A stretch of 36,760 bases of DNA, from NCBI GenBank assembly GCA_017478085.1, contig JAFVEE010000028.1, positions 1-36,760 of the forward strand, in the 5' to 3' direction. The notes below the pieces were generated by a model. The model was not told the DNA's origin and ran no database searches. It saw only the letters and a program-made list of their open reading frames with translations. Positions 1 to 36,760 of this stretch are shown one piece after another. A program made the translations under genes and the position numbers. This stretch comes from Prevotella sp. (lineage in GTDB: Bacteria; Bacteroidota; Bacteroidia; Bacteroidales; Bacteroidaceae). Positions within the stretch are counted from its first letter, which is position 1. Every line of letters begins with the position of its first letter.

Positions 1-125
1 ATTGCGCGAACTTTGTCCATCACAAAGTCATAGGCTTCCTCAAGTGTCATATTGCCTTGGGGCTCTGTTGCCAGACCATTGGCCTCAAACAGAGTCTTGT
101 CATCGACATTTATTTCTTTATACAT
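1..125 (-). CDS. Hypothetical protein, N-terminal 41 residues only
   Basis: A minus-strand reading frame opens with ATG at 125 (MYKEINVDDKTLFEANG...) and stays open to the window edge, so only the first 41 residues are visible. A well-formed Bacteroidetes promoter lies directly upstream (149-179), which supports both the gene and this start. The visible part is acidic and soluble-looking, with no signal peptide. I do not recognise the family. It follows the AraC-type regulator on the same strand, but its own promoter makes co-transcription optional. Confidence 0.6.
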   Translation of the reverse strand, partial: MYKEINVDDKTLFEANGLATEPQGNMTLEEAYDFVMDKVRA

Positions 126-148
126 ACGCAATTGTTTTAAAATCGCTG

Positions 149-179
149 CAAAGATACAATTAATTTCTGAGAAAAGCAA
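149..179 (-). promoter_or_regulatory. Promoter of the truncated left-edge gene
   Basis: On the minus strand the -7 box TATCTTTG (156-149) matches the Bacteroidetes consensus TAnnTTTG. A TTG -33 element (179-177) sits 20 nt upstream. The -7 box ends 23 nt before the ATG at 125. Confidence 0.6.
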
Positions 180-200
180 GTTTTCCCGAGATTTTATCCG

Positions 201-1739
201 TTATTCGGCAGTGGCAGATAGTTGGCTGCGGTACTCCGTCGGCGTGAGACCGAAGCGGCGGACGAAGTTACGGCTGAAGGTCTGGCGCGTGCCGAAGCCC
301 GACTGCTGGGCCACCTCGTCGATGCTCAGTTGCGGGTTGGTCAGCAACTGGCGGGCATGGTCAAGGCGGCAGTTGTTGACGAAGTCGGTGAGGGAACTAT
401 GGTCGCTGCCCTGGCTGAAGACGGCACCGATGCGTTCCTTCGACAACTGGAACTTTTCGATGATGGCCTGCCGTCCGAACTGCGGATTGAGATAAAGTTG
501 CTCGGCGAGGATGACGTCGCGCAAGTGGTTGTAGAGTGCGTCGTCTTCCGTAGCAGACTCCTGGACAGTGGTGAGGCTGTCTATCTGCTTCATCTGTTTC
601 ACCAGCACGCGGTTCTTGCGGTTGATAATACGCTTTTGACGCCAATAGACGAGTTGGGCGGTGACAGCCAGAAGAAGGAGGATGCCAGTGCCAAAGGCTA
701 TCAACAGGTTGCGGTCGGCACGGGCCTGCTCTCGCTCGGCGCGGGCTTCGGCCTCCTGCCGTTGCATCCGCTGCTCCAGGGCGTTGTAGCGGGCGATGTG
801 ATCGCGGGCGGTGGCCTCCGTGACGCTGCGCTCTATCTGTAGGTAAGCCTCGGTCATGCTGCTGTGCTGCCCCAGGGCGGTATAGGCTGCCGAGATGTAA
901 CCCTGCGCCTGGGTGCGGTAGAAGTTGATGTAGCTGGCGCGGCTGGCAGAGTCGGCAGGCACGCGCTTGCTGTCGTCGGCGTATTGGTCGGGGTGCGCCT
1001 CGTAGTCCTCCAAGCGTTCAATGATGCGACGGGCCAGCGGCAGCGTCTCCACGTAGCGGCCCGTCGAACTGAGCACGCCAATCTTCCGTTTGGAGACAAT
1101 GATGAAGGCATCGAGTTCGTTGAACTTGAACTCGGGCATCGTACCCAAAACGGCTATCACGCTGTCGAGCGTGGCCATGCCCTGCTCCGCCTGTCCGTCA
1201 TAGCAGCGTGCCGCACCCAGTTCGGCCTCCGTGCGCAGAGCCTCGGTCTCGACCCCCTCCCGGTGGCATACGTCAATGAGTTCGCGCGACCGCTGCATCC
1301 ATTTCAGTGTGTCCTGCTGCATGCGGGCGGTATAGACCAGTACCTCCAGCAACTGCTGCCGCAGGTTAAGATCCTGCTTCAGCGAGTCGTGCCCCAGCAC
1401 TCGCTCGCCAATCACCCGGCCTGAATCCAGGCTCGTCCCTTTCGGCCCGCCGAGCACCGAGTCCATCCGCGCCTTTATCTGCGTCTTGCTGTATATCCTC
1501 GCCCGCTCCACCTCGGCCCGCACCTCGCTCAGATTCCCCACGATAACCGCCGAGTCGATAATCTGCAACGCCCGCTCCGGCTGGTAGCCATACACCGCCA
1601 TCGCTGCCTGCTGGGTATAAACAGTATCACTTGGCAACGGCTCCCTGCCGTTCCCCTTACTCTCCTGTGCATTCTTACCTGTGCAGCCCACAATGGCTGC
1701 CACGACTATAAATAATATAAGGTGTAGTGCCTGTCTCAT
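201..1739 (-). CDS. Membrane-anchored AraC-family regulator with TPR-like sensor region
   Basis: 512-residue protein. I start it at MRQALHLIL (1739) because a lipoprotein-like signal follows at once (FIVVAAIVGC, Cys19); the open frame extends 20 codons further upstream without one. Residues about 40-335 are helical, TPR-like repeats. A hydrophobic segment (LLIAFGTGILLLLAVTAQLV, about residue 345) crosses the membrane. A basic/coiled linker leads to a C-terminal AraC double helix-turn-helix (LSIDEVAQQSGFGTRQTFSRNF). This architecture is common in Bacteroidetes: a periplasmic repeat region would sense a signal and the cytoplasmic HTH bind DNA. If the Cys were lipidated the topology would be odd, so the first segment may instead be an uncleaved or ordinary signal peptide. 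Target genes are unknown; the pectinesterase beyond the tRNAs is one possibility, with no direct evidence. Confidence 0.85.
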   Translation of the reverse strand: MRQALHLILFIVVAAIVGCTGKNAQESKGNGREPLPSDTVYTQQAAMAVYGYQPERALQIIDSAVIVGNLSEVRAEVERARIYSKTQIKARMDSVLGGPKGTSLDSGRVIGERVLGHDSLKQDLNLRQQLLEVLVYTARMQQDTLKWMQRSRELIDVCHREGVETEALRTEAELGAARCYDGQAEQGMATLDSVIAVLGTMPEFKFNELDAFIIVSKRKIGVLSSTGRYVETLPLARRIIERLEDYEAHPDQYADDSKRVPADSASRASYINFYRTQAQGYISAAYTALGQHSSMTEAYLQIERSVTEATARDHIARYNALEQRMQRQEAEARAEREQARADRNLLIAFGTGILLLLAVTAQLVYWRQKRIINRKNRVLVKQMKQIDSLTTVQESATEDDALYNHLRDVILAEQLYLNPQFGRQAIIEKFQLSKERIGAVFSQGSDHSSLTDFVNNCRLDHARQLLTNPQLSIDEVAQQSGFGTRQTFSRNFVRRFGLTPTEYRSQLSATAE

Positions 1740-1779
1740 ATCGTCAAAATAAACAATCAATATTCTCTTAAAATGAGAA

Positions 1780-1800
1780 AGTGGCTGATAATCAGCCACT
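1780..1800 (-). terminator. Intrinsic terminator of tRNA-Pro
   Basis: A 10-bp perfect stem around a single central base (AGTGGCTGAT / ATCAGCCACT) lies 23 nt beyond the tRNA-Pro CCA end. On the minus strand it is followed by TTCTCATTTT. It also separates the tRNA from the AraC-type gene starting at 1739. Confidence 0.65.
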
Positions 1801-1823
1801 TCCTTGTCAACAACTTTGTTTGT

Positions 1824-1899
1824 TGGTCGGGATGAGGCGACTCGAACGCCCGACCCCTACGTCCCGAACGTAGTGCGCTACCAACTGCGCTACATCCCG
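1824..1899 (-). tRNA. tRNA-Pro (anticodon CGG)
   Basis: Full cloverleaf on the minus strand. The acceptor stem CGGGATG pairs with CATCCCG, the D-arm contains AGCGCAGTTGGTAGCGC, the anticodon stem-loop is CTACG-TTCGGGA-CGTAG, and the T-loop reads GTTCGAGTC. The anticodon CGG reads proline CCG codons. The 3' CCA is encoded (1826-1824), unlike the neighbouring tRNA-Phe. Confidence 0.95.
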
Positions 1900-1928
1900 A
1901 AGGCCTACCTTTTTGTGGTAAGCGGGTG

Positions 1929-1961
1929 CAAAGGTACACAGAATTTTTGAATTACGTGCAA
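1929..1961 (-). promoter_or_regulatory. Promoter of tRNA-Pro
   Basis: The minus-strand -7 box TACCTTTG (1936-1929) has a TTG (1961-1959) 22 nt upstream, slightly longer than the usual spacing. It is divergent from the tRNA-Phe promoter, with less than 20 nt between the two -33 elements. Confidence 0.55.
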
Positions 1962-1976
1962 CTTTTCTCGGAAAAA

Positions 1977-2008
1977 TTTGCATAAACGAAGAAAAATGCA
2001 TACCTTTG
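1977..2008 (+). promoter_or_regulatory. Promoter of tRNA-Phe
   Basis: A TTTG -33 element (1977-1980) and a TACCTTTG -7 box (2001-2008) are separated by 20 nt. The tRNA begins 15 nt after the -7 box. Confidence 0.65.
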
Positions 2009-2023
2009 CACCCACAAAACGAT

Positions 2024-2096
2024 GGTGCCTTAGCTCAGTTGGTAGAGCATCGGACTGAAAATCCGTGTGTCCCCGGTTCGATTCCTGGAGGTACCA
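2024..2096 (+). tRNA. tRNA-Phe (anticodon GAA)
   Basis: Complete cloverleaf. The acceptor GGTGCCT pairs with AGGTACC (one G-T pair), the D-arm is TAGCTCAGTTGGTAGAGCA, the anticodon loop CTGAAAA gives GAA, and the T-arm reads CCGGTTCGATTCCTGG. The discriminator is A (2096) and CCA is not encoded. Confidence 0.96.
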
Positions 2097-2109
2097 CACA
2101 TACGAACAG

Positions 2110-2150
2110 AAGCGCTAATATCCATGAACGGAGATTAGCGCTTTTGCTTT
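2110..2150 (+). terminator. Intrinsic terminator of tRNA-Phe
   Basis: A perfect 10-bp stem AAGCGCTAAT (2110-2119) / ATTAGCGCTT (2134-2143) with a 14-nt loop runs into TTGCTTT. It starts 14 nt after the tRNA. Confidence 0.75.
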
Positions 2151-2179
2151 AGACAGACAACAGATAACTTAAAGACTAT

Positions 2180-3244
2180 ATGAAACGACACTCATTGTTA
2201 TGGACCGTCCTCTTGCTGCTCGCAGCCGTTCAATTGCACGCCCAGACCAACAGCATCCTGGTGAAGGCCGGCGATGCGCAGAGCCTGCTGAACGCCATTG
2301 AGCAGGCCAACCAGCAAAACGCCGACCCGCAGGCCAGGCGCGTGTTCATCATGATTCCCGATGGCGTGTACGATCTGGGCGAGCTGTCGCTGACCACCAT
2401 CCAGGGAAACAACATCGCCCTGATAGGCCAGAGCATGGAGGGCACGGTCATTGTGAATGCACCCAAGGTAGAGAACGAGGGCATTGGCAAGACGGCCACG
2501 CTGCTGAACCGTGGCACAGGCACCTACGTGCAGGACCTGACGCTGAAGAACGCACTCGACTACTACCACTCGGGAGCCGCCGGACGGGCCGTGTGCTGGC
2601 AGGACAAGGGCCATCGCACCATCTTCAAGCGGGTGCGCATGCTGTCGTATCAGGACACCTACTACAGCCATAGCGAGGAATGCCAGCACTACCTTGAGGA
2701 CTCGGAGATTCACGGCACGGTGGACTTCATCTGCGGTGCCGGCGACGTGTACTTCAACCGCTGCCTCATCGTGACCGAGAAGCGCAATGCCGACGGCACA
2801 GGACGCGACGTGATCGTGGCTCCCCGCACCTCGCGCACGCCGTGGGGCTATGTGTTCAACGAGTGCACCATACGCAACGACGTATCGAAATTCCACTATG
2901 CCCGTGGCTGGCACACGCTGCCCCGCTGCACCTGGATGAACACGCGATTGGAGACCCCCGCGAAGCTGGAGCCCACACGCTTTGACCCGCAGGGCATGCG
3001 CACGGTGGAGAGCCTGTTCTACGAGTACCACACGATGGACGCCCAGGGGCGCGACATCACCCCGGCATCGAACGTGGTGACCTTCACCCTCAACGGCGAG
3101 ACCCGCGCCCACGAGACCATCCTGCCCAAGGAGGAAGTGTGGCGATTTGGCATAGAAAAGATTTTCCCCGACTGGAGGCCGGAGAAAATCACACAGAAAC
3201 TGACTAAGCAGGCAGAGAAGATGTGGGCCAAGGCAGGCCGATAG
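2180..3244 (+). CDS. Secreted pectinesterase (carbohydrate esterase family 8)
   Basis: 354 residues. The signal peptide MKRHSLLWTVLLLLAAVQLHA ends before QTN, pointing to periplasmic or exported location. The rest is a right-handed beta-helix of the pectin methylesterase family: SYQDTYYSH matches the QDT(L)Y motif, GTVDFICGAGDVYF matches the GxxDFIFG block with its catalytic Asp, and APRTSRTPWG stands where the LGRPW arginine block normally sits. The enzyme would remove methyl esters from homogalacturonan so that polygalacturonases and pectate lyases can act. It is a single gene between a tRNA and a convergent operon (its stop is 11 nt from the opposing stop), with no SusC/SusD pair beside it. 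Its likely partners in the window are the GH28 and PL11 enzymes 12-14 kb away. Confidence 0.88.
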   Translation: MKRHSLLWTVLLLLAAVQLHAQTNSILVKAGDAQSLLNAIEQANQQNADPQARRVFIMIPDGVYDLGELSLTTIQGNNIALIGQSMEGTVIVNAPKVENEGIGKTATLLNRGTGTYVQDLTLKNALDYYHSGAAGRAVCWQDKGHRTIFKRVRMLSYQDTYYSHSEECQHYLEDSEIHGTVDFICGAGDVYFNRCLIVTEKRNADGTGRDVIVAPRTSRTPWGYVFNECTIRNDVSKFHYARGWHTLPRCTWMNTRLETPAKLEPTRFDPQGMRTVESLFYEYHTMDAQGRDITPASNVVTFTLNGETRAHETILPKEEVWRFGIEKIFPDWRPEKITQKLTKQAEKMWAKAGR

Positions 3245-3255
3245 CCCCCTGCGCG

Positions 3256-5370
3256 CTACTCCATCTTCATAAACTGCTTCAGCACATCGCAACGCGATAC
3301 GTACCCACTGGTGCGTGTCGCGTTTTTCCGTTCGTAGGCAGCGAGTGCCTGCAAGGCCTGGTACTGATGGCTGCTGCGCTGCAACACCTTCACATAGTCG
3401 GACTTCTGGTCGCTCCACTCCTCGGTGTACCAGGCATCCATGGGCAGATAGGCCTGGGCAAAGAGTACCTTCTCGCGGAACGTAAATTCGTCGATGGAAT
3501 GGGCGGTTTTCAGCATCTCGTCGGCCTTTTTCAGCAGGTCGGTCTCGTCGGCACGTGCCTCCTCGTTGTAGCTCTTGCCATAGCGCGTCAGGTACCACGC
3601 ATCGCCAGCATAGGAAGCCTGCGCATAGCGTATGGCCAGTTGGTAGGCACGCTGGGCCTTGGCCGTTGGCTCCAACGCGCCAAAACCTTGCTCCAGCTGC
3701 TGCATCTCGCGCACAAACTGCAGCTTCTGATTGGCGGTGACGCGGGCCGAGCCGGGCTGTTGCAGCTCTTCCTTGATGCGCTGCCGCTTCATCCACGGCT
3801 CTACCTTGTAGCTGCGCTGCGCCATAAAGGGGGCAATGTTCATGGCATTGATGAAGTCGACGCTCACGGGGGCGAGGTGCCGTTCGGCCTCGGCCCAGCG
3901 GCACAGGCGTAGGTACTTAGTACCGATCAGCTCGTGCAGGAACTGCTCGTCGTGGCGAATGCGGGGCGAGAGCCAGTGGTCGATGGCCGACGCGGGGGCT
4001 GACTGCTGCACGTAGGCCAGGTACTTCTCCATCTGGTCAACGGCCATCGTGTCGATGCGGTAGAAGAAATCGCCCGAATAGTCGCCGTTCCACCCATACT
4101 CGCTGATGCGCGACTGCTGGTGAGCGGCCAGCATCCTAAAGACCTTCGGCTGCTCGTCGTAGACGGCCAGGAAGGCCGTGGCCAGCTCAGAACGCCCCAT
4201 TTCATCGTATTTTGGTACCAGCACCTGATGCACCAGGCGGTCGAACACCTGCGTGTAGTGATTGTCGTAGAAGTCGCCATCGGCCCGCTCCTCGCGCGCC
4301 TTCTCCTCTAACCACGACAGCTCGGTGGCCAGGAAGTCGCCCATGCGGGCATCGGCCTTCTGCACACTGGCCGTGATGAAGAGGCGCAGGGCCCGTGCAT
4401 TGTCCTTCACGCGGGGCGTGCCGTCGAGCTGAGCAGCCTCGGAGATGAGCCTGAACGCCTCCTGCCGGTCGCCAAAGAGGTATTGCAGCCATGCCTCGGC
4501 CGACCGCCACAGAGCTGGATTGGTGGTCTGCTTCTCGCCGACCACCCGTCTGGCCAGTGCGCACATCTTCATAGCCTCGGCCTTCTCGATATCGCGAATG
4601 AAGAGCTTGCCCGGCCAGTTGTCGTAGTCGTTCTGGGCGTCGATGGCCTCCTGGGCATTGTTGGCGAAGTCCTGCAGCAGGAAGGGCAGCGCGGGCGAGT
4701 TGGCATTGCGCTGGTACTCCTGGGCGATGCTCTCGTAGGAGCGGCGCTTATAATAATAGGTGTAGAGGCTGGCCACGTCGCCCTGCTCCATATAGATCTG
4801 CGTGGCCTCGTCGGTGCGGCCCGCCTTGAGCAGGGCACCGGCGTAGATGTTGCGCATCATATCGCGGTAGACGGAGTTGATGAAGCCACTGGCCGTCTGC
4901 TCCCAGAACTTCACGTTGTCGGCGTGCTGCCCCAGGAGCATGTTGCAGCGCATGTAGAGCAGGGCGTGCTGCGAGCGCAGACGGGTCTTCACCTTCGACA
5001 GCGCATACTGCCTGATGGCACCCAGCTGCTGCTTGCGGGCGGCCTGCTGCTGCTTGGTGGGGTACTCCCAGCTATCGGCCACCTGGCCCGACAGCTGCAG
5101 GTAGCGCTCCAGCTGGTCTATGTAGCCCGCCATGAGCACGTCGTTCTTCTTGCAGGCCACCTGGCGCATCTCGTCGGCATCGAACCAGTACAGGTCCTGC
5201 CTGCCGGCGTAGGCCCGCCAGTTGTCCATGCACCGGCGGTCGGTCTCGATATTCCAGTCCTGCCCGCCCACGGTGCTGAACAGGTAGTAGTTGTGCGTGC
5301 CGGGAATGGCGCACGCAAAGGCACCAGCCGCCACGGCGGCCAGTACACTAATGACGATAAATCGCTTCAT
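3256..5370 (-). CDS. Large helical secreted protein of unknown function
   Basis: 704 residues. I start it at MKRFIVISVLAAVAAGAFAC (5370), an obvious export signal; the open frame extends 13 codons further without one. Cys20 could be lipidated, but the preceding AFA is a poor lipobox. The remainder is rich in short amphipathic helices with Ala, Tyr, Trp and Arg, TPR-like in appearance (for example LLKAGRTDEATQIYMEQGDVASLYTYYYK), and has no catalytic motif I can name. The start overlaps the upstream lipoprotein gene by 23 nt, so the two are probably translationally coupled and act together, downstream of murF. A scaffold or repeat-type adaptor in the envelope is the most I would infer. Confidence 0.75.
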   Translation of the reverse strand: MKRFIVISVLAAVAAGAFACAIPGTHNYYLFSTVGGQDWNIETDRRCMDNWRAYAGRQDLYWFDADEMRQVACKKNDVLMAGYIDQLERYLQLSGQVADSWEYPTKQQQAARKQQLGAIRQYALSKVKTRLRSQHALLYMRCNMLLGQHADNVKFWEQTASGFINSVYRDMMRNIYAGALLKAGRTDEATQIYMEQGDVASLYTYYYKRRSYESIAQEYQRNANSPALPFLLQDFANNAQEAIDAQNDYDNWPGKLFIRDIEKAEAMKMCALARRVVGEKQTTNPALWRSAEAWLQYLFGDRQEAFRLISEAAQLDGTPRVKDNARALRLFITASVQKADARMGDFLATELSWLEEKAREERADGDFYDNHYTQVFDRLVHQVLVPKYDEMGRSELATAFLAVYDEQPKVFRMLAAHQQSRISEYGWNGDYSGDFFYRIDTMAVDQMEKYLAYVQQSAPASAIDHWLSPRIRHDEQFLHELIGTKYLRLCRWAEAERHLAPVSVDFINAMNIAPFMAQRSYKVEPWMKRQRIKEELQQPGSARVTANQKLQFVREMQQLEQGFGALEPTAKAQRAYQLAIRYAQASYAGDAWYLTRYGKSYNEEARADETDLLKKADEMLKTAHSIDEFTFREKVLFAQAYLPMDAWYTEEWSDQKSDYVKVLQRSSHQYQALQALAAYERKNATRTSGYVSRCDVLKQFMKME

Positions 5371-6235
5371 ATTGTTCTGGTTGATAGCATTGAATGTTCT
5401 CTTTGTCAAGATGATAGGTCACGATGTGGCGCCTCACGTCGTCGCGTTCGGCCTCGACAGCCTGCTTGGCCTGCAGAATCTCGTCGTACTGGGCCACATG
5501 GTCGATGCTGACCCCATGCAGGGTGCGCTGCCAGCGGAACACGGGATAGGCGGCAGCCAGGGGCAAGGGATAGTCCTTCAGATGCTTCAGGTAGGGCTTC
5601 ACGTCGCGCATGTCGAGAATGGGGTTGCGCTCGGCGAAGCGTTCGGGTGCCCCCGTGTTGTAGAGCATCAGCACGCCATAGTCGGCTGGCGGGGCGGGCA
5701 TGGACAACTGGTGCAGGCGGATGGTTACGGAGAGTTGAGAGGAAACAGGGGAGAGGCGGGCGGCGAGCTCTGCCTTCACCCTCTCTAAAAAGCGGTAGTA
5801 CGTCTGGCGGCTGCGGGCCGTATAGTCGCAGTCTATCTGCAGTTCGCCCGTAGTGCTGATGTCATTGGTCTCGTTCATTTGCAGCACGCGGCGCACCAGC
5901 CTGCTGGCCAGACTGTCGATGTAAGGCTCGCGCATGCAGTTCTCCATCACAAAGACCGTGGGAACAATCTCGATGGAATCGGGCATTTTGGCATCGAAGG
6001 CCAGTGTGGCATTGGGCATAGGCTCGCCCTGATCGTTGAGCACCACATCGAAATAACGGCAGAAGATGCGGTCGATGTGATGCTGGCGCAGGAAGACCCT
6101 CTCGGTGCTGTCGAGCGAAAAGGTGGTGCGCCAGTAGTAAACACCGTTGCCGCACCCCGCGAGCGGCCCGCTCGGAGGCAGCGAACAGCCTGCACACAGG
6201 CAAGCCATCAGGAACAGGAGCCAGCAGTGCCTCAT
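5348..6235 (-). CDS. Lipoprotein, probably a TIM-barrel fold
   Basis: 295 residues, starting at MRHCWLLFLMACLCAGCS (6235). LCAGC is a clear lipobox, so the protein should be anchored in the envelope. The open frame runs 57 codons further upstream, but only as a shadow of murF. The body alternates strand and helix blocks in a pattern that suggests a (beta/alpha)8 barrel: GVYYWRTTF, IDRIFCRYFDVV, IEIVPTVFV, GELQIDCDYTARSRQTYYRF, LSVTIRLHQL, YGVLMLYNTG, LPLAAAYPVFRW. The acidic residues at the strand ends in QIDCDYT would suit a glycoside-hydrolase-like site, but this is inference and I cannot name a family. It begins 5 nt after the murF stop and overlaps the next gene by 23 nt, so it sits in a tight three-gene operon. 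Confidence 0.75.
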   Translation of the reverse strand: MRHCWLLFLMACLCAGCSLPPSGPLAGCGNGVYYWRTTFSLDSTERVFLRQHHIDRIFCRYFDVVLNDQGEPMPNATLAFDAKMPDSIEIVPTVFVMENCMREPYIDSLASRLVRRVLQMNETNDISTTGELQIDCDYTARSRQTYYRFLERVKAELAARLSPVSSQLSVTIRLHQLSMPAPPADYGVLMLYNTGAPERFAERNPILDMRDVKPYLKHLKDYPLPLAAAYPVFRWQRTLHGVSIDHVAQYDEILQAKQAVEAERDDVRRHIVTYHLDKENIQCYQPEQYEAIYRH

Positions 6236-6240
6236 CGCGT

Positions 6241-7575
6241 CTACAGCAGTTCGGGCAGTTGGTACAGCTTCGTGCCGTTCGAGCCCTTCACCAGGATGGT
6301 GCGCCCCTCGGGCTGCTCCGTGGCGAGGGCCGTCTTCACCTTCTCTACATCGTGGAAGCGACGGAAGGGGCAGTCGGTCTTGCCGAACTCCTCGCCCACG
6401 AGCCATACCTCTTCAACGTTCATCAGACCGATGAAATCGACGATTTTCTGGTGTTCCTCCTGACTGGCCTCGCCCAGTTCGCGCATATCGCCCAGGATGA
6501 GCATCTTGTGGCTGGCCTCCATCTGCTGGAAGTTCTCCAGGGCGGCCATCATGCTCGACGGGTTGGCGTTGTAGGCATCGACAATCAGTCGGTTGCGCTG
6601 CGTCTGGACCAGCTGCGAGCGGCTGTTGGTGGGCTGGTAGCTCTCCAGGGCATGACAAATCTTCTTGCGGTCGACGCCGAAGTTGATGCCCACGGCGATG
6701 GCAGCCAGCAGGTTGTCGATATTATAGGCCCCGATGAGCTGCGTCTGCACCTTGTGCCATTTGGTAGAGCGGCCTTCCTCCTCGAGCGTGGCCAGCGGCT
6801 CGCGCCAACGGAACTTCAGCATGGGCGAGCACTCGATGACCTCGCCCGAGATGCACTGGTACTGTTTCTCGGGGTCGGTGCTGTAGGGGGTGATCCAGAG
6901 CGTGTCCTCGTCCTGTATCTGGTCTACCAGGAACTCGTTGTCGGCATCCAGGAATATCAGTCCGTCCTCGCGCGTGCGCAGATAGTCGTACAGCTCGGTC
7001 TTGGTCTTGATGACCCCCTCGAACGAGCCGAAGCCCTGCAGGTGGGCCCGCCCCACGTTGGTGATCAGTCCGCACGTGGGCTCGGCCGTCTCGGCCAGCG
7101 TCTTGATGTCGCCCGGATGGCTGGCCCCCATCTCGATGATGGCAATCTCGTGCTCACGGTTCAGTCGCATGAGCGTCTTCGGCACGCCCACGTCGTTGTT
7201 GAAGTTGCCCTCGGTGGCCAGCACGTTGTACTTCTCGGCCAGCACGGCGCGTACCAGCTCCTTGGTGGTCGTCTTGCCGTTGGTGCCCGTGATGCCAATG
7301 ACGGGAATGGCGAACTGGCGGCGATGCTCGCGGGCCAGCAGCTTGAAGGTCTGCAAGCAGTCGTCGACTACGATGAAATGGTCGTTTTCGGCATATTCCG
7401 GCTCGTCGATAATGGCATAGGAGCAGCCCTTGGCGAGTGCTGCCCCGGCAAACTGGTTGCCATTGAACGAGGCCCCCTTCAGGGCCAGAAAGATGCTCCC
7501 TTCGGGGCAGTCCCTGCTGTCGGTGGTGATGCACGGGTGCTGCCTGTACAGCTGGTATAATTCCTTAATATCCAT
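6241..7575 (-). CDS. murF: UDP-N-acetylmuramoyl-tripeptide--D-alanyl-D-alanine ligase
   Basis: 444 residues. The enzyme adds D-Ala-D-Ala to UDP-MurNAc-tripeptide, the last cytoplasmic step in making the peptidoglycan pentapeptide. Mur-ligase landmarks are in order: the N-terminal substrate domain (TTDSRDCPEGSIFLALKG), the ATP P-loop GITGTNGKTTTKE (about residues 91-103), TEGNFNNDVGVP, IIEMGASHPGDI, and the C-terminal DAYNANPSSM and LILGDMRELG blocks. The length is normal for MurF. Two adjacent ATGs (7578 and 7575) could start it; I use MDIKELY. Here murF is not in a dcw cluster but heads an operon with two envelope proteins of unknown function. A -7 box (7606-7599) lies just upstream. Confidence 0.95.
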   Translation of the reverse strand: MDIKELYQLYRQHPCITTDSRDCPEGSIFLALKGASFNGNQFAGAALAKGCSYAIIDEPEYAENDHFIVVDDCLQTFKLLAREHRRQFAIPVIGITGTNGKTTTKELVRAVLAEKYNVLATEGNFNNDVGVPKTLMRLNREHEIAIIEMGASHPGDIKTLAETAEPTCGLITNVGRAHLQGFGSFEGVIKTKTELYDYLRTREDGLIFLDADNEFLVDQIQDEDTLWITPYSTDPEKQYQCISGEVIECSPMLKFRWREPLATLEEEGRSTKWHKVQTQLIGAYNIDNLLAAIAVGINFGVDRKKICHALESYQPTNSRSQLVQTQRNRLIVDAYNANPSSMMAALENFQQMEASHKMLILGDMRELGEASQEEHQKIVDFIGLMNVEEVWLVGEEFGKTDCPFRRFHDVEKVKTALATEQPEGRTILVKGSNGTKLYQLPELL

Positions 7576-7598
7576 CATACTACTATGTTTTGTGGCTG

Positions 7599-7606
7599 CA
7601 AAGTTA
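7599..7606 (-). promoter_or_regulatory. Probable -7 box for the murF operon
   Basis: TAACTTTG on the minus strand, about 20 nt before the murF start. I see no convincing -33 element at the normal spacing. Confidence 0.4.
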
Positions 7607-7674
7607 CAAAAAAATGGCAAAACGCCCGCCACTTCGGCCATTAATTTGCAATAGTCGTGAAAGTATCTTTCTGC

Positions 7675-7777
7675 AACGAGGGCTCCATTGCAACGGAACG
7701 GAGCCCCCGTTGCGCTGCAACGGAGGCTCCATTAGGATGCAACGGGGCCTTGGCTGCGTGCTAACGGAGCCTCCGTT
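7675..7777. repeat. Array A: five 22-bp palindromic repeat units
   Basis: Five units begin at exactly 22-bp steps: 7675, 7697, 7719, 7741, 7763. Each is a 15-bp near-palindrome related to AACGGAGCCTCCGTT (outer 6-bp arms around a GCC or GGC centre) followed by a 7-bp spacer that differs between units. Units 1 and 3 carry the GGC centre and units 2, 4 and 5 the GCC centre. Unit 4 (AACGGGGCCTTGGCT) is the most decayed. The array lies between the stop of an AraC gene (7795) and the murF promoter, both on the minus strand. The same family recurs at 18733 and 27261. Confidence 0.9.
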
Positions 7778-7794
7778 GCAAAAGGGGGTACGGC

Positions 7795-8670
7795 CTACCT
7801 GTGGTGGCGGAACTCGCTGGGCGAAACGCCCAGGTGCTTGCGCACGTAGCTGCCGAAGTGGCTCATATTGGCAAAGCCCAGCTTGGCCGATATTTCCTTG
7901 ATGCTCAGGTTCGAGTTCTTCAGGTAGAAGCGTATGTCTTCGGTGGTGTACTGGATGATCCAGTCGGAGGCCGTCTTGTCGCTGTACTTCAGGCAGAGCA
8001 TGGTGAGGTACTTGGGGGTGATGGCCAGCTGGCTGGCATAGTGGCTGATGGGGCGGCGCTTCACCTCGTTGCCCGAGATGAGGCGCAGGAAACGGTTGAA
8101 GAGCACCTTGCCCTGCGACAGCTTCACTTCGTCGTGAATGTCCTGCAGGTCTTCCAGAATCTGGCACAGCTCCAGGAGGAAGGCCCTGATTAGGGTGGGC
8201 ACAATCTCGTGGTGGCTGTTCTGGCTCCGGATCTTCGAGGCAATGAGGGCATGGTATAGGCGGAGATCCTCGCGTATTTGCTCTGGCAGGTGGGTGATGC
8301 AGGGCCGCCCGGAGAAGATGGCGCGGTGCCATACGTCGATCTTGTCGTGGAGCAGCCGCTGAATGACGTGGTCCGACAGGCAGATGACGTTGCATGCCGC
8401 CTCGGGGGTGGCATCTGTCTGGTCGACGGGCTGGTTGGAGGCGTAGAGGAACAGGTCGCCTGAATTGATGGTAAAGTCTTCCTCGTTGATGATTACCGTC
8501 AGCGAGTCGGAGTTGCACATTACAATCATGTTGCTCGCAGGCTTCAAGGGGGGCAGTTTCGACAGGTCGTTCACATTGTCGAAGAGCTGTATTTCACCTT
8601 CATTGAAGTCTACGATGAGATTTCCGAACTGTGCATTGCTTCTTTGGTCATTTTGCGTCACGTTGGCCAT
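7795..8670 (-). CDS. AraC-family transcriptional regulator
   Basis: 291 residues. An N-terminal cupin-like sensor region of roughly 160 residues (IVMCNSDSLTVIINEEDFTI and INSGDLFLYA resemble the beta-barrel of AraC sensors) is followed by a C-terminal AraC/XylS double HTH: ITPKYLTMLCLKYSDKTASD, then LSIKEISAKLGFANMSHFGS and the closing GVSPSEFRHHR. It is cytoplasmic, with no membrane segment. It is divergent from the glycine-zipper lipoprotein across a 272-nt AT-rich gap containing a perfect palindrome (8796-8807), a candidate operator. Its HTH closely resembles that of the regulator at 23063-23941. The effector is unknown. Confidence 0.9.
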   Translation of the reverse strand: MANVTQNDQRSNAQFGNLIVDFNEGEIQLFDNVNDLSKLPPLKPASNMIVMCNSDSLTVIINEEDFTINSGDLFLYASNQPVDQTDATPEAACNVICLSDHVIQRLLHDKIDVWHRAIFSGRPCITHLPEQIREDLRLYHALIASKIRSQNSHHEIVPTLIRAFLLELCQILEDLQDIHDEVKLSQGKVLFNRFLRLISGNEVKRRPISHYASQLAITPKYLTMLCLKYSDKTASDWIIQYTTEDIRFYLKNSNLSIKEISAKLGFANMSHFGSYVRKHLGVSPSEFRHHR

Positions 8671-8795
8671 ATTTTCTGTTTATTTGGTTACAAATATCAG
8701 CAAAATTTTTTAGAATATGGTGTATAAATACGAAGAATTGTTGTTCAAATTTGCTCTTTTTCTTTTATTCGATATTGATTCTGTGATTTTGAACA

Positions 8796-8807
8796 CCATA
8801 GCTATGG
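8796..8807. promoter_or_regulatory. Perfect 12-bp palindrome, candidate operator
   Basis: CCATAGCTATGG lies in the AT-rich gap between the divergent AraC regulator and the glycine-zipper lipoprotein, 75 nt upstream of the lipoprotein's -33 element. Nothing else in the gap explains it. Binding by the neighbouring regulator is a guess from position. Confidence 0.3.
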
Positions 8808-8851
8808 AAATATATTTTACATTTCGGAGCGTTTGATTGTATTTATTAGGA

Positions 8852-8877
8852 TTTTTCCCCCGAAAAATAGGGAAAAA
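8852..8877. terminator. AT-rich hairpin upstream of the lipoprotein promoter
   Basis: TTTTTCCC (8852-8859) pairs with GGGAAAAA (8870-8877) around a 10-nt loop, followed by CCTTTTTG. It sits directly upstream of the -33 box at 8882. It may be a weak terminator or a promoter-associated structure. Confidence 0.3.
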
Positions 8878-8881
8878 CCTT

Positions 8882-8912
8882 TTTGCGGTTTCAGCCGAAA
8901 TGCTTAACTTTG
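8882..8912 (+). promoter_or_regulatory. Promoter of the glycine-zipper lipoprotein gene
   Basis: TTTG (8882-8885), 19 nt, TAACTTTG (8905-8912) is a near-ideal Bacteroidetes promoter. It ends 30 nt before the start codon at 8943. Confidence 0.75.
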
Positions 8913-8942
8913 CAACGTTAATAAGAACTAAGATTTACGAAG

Positions 8943-9689
8943 ATGGAAATGAAGAAGGCTCTTGTATTACTGATGAGCGGGGCGCTGGTGTTCTCGGCTT
9001 GCGATAGCTATACGGCCACGGGTGGTTACGTGGGCAGTGGCATAGGCCAGGTGGTAGGGTCGTCGATAGGCGGCATAACGGGTGGCTGGCGTGGCCACGA
9101 GACGGGTAGGCTCATCGGCATGGTGGGCGGTGCCGTGGCCGGTGCGGCCATCGGTGCGGCTGTTGACAACGCCCAGCAGCGCAAGTACGAGCAGGCCCGG
9201 CGCGTGAGGCCCTACCAGGGCGCGGGCGAGCGGCAGAGCGAGCAGCCGGCCTACGACCCCGCGATGAAGGGCGACGACCGCATTTCCTTTGATGGCGACG
9301 ATGGCTATGAGGGCATGGAGGGGGCCGCACCCACTCTGGAGATTCGCCATGCCCGCGTAATCGATGGTTCGCACGACGGGGTGCTGACCCGTGGCGAGGA
9401 GTGCACGGTGGTGTTCGAGGTGATGAACCTTACGGGCAACACCGTTCGCGACGTGTATCCGCTGGTGGAAGACGTGACGGGCAATAAGCACGTGAAGATT
9501 TCGCCCAACCTGCGGGTGGAGAGCATTGCCCCGTTCCAGGGCATTCGCTATACGGCCACGATCCTGGCCGACAAGAAGCTGAAGGACGGCGAGATCGTGG
9601 TGCGCGTAGGGGTGAGGCTGGGCCTGAACGGTAAGGCCTCGCAGACTCAGGAATTCAAGATTCCCACGAAAAAGAAGGTAGAAGGTTAG
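8943..9689 (+). CDS. Glycine-zipper lipoprotein
   Basis: 248 residues. The signal peptide MEMKKALVLLMSGALVFSAC contains the lipobox FSAC, so it is an envelope lipoprotein. Residues about 27-80 are a glycine-zipper segment (GSGIGQVVGSSIGGITGG, MVGGAVAGAAIGAAVDNA), the small-residue helix pattern seen in outer-membrane lipoproteins such as the SlyB/YmgG group. An acidic, low-complexity linker leads to a C-terminal beta-rich domain (APTLEIRHARVIDG, CTVVFEVMNLTGNTVRDVYP) that looks like an immunoglobulin/CARDB-type fold. The role is probably envelope integrity, by inference from the family. It has its own strong promoter. Its TAG stop shares bases with the stop of the convergent rlpA-like gene. 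Confidence 0.8.
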   Translation: MEMKKALVLLMSGALVFSACDSYTATGGYVGSGIGQVVGSSIGGITGGWRGHETGRLIGMVGGAVAGAAIGAAVDNAQQRKYEQARRVRPYQGAGERQSEQPAYDPAMKGDDRISFDGDDGYEGMEGAAPTLEIRHARVIDGSHDGVLTRGEECTVVFEVMNLTGNTVRDVYPLVEDVTGNKHVKISPNLRVESIAPFQGIRYTATILADKKLKDGEIVVRVGVRLGLNGKASQTQEFKIPTKKKVEG

Positions 9690-10276
9690 TGTCTGAAGTA
9701 TTCCTCAATGCGTTCGAGGAAACTCTTGCGTGCAGTGCTCTCCATGTGGCGCTGCACTTTTTTGTGGTCTATGAGCAGCTCTTCCTGCCAGATGGGCTTC
9801 AGGGTGTCGGCCATCTCGATAGAGTCTATCCTGAGCTTGGGCAGCTCTATCTTGTGCTCGTGGGTGGGGCGCAGGGGTATGGTAATATCGTCGTCGACCG
9901 CCTCGACCACCACGGTGGCTATGCCCTGGGCAATCATGCCCAGCTCGCGGGCCGCTCCCCACGACAGGTCGACAATGCGACCGCGCACGTAGGGCCCCCG
10001 GTCGTTCACCTTGACCACCACCGAGCGGCCATTGTCCACATGCGTCACCCGCAGGTGGGTGCCGAAGGGCAGCGTTCTGTGGGCGCAGGTCATAGAGTCA
10101 TGGTGCAGTCGCTCGCCACTGGCTGTGCGTGCCCCCGTGGCCCGTTTGGCATAGAACGATGCCTTGCCCCGCTGCGACTGGCTGTAGGCCGGAGTAAAAG
10201 AAAAATGATAAATGATGAATGACAGAACTGCCACCCACAAGTGCCAGTGCTTTTTTCTTGCAAGCCTTGCGCCCAT
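9686..10276 (-). CDS. RlpA-like septal ring lytic transglycosylase family protein
   Basis: 196 residues from the preferred start at 10276 (MGARLARKKHWHLWVAVLSF); an ATG at 10303 would add nine residues (MMNDKRGAT) derived largely from an inverted repeat. After an export signal ending near AYSQ comes a double-psi beta-barrel of the RlpA family: GKASFYAKRATGARTASGER, the TCAHRTLPFGTHLRVTH block and the VKVNDRGPYVRGRIVDLS block with conserved NDRGP. RlpA proteins bind or cleave stem-peptide-poor glycan strands at the septum. This one lacks a SPOR domain; its tail is short, charged and helical. Its stop overlaps that of the convergent lipoprotein gene. The signal peptide is encoded within the inverted repeat at 10203-10312. 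Confidence 0.85.
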   Translation of the reverse strand: MGARLARKKHWHLWVAVLSFIIYHFSFTPAYSQSQRGKASFYAKRATGARTASGERLHHDSMTCAHRTLPFGTHLRVTHVDNGRSVVVKVNDRGPYVRGRIVDLSWGAARELGMIAQGIATVVVEAVDDDITIPLRPTHEHKIELPKLRIDSIEMADTLKPIWQEELLIDHKKVQRHMESTARKSFLERIEEYFRH

Positions 10277-10312
10277 CGTGGCGCCGCGTTTGTCATTCAT
10301 CATTTATCATTT
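10203..10312. repeat. Inverted repeat, two 22-nt arms flanking 66 nt
   Basis: Positions 10203-10224 are the exact reverse complement of 10291-10312, with 66 nt between. Arm 1 encodes part of the RlpA-like signal peptide hydrophobic core (SFIIYHFSF); arm 2 spans the alternative upstream start codons. In mRNA the arms would form a long AU-rich stem enclosing the proximal coding region. Confidence 0.85.
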
Positions 10313-10345
10313 ATTATTTAGGTAGGCGGCCCAAGCTGCCAACCG

Positions 10346-11683
10346 CTATACGATGCCTTGTGCCAGCATGGCCTTGGCCACCTTCATGAATCCGGCCACG
10401 TTGGCGCCCTTCACGTAGTTGATGTAGCCATCCTCCTTGCCATACTTCACGCACTGGGCGTGTATGCCGGCCATAATCTGGTGCAGCTTCTGGTCTACCT
10501 CCTCGCCCGTCCAGGCTATGCGCATGGAGTTCTGCGTCATCTCCAGTCCGCTGGTGGCCACGCCACCGGCGTTCACGGCCTTGCCAGGAGCGAAGAGCTG
10601 GCCAGCGGCAATGAACTTGTTCACGGCCTCGGCGGTGCAGCCCATATTGCTCACCTCGGCCACGCACAGCGGCTTCTGGGCCAGGATGCGGTCGGCATCG
10701 TCGCCGTTCAGCTCGTTCTGCGTAGCGCAGGGCAGGTAGATGTCGGCCTTCTGCTCCCAGGGCTTCTTGCCCTCGAAGAACTGCGATCCGGGGAACTCGT
10801 CGGCGTAGGGCTGGCAGATGTCGTTGCCCGAGGCACGCAGCTCCAGCATATACTCAATCTTCTCGGCATCCAGACCGGCGGGGTCGTAGATGTAGCCGTC
10901 GGGACCGCTGATGGTGATGACCTTGGCCCCCAGCTCGGTTGCCTTCTTGGCGGCACCCCAGGCCACGTTGCCGAAGCCCGAGAGAGCGATGGTCTTGCCC
11001 TTGATGTCCAGTCCGTGGGTCTCCAGCATGTGGTGCACGAAGTACAGGGCGCCATAGCCCGTGGCCTCGGGGCGCAGGATGCTGCCGCCCCACTCAATGC
11101 CCTTGCCAGTGAGGGTGGCACCGTGGAACTGCGAGGTGAGCTTCTTGTACATGCCGAAGAGGTAGCCAATCTCGCGGCCACCCACGCCGATGTCGCCTGC
11201 AGGCACGTCCATATCGGGGCCAATCACCTTGTACAGCTCCATCATAAAGGCCTGGCAGAAGCGCATAATCTCGGCATCGCTCTTGCCGCGCGGGGCAAAG
11301 TCGCTGCCGCCCTTACCGCCGCCCATAGGCAGCGTGGTCAGGGCGTTCTTGAACGTCTGCTCGAAGCCCAGGAACTTCAGAATGCTCAGGTTCACCGACG
11401 GGTGGAAGCGCAGACCGCCCTTGTAGGGGCCGATGGCGCTGTTGAACTGCACGCGGTAGCCAATGTTCACCTGCACCTCGCCCTTGTCGTCGACCCAGGG
11501 CACGCGGAAGGTAGTGATGCGCTCCGGCTCCACGATGCGCTCCACAATCTTGGCTTTCTCGAACTCAGGATGCTGGTTGTAAACGTCCTTGATCGATTCG
11601 AGCACCTCCCTCACGGCCTGAAGGTATTCCAGCTCGCCCGGGTGCTTGCGCTCCAGGCCTTGCATAATTTTCTCAACTTCCAT
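10346..11683 (-). CDS. gdhA: NADP-type glutamate dehydrogenase
   Basis: 445 residues, the normal length for the hexameric small glutamate dehydrogenases. It interconverts 2-oxoglutarate plus ammonium with glutamate and is the main ammonium-assimilating route in many Bacteroidales. Visible landmarks are the substrate region (IGPYKGGLRFHPSVN, LTTLPMGGGKGGSDFAPRGK with catalytic lysines), DVPAGDIGVGGREIGYLFG, the nucleotide-binding fold (IALSGFGNVAWGAAKKATEL) and ANAGGV-like VNAGGVATSGLEM. Coenzyme choice is inferred from family resemblance, not a diagnostic residue. It has its own promoter (11728-11758) and is probably monocistronic. Confidence 0.95.
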   Translation of the reverse strand: MEVEKIMQGLERKHPGELEYLQAVREVLESIKDVYNQHPEFEKAKIVERIVEPERITTFRVPWVDDKGEVQVNIGYRVQFNSAIGPYKGGLRFHPSVNLSILKFLGFEQTFKNALTTLPMGGGKGGSDFAPRGKSDAEIMRFCQAFMMELYKVIGPDMDVPAGDIGVGGREIGYLFGMYKKLTSQFHGATLTGKGIEWGGSILRPEATGYGALYFVHHMLETHGLDIKGKTIALSGFGNVAWGAAKKATELGAKVITISGPDGYIYDPAGLDAEKIEYMLELRASGNDICQPYADEFPGSQFFEGKKPWEQKADIYLPCATQNELNGDDADRILAQKPLCVAEVSNMGCTAEAVNKFIAAGQLFAPGKAVNAGGVATSGLEMTQNSMRIAWTGEEVDQKLHQIMAGIHAQCVKYGKEDGYINYVKGANVAGFMKVAKAMLAQGIV

Positions 11684-11727
11684 AGTGTTACGATTTAAAA
11701 GTTAGTCAATTGGTTATTAGAACGCCG

Positions 11728-11758
11728 CAAATATAGGGAAAAATCCGTTATCGACCAA
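11728..11758 (-). promoter_or_regulatory. Promoter of gdhA
   Basis: On the minus strand TTG (11758-11756), 20 nt, TATATTTG (11735-11728). The start codon follows 44 nt downstream. Confidence 0.6.
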
Positions 11759-11928
11759 GAATTTTTCCGAAAATTTATTGAATGAACTTGCAATTTGTAA
11801 TTTCTTCACTTTTTTCTGCCGTGGCGAGCCCGTTTTTTGCAATTGATAATCGCTGTTCCGCCATAGGGCTTTTCTTCTGTTTCAGTGAAAAAAAGGCAGT
11901 ACTTGTTTCTTATCTCGGAAAAAAGTTG

Positions 11929-11936
11929 TACTTTTG
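11929..11936 (+). promoter_or_regulatory. -7 box of the OPT transporter gene
   Basis: TACTTTTG, 38 nt before the start codon at 11975. The nearest TTG (11903-11905) is 23 nt upstream, longer than usual, so the -33 element is uncertain. Confidence 0.45.
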
Positions 11937-11974
11937 CAGAAAACTCAAGGTAATAAGTTATCTAATCATAAAAA

Positions 11975-13960
11975 ATGGAAGAATTGGAAATTAAGTCGCA
12001 GTTGCCCGAGAATGCATTCCGCGAACTGCACGAGGGAGAGAAGTACGAGCCGCTGATGGCTCCAGAAGGTAACTACCCGGAGGTGAACACCTGGTCGGTG
12101 ACGTGGGGCGTGCTGATGGCGATGCTCTTCAGTGCCGCCGCTGCCTACCTGGGACTGAAGGTGGGCCAGGTGTTCGAGGCTGCCATCCCCATCGCCATTA
12201 TCGCTGTGGGCGTGTCGACGGCTGCCAAGCGCTCGAAGGCCCTGGGCGAGAACGTCATCATCCAGTCGATAGGTGCCTGCAGCGGTGCCGTGGTGGCCGG
12301 TGCCATCTTCACGCTGCCCGCCATCTACATCCTGCAGGCCAAGTACCCGGAGATGTCGGCTTCGTTCCTGAAGATTTTCTTCGCCTCGCTGCTGGGCGGC
12401 ATTATCGGCATCCTGTTCCTCATTCCTTTCCGCAAGTACTTCGTGAGCGATATGCACGGCAAGTACCCCTTCCCCGAGGCTACGGCCACCACGCAGGTGC
12501 TGGTGAGCGGAGCCAAGGGCGGCGACCAGGCCAAGCCGCTGCTTATTGCGGGCTTGGTGGGCGGCCTCTACGACTTCATCGTGGCCACCTTCGGCTGGTG
12601 GAACGAGAACTTCACTTCGCGTGTGGTGGGCTTCGGCGAGGACTTGGCCGAAAGGGCCAAGCTGGTGTTCAAGGTGAACACGGGTGCCGCCGTGCTGGGC
12701 CTGGGCTACATCATCGGCTTCAAGTATGCACTCATCATCTGCCTGGGCTCGTTTGCCGTGTGGTGGCTGGTGGTGCCGGGTATGGCGCTGGTGTTTGGCA
12801 GCGACGTGCTCAACCAGTGGGATCCCTCCATCACGATGGCTGTGGGCGATATGTCGCCTGAGCAGATCTTCAAGAGCTATGGCAAGTCCATCGGCATCGG
12901 TGCCATCGCTATGGCGGGTATCATCGGCATCATCAAGAGCTGGGGCATCATCAAAGGAGCCGTGTCGCTGGCAGCTCGCGAGATGAAGGGAAGCGGCAGT
13001 GGCGCAATGGAATCGCGCCGCACCGAGCTGGATCTACCTTTCAAGTTCATTGCCATTGCCTCGATCGTGACCATCCTCATCACCTTTGTGTTCTTCTGGT
13101 TCGGTGTGATGGACGGCAACGTGCTGCAGGCCCTCGTGGCCATCGTGCTGGTAGCCGTCATCGCCTTCCTCTTTACCACGGTGGCGGCCAATGCCATTGC
13201 CATCGTAGGCTCGAACCCCGTGAGCGGTATGACGCTGATGACGCTTATCCTGGCCTCGGTCGTGATGGTGGGCGTGGGCCTGAAGGGCACCAGCGGCATG
13301 GTGGCCGCCCTCGTGATGGGCGGCGTGGTGTGTACGGCTCTGTCGATGGCCGGTGCTTTCATCACCGACCTGAAAATTGGCTACTGGCTGGGCACCACGC
13401 CCCGCAAGCAGGAGTCGTGGAAGTTCCTGGGCACACTCGTCTCGGCAGCCACCGTGGGCGGCGTGATGATGCTGCTCAACGAGACCTACGGCTTTGCCAG
13501 CGGACAGCTGGCCGCCCCGCAGGCCAATGCCATGGCCGCCGTGATCGACCCGCTGATGAACGGCGTGGGTGCACCCTGGGTGCTCTATGCCATCGGTGCC
13601 GTGCTGGCCGTGGTGCTCACGCTTTGCAAGGTGCCCGCACTGCCCTTCGCCCTGGGCATGTTCATTCCCCTGGAGCTGAACGTGCCGCTGTTGGTGGGCG
13701 GTGCCGTGAACTGGTACGTCACCACCCGTTCGAAGGACAAGGCCGTGAACGATGCCCGTGGCGAGCGTGGCACGCTGCTGGCCAGCGGCTTCATTGCCGG
13801 TGGTGCTCTGATGGGTGTGGTGAGTGCCCTGCTGCGCTTCGGTGGCTTCAACCCCATCAACGAGTCGTGGCTGGCCAATCCGCTTAGCGAGCTTTGCGCC
13901 CTCCTCGCGTACATATTATTAATTATATACTTCGTGAAGGCTACCAAGACCGCGAAATGA
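11975..13960 (+). CDS. OPT-family oligopeptide transporter
   Basis: 661 residues with about 14-16 hydrophobic segments, typical of the OPT superfamily in the inner membrane. Family blocks are visible: NTWSVTWGVLMAMLFSAAAA near the start, YLGLKVGQVFEAAIPIAI, the cytoplasmic-facing PFPEATATTQVLVSGAKGGD, and VGSNPVSGMTLMTLILAS in the middle. OPT proteins import small peptides, probably proton-coupled; the substrate cannot be read from sequence. The last four bases (ATGA) overlap the start of the next gene, so the downstream propeller-like protein is likely translated by coupling. Confidence 0.92.
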   Translation: MEELEIKSQLPENAFRELHEGEKYEPLMAPEGNYPEVNTWSVTWGVLMAMLFSAAAAYLGLKVGQVFEAAIPIAIIAVGVSTAAKRSKALGENVIIQSIGACSGAVVAGAIFTLPAIYILQAKYPEMSASFLKIFFASLLGGIIGILFLIPFRKYFVSDMHGKYPFPEATATTQVLVSGAKGGDQAKPLLIAGLVGGLYDFIVATFGWWNENFTSRVVGFGEDLAERAKLVFKVNTGAAVLGLGYIIGFKYALIICLGSFAVWWLVVPGMALVFGSDVLNQWDPSITMAVGDMSPEQIFKSYGKSIGIGAIAMAGIIGIIKSWGIIKGAVSLAAREMKGSGSGAMESRRTELDLPFKFIAIASIVTILITFVFFWFGVMDGNVLQALVAIVLVAVIAFLFTTVAANAIAIVGSNPVSGMTLMTLILASVVMVGVGLKGTSGMVAALVMGGVVCTALSMAGAFITDLKIGYWLGTTPRKQESWKFLGTLVSAATVGGVMMLLNETYGFASGQLAAPQANAMAAVIDPLMNGVGAPWVLYAIGAVLAVVLTLCKVPALPFALGMFIPLELNVPLLVGGAVNWYVTTRSKDKAVNDARGERGTLLASGFIAGGALMGVVSALLRFGGFNPINESWLANPLSELCALLAYILLIIYFVKATKTAK

Positions 13961-15066
13961 AACGATTCATATTTTTGATTGCGCTGCTATGCCAAATGGT
14001 GGGCGTGGCAGTGGCTCAAACCGTAGAAGACCTGGGCATGGACTTTGGCAAGCGGGTCTATGCCACGCAGAAGAACCCGAAGGGAACGTATGCCCTGGTG
14101 ATGTTTCGCGAGCGCAACAAGAAAGACACCGACTGGAAGCAGTGGGGCGAGATAGGTCTCTTTGACCTTAGGGACAAGGAGATGATGTGGACGGAAAAGT
14201 TCGACTACAATACGGCTGTGGCCTGGTGTACGAATCGTGGCGTGCTGGTAGCAAAAGAGGGCGAGATGACCATGAAAGACTGGTACACGGGCGCACCTCT
14301 CTGGGCCGGGGTGGGCGCTCCCATCCTTCTGGACGAAGCCACAGGCATGCTTTTGTCCTATGGGTTGGCAGGTAGTACCAAGGTTCATGGGCTTAGCCTT
14401 CGCGATGGTGCCGAATGCTGGACTGCCCGCATTCCGGCCACGCGCAGCTGGGGCTGGAACCAAGTGCTGTGGGAAGACTCTGTTCACGTTGTCGTGGTCA
14501 ACGACCATGTGGACAGGATCAACATCGTTACTGGCGAGACCGATACCTTCGAGGCCAAGACGGGCATAGCCGATGTGGGCCAGATTGTGGCCACGGCAGC
14601 TGCTTCAGTAGCACTCACCGTGGTGGCGAATGTCAATAACCATTCCGATTACTTTTATTATTACACCCCATCGTCTTATCCTCCCAAAATCATAGCCGAG
14701 CTTCATTCCAATTTGTTGCAGGCAGATACGTGCTACTATTTCTCCGACCGCAACCAGGTGGTGAAGCTCGACCGCCGTTTGCGCCCCGTCTGGACTACGC
14801 CTCTGCCCGAGAAGATGGGCGCCCATGCCGTGCTCTATGCCCATGGCCCTACGGTGTATATGGCCAACCTAGGCTACGGCTTGAAGGGAAAGGGCGAGCA
14901 CCACGCCACGGGCCGTCCGTTTGTAGCTGCCTTCAATGCCCAGACGGGCGAGCAGCAGTTCCTGCGACATCTCTCGGAGGGTAAGTGCATGGCCGACAGC
15001 GCCGCCTTCACCCCTCAGGGCTGCACTGTGTTCTTCCCCGATTCTACCAGTTACACACCTTTCTAA
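13957..15066 (+). CDS. Secreted beta-propeller-like protein, unknown function
   Basis: 369 residues from MKRFIFLIALLCQMVGVAVAQ (13957), a clear signal peptide; the open frame begins 21 codons earlier inside the OPT gene. Repeated strand-turn units resemble PQQ/quinoprotein-type propeller blades: GEIGLFDLRDKEMMWTEKFD, MTMKDWYTGAPLWAGVGAPI, HGLSLRDGAECWTARIP, NIVTGETDTFEAKTG, VVKLDRRLRPVWTTPLP, VAAFNAQTGEQQFLRHLS. No catalytic residues or cofactor ligands are evident. It overlaps the OPT transporter stop by 4 nt and ends 16 nt before the GH28 gene, so the three may form one transcript. Confidence 0.75.
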   Translation: MKRFIFLIALLCQMVGVAVAQTVEDLGMDFGKRVYATQKNPKGTYALVMFRERNKKDTDWKQWGEIGLFDLRDKEMMWTEKFDYNTAVAWCTNRGVLVAKEGEMTMKDWYTGAPLWAGVGAPILLDEATGMLLSYGLAGSTKVHGLSLRDGAECWTARIPATRSWGWNQVLWEDSVHVVVVNDHVDRINIVTGETDTFEAKTGIADVGQIVATAAASVALTVVANVNNHSDYFYYYTPSSYPPKIIAELHSNLLQADTCYYFSDRNQVVKLDRRLRPVWTTPLPEKMGAHAVLYAHGPTVYMANLGYGLKGKGEHHATGRPFVAAFNAQTGEQQFLRHLSEGKCMADSAAFTPQGCTVFFPDSTSYTPF

Positions 15067-15082
15067 TAAAATACAGCATACG

Positions 15083-16411
15083 ATGAGAAAGCTATTGCCA
15101 CTACTGGCGCTACTGGCCGTCACGGCCAGTGCCAAGGACTACGTCATCACCGACTTCGGAGCCGTGAGCGACACTACCGTGCTGAGCACCATGGCCCTAC
15201 AGAAGGCCATCGACGAGTGCTCGCGGCAGGGTGGGGGACGCGTGGTGGTGCCTACGGGTATGTTTAAGACCGGCAGCATTGAGCTGCGAAGTCATGTAGA
15301 GCTGCACCTTGAGCACGGGGCCACGCTCTATGGCTCGACCCGCGTGAAGGACTACCGTCCCATGAAGAGCGACTATGTGTCGCTGCGCACGCAGACCACC
15401 ACCATACAGCTGATCTATGCCGACGGCGTGCAGGACGTGGTGATCAGCGGCACGGGCTGCATCGATGGGCGCGGCTCGGCCTTCCCCAAGCTGTCGTGGA
15501 ACGACGAGGGCATCACCCGCCCGCACCTCATTCGCTTCATACAGAGCCAGGACATCACCCTGCGCGACGTGACGCTGCGTAACAGCGGGTGCTGGATGCA
15601 GCACTACCTGGCCTGCGACCGCCTGAAAATCGATGGAATCAGGGTTTTTAACCGCAATAACTACAATAACGACGCGCTCGACCTGGACGGCTGCCACGAT
15701 GTGATCGTGACGAACATGCTGGCCGACAGCGACGACGACGGCATCACGCTGAAGAGCACCTCACCCCGCCTGTGCGAGAACATTCGCATCAGCAACTGCG
15801 TGGTGAGCAGCCATTGCAACGCCATCAAGCTGGGCACCGAGAGCAACGGCGGCTACCGCAACATATCCATCAGCGGCATTGTGGTGAAGCCCAGCGAAGA
15901 CCAGACCTCGAAGTTCTTCGGCAACGACCGGGGCACGTCGGTCATCTCGCTCGAGGTGGTCGACGGCGGTGTGCTGGAGAACGTGCAGGTGAGCAACATC
16001 GTGGCCGAGGGCACCGAGGTGCCCATCTTTGTGCGACTGGGCAACCGCGCCCGTGGCTACCGCGAGGGGCAGGTGATAGACCACGTGGGCACGCTGCGCA
16101 ATGTGGTGATCAGCGATGTCACCGTGCGCGACTGCGGCTCAACGGGCAGCAGCATCACCGGCCTGCCCGGACACCCAGTAGAGAACATCGCCCTGCGCAA
16201 CATCCGCATTGAGCACCGGGGCGGCCAGCCCTTGACGGATGTACCTGCCGACGAGAAAGAGAAGGAATACCCCGAAGGCACCATGTGGGGCCCGCTGCCC
16301 GCACAGGGCTTCTTCCTGCGCCACGCCCGCAACATTGAGTTCCAGAACATTGACGTGCGGGCCCTGCAAGCCGACGAGCGGCCCGTCTACGTGCGTGTGG
16401 ATGCCGACTAA
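15083..16411 (+). CDS. GH28 polygalacturonase-type glycoside hydrolase
   Basis: 442 residues, starting at MRKLLPLLALLAVTASA (15083) with a cleavable signal peptide. The start is set by that signal; the longer open frame overlaps the previous gene. The N-terminus DYVITDFGAVSDTTV...QGGGRVVVPTG is typical of GH28 and pectate-lyase-superfamily beta-helices. The catalytic acids are visible as NNDALDLDG (Asp197) and DSDDDGITLKS (Asp217-219), followed by HCNAIKLGTES. It should hydrolyse galacturonic-acid linkages in homogalacturonan or rhamnogalacturonan; the exact substrate is not readable. It is followed by a strong terminator (16421-16467), then a PL11 lyase gene, giving a small pectin-degrading pair. 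Confidence 0.9.
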   Translation: MRKLLPLLALLAVTASAKDYVITDFGAVSDTTVLSTMALQKAIDECSRQGGGRVVVPTGMFKTGSIELRSHVELHLEHGATLYGSTRVKDYRPMKSDYVSLRTQTTTIQLIYADGVQDVVISGTGCIDGRGSAFPKLSWNDEGITRPHLIRFIQSQDITLRDVTLRNSGCWMQHYLACDRLKIDGIRVFNRNNYNNDALDLDGCHDVIVTNMLADSDDDGITLKSTSPRLCENIRISNCVVSSHCNAIKLGTESNGGYRNISISGIVVKPSEDQTSKFFGNDRGTSVISLEVVDGGVLENVQVSNIVAEGTEVPIFVRLGNRARGYREGQVIDHVGTLRNVVISDVTVRDCGSTGSSITGLPGHPVENIALRNIRIEHRGGQPLTDVPADEKEKEYPEGTMWGPLPAQGFFLRHARNIEFQNIDVRALQADERPVYVRVDAD

Positions 16412-16420
16412 AAAACGGCC

Positions 16421-16467
16421 ATTCGGACAATTGTACAGATATTTGTACGATTGTCCGAATTCTTTTA
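16421..16467 (+). terminator. Terminator of the OPT/propeller/GH28 group
   Basis: ATTCGGACAAT (16421-16431) pairs exactly with 16450-16460. Five further inner pairs (one G-T) give a 16-bp stem with an 8-nt loop, followed by TCTTTTA. It begins 10 nt after the GH28 stop. Confidence 0.75.
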
Positions 16468-16480
16468 TACCGTTTCTGCC

Positions 16481-16488
16481 TACCTTTG
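16481..16488 (+). promoter_or_regulatory. -7 box of the PL11 lyase gene
   Basis: TACCTTTG, 28 nt before the start codon at 16517, just after the upstream terminator. No good -33 match is at the normal distance. Confidence 0.5.
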
Positions 16489-16516
16489 CATCAGAAAAAC
16501 TACTAAACGACTGAAT

Positions 16517-18697
16517 ATGAGAAAAAAGACTTTACTCCTTACCGCAATGACCGCCTGCGCCATGCTCTCGGCCACTGCACAGCCCCAGCCTCAGGGTATG
16601 GGCCGTCGGCAGATGTGGGCATCGGTCAATGCCCTTAGTAATGCTTCGACGGGCGATTACACTCAGCAAAACAACAAGTTGCTCATCAGCTGGCGAATGC
16701 TGCCCAGCGACGACTGGGACACCTCGTTCCTCCTGTATTGTGGTTCGGCCACGGCAGAGAATCCTTCTACCTATTCCAGGGTCAGCCCGTCGCCCATCAA
16801 GAATGCCACCTGCTACCAGACCTCTATCCGCTCCACCGCTACCAAGTACTTCCTGCTGCCGGGCGATTTCCCCTATGCCTCGAAGACACTGCTCATTAGC
16901 GCCGAAGAGCGGCAGGCCATGCGCGATGCTGCCATCGACTCGCTGGTGGTCGACGAGCGCATCTATAAGGACAAGCTGCCCTACCTCTCCATCCCGCTTC
17001 AGGACACGAAGGATGTGTATGCCGGCGACGACCTGGAGTATCAGGCCAACGACGTGAGCGTGGGCGACCTGGATGGCGACGGCGAGTTCGAGATTGTGGT
17101 GAAGCGCCTGCAGTCGCCCAAGGGCCACCTGGATGGCGGCACGGGGGCCAGCTACAGCAGCCACAACACCATCTATGCCGTGATCTGGGATGCCTATAAG
17201 CTCGACGGCACCCTGCTCTGGCGCATCAAGGGCGGCCCCGGTATCATCCTGGGCAACAGCTCGGCCTTTGCCATAGCCGACTTCGATGGCGACGGCTGTG
17301 CCGAGATGGCCATCCGCACCTGCGAGGGCACCGTGTTTGGCGACGGGCAGGAGATTCCCGATACCAACGGCGACGGCAAGATAGACTACCGCACCTGGGG
17401 CAACGAAAACTCGAGCAGCCCCGGATGGGTAGACCACTACAACTCGGCTGGCCCTGAGTTCATCTCGATCATCGACGGCAAGACGGGTCGCGAGCTGGCC
17501 CGCGACAACTTCATAGCCCGCGAGACCAGCGAGTCCTGGGGCGACGGCTACTGGAAGCGTGCCTGCTCGTTCCGCGTGGGCGTGGCCTGCTTCGACAATC
17601 TGCCCTCGGTGGTCTTCGGTCGTGGCGTCTATGCCCGCTCGGTGCTCGAGGCCTGGGACTATCGCGACGGCAAGCTGACCCGCCGCTGGCGCTTCGACAG
17701 TGCCAAGGCTGGCGGCAGCACCACCAATAAGGACGGAAAGCCCAACAGCGCCTATGGCGGTCAGGGCAACCACTCGTTCAACACGGCCGACCTCGATGGC
17801 GACGGCAAGGACGAGGTGATGTATGGCTCGATGGCCATCGACGACGACGGCTACGGCCTCTGGAGCACACAGCTGGGCCATGGCGATGCCAACCACGTGG
17901 GCCGCTTCCTGCCCGACCGCGAGGGTCTGCAGGTGTACCACTGCTTAGAGAGCGGAAAGACCATGGTGGCCCTGCACGATGCCAAGGACGGCAAGGTGAT
18001 CTGGAAGAAAGAAGGCAGCAGCGACAACGATACGGGCCGCTGCCTCGTGGCCGACATCGATCCCAACTCGCCGGGCTGCGAGTTCTGGTGGGCAGGCAGC
18101 AATGCCTATTCGCAGGACGGGTCGAGAGACTTGGGCTACAGCCCCTCGTCGTGCAATATGGCCATCTGGTTCGATGGCAAGCTGTCGCGCCAGCTCATCA
18201 ACGCGCCCAGCGGTGGTGGCGGCACCATCAGCAACGACCGCGATGGTGGCCGCGTGTTCACGGTCTATCGCTACAGCTCGCACTTCATCAATGGCACCAA
18301 GGCCAACCCCTCGTGGTATGGCGACTTCCTGGGTGACTGGCGCGAGGAGTTCATCGTGCCCGACAACACGCTGGTGGGCGACCTGAAGATCTTCTCTACC
18401 TGGTACCCCACTGACTATAAGTTCCCCTGGCTCATGACCGACCACACCTACTGGATGCAGACGCTCAACCAGAACATTGGCTACAACCAGCCCAACCACA
18501 TTGGCGGCTACTACCTGGGCAACGGCATGGATATGTCGAAGGTTCCTGTAGGCGTGACCACGGGCATTCGCGACGTGCAGACGGCCACGCAGCAGGGCCC
18601 CAGGGCCGACCAGCGCATCTACGACCTGAGTGGCCGCGTGGTGCAGAACCCCGGCCACGGCATCTACGTGCAGGGCGGCAAGAAGGTTGTCTTTTAG
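16517..18697 (+). CDS. Rhamnogalacturonan lyase, polysaccharide lyase family 11
   Basis: 726 residues beginning MRKKTLLLTAMTACAMLSATAQ (16517), an export signal. PL11 hallmarks follow: an N-terminal beta-sandwich (WRMLPSDDWDTSFLLYCG) and then an eight-bladed propeller with several calcium-binding DxDxDG loops (VGDLDGDGEFEIVVKR, IADFDGDGCAEMAIRT, DTNGDGKIDYRTWG, TADLDGDGKDEVMYGSM). The C-terminus has a Bacteroidetes tail (RIYDLSGRVV...GIYVQGGKK). The enzyme cleaves the rhamnose-galacturonate backbone of rhamnogalacturonan I by beta-elimination. It has its own -7 box after the GH28 terminator and ends 31 nt before the start of the array B hairpin, which probably terminates it. Confidence 0.92.
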   Translation: MRKKTLLLTAMTACAMLSATAQPQPQGMGRRQMWASVNALSNASTGDYTQQNNKLLISWRMLPSDDWDTSFLLYCGSATAENPSTYSRVSPSPIKNATCYQTSIRSTATKYFLLPGDFPYASKTLLISAEERQAMRDAAIDSLVVDERIYKDKLPYLSIPLQDTKDVYAGDDLEYQANDVSVGDLDGDGEFEIVVKRLQSPKGHLDGGTGASYSSHNTIYAVIWDAYKLDGTLLWRIKGGPGIILGNSSAFAIADFDGDGCAEMAIRTCEGTVFGDGQEIPDTNGDGKIDYRTWGNENSSSPGWVDHYNSAGPEFISIIDGKTGRELARDNFIARETSESWGDGYWKRACSFRVGVACFDNLPSVVFGRGVYARSVLEAWDYRDGKLTRRWRFDSAKAGGSTTNKDGKPNSAYGGQGNHSFNTADLDGDGKDEVMYGSMAIDDDGYGLWSTQLGHGDANHVGRFLPDREGLQVYHCLESGKTMVALHDAKDGKVIWKKEGSSDNDTGRCLVADIDPNSPGCEFWWAGSNAYSQDGSRDLGYSPSSCNMAIWFDGKLSRQLINAPSGGGGTISNDRDGGRVFTVYRYSSHFINGTKANPSWYGDFLGDWREEFIVPDNTLVGDLKIFSTWYPTDYKFPWLMTDHTYWMQTLNQNIGYNQPNHIGGYYLGNGMDMSKVPVGVTTGIRDVQTATQQGPRADQRIYDLSGRVVQNPGHGIYVQGGKKVVF

Positions 18698-18728
18698 AAC
18701 AGTGTGAAATAACCGCTGCTTCGTTACT

Positions 18729-18773
18729 ACACAACGGAGGCTCCATTGACCATCAATGGAGCCTCCGTTGTGT
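18729..18773. terminator. Perfect 20-bp hairpin within array B, likely bidirectional terminator
   Basis: Positions 18729-18748 are exactly complementary to 18754-18773, leaving a 5-nt loop (ACCAT). The stem is made by repeat units 1 and 2 in opposite orientation plus matching flanks. It lies between two convergent genes (PL11 lyase and Na/phosphate symporter). There is no T-tract, so intrinsic termination is plausible but not proved. Confidence 0.55.
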
Positions 18774-18813
18774 TGTAATGGAGCCTTCGTTGCGTTGTAA
18801 CGGAGGCTCCGTT
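18733..18813. repeat. Array B: four 22-bp palindromic repeat units
   Basis: Units start at 18733, 18755, 18777 and 18799, each exactly 22 bp apart: AACGGAGGCTCCATT, AATGGAGCCTCCGTT, AATGGAGCCTTCGTT, AACGGAGGCTCCGTT. Spacers are GACCATC, GTGTTGT and GCGTTGT. Orientation by central triplet is GGC, GCC, GCC, GGC, so units 1/2 and 3/4 can pair fully in RNA (3/4 with two G-U pairs). The last unit ends 4 nt before the stop codon of the minus-strand symporter gene. Confidence 0.92.
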
Positions 18814-18817
18814 GTAT

Positions 18818-20566
18818 TTAAGCCTCGCGCTGGCGGGTGCCCATGCGGGCCTCTACCACGTTCACCACGTAGTCGCCCAGCTTCTCGCACTCGTTCACCA
18901 GGTCTATGTAGATGGTGCCCTCGGCGTAGGTGTACTCGTGGTTGTTCACGTCGATGATGTTCTGCGCCTTCAGCTGGTTGCGGTAGTTGTTGATCTCGTT
19001 CTCGATGTTGAACGTGCGGTTCACGTTGAATGCCTCCTTTCGGCCACCCATCAGCTGGTTCATCTGCGTCAGCGCCTGGTCGGTCAGTCCCATCATCTGG
19101 TGCAGGTGCTCATACTGCTTCTCGATGAAGTGGTCCTGCTTGGCGGCAAACTTGCGGTTGATGGTGCGGGCCATGTTGTAGCACGAGTCGCCGATCGACT
19201 CCAGCTCGCTCACCTCGCGCAGCATGGCGCGAATCTTGCCCTTCGTGTCATCAGAAAGGTGGGCATCGCTCACGCTCTCCAAGTACTGCGCAATCTCCAG
19301 CTCCATATTGTCGCTGATGCTCTCGTACTTCTCAATGCGGGTGAACAGCTTGTTGAACTCCTGCTCGTTGTTCTTGTCCTTGTTTTGCTGGCTCGACGAC
19401 AGGTTGAGCAGCTCCTGCACCATACCGAACATGCGCTGCATGCGCTCGGAGAACGACGATATTTCCTTCTGGGCCTCGAGCACCGAGAGCTCCGGCGTCT
19501 TCATGAAGCCCGCTGTGATGAAGTGCAGGCGGAAGTCCTCCTCCTCGTCCACACGCTTGGGCTTGATCACCCAGCACACGAACTTCTCGATCTGGGGAAT
19601 GAACCAGATCAGGATCATCGTGTTGGCCACGTTAAACGTGGTGTGGAAGGCGGCCAGCACGAAGCTCAGCTTGGCCGAGTTGGCCAGGAAGGCCCCCGTT
19701 CCGGCGGTCTCCTTCGTCATATTGACATCGTAGCCCACCCAGCCGCACACCATGTCGATGAACGGACGGAAGACAAACAGAATCCAGATGACGCCGAACA
19801 CGTTGAAGAACATATGGGCCAGTGCCGCGCGGCGGGCCTGCGTATTGGCCGAGAGTGCGGCCAGGTTCGACGTGACGGTGGTGCCTATGTTCTCACCCAT
19901 CACCAGCGCAATGCCCTGATAGATGGGCAGGGCACCGCTGGAGCACAGAATCATCGTGATGGCCATGACGGCTGCCGACGACTGCACGCAGAACGTGAGC
20001 ACGCCGCCCAGCAGCAGGAACACGATGGTGGTGACGAACGAGTTCGGGTCGAACGAGGCGAAGAAATCGAGCACGGCCTGGTTCTCGCCCAAGTGCATCT
20101 CCGTGCCCGTCTGGCGCAGCGTGCCCAGGGCAAAGATGAGGAACGACAGGCCGAAGAGGAAGTCGCCTATGTAGCGGTATTTCTTCTGATAGATAAGGAT
20201 GATGCCCACCAGGAAGGCCGGCCAGGCCGCATCCATAATGTTGAACGACATACCGGCCGACATAATCCAGGCCGTGAGCGTTGTTCCGATGTTGGCACCC
20301 ATAATGACCGAGATGGCCTGTGCCAGGGTTAGAAGTCCGGCGTTGACAAACGAGACGGTCATCACCGTTGTAGCTGTTGAAGACTGAACCGAGGCCGTTA
20401 CGAGTGTACCCGTAAGCATACCAGTGAAGCGGTTGGTTGTCATGGCTCCCAAGACGTGTCGCAATTGTGGACCCGCCATCTTCTGCAGCGCCTCACTCAT
20501 CGATTTCATACCGAACATCAGCAGGGCGAGTGAGCCGAGAAGTTTGAAAATAACGATAGTCGACAT
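18818..20566 (-). CDS. Na/phosphate-cotransporter family protein with PhoU-like tail
   Basis: 582 residues. The membrane half carries the two inverted-repeat motifs of the Na/Pi-cotransporter II family: VQSSTATTVMTVSFVNAG and MGANIGTTLTAW in the first repeat, VQSSAAVMAITMILCSSG and MGENIGTTVTSNLAAL in the second. Residues about 350-575 are a cytoplasmic helical PhoU-type domain (LEIAQYLESVSDAHLSDDTK, ESIGDSCYNMARTINRKF). The protein would import phosphate with sodium, with the PhoU tail modulating activity. This two-domain form is common in Bacteroidetes. It is divergent from the HExxH protein gene; a TAACTTTG box (20608-20601) lies 35 nt upstream. Confidence 0.9.
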   Translation of the reverse strand: MSTIVIFKLLGSLALLMFGMKSMSEALQKMAGPQLRHVLGAMTTNRFTGMLTGTLVTASVQSSTATTVMTVSFVNAGLLTLAQAISVIMGANIGTTLTAWIMSAGMSFNIMDAAWPAFLVGIILIYQKKYRYIGDFLFGLSFLIFALGTLRQTGTEMHLGENQAVLDFFASFDPNSFVTTIVFLLLGGVLTFCVQSSAAVMAITMILCSSGALPIYQGIALVMGENIGTTVTSNLAALSANTQARRAALAHMFFNVFGVIWILFVFRPFIDMVCGWVGYDVNMTKETAGTGAFLANSAKLSFVLAAFHTTFNVANTMILIWFIPQIEKFVCWVIKPKRVDEEEDFRLHFITAGFMKTPELSVLEAQKEISSFSERMQRMFGMVQELLNLSSSQQNKDKNNEQEFNKLFTRIEKYESISDNMELEIAQYLESVSDAHLSDDTKGKIRAMLREVSELESIGDSCYNMARTINRKFAAKQDHFIEKQYEHLHQMMGLTDQALTQMNQLMGGRKEAFNVNRTFNIENEINNYRNQLKAQNIIDVNNHEYTYAEGTIYIDLVNECEKLGDYVVNVVEARMGTRQREA

Positions 20567-20600
20567 ACCGAAATGTAGTGTAGATTTGTAATTACGCTTG

Positions 20601-20608
20601 CAAAGTTA
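20601..20608 (-). promoter_or_regulatory. -7 box of the Na/phosphate symporter gene
   Basis: TAACTTTG on the minus strand, 34 nt before the start codon at 20566. The -33 element is unclear. Confidence 0.4.
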
Positions 20609-20652
20609 CGAAAAAAGGTTGTAACAACGATTAGTATCTCGATATTTTTTTG

Positions 20653-20660
20653 TACTTTTG
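20653..20660 (+). promoter_or_regulatory. -7 box of the HExxH protein gene
   Basis: TACTTTTG, 70 nt upstream of the start at 20731 and divergent from the symporter box 45 nt away. The -33 element is not clear. Confidence 0.4.
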
Positions 20661-20730
20661 CGGCAAAATAGACAATTGCGCTGTATGGCTGCAAGAAAAC
20701 TTGAATATTATTAACTAACAATAGACTACA

Positions 20731-23058
20731 ATGAAAAATCTGAAAATCGTGTTTGCTTTGGCCGGGCTGATGGGGGGCAGCCTGGCAACGATGGCCCAGA
20801 CGCCAGAGATTCTTGAGGCCAGCCGCTATGTGCGCGGAGCCACGATGGCCTTTGCCCGTATGTCGGTGCGCCCCAACGGTGCAACCATTACCGAGCGTGG
20901 CTTCTGCTATGCCGAGAATGTCGTGCCCACCGTGGCCGACAGCCGTACCACGCTTGCTGAAGGACTGAACAATGGCGGTGGCCCCATCTACTGGCTGAAG
21001 AACCTGAAGCCCGCTACTAAGTACTACATGCGTGGCTACCTGCTGACTGCCGACGGCCAGACCGTCTATGGTGACCCCGTGAAGTTCTACACCCTGCCGA
21101 AGGGACAGATCACCTTCGATATGCGCGATGGTGGCGACCAGGCCACCTACAACCGCATCAAGAACGCCACGCAGACGGCCATAGACTGGTGGAACAACCT
21201 CACCGAAATGAAAGGCTTCAGGCCCAGCGTGGGCTTCGTTGATGGTACGCCGACGGCCGACTGCAGCTATGGCGGGTGGATTCGCGTGGGTTCGAACCAG
21301 AGCTACCAGCGCACGGGCACCATTATGCACGAGATGCTGCACGGCTGTGGCGTGATACCCTGGGCCAACACGGAGTGGAGCCGGGTGGGCCGCCTGCGCT
21401 CGGGCGTCACTGGCGACGGCTATGGCACGGGCCAGTGGCTGGGCGACCGCGTGACTGAGGTGCTGCGCTTCTGGGACAACAACAACACCGAGGTGCTGAA
21501 CGGCGACTACCAGCACATGTGGCCCTACGGCATCAATGGTGCCGGTGAAGATACTGGTTCGGACATCCTCTACATAGGCAACTCGCTCGTTTGCCAGGCC
21601 CTGGGCGAGGACGGCCTGCAGCACACCTACTCGCTGTTTGCCGAGCCTTACTATGCCCTGGACCAGGAGGACGATGTGAAGCTCTACATCAAGAACGAGT
21701 CTGCCGACCGTGGCCGTTACACCTCTTACCTGATGCCTAACGCCTCGGGTGCCCTGTACTGGGTGCAGATGACCGCCGAGCAGGCCCTGCAGAACGACAG
21801 TGCCGCCTGGCTGACCACCTTTACGCCCGACAATCAGTACTACCAGATGCGCAATGTGGCCACGGGCCGCTACATCACCTATACGGGCACCAACTTCTCT
21901 ACCGTACAGCGCACGGCTCCCACGGCCAGCGACAACCTGCAGCTGATGAAGGGCCGCGTAGACGTGGACGGGCAGCGCGGCTACTGGATTATCTCGCCCG
22001 AAGCCAACTGGGAACCCAAGTGCCTGCAGGCCTATCCCACTGGCAGGGCATCGGCTGCTACGTTCGACATCTCGAACGCTGCGGAGGCACAGCGCTGGCT
22101 CATTATGACCGGCGAGGAGATGAAGGCCGCCAACGACCAGGCCATTGCCTCACTGCAGAAGGAGGCTGCCGACGTGCTGAAGCGGCTCAAGGCTATGGCC
22201 GACGTGCCCCATTCTGAAGAGACTGCCGGGGCCGATGCCGCCTTTGCCGCCTCGCTGGGCGAGCTGGAGACCAGAGTGGCACAGGCTGCCTCGCCCCTTG
22301 AGCTCATTGCCCTGATGGACGAAGCGCAGGCCGCCGGGCTTGAATTTTTGAAAGGCGTGTCGCCCACGAATGCCGGACGGCCCTTCGATCTGACCTACCT
22401 GATCACGAATCCTGGGTTCGACACCAATACCGACGGCTGGTCGCAGTCGGCATCGGTCAGCTACTCCTGCGCCGAGTTCTTCCAGACGGCTTTCGACTTC
22501 AACCAGACCCTGCAGAACCTGCCTGCCGGCAACTACCGCGTGAACATGCAGGGATTCCAGCGTCCGGGCTCTTCTGCCGACTCATACGCTGCCTATACCA
22601 GTGGCACCAATGCGGTGAACGCCGAGCTCTATGCCGCTGAGAACGCATCGAAACTGGCCCACATAGCCTCTGGCGCCCAGACGCGCAAGGTGGGCGGCAC
22701 GGAGTCGACCGTAGGCTCGGGCCGCTACATTCCCAATAATATGGAGGCTGCCAGCCTGTACTTCAAGAAGGGACTCTACGAGAACAGCGTGTTCGGTACC
22801 GTCGGGGCCGACGGCGTGCTGAAGCTGGGCGTGCGCTCGCAGTCCATGCCCGGCAACTACTGGGTTATCTTCGACAACTTCCGCCTGTACTACTTTGGCA
22901 AGCTGACCGAAGAGTCGGTGCTGGGGCTGAATGGCGTCAATGCCAATGCCGCAAAGGGCCGTCAGGTCTACTCGCTCGATGGTCGCCGCGTAGCCTCTGA
23001 CGCAGGCCTGCGCCCGGGCATCTATATTGTTAACGGTCAGAAAATGGTGGTGAAGTAA
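20731..23058 (+). CDS. Secreted multidomain putative zinc metallopeptidase
   Basis: 775 residues with signal peptide MKNLKIVFALAGLMGGSLATMAQ. Residues about 24-125 look like a fibronectin-III-type domain (ATITERGFCYAENVVPTV, LKNLKPATKYYMRGYLLTAD), common in Bacteroidetes surface proteins. Next comes a region with HEMLHGCGVIPW at residues 200-211: an HExxH zinc-binding motif inside a metzincin-like HExxHGxG context, though no third ligand is assignable with certainty. Residues about 300-470 resemble a carbohydrate-binding trefoil (YYQMRNVATGRYITYTG). A helical linker leads to a beta-sandwich module (LITNPGFDTNTDGWSQ...VIFDNFRLYYFG) and a C-terminal YSLDGRRV...GIYIVNGQKMVVK tail. The likely substrate is an extracellular (glyco)protein. 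An AraC regulator follows after 4 nt and may control it. Confidence 0.7.
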   Translation: MKNLKIVFALAGLMGGSLATMAQTPEILEASRYVRGATMAFARMSVRPNGATITERGFCYAENVVPTVADSRTTLAEGLNNGGGPIYWLKNLKPATKYYMRGYLLTADGQTVYGDPVKFYTLPKGQITFDMRDGGDQATYNRIKNATQTAIDWWNNLTEMKGFRPSVGFVDGTPTADCSYGGWIRVGSNQSYQRTGTIMHEMLHGCGVIPWANTEWSRVGRLRSGVTGDGYGTGQWLGDRVTEVLRFWDNNNTEVLNGDYQHMWPYGINGAGEDTGSDILYIGNSLVCQALGEDGLQHTYSLFAEPYYALDQEDDVKLYIKNESADRGRYTSYLMPNASGALYWVQMTAEQALQNDSAAWLTTFTPDNQYYQMRNVATGRYITYTGTNFSTVQRTAPTASDNLQLMKGRVDVDGQRGYWIISPEANWEPKCLQAYPTGRASAATFDISNAAEAQRWLIMTGEEMKAANDQAIASLQKEAADVLKRLKAMADVPHSEETAGADAAFAASLGELETRVAQAASPLELIALMDEAQAAGLEFLKGVSPTNAGRPFDLTYLITNPGFDTNTDGWSQSASVSYSCAEFFQTAFDFNQTLQNLPAGNYRVNMQGFQRPGSSADSYAAYTSGTNAVNAELYAAENASKLAHIASGAQTRKVGGTESTVGSGRYIPNNMEAASLYFKKGLYENSVFGTVGADGVLKLGVRSQSMPGNYWVIFDNFRLYYFGKLTEESVLGLNGVNANAAKGRQVYSLDGRRVASDAGLRPGIYIVNGQKMVVK

Positions 23059-23062
23059 GACT

Positions 23063-23941
23063 ATGGCAAACGACAATGTGATTGAGACCAGCTTTGCAAA
23101 AGCCCGGCGGTGGACCAGCGGCATGTCGCTCGGCGAGGACCTGCTGCTGCTCGACCGCCTGGCCGATGCACCGTTTCCCACCGAGCCCCGGCGCATGAAC
23201 TTCATACTTATCGGCCTGTGCACCCGTGGCCGTGTGCAGTACCGTATGGACCTGCAGGAGCACTTGGTGACGCCGGGCGATATTATCATGGCCAGCGAGC
23301 GCCACATCATTGACAACTATATGGCCTCGCCCGACCTGGAAGGGCTGTGCATGATGGTGTCGGTGCCCTTCTACAATGAGATCATACGCAACGTGAGCGA
23401 TGCCTCGGCCCTGTTCCTCTTCTCGCGCACCCATCCCGTCATTGCCCTCTCGCCCCGCGACCAGCAGGTGTTTCGCGAGTATTTCTACGTCATACGGGCG
23501 AAGATGGCCGAGACGCAGAACCACTTCAGGCGTGACCTGGTGCGCACGCTCATACTCGCCATGTTCTACGACCTGAGCGACGTGGTCTATCGCTTCAGCC
23601 ATTCTGAGGTGGGGCGGCAGTCGCGTGCCGACATTATCTTCACCCAGTTCATCAAGCTGGTCGAGGAGAACTGCCGCCACGAGCGCAGGGTGGGGTGGTA
23701 TGCCCAGCAGCTGTGCATCACGCCCAAGTACCTTTCAGAGATGGTGAAGCACACCAGCAAGCGCACGCCCAACGAGTGGATAGACAACTACGTGACGCTG
23801 GAGCTGCGCGTGCTGCTGAAGAACTCGGCCAAGACCATCAAGGAGATAGCCGAGGAACTGCACTTTGCCAACCAGTCGTTCCTGGGCAAATACTTCAAGG
23901 AGCGTGTGGGCATGAGCCCCAGCGAGTACCGGCGCTCGTAG
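23063..23941 (+). CDS. AraC-family transcriptional regulator
   Basis: 292 residues, no signal or membrane segment. The N-terminal half is a cupin-like sensor (MNFILIGLCTRGRVQYRMDL, VTPGDIIMASERHIIDNY). The C-terminal AraC/XylS DNA-binding domain reads CITPKYLSEMVKHTSKRTPN, then TIKEIAEELHFANQSFLGKY and GMSPSEYRRS. It starts only 4 nt after the stop of the HExxH protein gene, so the two are almost certainly co-transcribed; autoregulation or feedback on the peptidase is plausible. It is similar in layout to the regulator at 7795-8670. The effector is unknown. Confidence 0.9.
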   Translation: MANDNVIETSFAKARRWTSGMSLGEDLLLLDRLADAPFPTEPRRMNFILIGLCTRGRVQYRMDLQEHLVTPGDIIMASERHIIDNYMASPDLEGLCMMVSVPFYNEIIRNVSDASALFLFSRTHPVIALSPRDQQVFREYFYVIRAKMAETQNHFRRDLVRTLILAMFYDLSDVVYRFSHSEVGRQSRADIIFTQFIKLVEENCRHERRVGWYAQQLCITPKYLSEMVKHTSKRTPNEWIDNYVTLELRVLLKNSAKTIKEIAEELHFANQSFLGKYFKERVGMSPSEYRRS

Positions 23942-23943
23942 GG

Positions 23944-24579
23944 CTACAGATAGCCCTGCTGGCGCAGCTCCTGGGCCACGGCGCAAAGCTCGTCGTACCA
24001 TTCTTGGCCGAAGCGGCGCACCAGTGGCCCCTCCAGGAAACGGTAGACGGGCAGGCCGAGCTCGCGGCCTTTAGCCACGGCTGGCCGGCACACCTCCCAG
24101 CGGTGGTAGTTCAGGGCAACGGTGCCGTCGCTGAAGCGCTTCTCGCGAATGGGGTAAAGCGCACAACTGATAGGCTTACAGAACGTGGAACGTCCCGCTC
24201 TGTAAGCCTTTTCAAGTGCACATAGGCAGCAGTCGTGAATGGGCTGGTGGGTAGAGAAATCGTTGATGTCGTCGTAGAAGGTGAACACGCAGTCCTTGCC
24301 GCCCACGATGCTCGTCACCAGGTCGCCCTCCTGGTCGGTATAGGCCACGCCCTGGCGGTCGATCACGGCCTGTGCCGAGGCCGAGAGGTCGCTCCAGCAG
24401 GCATCGAGCGCGTCTTCTATCTGCATCACCTCGTCGAGCGTCACGGGGGCTCCCGCATCGCCCTCTATGCAGCACGCGCCCTTGCAGGCCGACAGGTCGC
24501 AGCAGAACTGCTCGGTCAGGATGTCCGACGAGATGAGAATCTCGCCTATTTGCAGGATGGGGGGAAGTTGCTTTACCAT
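23944..24579 (-). CDS. DUF3109 family cysteine-rich protein
   Basis: 211 residues from ATG at 24579 (MVKQLPPILQIGEILISSD). The same frame is open far upstream, but only as a shadow of ung. The cysteine cluster near the N-terminus (FCCDLSACKGACCIEGDAGA), the later DCCLCALEKAY and STFCKPISCALYPIR segments, and the YHRWEVCRPA block identify the DUF3109 (YkgJ-like zinc/iron chelating) group. A metal or Fe-S site is likely but the function is unknown. The start overlaps the ung stop by 7 nt, indicating translational coupling in a cotH-like, ung, DUF3109 operon. Confidence 0.88.
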   Translation of the reverse strand: MVKQLPPILQIGEILISSDILTEQFCCDLSACKGACCIEGDAGAPVTLDEVMQIEDALDACWSDLSASAQAVIDRQGVAYTDQEGDLVTSIVGGKDCVFTFYDDINDFSTHQPIHDCCLCALEKAYRAGRSTFCKPISCALYPIREKRFSDGTVALNYHRWEVCRPAVAKGRELGLPVYRFLEGPLVRRFGQEWYDELCAVAQELRQQGYL

Positions 24580-25238
24580 ACGATGGGGGTCATTCCGTTT
24601 TCGGTGAGATACTGATTGCAGCGCGAGAACTGGTGCTGCCCGAACCAGCCGCCACGGTTGGCCGATAGGGGCGAGGGGTGTACGCTCTCGAGCACCAGGT
24701 TGGTCTGCTTGTTGATCATATACGACTTCGAGCGGGCGAAGCCTCCCCACAGCATGTAGACCAGGTGCTGGCGATGGGTGGCCAGGGCCTGAATGGCGGC
24801 ATCGGTGAAGTTCTGCCAGCCCAGCGTGGCGTGGCTGTTGGCCTGATGGGCGCGCACGGTCAGCGTGGCGTTGAGCAGCAGCACGCCCTGGCGGGCCCAG
24901 CGGGTCAGGTCGCCGCTGGTGGGCACCGGCGTGCCCAGGTCGTCGTGAATCTCCTTGAAGATGTTCTGCAGCGACGGCGGAAACATCACCCCCTCCTGCA
25001 CCGAGAAGCTCAGGCCGTGGGCCTGTCCCGGCTCGTGGTAGGGGTCCTGGCCTATGATGACCACCTTCACCTGGTCGAACGGGCACAGGTTGAAGGCATT
25101 GAAGATGTACCGGCCCTGGGGGTAGCAGGCCCCCGCCATATACTCGCGCCGCACGCTCTCGGTGAGCTGCTGGAAGTAGGGCTTCTCGAACTCGCCCTGC
25201 AAGTGCTGCTTCCACGATTCCTCTATCTGTACGTTCAT
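24573..25238 (-). CDS. ung: Uracil-DNA glycosylase, family 1
   Basis: 221 residues, normal for family-1 UDG, which removes uracil from DNA to start base-excision repair. Motif A GQDPYH with the catalytic Asp (VVIIGQDPYHEPGQAHGLSF), the LLLNATLTV strand with the uracil-contact Asn, and motif B HPSPLSANRGGWFG with the catalytic His are all intact. Start at MNVQIEESW (25238); upstream codons of the open frame look like readthrough of the intergenic region. It lies 19 nt after the cotH-like gene and overlaps the DUF3109 gene. Confidence 0.96.
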   Translation of the reverse strand: MNVQIEESWKQHLQGEFEKPYFQQLTESVRREYMAGACYPQGRYIFNAFNLCPFDQVKVVIIGQDPYHEPGQAHGLSFSVQEGVMFPPSLQNIFKEIHDDLGTPVPTSGDLTRWARQGVLLLNATLTVRAHQANSHATLGWQNFTDAAIQALATHRQHLVYMLWGGFARSKSYMINKQTNLVLESVHPSPLSANRGGWFGQHQFSRCNQYLTENGMTPIVW

Positions 25239-25257
25239 AGTAGTATGTAGTTTCTGG

Positions 25258-27129
25258 TTATTGCACGGTGACCTTGCGGGCTGCCTGTCCCTGCCGCACC
25301 ACATAGATGCCGGGGGCCAGCCCGTTGAGCGAGCTGCCGCACAGCTGACCGCTCAGGCCGTACACCTGGTAGGGACGGTCGAAGTCTACACGGGCCAGCA
25401 CAGGCGAAAGGCCGTTGACGCGCGGCGTGTAGACGTAGCCCAGCTTCTTGTCCATCCACGCCAGTCGCTCCTTCATGAAGCGGCGCACGTTCTGCACCTC
25501 GGCGGCATAGCTGCCCCAGGTGCGCGGGTTCTGGTGCACCCGGGTGTTCATGATGGGCCAGCGCACGAAGTTCAGCTGCTGCGACTGCTGCAGCGAGGCC
25601 TCCAGCGAGTCTATGCAGGCCACCAGGTTCTCTTCGGTCAGCCCCGCCTGCCGTGCCTCGTCCCATATCTGCAGTAGCCGCTGGCGGGCCGTGGCGTTGC
25701 TCACCACGATGTTGTTGACGAAGGTTCGCATGTTGCCCGCACAGCTGCCCACGGTGCGGTAGATGTAGTCGGTCTTCGAGTTCACGGGGTAGGTGCGGTT
25801 GTCGTTCTCGAAGGCAAGGTCGAAGTCCCACACCGGGCCGGTGAAGATGGTGTCGTTGCCGCGCTGCTTGTACATGAACACGCTCCAGTAGGTGTCGGTA
25901 TTGCCCGACAGCTCGCCCACCAGGAAGTGGCGCAGAAAGGTGTTCAGGTCCAGATAGCGGCTCCACTGCTGCTCCATCGTGTTGAAGCGGGTCCTGATGT
26001 AGTTGCGCTGCTGGCTGGTGATGCTGTCGGCACTGGGCGACTTGATGGTCACGGGGTTGTTCCGCGACGAGTAGAAGTACTCCTCTTCCTCGTAGGCGTA
26101 GGCATCTATTTCGAAGAGGTAGCCGCCCGTCAGCGCCGTGCCCGAGTTGTCGAGCGGCGTCATCTCGTCAATGTCGACGCGGCCTTTGTGCACCTGCACC
26201 TGGTCGCACAGCTGGTAGCAGCCCTTGTACTCGCCGTTCACCAGCACGTCGACCGCGCGGCCGTAGGGCGTGTAGGGCATGCCCAGGCGGCGGCTCAGCT
26301 CGAAGGCCAGCAGGTTGCGCATGAGCGTCTTGTCGCCATAGTTGTTGATGAGCGTCCACTTCTTGGCCTTGGCCGGTGCGTCGAGCACCCGCTGCTTCTT
26401 GTCGAACTTAATGCGGTAGGGCTTCTTGGGGAAGGTGCGCGAGGCGTTGCCGCGCTCGCGAATGGTGCCGGGCTCCGAGAGCAGGGGCGCGTCGCCCTCG
26501 GCCCCGATCAGGGTCAGCTGCGTCGCAATCTCGTGCTCCTTGTCGTAGGGCAGCACGCCGTTCTGCGTGTGAATGCTCACCAAGGGCAGGTTCGTGGGGC
26601 GGTAGAGCTGCGACGAGTCGCCCACACCCTCATGGCCGTAGAACTCCAGCTCGGCCACGTTGCAGCGGGCATCGGCCGGGCCCACATAGCGCACGTAGCG
26701 GAAGCCCTTCGAGCACGCCACGTCGGCATACGACAGCTGGCCTATGGTGCCCTTCGCGGCAATGATGTGCAGTGGCAGCGCATCGGCGAAGTCGGGGCTG
26801 TTGGCCCCCTCGAACACGCCCAGCTGCACCCGTGCCGGGCCGTTGCTGTCGTTGCGGGGCGACCATCCCACGCGCGTAATAATATAAGGTGAGCCCAGAT
26901 CCAGTCCGGCCCACGTGTAGCTGCGCTCCCACGAAGCGAAGAACGTGTTCAGGTTGCCGTCGAAGGCCATGGCACAGGTGTTCACCGTGGTCGACGAGCG
27001 CGACGTCGAGTAGTCTACCGACGTAGGCGTGCCGATGACCTTTCCGCTCAGCTTCTCGTCGGCCAGGGCAAGCAGCGGGGCGCCCATCAGCAGGCACAGC
27101 GCCACCGTCCTCAAGTGCATTCTTTTCAT
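25258..27129 (-). CDS. Secreted CotH-kinase-domain protein with discoidin-like domain
   Basis: 623 residues from MKRMHLRTVALCLLMGAPLLALA (27129), an export signal. The frame stays open to 27504, but that extension runs through repeat array C and is not coding. Residues about 25-160 form an F5/8-type-C-like sandwich (FDGNLNTFFASW, WAGLDLGSPYIITRVGWSPR, GFRYVRYVG, CNVAELEFYG). A CotH domain follows: TIRERGNASRTFPKKPYRIK, KWTLINNYGDKTLMRNLLAF, VLVNGEYKGCYQLCDQV, and later FTGPVWDFDLAFEN with the acidic metal-site pattern. The C-terminus has the YQVYGLSGQL...GIYVVRQGQ tail. CotH is an atypical protein kinase in Bacillus spores; in Bacteroidetes such secreted forms are of unknown target. It is first in an operon with ung. 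Confidence 0.88.
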   Translation of the reverse strand: MKRMHLRTVALCLLMGAPLLALADEKLSGKVIGTPTSVDYSTSRSSTTVNTCAMAFDGNLNTFFASWERSYTWAGLDLGSPYIITRVGWSPRNDSNGPARVQLGVFEGANSPDFADALPLHIIAAKGTIGQLSYADVACSKGFRYVRYVGPADARCNVAELEFYGHEGVGDSSQLYRPTNLPLVSIHTQNGVLPYDKEHEIATQLTLIGAEGDAPLLSEPGTIRERGNASRTFPKKPYRIKFDKKQRVLDAPAKAKKWTLINNYGDKTLMRNLLAFELSRRLGMPYTPYGRAVDVLVNGEYKGCYQLCDQVQVHKGRVDIDEMTPLDNSGTALTGGYLFEIDAYAYEEEEYFYSSRNNPVTIKSPSADSITSQQRNYIRTRFNTMEQQWSRYLDLNTFLRHFLVGELSGNTDTYWSVFMYKQRGNDTIFTGPVWDFDLAFENDNRTYPVNSKTDYIYRTVGSCAGNMRTFVNNIVVSNATARQRLLQIWDEARQAGLTEENLVACIDSLEASLQQSQQLNFVRWPIMNTRVHQNPRTWGSYAAEVQNVRRFMKERLAWMDKKLGYVYTPRVNGLSPVLARVDFDRPYQVYGLSGQLCGSSLNGLAPGIYVVRQGQAARKVTVQ

Positions 27130-27260
27130 GTCTCTTTGCAAACAGGGTTTAAGAATCGGCTGCGAAATTACTAAATTTTTCCCAATTCCGTATCTTTTTT
27201 CCCAACTTTGTTCGTCGCTCCGGGCTATATTGTCCGGCCCCCGGCACCTCGCCGGAAAAT

Positions 27261-27363
27261 AACGGAGCCTCCATTGCAGCTCAACGGAGCCTCCATTGAC
27301 ACACAACGGAGCCTCCGTTGCCACACAATCGGGCCTCCGTTGAGGCGTAACGGAGCCTCCGTT
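27261..27363. repeat. Array C: five 22-bp palindromic repeat units
   Basis: Units start at 27261, 27283, 27305, 27327 and 27349, exactly 22 bp apart. Four units are AACGGAGCCTCC(A/G)TT; the fourth is AATCGGGCCTCCGTT. Spacers are GCAGCTC, GACACAC, GCCACAC and GAGGCGT. All five have the GCC centre, so unlike array B they share one orientation. The array lies between the divergent cotH-like gene and the capsule-locus promoter, 21 nt upstream of its -33 box. Arrays A and C end identically (AACGGAGCCTCCGTTGCAAAA, split after base 15 into unit and tail). Confidence 0.92.
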
Positions 27364-27384
27364 GCAAAAAAGTGGGCTAAATGC

Positions 27385-27415
27385 TTGGCTATTAGCCGAA
27401 AAAGTTGTACCTTTG
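27385..27415 (+). promoter_or_regulatory. Promoter of the capsule locus
   Basis: TTG (27385-27387), 20 nt, TACCTTTG (27408-27415). It is the only good promoter between array C and upxY, so transcription from it would give a leader of about 450 nt. I see no long inverted repeats flanking it that would make it an invertible capsule promoter. Confidence 0.65.
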
Positions 27416-27652
27416 CAACGATTCTGCGTATGCACTTGTTCGGATGCAATGGTGGATATTCCCATAAACTGCTGATGACGGGTTGCGAGTCTGCGCCGAG
27501 CCAAAGGGCACTCAAATCCCCGAGGCGGATGGGTGGGTTAGCGCAGGATAGACATAAAGAAGCGTTTACGTGACGCTTTGTTCTGGACGCACTGTAAATC
27601 TTGCAAAATTAACAGCTATTTCTGTTCAGGACATGGCAACAGTAGATGCCTC

Positions 27653-27678
27653 GGGATGTGTTTATACGCATCCCTTTT
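27653..27678 (+). terminator. Intrinsic terminator (attenuator) in the upxY leader
   Basis: GGGATGTGT (27653-27661) pairs with ACGCATCCC (27666-27674; one G-U pair) around the loop TTAT and runs into TTTT. It lies about 240 nt after the promoter and about 195 nt before the upxY start, so the operon needs readthrough. Confidence 0.7.
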
Positions 27679-27790
27679 GACGAAGTAGGGCGTAATGCGC
27701 CCTGCCAGTTACAAGGGAATACTATATTCATATCGGCGTGGGCTCTGAAGTTGTCTGTTCAACAGAAATAGGCAATGCAAGAGCCTCAGT

Positions 27791-27825
27791 GCGTGGAACG
27801 GACGGCGACGAACCACGCTTTCTTT
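27791..27825 (+). terminator. Second terminator-like hairpin in the upxY leader
   Basis: GCGTGG (27791-27796) pairs with CCACGC (27813-27818) with a 16-nt loop, followed by TTTCTTT. Its right arm overlaps the alternative start-proximal stem (27816-27863), so the two structures exclude each other. Confidence 0.5.
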
Positions 27826-27871
27826 ATGTGCCCTTGCCAGATTTCTGGCCCCATAAAGAAGCGATACCGAT

Positions 27872-28657
27872 ATGGATGCAACATCCACGAACTACGCGGT
27901 AAGAGCTTTGGATTCTGGGCTTATCCCCAGTACTATCCTCGGAGGGTGCAGTGATGCACAAAATGGGGTGTCGGTGAAATATGTGCCAGAGGTAAGGGTG
28001 GATGACAGGCGTAAGTGGTATGTCTTTCGTGCCAGCTACGGTCGGGCAGAGAAGGCATCAGGCCTAATAGAAGCTTTAGGGCTCAGGACGTATGTTGCCC
28101 GTCATACTGTCCATAAGAGAATAGATGGTCACATTAGGCAAATGAAAGAGCCACTCATACCAGGCATCCTATTCGCTTTCATCACTGAAGAACAGTCCCG
28201 GCTACTCACTAAAGGCGTTGATGCTGACGGTCGTGGGACGATGTTCAATGCCCTCTCGAATGATGATAAAGCGACCGTCGCGCAACTTCCGAAAATCATC
28301 TCCTACTACTATAACCATTTTGAGACAAGGAAAGATGGCACGAACCCTCCGCTTACCATTCCTCATGATGTAATGAACAAATTCATCAAAGCCACCGAAC
28401 CTGAAGGAGATGTCCAACCCGTTGATGAGCATCTGTTCAAGATTGGCGAGGAGGTGGAAGTCGCCGAGGGAGAGTTCAAGGGATTATGCGGCAAGGTACT
28501 GCGTAAGCCTGACAAGAAGAATAGGATTTATGTCCAGCTGCACGAAAAGAAAGTACCGATGATAAACAAGAAGCGCCGCCTGCTCATCAAGCTTCCCTGC
28601 CTCGGATCTTTCAGTTCTGCCCTAATTCCTGTGGCCTATTTCCGCAAGATTGAATAG
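27872..28657 (+). CDS. UpxY-family (NusG-like) transcription antiterminator
   Basis: 261 residues. Residues about 47-160 form a NusG N-terminal domain (KWYVFRASYGRAEKASGLIE, LRTYVARHTV, IPGILFAFIT), and a KOW domain follows near residue 190 (FKIGEEVEVAEGEFKGLCGK). UpxY proteins are the first genes of Bacteroidales capsule loci and keep RNA polymerase from terminating in the locus leader. Here the gene follows a 456-nt leader with terminator hairpins. The 46-residue N-terminal extension before the NGN domain is unusually long and low in recognisable structure; no internal ATG lies near the domain start, so I keep ATG 27872. The start codon is 8 nt after the end of a 12-bp bulged stem (27816-27863) that could affect ribosome access. 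Confidence 0.88.
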   Translation: MDATSTNYAVRALDSGLIPSTILGGCSDAQNGVSVKYVPEVRVDDRRKWYVFRASYGRAEKASGLIEALGLRTYVARHTVHKRIDGHIRQMKEPLIPGILFAFITEEQSRLLTKGVDADGRGTMFNALSNDDKATVAQLPKIISYYYNHFETRKDGTNPPLTIPHDVMNKFIKATEPEGDVQPVDEHLFKIGEEVEVAEGEFKGLCGKVLRKPDKKNRIYVQLHEKKVPMINKKRRLLIKLPCLGSFSSALIPVAYFRKIE

Positions 28658-28673
28658 CAAATCTCATAAGAAC

Positions 28674-29483
28674 ATGAATGAAAAAACAGCATCCTCCATC
28701 GAAGTACTGTCGTGCCACGGTGGTATGGCCATGAGTCGCCTCGATTTGGAGGAGGCTTACCGCATCTTCCAGCAGCTTCTCAGTCGGTACTCCGATGCGA
28801 AGCTTGATGCCGAGCGCATCAAGACCCTTGAAGCCCTCTACCATACCACGGGCTTCGAGGCGCGTGGTCAGATGAGCTGGCAGCAGCAGTGTCATCGGCT
28901 GTTCGACGAACTGTTTGCAGACAAGGATTCCGCTGCCTACGCGCTTATGACCGACCGCCTGCTGTTCTACCGCTTCTGCCCAGGTGCCTACTGCATACCC
29001 TCACCGCACAAGCAGCTGCGCACCCTCTGGATGCACCGTCTGTGTCAGTGGGCCGACCAGCTGGCCGACAGCGACGATAGCACGTGGGCTGGCGAGTCGT
29101 TGTGTACGCATTTCCTTCGCCTGCGGTATATTGCGGATACAGGCTACGACGAGGTGGCGGGGCGCAAGGGTCGTGCCAGGGAGTATGAGCAGCGTGTGCG
29201 CAGCTGTTTCTTCGAATGCCTGCTTTCGCTCATGCGCTCTGTTACCACCGACGTGCCTACCTACGTTGCAGCCTACCATTCCCTGCGACGGCTGATGCAC
29301 GACTACGAGAAAGAGGAGCTCCGCTACAAGCAGTTCTTCAACCGTGTCTGTGAGGTGCAGAAGAAGTTTGCGCGCAACTCGCACCGCTGGCTCCAGCTGG
29401 AAGAACTAAAGGTAGACTACGAGAACCTGTGGCCCATCTATATCAAATACGTGAATAGCGGAAGGGTCTATCAGACCCTGTGA
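28674..29483 (+). CDS. Unrecognised helical protein in the upxZ position
   Basis: 269 residues from ATG 28674 (MNEKTASSIEVLSCHGGMAM), 16 nt after the upxY stop; an in-frame TTG at 28650 would overlap upxY and is less likely. It has no signal peptide or membrane segment. The whole protein is predicted to be helical, rich in Arg, Leu, Tyr and Cys (LDLEEAYRIFQQLLSRYSDA, LLFYRFCPGAYCIPSPHKQL, YAAYHS-like VAAYHSLRRLMHDYEKEELR). In Bacteroides the second gene is upxZ, which inhibits other loci's UpxY proteins, but UpxZ is shorter and I see no sequence match. Position suggests a regulatory role; I do not recognise the family. It is followed after 6 nt by the export gene. Confidence 0.8.
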   Translation: MNEKTASSIEVLSCHGGMAMSRLDLEEAYRIFQQLLSRYSDAKLDAERIKTLEALYHTTGFEARGQMSWQQQCHRLFDELFADKDSAAYALMTDRLLFYRFCPGAYCIPSPHKQLRTLWMHRLCQWADQLADSDDSTWAGESLCTHFLRLRYIADTGYDEVAGRKGRAREYEQRVRSCFFECLLSLMRSVTTDVPTYVAAYHSLRRLMHDYEKEELRYKQFFNRVCEVQKKFARNSHRWLQLEELKVDYENLWPIYIKYVNSGRVYQTL

Positions 29484-29489
29484 AAAATA

Positions 29490-30293
29490 ATGATGTATAT
29501 GAGGAGAATAGTACAAATAATGCTATTTGCACTGTTTACAAGTTGTGCCAATTACAAGGACATACCCTATTTCCAGAATGCAGATACGTATGACGGAATG
29601 GGAAAGGCGTTTCTTTATGACATGACCATCAAGCCGAAAGACCAGCTTACGGTCTTTGTGTTCTCTGGAACGGACAAAGAGGCGGTGGCACAGTTCAATA
29701 TGCGAGATATTACGGTGTTAGAGGTAAATTCAAGGAGATTAAACACCAGGGGTGGCCATCCGGTCCATCGCTATCTTGTTGACAACGAGGGTAATATAGA
29801 CTTCCCGATATTGGGAAAGATTCATCTTGCCGGCTTTACTATTACTCAGGCAAATAATCACATCAAGGAACTGATAACCCCATACCTTAGCAAAACAGCA
29901 GACTGTGTTGTGAACGTAAACATCGAGAACTACGAGGTGACGGTAATGGGGGAGGTTGCCAAGCCGAACACTTTTACAGTGACTCGTAATAAGATTACTG
30001 TGCTTGAGGCCCTTGCCATGGCGGGCGACATGACCATCTACGGCAAGCGTGACAACGTGAAGCTATTGCGAGAAATGGAGAACGGCGAGTACGAAATACA
30101 CGAGTTGGATCTTCGTGATGCCAACATCCTCAACTCCCCTTACTATTATCTACAGCAGCGCGACGTACTTTACGTCGAGCCCAACGAGACGATGGCCCAG
30201 AATGCCAGCATCGGCCGTACCCGTACCCTTTGGGTTCGCGGCATCCAGATATCCCTTCACCTCGGATCTCTGCTCTATCGTGTTCTAAAATAA
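29490..30293 (+). CDS. Wza-like polysaccharide export lipoprotein
   Basis: 267 residues, typical for Bacteroidetes members of the polysaccharide biosynthesis/export family. The signal and lipobox (MLFALFTSC, then ANYKDIPYFQ) place it in the outer membrane facing the periplasm. The Poly_export domain (YDMTIKPKDQLTVFVFSGTD, HRYLVDNEGNIDFPILGKIH) is followed by an SLBB domain (NYEVTVMGEVAKPNTFTVTR) and a C-terminal segment (GIQISLHLGSLLYRVL) like those of Bacteroides homologues. ATGs at 29490, 29493 and 29499 are all possible starts. The chain-length partner Wzc does not follow; a hairpin and an aminotransferase gene come next. Confidence 0.9.
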   Translation: MMYMRRIVQIMLFALFTSCANYKDIPYFQNADTYDGMGKAFLYDMTIKPKDQLTVFVFSGTDKEAVAQFNMRDITVLEVNSRRLNTRGGHPVHRYLVDNEGNIDFPILGKIHLAGFTITQANNHIKELITPYLSKTADCVVNVNIENYEVTVMGEVAKPNTFTVTRNKITVLEALAMAGDMTIYGKRDNVKLLREMENGEYEIHELDLRDANILNSPYYYLQQRDVLYVEPNETMAQNASIGRTRTLWVRGIQISLHLGSLLYRVLK

Positions 30294-30298
30294 ATAAG

Positions 30299-30366
30299 AG
30301 GGGCGGGGAAACCGCTGGTCTCTCATAAGAAAAAAAGGTTCAATAACAGCGGGCCTGCCCCTTTTC
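30299..30366 (+). terminator. Large hairpin between export and aminotransferase genes
   Basis: AGGGGC (30299-30304) pairs with GCCCCT (30357-30362) and an inner CCGCTG (30312-30317) with CAGCGG (30347-30352); TTTTC follows at once. It has terminator features and lies inside the capsule operon, so it is either a partial terminator or a site passed by UpxY-modified polymerase. Confidence 0.55.
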
Positions 30367-30387
30367 ATTGCTCATTCAATTTATTTT

Positions 30388-31500
30388 ATGGAAAAAGATA
30401 TAATTACAGTAACCTCACCGTTGCTGCCCAATCTTGATGAGTTCAATGAACTGCTGAAGGACATCTGGCAGCGGAAGTGGATTACCAACAACGGGCATTA
30501 TCATAAGGAGCTGGAGAAGGCACTGGCAGAATACCTGAAAGTGCCATACGTCAGCCTCTTCACCAATGGCACGCTACCATTGATAACCGCCCTACAGGCA
30601 TTGCGCATCACGGGCGAGGTCATCACCACACCCTACAGTTTCGTGGCCACCACCCATGCCCTGTGGTGGAACGGCATCAAGCCCGTGTTCGTGGACATCG
30701 ACTGGAAGACGGGCTGCATCGACCCCAACAAGATCGAGGCAGCCATCACGCCAAAGACTACTGCCATCATGCCCGTGCATGTCTACGGTAAGCCGTGCGA
30801 TATGAAGGCCATCCAGGAAATCGCCGACAAATACGGATTGAAGGTTATCTACGATGCCGCCCATGCCTTTGGCGTGGAGGTGAACGGCTCCTCTGTGCTG
30901 AATGCTGGAGATATGTCGACGCTCTCGTTCCATGCCACCAAGGTCTACAACACTATTGAGGGCGGTGCCATGGTGATGCACGACGAGAAGACCAAAAAGC
31001 GCATCGACTACCTGAAGAACTTCGGCTTTGCCGGCGAGACCGAGGTAGTCGCCCCCGGCATCAATAGTAAGATGGACGAAATGCGTAGTGCCTACGGTCT
31101 GCTCAACTTGAAACAGGTGGATGCAGCTATCGAGGCCCGCCATCAGGTAGCCATTAAGTACCGCGAGGCATTGAAGGATGTGGACGGCATCGAGTACTGG
31201 GAGGACCTGCCCGGTGTAAAGCACAACTACAGCTACTTCCCCATCTTCGTCCACCAGAAGACCTACGGTATGACCCGTGATGAGCTCTACTTCAAGATGA
31301 AGGAGCAAGGCATTCTTGGCCGCCGCTATTTCTACCCACTTATCAGCGACTTCTCCACCTATCGCAATCTGCCCAGTGCCACGAAAGAGAACCTTCCCGT
31401 CGCCACGGAGATGGCCCGCGAGGTTATCTGTCTGCCCATACACCACGCCTTGACCGACGAAGATATAGAGAGAATACTCAATTGTATTATCAAGAAGTAA
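30388..31500 (+). CDS. DegT/DnrJ/EryC1/StrS sugar aminotransferase (VioA-like)
   Basis: 370 residues, cytoplasmic, PLP-dependent. Family blocks are FTNGTLPLITALQALRITGE, TPYSFVATTHALWWNGIKPV, VFVDIDWKTGCIDPNKIE, IPVHVYG-like IMPVHVYGKPCDM, VIYDAAHAFGV with the PLP-ring Asp, and FHATKVYNTIEGG with the Schiff-base Lys. The sequence most resembles enzymes making 4-amino-4,6-dideoxy-hexoses (dTDP-viosamine type, from a 4-keto-6-deoxy sugar), but the exact nucleotide sugar is inference. The PglD-like acyltransferase 3.3 kb downstream would be its natural partner. It is separated from the export gene by a 94-nt gap with a hairpin, and from the next aminotransferase gene by 3 nt. Confidence 0.9.
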   Translation: MEKDIITVTSPLLPNLDEFNELLKDIWQRKWITNNGHYHKELEKALAEYLKVPYVSLFTNGTLPLITALQALRITGEVITTPYSFVATTHALWWNGIKPVFVDIDWKTGCIDPNKIEAAITPKTTAIMPVHVYGKPCDMKAIQEIADKYGLKVIYDAAHAFGVEVNGSSVLNAGDMSTLSFHATKVYNTIEGGAMVMHDEKTKKRIDYLKNFGFAGETEVVAPGINSKMDEMRSAYGLLNLKQVDAAIEARHQVAIKYREALKDVDGIEYWEDLPGVKHNYSYFPIFVHQKTYGMTRDELYFKMKEQGILGRRYFYPLISDFSTYRNLPSATKENLPVATEMAREVICLPIHHALTDEDIERILNCIIKK

Positions 31501-31503
31501 TGT

Positions 31504-32664
31504 ATGATTAAGACATCAATAGTTGCCGACAGCATCAAGCTGTCACTGGTGCGCAGCCTTTTCAATGAGGCCAAGAAATATGACGACGTGATTGACTTCA
31601 CGCTGGGCGACCCCGATGTGCAGACACACCAGGCTATTAAAGATGCTGCATGCGCTGCCATCCAGGAGGGCAAGACCCGCTATTCGCAGAATGCAGGTCT
31701 GCTGGAACTTCGTCAGACCATCAGCAAGTATTATGAATGCAAGGAAGGCTTTAAGTATGACCCCGTGACAGAGGTGATGGTGACGGTGGGAGCCATGGAA
31801 GGTCTCTACCTGACACTTATCTCTATGCTCAATCCCGGTGACGAGGTCATCATGCCCGCACCATACTATGTCAACTATGCCCAGATGGTGCGCATGTGCC
31901 ATGCCGTGCCTGTCATTGTCGATAACCCAGAGCGGACGGACCTCAGTTTTGATGTGGCATATATCGAGAAGGCCATCACGCCCAGGACTCGTGCCATCAT
32001 GATAAACACCCCATCGAACCCATCGGGACGAATCATTCCGCAGGATAAAATTGCGGGCATAGCTGAACTGGCTAAGAAACATGATTTGGTGGTCATCAGC
32101 GATGAGGTCTACAAATGCTTGATCTATGACGGTGTGCCTTTCAAGAGCATCGTTGCCATTGAGGGTATGCGCGAGCGCACCATCCTCATCAACTCCCTTT
32201 CCAAAGAGTTCTGCATGACGGGCTATCGCATTGGCTATGTGCTGGCCCCAGAGGAAATCATAGCCGCCATGACCAAGCTGCAGGAGAACGTCTGTGCCTG
32301 TGCACCGCTGCCCTCTCAGTATGCTGCCATCAAGGCGCTCAGTGGAGAAGAGGACTACTCGAAGAACATGGTGGACATCTTTACCGAGCGCCGTAATGTG
32401 CTTTTCGAGGGGCTGAGCCAGATTGACAAGTTCAGCGTTAAGGCACCAGAGGCTACTTTCTACATGATGGTGGACATCTCGAAGACTGGAATGGACTCCA
32501 TTGATTTCTGCTATGCCCTGCTTCGTGGTGCTCATGTGGCAGCAGTGCCCGGCGTGACCTACGGCCAGTGCTGCAATCACTATATCCGCATCGCCTTTAC
32601 ACTCGATATTGAGAAAATCAAGGAAGGCGTGCACCGGATTACAGAATTTGTAAATACACTGTAA
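31504..32664 (+). CDS. Class I/II (aspartate-type) aminotransferase
   Basis: 386 residues. PLP fold-type I landmarks are FTLGDPDVQTHQAIKDAA near the N-terminus, GAMEGLYLTLISMLNPGDEV, YVNYAQM, MINTPSNPSGRIIP with the conserved NPSG, ISDEVYKCLIYDG with the PLP-ring Asp, and NSLSKEFCMTGYRIGYVLAP with the Schiff-base Lys. It is cytoplasmic. Within this operon it probably makes an amino acid or keto acid used to decorate the polysaccharide, perhaps together with the ATP-grasp ligase that follows after 3 nt. The substrate cannot be read from sequence. Confidence 0.88.
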   Translation: MIKTSIVADSIKLSLVRSLFNEAKKYDDVIDFTLGDPDVQTHQAIKDAACAAIQEGKTRYSQNAGLLELRQTISKYYECKEGFKYDPVTEVMVTVGAMEGLYLTLISMLNPGDEVIMPAPYYVNYAQMVRMCHAVPVIVDNPERTDLSFDVAYIEKAITPRTRAIMINTPSNPSGRIIPQDKIAGIAELAKKHDLVVISDEVYKCLIYDGVPFKSIVAIEGMRERTILINSLSKEFCMTGYRIGYVLAPEEIIAAMTKLQENVCACAPLPSQYAAIKALSGEEDYSKNMVDIFTERRNVLFEGLSQIDKFSVKAPEATFYMMVDISKTGMDSIDFCYALLRGAHVAAVPGVTYGQCCNHYIRIAFTLDIEKIKEGVHRITEFVNTL

Positions 32665-32667
32665 ACA

Positions 32668-33870
32668 ATGAAAAGAGTATTAATGCTGGGCGGCTCCATC
32701 TACCAGACCTACGCCATCAAGGCAGCAAGGGAGATGGGCTACTATGTCATCACGTGTGACTATCTGCCCGATAATCCCGGACACAAATACGCCCACGAAT
32801 ATCACAATGTAAGTACGACCGACAAGGAGGCTGTGCTGGCTCTGGCTCGTAAACTGAAGGTTGATGGGGTCGTGGCATACGCCAGTGACCCCGCTGCCCC
32901 TACCGCAGCATACGTCAGCGAGCAGCTTGGCTTGCCCACCAGCCCATATAAGTCCGTGGAGATTCTGAGCAAGAAGCACCTCTTCCGGCAGTACCTCACA
33001 GAGCATGGCTTTAACGTACCCAAGGCCAAGAGCTATCGCAAGTACGAAGAGGCAGAGGCTGACATTGACAACTTCCACCTTCCAGTGATGGTGAAGCCTG
33101 TAGACTCCTCTGGCAGCAAAGGCATCAATAAGCTTACAGACAAGTCGCAACTGAAGGCATTCTTTGACGATGCGCTCAGCTACTCTCGTGACAAGATTGT
33201 ACTGATAGAGGAGTTCATCGTGAAGAACGGTCCCCAGATTTCAGGTGATGCCTTCTCTGTTGACGGTAAGTTGGTGTTCCATTGCCTCGGCAATGAGTTC
33301 TACAGCACCAAGGTAGACAAGGACTTTGCGCCCCTTGGTGAGTGCTGGCCTACTGTGATGCCAAAGGAAGTCATTGATACGTTGGCTGCCGACCTGCAAA
33401 GGCTGATAACAAGCCTTGGTATGAAATCTACGGCCTATAATGTTGAGGCTATTTATGGTGAGGATGGGAAAGTCTATATCCTGGAGTTGGGTGCCCGTAG
33501 TGGTGGCAGCCTGATTCCTCAAATAACGGCCTTGGCAACGGGTGTCGACATGGTTCCCTACGTCATCAAGGCTGCCCTTGGCGAGGACTGCTCAGATTTA
33601 AAGATGGTACCAGTAAAAGGCTTTTGGAGCAACTATATGGCCCATGCCAACGAAACGGGCAAGTATGCCGGCATCGAATACGATGAGGAATTCAAACAGA
33701 ACAACCTCGTGGATTTCGTGACCGACATCAAGCTCGGCGATCCTGTCCATAAATACCGCGATGCCCAGGACTGCGTGGGCGAGTTACTGCTGAGATACGA
33801 CAGTGCCGAACAGATGAACCACATCATCGAGCACATGGATGATTATGTGCAAATCAAGGTCAAGCAGTAA
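32668..33870 (+). CDS. ATP-grasp ligase
   Basis: 400 residues. An N-terminal pre-ATP-grasp Rossmann-like region (RVLMLGGSIYQTYAIKAARE) is followed by a carbamoyl-phosphate-synthase-type ATP-grasp domain: LPVMVKPVDSSGSKGINKL with nucleotide-binding Lys, IVLIEEFIVKNGPQISGDAF, and the metal-binding block AYNVEAIYGED...VYILELGARSGG. Such enzymes activate a carboxylate as acylphosphate and couple it to an amine. In a capsule locus with two aminotransferases, a plausible role is joining an amino acid or other acid to an amino sugar or amino acid; this is inference. The gene ends 73 nt before the toxin-antitoxin unit, which has its own promoter. Confidence 0.88.
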   Translation: MKRVLMLGGSIYQTYAIKAAREMGYYVITCDYLPDNPGHKYAHEYHNVSTTDKEAVLALARKLKVDGVVAYASDPAAPTAAYVSEQLGLPTSPYKSVEILSKKHLFRQYLTEHGFNVPKAKSYRKYEEAEADIDNFHLPVMVKPVDSSGSKGINKLTDKSQLKAFFDDALSYSRDKIVLIEEFIVKNGPQISGDAFSVDGKLVFHCLGNEFYSTKVDKDFAPLGECWPTVMPKEVIDTLAADLQRLITSLGMKSTAYNVEAIYGEDGKVYILELGARSGGSLIPQITALATGVDMVPYVIKAALGEDCSDLKMVPVKGFWSNYMAHANETGKYAGIEYDEEFKQNNLVDFVTDIKLGDPVHKYRDAQDCVGELLLRYDSAEQMNHIIEHMDDYVQIKVKQ

Positions 33871-33886
33871 GAAAACAGTCCATTTA

Positions 33887-33918
33887 TTTGGCAGATTCGG
33901 GAAAAATGCATACTTTTG
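33887..33918 (+). promoter_or_regulatory. Promoter of the toxin-antitoxin unit
   Basis: TTTG (33887-33890), 20 nt, TACTTTTG (33911-33918). It ends 25 nt before the antitoxin start, inside the capsule operon. Confidence 0.7.
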
Positions 33919-33943
33919 CAAACGGTAATCATATAGAATTATT

Positions 33944-34087
33944 ATGGCAACAGAATTTATTACAGTTTCATGGGAGAGTCTCCCCGTGGAGGAAAGGAAG
34001 AGAAGAGTGGCCGTAAGAGAGGCTACATCGCAGATGATGCAGGGAAGCATCACCTGTGAGAAGTATGGTGCTTACGCTGGCAGATAA
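33944..34087 (+). CDS. Small antitoxin-like protein paired with a PIN toxin
   Basis: 47 residues, MATEFITVSWESLPVEERKR then a basic and polar stretch to the stop at 34087. It has its own strong promoter and ends 4 nt before the PIN-domain gene (or overlaps it, if the PIN gene starts at 34065). Small size, charge and position fit the antitoxin of a VapBC-type module. The family is not recognised, so the call rests on context. Confidence 0.6.
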   Translation: MATEFITVSWESLPVEERKRRVAVREATSQMMQGSITCEKYGAYAGR

Positions 34088-34091
34088 GTCA

Positions 34092-34520
34092 ATGTCATCA
34101 CGTTATCTTATTGACACTTGTATCTTCATCCACTATGCAACAGACCGAGGTTTGTTGTCTGCTGATGTTTTGTCCATTCTGACAGACTATGATACCGTTA
34201 TTTGCATGAGCGTAGAAAGCATACGCGAACTGGTAATCCAGCATAATAACGGCAAACTTGTATCAAAGTTCTGGGAATCTGCTGAGCAGATGATTGACGA
34301 CATCCGAAACAAATACTATATCGAAATCCTTCCTTTGAAGGAAGAGCATATGCGAACATATTCGCGGTTACGGCTCAATTATGCCCAAGACCACAAAGAT
34401 CCTTCCGACCATGTGATAATTTCTCATGCTATGACAGAACGGCTTCCGTTAATATCAGATGACGGGAAGTTTGAATTCTATCAAAAACAAGGGTTACACC
34501 TTATTATAAACAAGCGATAG
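34092..34520 (+). CDS. PIN-domain (VapC-like) toxin ribonuclease
   Basis: 142 residues from ATG 34092 (MSSRYLIDTCIFIHYATDRG); an ATG at 34065 would overlap the antitoxin. The PIN acidic residues are in place: Asp in YLIDTCIFI, Glu in MSVESIRELVI, Asp in DPSDHVIISHAM and Asp in LPLISDDGKFEFY. VapC-type PIN proteins are Mg-dependent ribonucleases that cut tRNA or rRNA and are held inactive by the partner antitoxin. The unit sits inside the capsule gene cluster, between the ATP-grasp gene and a gene remnant, and looks inserted; it is more AT-rich than the genes before it. Confidence 0.85.
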   Translation: MSSRYLIDTCIFIHYATDRGLLSADVLSILTDYDTVICMSVESIRELVIQHNNGKLVSKFWESAEQMIDDIRNKYYIEILPLKEEHMRTYSRLRLNYAQDHKDPSDHVIISHAMTERLPLISDDGKFEFYQKQGLHLIINKR

Positions 34521-34591
34521 CTGTTATTTCAACTAATCTCTTGGCCACTCCATAACAGGAGTGACCCTCTACGGGATTCCTAACAACATCC

Positions 34592-34687
34592 ATGAACATC
34601 ACAATCGAACAGCTACAGCTCCCAGAGCTGGAGGCTTTCCTGCATGAGCAGGCTGATGATGCTTTTCCCTCGCTGAAGGATGAATAG
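34592..34687 (+). pseudogene. 31-codon remnant, possibly of a GNAT acetyltransferase
   Basis: An ORF of 31 codons (MNITIEQLQLPELEAFLHEQ, then ADDAFPSLKDE and stop at 34687). It resembles the start of Bacteroidales capsule-locus GNAT-type acetyltransferases, from memory rather than search, and ends after one motif. The rest of the 248-nt gap (34521-34768) holds only very short frames, one of 16 codons at 34711-34761. A decayed gene left by insertion or deletion next to the toxin-antitoxin pair is the simplest reading. Confidence 0.35.
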
Positions 34688-34768
34688 CATATGAATGAAT
34701 ATTATAAGATATGATGGAACAGGAAATGATTGCAAAATACAGACTAAATAAACTTAAATAGAAAAACA

Positions 34769-35458
34769 ATGAAGAATTTGATAATTGTCGGCCTTAGCGC
34801 GACCTCACGCTTAGCTTACTCTTTTGTAGAGTCTCATAAGCTGTTCAATGTTATTGGTTTTGCCGTAAATGAACAATATAAAGAATGTGACAGTTTTTGT
34901 GGTCTACCAGTCTACACGCTGGAAAATCTGAAAGAGCAATTAGAAGGCGGAGAGTTCCTCGTGTTTGTTGCTTTGCTGTGGAATCACCTTAATGCAGATC
35001 GTCGGAAAGTATATGAATTCTGTAAGTCTAAAGGATATGAGATGGCTAACCTCATATCTCCCCTTGCTGTAGTGCGAAGTGAGATTACGGGTGACAATAT
35101 CTGGATTCATGATTATGTAGTCATACAGAACGACACCCGGTTAGGTAATAACATTGCCATCATGCAAGGAGCACTTATTGGGGCAGACTCAGACATAGCC
35201 TCCCATTGCTTTTTTGGTGCCCACTCACTTTTTGCTGGTGGCTGTACAATAGGCGAGCAGTCATTTGTTGGCCTCCATGCTACAGTGTTTGATGACACCC
35301 ACATTGGCCGCAAGTGTATTATTGGAGCTTGTACTGCTGTAAAACGCAACATGTCCGATTTCTCAAAGTACGTTACACCGTCAGATAATATCGTTATTAA
35401 GCAATATTCAGAAGATGAAATCGAAAACAAGTTAGTATTCAGTAAAAACGTAAGATAA
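34769..35458 (+). CDS. PglD-like sugar acyltransferase (left-handed beta-helix)
   Basis: 229 residues. The N-terminal domain (KNLIIVGLSATSRLAYSFVE, VIGFAVNEQY) is the Rossmann-like PglD_N fold. From about residue 90, hexapeptide repeats form a left-handed beta-helix (SPLAVVRSEITGDNIWIHDY, LGNNIAIMQGALIGADSDIA, HIGRKCIIGACTAVKRNMSD). The family's catalytic His is probably in the CFFGAHSLFAGG area. PglD-type enzymes N-acylate 4-amino sugars made by DegT aminotransferases, so this enzyme fits with the VioA-like enzyme upstream. The donor may not be acetyl-CoA, as MaoC and CitE-like acyl-CoA enzymes follow directly (6 nt gap). Confidence 0.85.
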   Translation: MKNLIIVGLSATSRLAYSFVESHKLFNVIGFAVNEQYKECDSFCGLPVYTLENLKEQLEGGEFLVFVALLWNHLNADRRKVYEFCKSKGYEMANLISPLAVVRSEITGDNIWIHDYVVIQNDTRLGNNIAIMQGALIGADSDIASHCFFGAHSLFAGGCTIGEQSFVGLHATVFDDTHIGRKCIIGACTAVKRNMSDFSKYVTPSDNIVIKQYSEDEIENKLVFSKNVR

Positions 35459-35464
35459 AATAGT

Positions 35465-35929
35465 ATGACACCATCTCCAATAGGACACTATTATGAGGAT
35501 TTCACAGTAGGTGAAGTTATCAAGCATGAGCTTTCGAAAACCATTTTCGAGAGTGATAACAACTTGTTCTCGCTATTGACGATGAACAACCACCCTGTTC
35601 ATACAAATATTGACTATGCTGGCAAAAACCAGCATGGGCAGGTTTTGGTTGTGGGAACCTTGGTGTTCTCACTTGCGGTAGGCATTACGGTTCCTGACAT
35701 CAGCGGAAAAGCTATTGCCAACCTTGGCTATGAAGATGTGAAGCATTTAGCCCCAACGTTCCTCAATGATACCATCTACGTTAGGTCAACTATTCTTGAC
35801 AAACGAGAGTCTAAGAGAAAGGCTGACCGTGGTATCATCTACGTAGAGTCAATAGCCTATAACCAGCGGGGAGAGGACGTATTGTCTTTCCGTCGTCACG
35901 TATTAATCAAAAAGAGAAACAATGGCTAA
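35465..35929 (+). CDS. MaoC-family (hot-dog fold) acyl-CoA hydratase
   Basis: 154 residues, a single hot-dog domain. MaoC features are GHYYEDFTVGEVIKHELSKT at the start, the hydratase motif region SLLTMNNHPVHTNIDYA (compare the GDxNPIHxD pattern, here with Asn in place of the Asp residues), GTLVFSLAVGITVPD and YVRSTILDKRESKRKADRG. It belongs with the enzymes that hydrate or dehydrate branched or dicarboxylic CoA esters, such as mesaconyl-CoA hydratase. The stop overlaps the start of the CitE-like gene by 8 nt, so the two probably act in sequence on an acyl-CoA. Confidence 0.85.
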   Translation: MTPSPIGHYYEDFTVGEVIKHELSKTIFESDNNLFSLLTMNNHPVHTNIDYAGKNQHGQVLVVGTLVFSLAVGITVPDISGKAIANLGYEDVKHLAPTFLNDTIYVRSTILDKRESKRKADRGIIYVESIAYNQRGEDVLSFRRHVLIKKRNNG

Positions 35930-36760
35930 TGAACCATATTTGATGCGTAGTCTGATGTTTGTGCCAGCGCATAATCAAGAATTGCTCGCCAGCTCTTTAC
36001 GCCGTAATGCAGACGTACTTCTGCTTGATATTGAGGATAGTGTACCACAATGTGACAAACAGATGGCACGCGACAACGTCAAGGTGTTTGTTAACAAAAA
36101 TGGGGGGGGGAAATTAATATTTCCTCGTGTAAATGACCGCGAAAGCGGTGAACTGCTGAAAGATCTCTACCAACTTACCATTCCTGGTATCACAGGCTTT
36201 ATGTATCCCAAGTCAACAAAGGAAGAAGATGTATATTTCGTAGGGAAACTTCTTGAAACTATCGAATATGAAAAAGGTTTTCCCGTTGGTACATTCAAAT
36301 TGATTCCTCTGATAGAGACCGCAGGTGCCATTGTAAACATCAAGGAGATATGTACAGCCTGCACGCGTGTTGTTGCCGTTGCTTTTGGCTGTGAGGACTA
36401 CGTAACCGACCTCGGCGGTAAGCACGACCCAGAAGGGCAGAGCATTTTCTATGCCCGCAACGCCATTGTCAATGCCGCACGTGCCACAGGAGTCCAGCCC
36501 ATAGACACTGTGCATATCAAGGTTCATGATTTGGAAGATTTGGAGCGAAACCTTATTCTGTCAAAGAACCTGGGCTTCGAAGGCATGCTCGTGTTGAATC
36601 CCAAAGAACTGCCTCTTGTCAATCAATACTTCTCCCCTTCTGAAGAGGAGATTGCCTGGGCCAAGGAAATGGTGCAGTTGACCGCCGAGGCCAAGGCTGA
36701 GGGCAAAGGTGTAGCTGTAAAGGATGGAAAATTCATTGGGCCTCCCATGCTGAAGATGGC
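35922..36760 (+). CDS. HpcH/HpaI-family CoA-ester lyase (CitE-like), cut by the window edge
   Basis: The ATG at 35922 overlaps the MaoC gene by 8 nt; the frame is open to the window end (279 codons visible). CitE/malyl-CoA lyase motifs are RSLMFVPAHNQELLASSL, ADVLLLDIEDSVP, FPRVNDRESGELL, LIPLIETAGAIVNIKEI with the metal-binding Glu, and VAFGCEDYVTDLGGKHDPEG with the metal-binding Asp. Such enzymes split or form 3-hydroxyacyl-CoA esters such as malyl-CoA or methylmalyl-CoA. A run of nine G (36102-36110) encodes Gly61-63 in frame; slippage there would truncate the protein. With the MaoC enzyme it could supply an unusual acyl group for the sugar. Confidence 0.85.
   Translation, partial: MANEPYLMRSLMFVPAHNQELLASSLRRNADVLLLDIEDSVPQCDKQMARDNVKVFVNKNGGGKLIFPRVNDRESGELLKDLYQLTIPGITGFMYPKSTKEEDVYFVGKLLETIEYEKGFPVGTFKLIPLIETAGAIVNIKEICTACTRVVAVAFGCEDYVTDLGGKHDPEGQSIFYARNAIVNAARATGVQPIDTVHIKVHDLEDLERNLILSKNLGFEGMLVLNPKELPLVNQYFSPSEEEIAWAKEMVQLTAEAKAEGKGVAVKDGKFIGPPMLKM
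36102..36110 (+). repeat. Poly-G tract (nine G) within the CitE-like gene
   Basis: Nine consecutive G residues follow AACAAAAAT and are read as three glycine codons. In this number the frame is intact. Homopolymer tracts of this length are prone to slipped-strand mispairing. Confidence 0.9.

Follow-up and report, generated by a model that had tools for sequence, protein, structure and literature searches.

Intergenic arrays of odd palindromes in a 22-bp register in a Prevotella genome and some of its relatives

The window, the whole 36,760-nucleotide stretch of Prevotella sp. DNA that was analyzed, contains three intergenic arrays, each made up of five near-palindromes in a 22-bp register (Table 1). 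Array B occupies the whole gap separating two convergent genes. A search with AACGGAGNCTCCGTT at up to 3 mismatches gave 13 matches in the window, all at the three array sites, compared to 1.20 ± 1.14 expected from 100 dinucleotide shuffles (largest, 5). The matches were spaced by 22 bp, or by 44 bp across the single decayed unit of array A. An earlier note on this DNA had described three intergenic sites of 22-bp-spaced near-palindromes and had counted 5, 4, and 5 units. The sites were confirmed, as were the counts of the two outer arrays. The middle array, however, has a fifth, decayed unit in register (18711-18725, AACCGCTGCTTCGTT, 4 mismatches), bringing its total to 5. Units were counted if they lay in register with at most 5 mismatches, for which the chance per position is 0.0024. 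The view that the arrays are noncoding and are not CRISPR was also supported. When Rfam covariance models were run over the window, two tRNAs alone reached the threshold and the arrays had no match.

Table 1. Positions of the arrays and of their neighboring genes in the window
Feature	Position	Strand	Remarks
Mur ligase-family gene	6241..7560	-	Other side of array A; exact start approximate
Array A	7675..7777	.	Units at 7675, 7697, 7719, 7741 (decayed: AACGGGGCCTTGGCT), and 7763
AraC-type HTH gene	7795..8670	-	Stop codon 17 bp from array A
Rhamnogalacturonan lyase (RGL11)-type gene	16451..18697	+	Ends 13 bp before array B
Array B	18711..18813	.	Units at 18711 (decayed), 18733, 18755, 18777, and 18799
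Na/Pi cotransporter-type gene	18818..20566	-	Stop 4 bp from array B
Array C	27261..27363	.	Units at 27261, 27283, 27305, 27327, and 27349; divergent gap

Two other features of the window were recorded. A gene at 27872-28657 matches NusG and is preceded by a leader of about 450 bases (region 27390-28657), with array C upstream of the leader; we take this gene to resemble the UpxY antiterminators of capsule operons. At 10195-10222 and 10289-10320, short arrays of 7-bp units, TAAATGA and the inverted TTTATCA, face each other and form a long inverted repeat.

The unit is a 17-bp odd palindrome, CAACGGAGSCTCCGTTG, with G or C at its center, followed by about 5 free spacer bases. The host genome (G000; 3.13 Mb in 178 contigs, 76.6% complete) contains 598 unit matches compared to 111 for the reversed pattern, and 255 phased 22-bp dimers compared to 0 for the control, in agreement with the earlier claim of a distinct structured family. 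An average of about 4.5 clear units in each array would give a total of roughly a hundred arrays. The main sample comprised the window and 40 stretches picked around matches (656 kb together) and held 46 multiunit clusters. The spacings of successive matches less than 120 bp apart (n = 161) were 22 bp in 150 cases, 44 bp in 9, and 66 bp and 45 bp in one each. After exclusion of one off-register locus (L098), 45 in-register arrays remained, with five units in 35, six in 6, and four in 4. A further 15 single matches (12 with 3 mismatches and one each with 0, 1, and 2) were not counted as arrays. Twenty more host contigs, unselected for arrays (220 kb), yielded three arrays of 5, 5, and 4 units by the same rule, and a lag scan of unselected host contigs revealed further arrays with variant units.

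The register was also recovered without reference to the unit sequence. We scanned for odd 15-bp palindromes, four in succession (22 of 28 pairs, periods 15 to 33), and found 40 sites at period 22 in the 656 kb, 8 at period 33 (1.5 × 22), and none at other periods. At period 22, the same scan found 3 sites in the second host sample, 8 in Bacteroides pyogenes, and 3 in the Prevotella metagenome-assembled genome (MAG) SUG981, and over these three genomes the only matches at a period other than 22 were at 33 (8 and 1). The periodicity that the earlier note had proposed to look for genome-wide is thus present, both in the spacings between matches and in the sequence-free scan.

The spacers themselves are unrelated between arrays, with an identity of 1.48 of 5 bases at the same unit index and 1.43 of 5 at other indices. 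Within arrays, neighboring spacers are alike (lag-1 direct identity of 2.11 versus 1.40 of 5, z = 7.8), indicating that arrays grew by local duplication, and they match as reverse complements 18 times compared to 10.2 ± 3.0 expected. Although the spacers are randomized, only 1 of the 161 spacings is not a multiple of 22, and neutral drift would presumably have left many others. These results support the earlier proposal of selection on geometry with a free spacer. In the five-unit arrays of the main sample, a G center is favored in the leftmost unit and a C center in the rightmost (46 of 69, p = 0.008), which gives the complete array a weak dyad symmetry.

The host genome carries a second palindrome family in the same register, TATACCATCGGTATA, with 7 dimers on 5 contigs (for example, L215 5350-5430) and none for the control. 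Dimers of this family were absent from five other genomes.

We additionally examined the placement of the arrays relative to genes, which were called by a custom open reading frame and codon score, so that distances are approximate. Three of the 45 arrays had no called gene on one side and were excluded. The 42 placed host arrays lay in 12 convergent, 19 tandem, and 11 divergent gaps, compared to 18, 92, and 41 among 151 reference gaps of at least 130 bp. This is an excess in convergent gaps (p = 0.003) with no deficit in divergent ones. Overlap with called genes was seen for 0 of the 42 placed arrays of the host, the 18 of B. pyogenes, and the 12 of SUG981. Among the host arrays that follow the 3' end of a gene, 30 of 31 begin no more than 50 bp from the stop codon. 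Both stop codons lie within 40 bp of the array in 9 of the 12 convergent cases, so that transcripts must end inside the array or overlap. Stop-to-array distances in other lineages are looser (44 to 339, 25 to 1,347, and 75 to 932 bp).

As a rule, arrays were not kept at orthologous sites in the few cases in which the host could be compared with relatives. The site orthologous to array B is empty in the congener G023, which shares 94% identity with the host over one protein. For one gene (L097/L160), an array stands behind the ortholog in host and G023 with different palindromes, a comparison made from the side of the gene only; in G023, a stretch of N precedes the array. Another gene (L112/L152) is followed by an array in the host and, as judged by eye, by a T-tract hairpin in G023. 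In three congener loci (L130, L134, and L135), short GTGAATA or GAGTTAG repeats stand behind the Na/Pi cotransporter gene, at the site of the host's array B.

The dimer of the host palindrome at up to 2 mismatches was absent from all 39 relatives scanned, 23 of them congeners. At up to 3 mismatches, it was found in 6 of 399 family genomes, with 343 dimers in the host, 9 in G041, 6 of a variant in G130, which belongs to another genus, and a single dimer in each of G421, G366, and G358; the control with the reversed pattern matched 10 times in total, in four genomes. In an order-level scan of 393 genomes, 15 had a match and only the host (70) and G041 (17) were array-like, the matches in G813 (5) and G549 (4) being other repeats and not these arrays. 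A GAGSCTC-based dimer scan of named genomes returned 65 stretches, by title 20 from Bacteroides, 24 from Prevotella or Prevotellaceae, and 21 from others, many of the last being single hairpins. Counts of GAGSCTC-N15-GAGSCTC in 14 genomes with such stretches ranged from 1 to 47, with controls of 0 to 2. The commensal Bacteroides xylanisolvens XB1A is among the species found to carry arrays.

Arm sequence depends on the lineage: Bacteroides has AACAGAGSCTCTGTT, SUG981 has AACTGAGSCTCAGTT, and RGIG4794 has TTTGGAGCCTCCATT together with its reverse complement. Lag scans pointed to further palindromes in two congeners. The units of G023, GATTTAGSCTAAATC, form 21 dimers over the whole genome (control, 0) and none in seven other genomes. 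In G016, a single-contig genome, ATTTGAYGCAAAT dimers numbered 52 + 45 (control, 0), compared to 0 or 1 in five other genomes. The lag-22 signal was clear in the host, SUG981, and B. pyogenes. G023 gave a weaker one, with 5 clusters at 22 and 4 at 18, that of G007 was unconvincing (4 low-complexity clusters), and nothing convincing was found in samples of 80 to 200 kb from G007, G464, G457, G469, and G284. The sequence-free palindrome scan at its threshold found no site at 22 in G023, where there were two at 18 and an even-centered one at 21, and none in G007.

The spacing was 22 bp in 65 of 74 cases in B. pyogenes and in 36 of 43 in SUG981. Unit number differs among these lineages: four is commonest in B. 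pyogenes (8 of 19 arrays, with one array of 14 units, 16 of the 20 stretches having been picked around matches), 3 or 4 units occur in 16 of 17 SUG981 arrays, and 4 to 8 in 22 of 23 G016 arrays, the G016 and G023 counts being made with loose extension rules. The 22-bp repeat architecture is therefore real and present in at least two genera. The spacing itself seems important: in some relatives it stays at 22 bp although the palindromes differ, which makes the claim of selected geometry stronger than the earlier note could know.

The case for the geometry as a conserved trait is good; the mechanism stands as a proposal. We favor cooperative binding of a putative protein to phased duplex DNA at the borders of transcription units, a reading to which we assign a probability of about 0.4. 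Each array would be a duplex-DNA platform of fixed geometry, in which an odd-centered palindrome of about 15 to 19 bp could be bound by a putative protein dimer, one monomer per half-site. A length of 22 bp is about two helical turns, and this period would place successive dimers on the same face of the DNA and so permit cooperative binding. The iterons of plasmid origins are likewise small sets of repeats that bind protein, phased on one DNA face at intervals of about 22 bp, and they belong to a replication origin with its rep gene. The arrays resemble iterons in having sites, here of putative binding, in helical phase, but they are many, dispersed, and palindromic. The platform stands at transcription-unit borders, usually shortly after a stop codon, and dimers lined up there could halt or insulate transcription or serve as a chromosomal anchor.

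The platform reading draws on the 22-bp register with unrelated spacers, on the predominance of five-unit arrays in the host, on the recurrence of the register with other palindromes, and on the proximity to stop codons and the convergent excess. Two points drawn from the genome comparisons count against it: arrays are as a rule not kept at orthologous sites, and the presence of two unrelated palindromes in one genome, and of others in its close relatives, would require several proteins or proteins that evolve fast. It is possible, and we hold it with rather less than even confidence, that the arrays belong to a Bacteroidaceae element class defined by geometry, in which dispersed intergenic odd palindromes are held at 22 bp and the palindrome is lineage specific, with two forms in one genome. 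Such a class would call for a conserved machine able to measure out 22 bp at transcription-unit borders, with sequence recognition that is fast evolving or structural. Because only the 22-bp register is common to the lineages, homology searches would miss the element; if the geometry is selected, a Bacteroidaceae chromosomal element thus escapes them, and altering the spacer length should abolish function whereas altering the spacer sequence should not. If true, this would point to a new DNA-binding system at gene ends, with a bearing on termination, insulation, or the folding of the chromosome in bacteria that are abundant in gut and rumen. The proposals of the earlier note fared unevenly: the distinct family and its geometry are supported, spread by a REP-associated Y1 transposase is not supported, and of the other roles the protein-binding array is favored over RNA hairpins.

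The alternative that we consider unlikely, though a live rival, is that the arrays act as RNA, forming tandem hairpins in 3' untranslated regions that terminate transcription from either side or protect the 3' ends of mRNA against exonucleases. The placement close behind stop codons, on both sides in most convergent cases, fits this alternative too. Paired positions, however, showed no overall covariation within units in the main sample (z = 0.9) and none in 30 unselected SUG981 pairs, which argues against selected hairpins. Perfect 8-bp stems across the spacer were depleted (6 versus 19.9 ± 3.7; with shuffling within unit index, 4 versus 14.2 ± 3.1, and 0 versus 8.9 for stems with both halves consensus). 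Deviations in facing halves were anticorrelated (Spearman −0.28, p = 1.5e-4; within units, 0.05), an effect absent in two other neighbor comparisons. Half-sites thus vary mostly independently, and the depleted stems across spacers and the lack of overall covariation favor a duplex platform over a hairpin. Perfect palindromes within units were mildly depleted as well (20 versus 27.0 ± 4.2; within-index shuffle, 15 versus 22.3 ± 3.7), which counts against the platform.

Some covariation is nevertheless present. In a small number of units, covariation is seen at the outermost pairs of the arms (p ≤ 0.0012 within units; p = 0.0005 across the spacer), and at least four of these units belong to one altered-arm array (L107). 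Nonadjacent pairings were positive for R_i with L_i+2 (z = 3.0) and for L_i with R_i+3 (z = 3.0; 24 perfect versus 12.8). Pooled host core pairs, with variant-arm arrays included, were positive within units (z = 7.0), across the spacer (5.6), and enclosing (6.6). In pattern-selected Bacteroides loci, the enclosing pairs gave z = 3.2, and B. pyogenes was neutral (across, 0.9; within, −0.5). Neighboring units that are exact reverse complements occur at L221 and at several loci of named genomes, and the latter had first suggested hairpins across the spacer. The search pattern itself demanded nearly complementary inner arms, and the signal was absent or negative in the 656-kb host sample and the 30 unselected SUG981 pairs; this candidate was rejected.

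RNA folding predicts highly stable structures for either strand (about −58 kcal/mol per array); these weakened when right halves were shuffled (z = −4.0 and −3.2), not when whole units were (z = −0.9 and −0.1). Array B holds a long hairpin whose flanking spacers pair as well. Changes on the sense strand lean to the GU type (98, versus 70 of the AC type; p = 0.037), and the excess of spacers matching as reverse complements within arrays points the same way. The fold stability, the GU lean, the partial covariation, and the reverse-complement neighbors count against the duplex-protein reading. Tandem arrays, however, gave no clear difference in energy between sense and antisense (−1.1 ± 2.3 kcal/mol, 12 of 19 negative), and RNA hairpins leave the exact 22-bp register unexplained.

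The arrays also lack a U-tract. Canonical U-tract terminators were not enriched at array ends (5 of 39) compared to nonarray convergent ends (10 of 77) or other wide tandem ends (11 of 93). The arrays are thus not supported as intrinsic terminators of the hairpin and T-tract type, nor as replacements for terminators, for which array and nonarray gene ends would differ. The gene behind array B was also compared with its orthologs in congeners, and by the same rule a canonical terminator stood at that site in 7 of 29. A consensus terminator scan of part of the window gave 12 matches versus 6.7 ± 2.6, one of them inside array C, and was not used as evidence. We read the balance of the evidence on pairing as half-sites for a putative dimeric protein; the earlier suggestion of RNA hairpins is weakened by it but stays a live rival.

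Spread by a transposase was likewise suggested in the earlier note. In this alternative, a Y1 transposase of the RAYT type, or a relative, both builds and spreads the arrays as REP-like repeats, which are kept mainly because their insertion behind genes does no harm; we consider it improbable. The placement of the arrays is that described for REPs in the available part of PMC3733652, and according to the available part of PMC6006769, Y1 genes of Bacteroidetes have atypical secondary structures on their flanks, copies of which occur at other places in the genome. In the host, however, the single PF01797 (Y1) gene found (contig C148, L081 1100-2100) is surrounded by other repeats, GGCCTGAAAGGCC and CCCAGGGC..GCCCTGGG palindromes, unlike the 22-bp arrays; a decayed array lies about 1.4 kb upstream, across another gene. 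These surroundings do not support membership in Y1-transposase REPs. No PF01797 match was found in the array-bearing genomes of G023, SUG981, B. pyogenes, and B. fragilis Q1F2, the host and G023 assemblies being incomplete, and the 3-kb loci around the PF01797 genes of B. xylanisolvens, G007, and G442 held no arrays. In G016, arrays stand within about 1 kb on 5 of the 6 flanks of three PF01797 genes, so that arrays and Y1 genes may be linked. These copies are near-identical, lie inside 60 kb, and include a broken one, and therefore represent few independent events; the association may reflect a composite element or a target preference. By comparison with a table in PMC6006769, which was available in part, the Y1 proteins of the host and G016 look like subclass 1.2 (DHVH or DHLH, WQ, and Y.x.Q..HH).

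The arrays were not found to be part of a known IS or MITE end, and a MITE structure with a common leader or tail, inverted ends, and target duplication was not supported. The 400-bp flanks of host arrays share no leader or tail (24 scattered pairwise matches), and the inverted end of BrickBuilt matched once, not at an array, compared to 3.3 expected. There was no target-site duplication (longest shared flank word of 3.49 versus 3.41 ± 0.15), and spacer order revealed no recent array-to-array copies among host arrays. Alternating unit orientation was not found either, the fraction of complementary neighboring centers being 0.34 versus 0.46 expected in the host and 0.25 versus 0.41 in B. pyogenes.

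The least probable reading is that of neutral minisatellites, in which palindrome-aided slippage duplicates 22-bp units without function: it fits the likeness of spacers within arrays, the 14-unit B. pyogenes array, and the differing unit number among lineages, but not the narrow unit number in the host, the conservation of the arms beside random between-array spacers, the near absence of spacings other than multiples of 22, or the same period in unrelated sequences.

As far as our literature search shows, the arrays are an undescribed form of dispersed intergenic palindromic repeats, and no published description of them was found among open-licence PMC papers. The following comparisons rest on the available parts of the papers cited. 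Like REP/BIME elements of the GTAG and CGTC families, which are often less than 20 bp from a stop codon (PMC3733652), the arrays are many dispersed intergenic palindromes placed in convergent gaps or at 3' ends. However, CAACGGAGSCTCCGTTG lacks a GTAG or CGTC tag, the arrays keep a strict 22-bp tandem register, their palindrome changes between close relatives, and no REP-type Y1 gene was found in the host genome, which is 76.6% complete. The tnpA(REP) subclass 2.6 of Bacteroidetes shares the phylum and has repeated structures in dispersed copies, and the available text makes no mention of a 22-bp register (PMC6006769).

The nearest described repeats in the order are BrickBuilt and PINSR. BrickBuilt of Porphyromonas gingivalis is an intergenic tandem repeat with a similar period of 23 nt, present in 19 copies of 1 to 22.8 repeats without spacers, and it lies within a MITE that has a leader, a tail, and IS5-like inverted ends; 22-nt tandem repeats are also reported in strain W83 (PMC4596501). 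In contrast, the arrays have a period of 22 and free spacers and lack leader, tail, and inverted ends. PINSR of Prevotella intermedia and Prevotella nigrescens, compared here by description only, is also lineage specific, intergenic, of high copy number (177 copies in OMA14), and without terminal inverted repeats, but is a single 188-bp sequence (PMC4755523).

Three further repeats were observed. In the host, L230 9979-10080 holds a third, unclassified 22-bp array with units like GCCATCGCTTTGACAA, and L220 2306-2406 holds a 20-bp tandem repeat, TCCCAATCAGTCCCAATCAC. Outside Bacteroidota, a Kiritimatiellae MAG (L047 5730-5830 and L080 717-780) carries AATCGAGGCTCGATT at 22-bp steps, with about two to four consecutive units.
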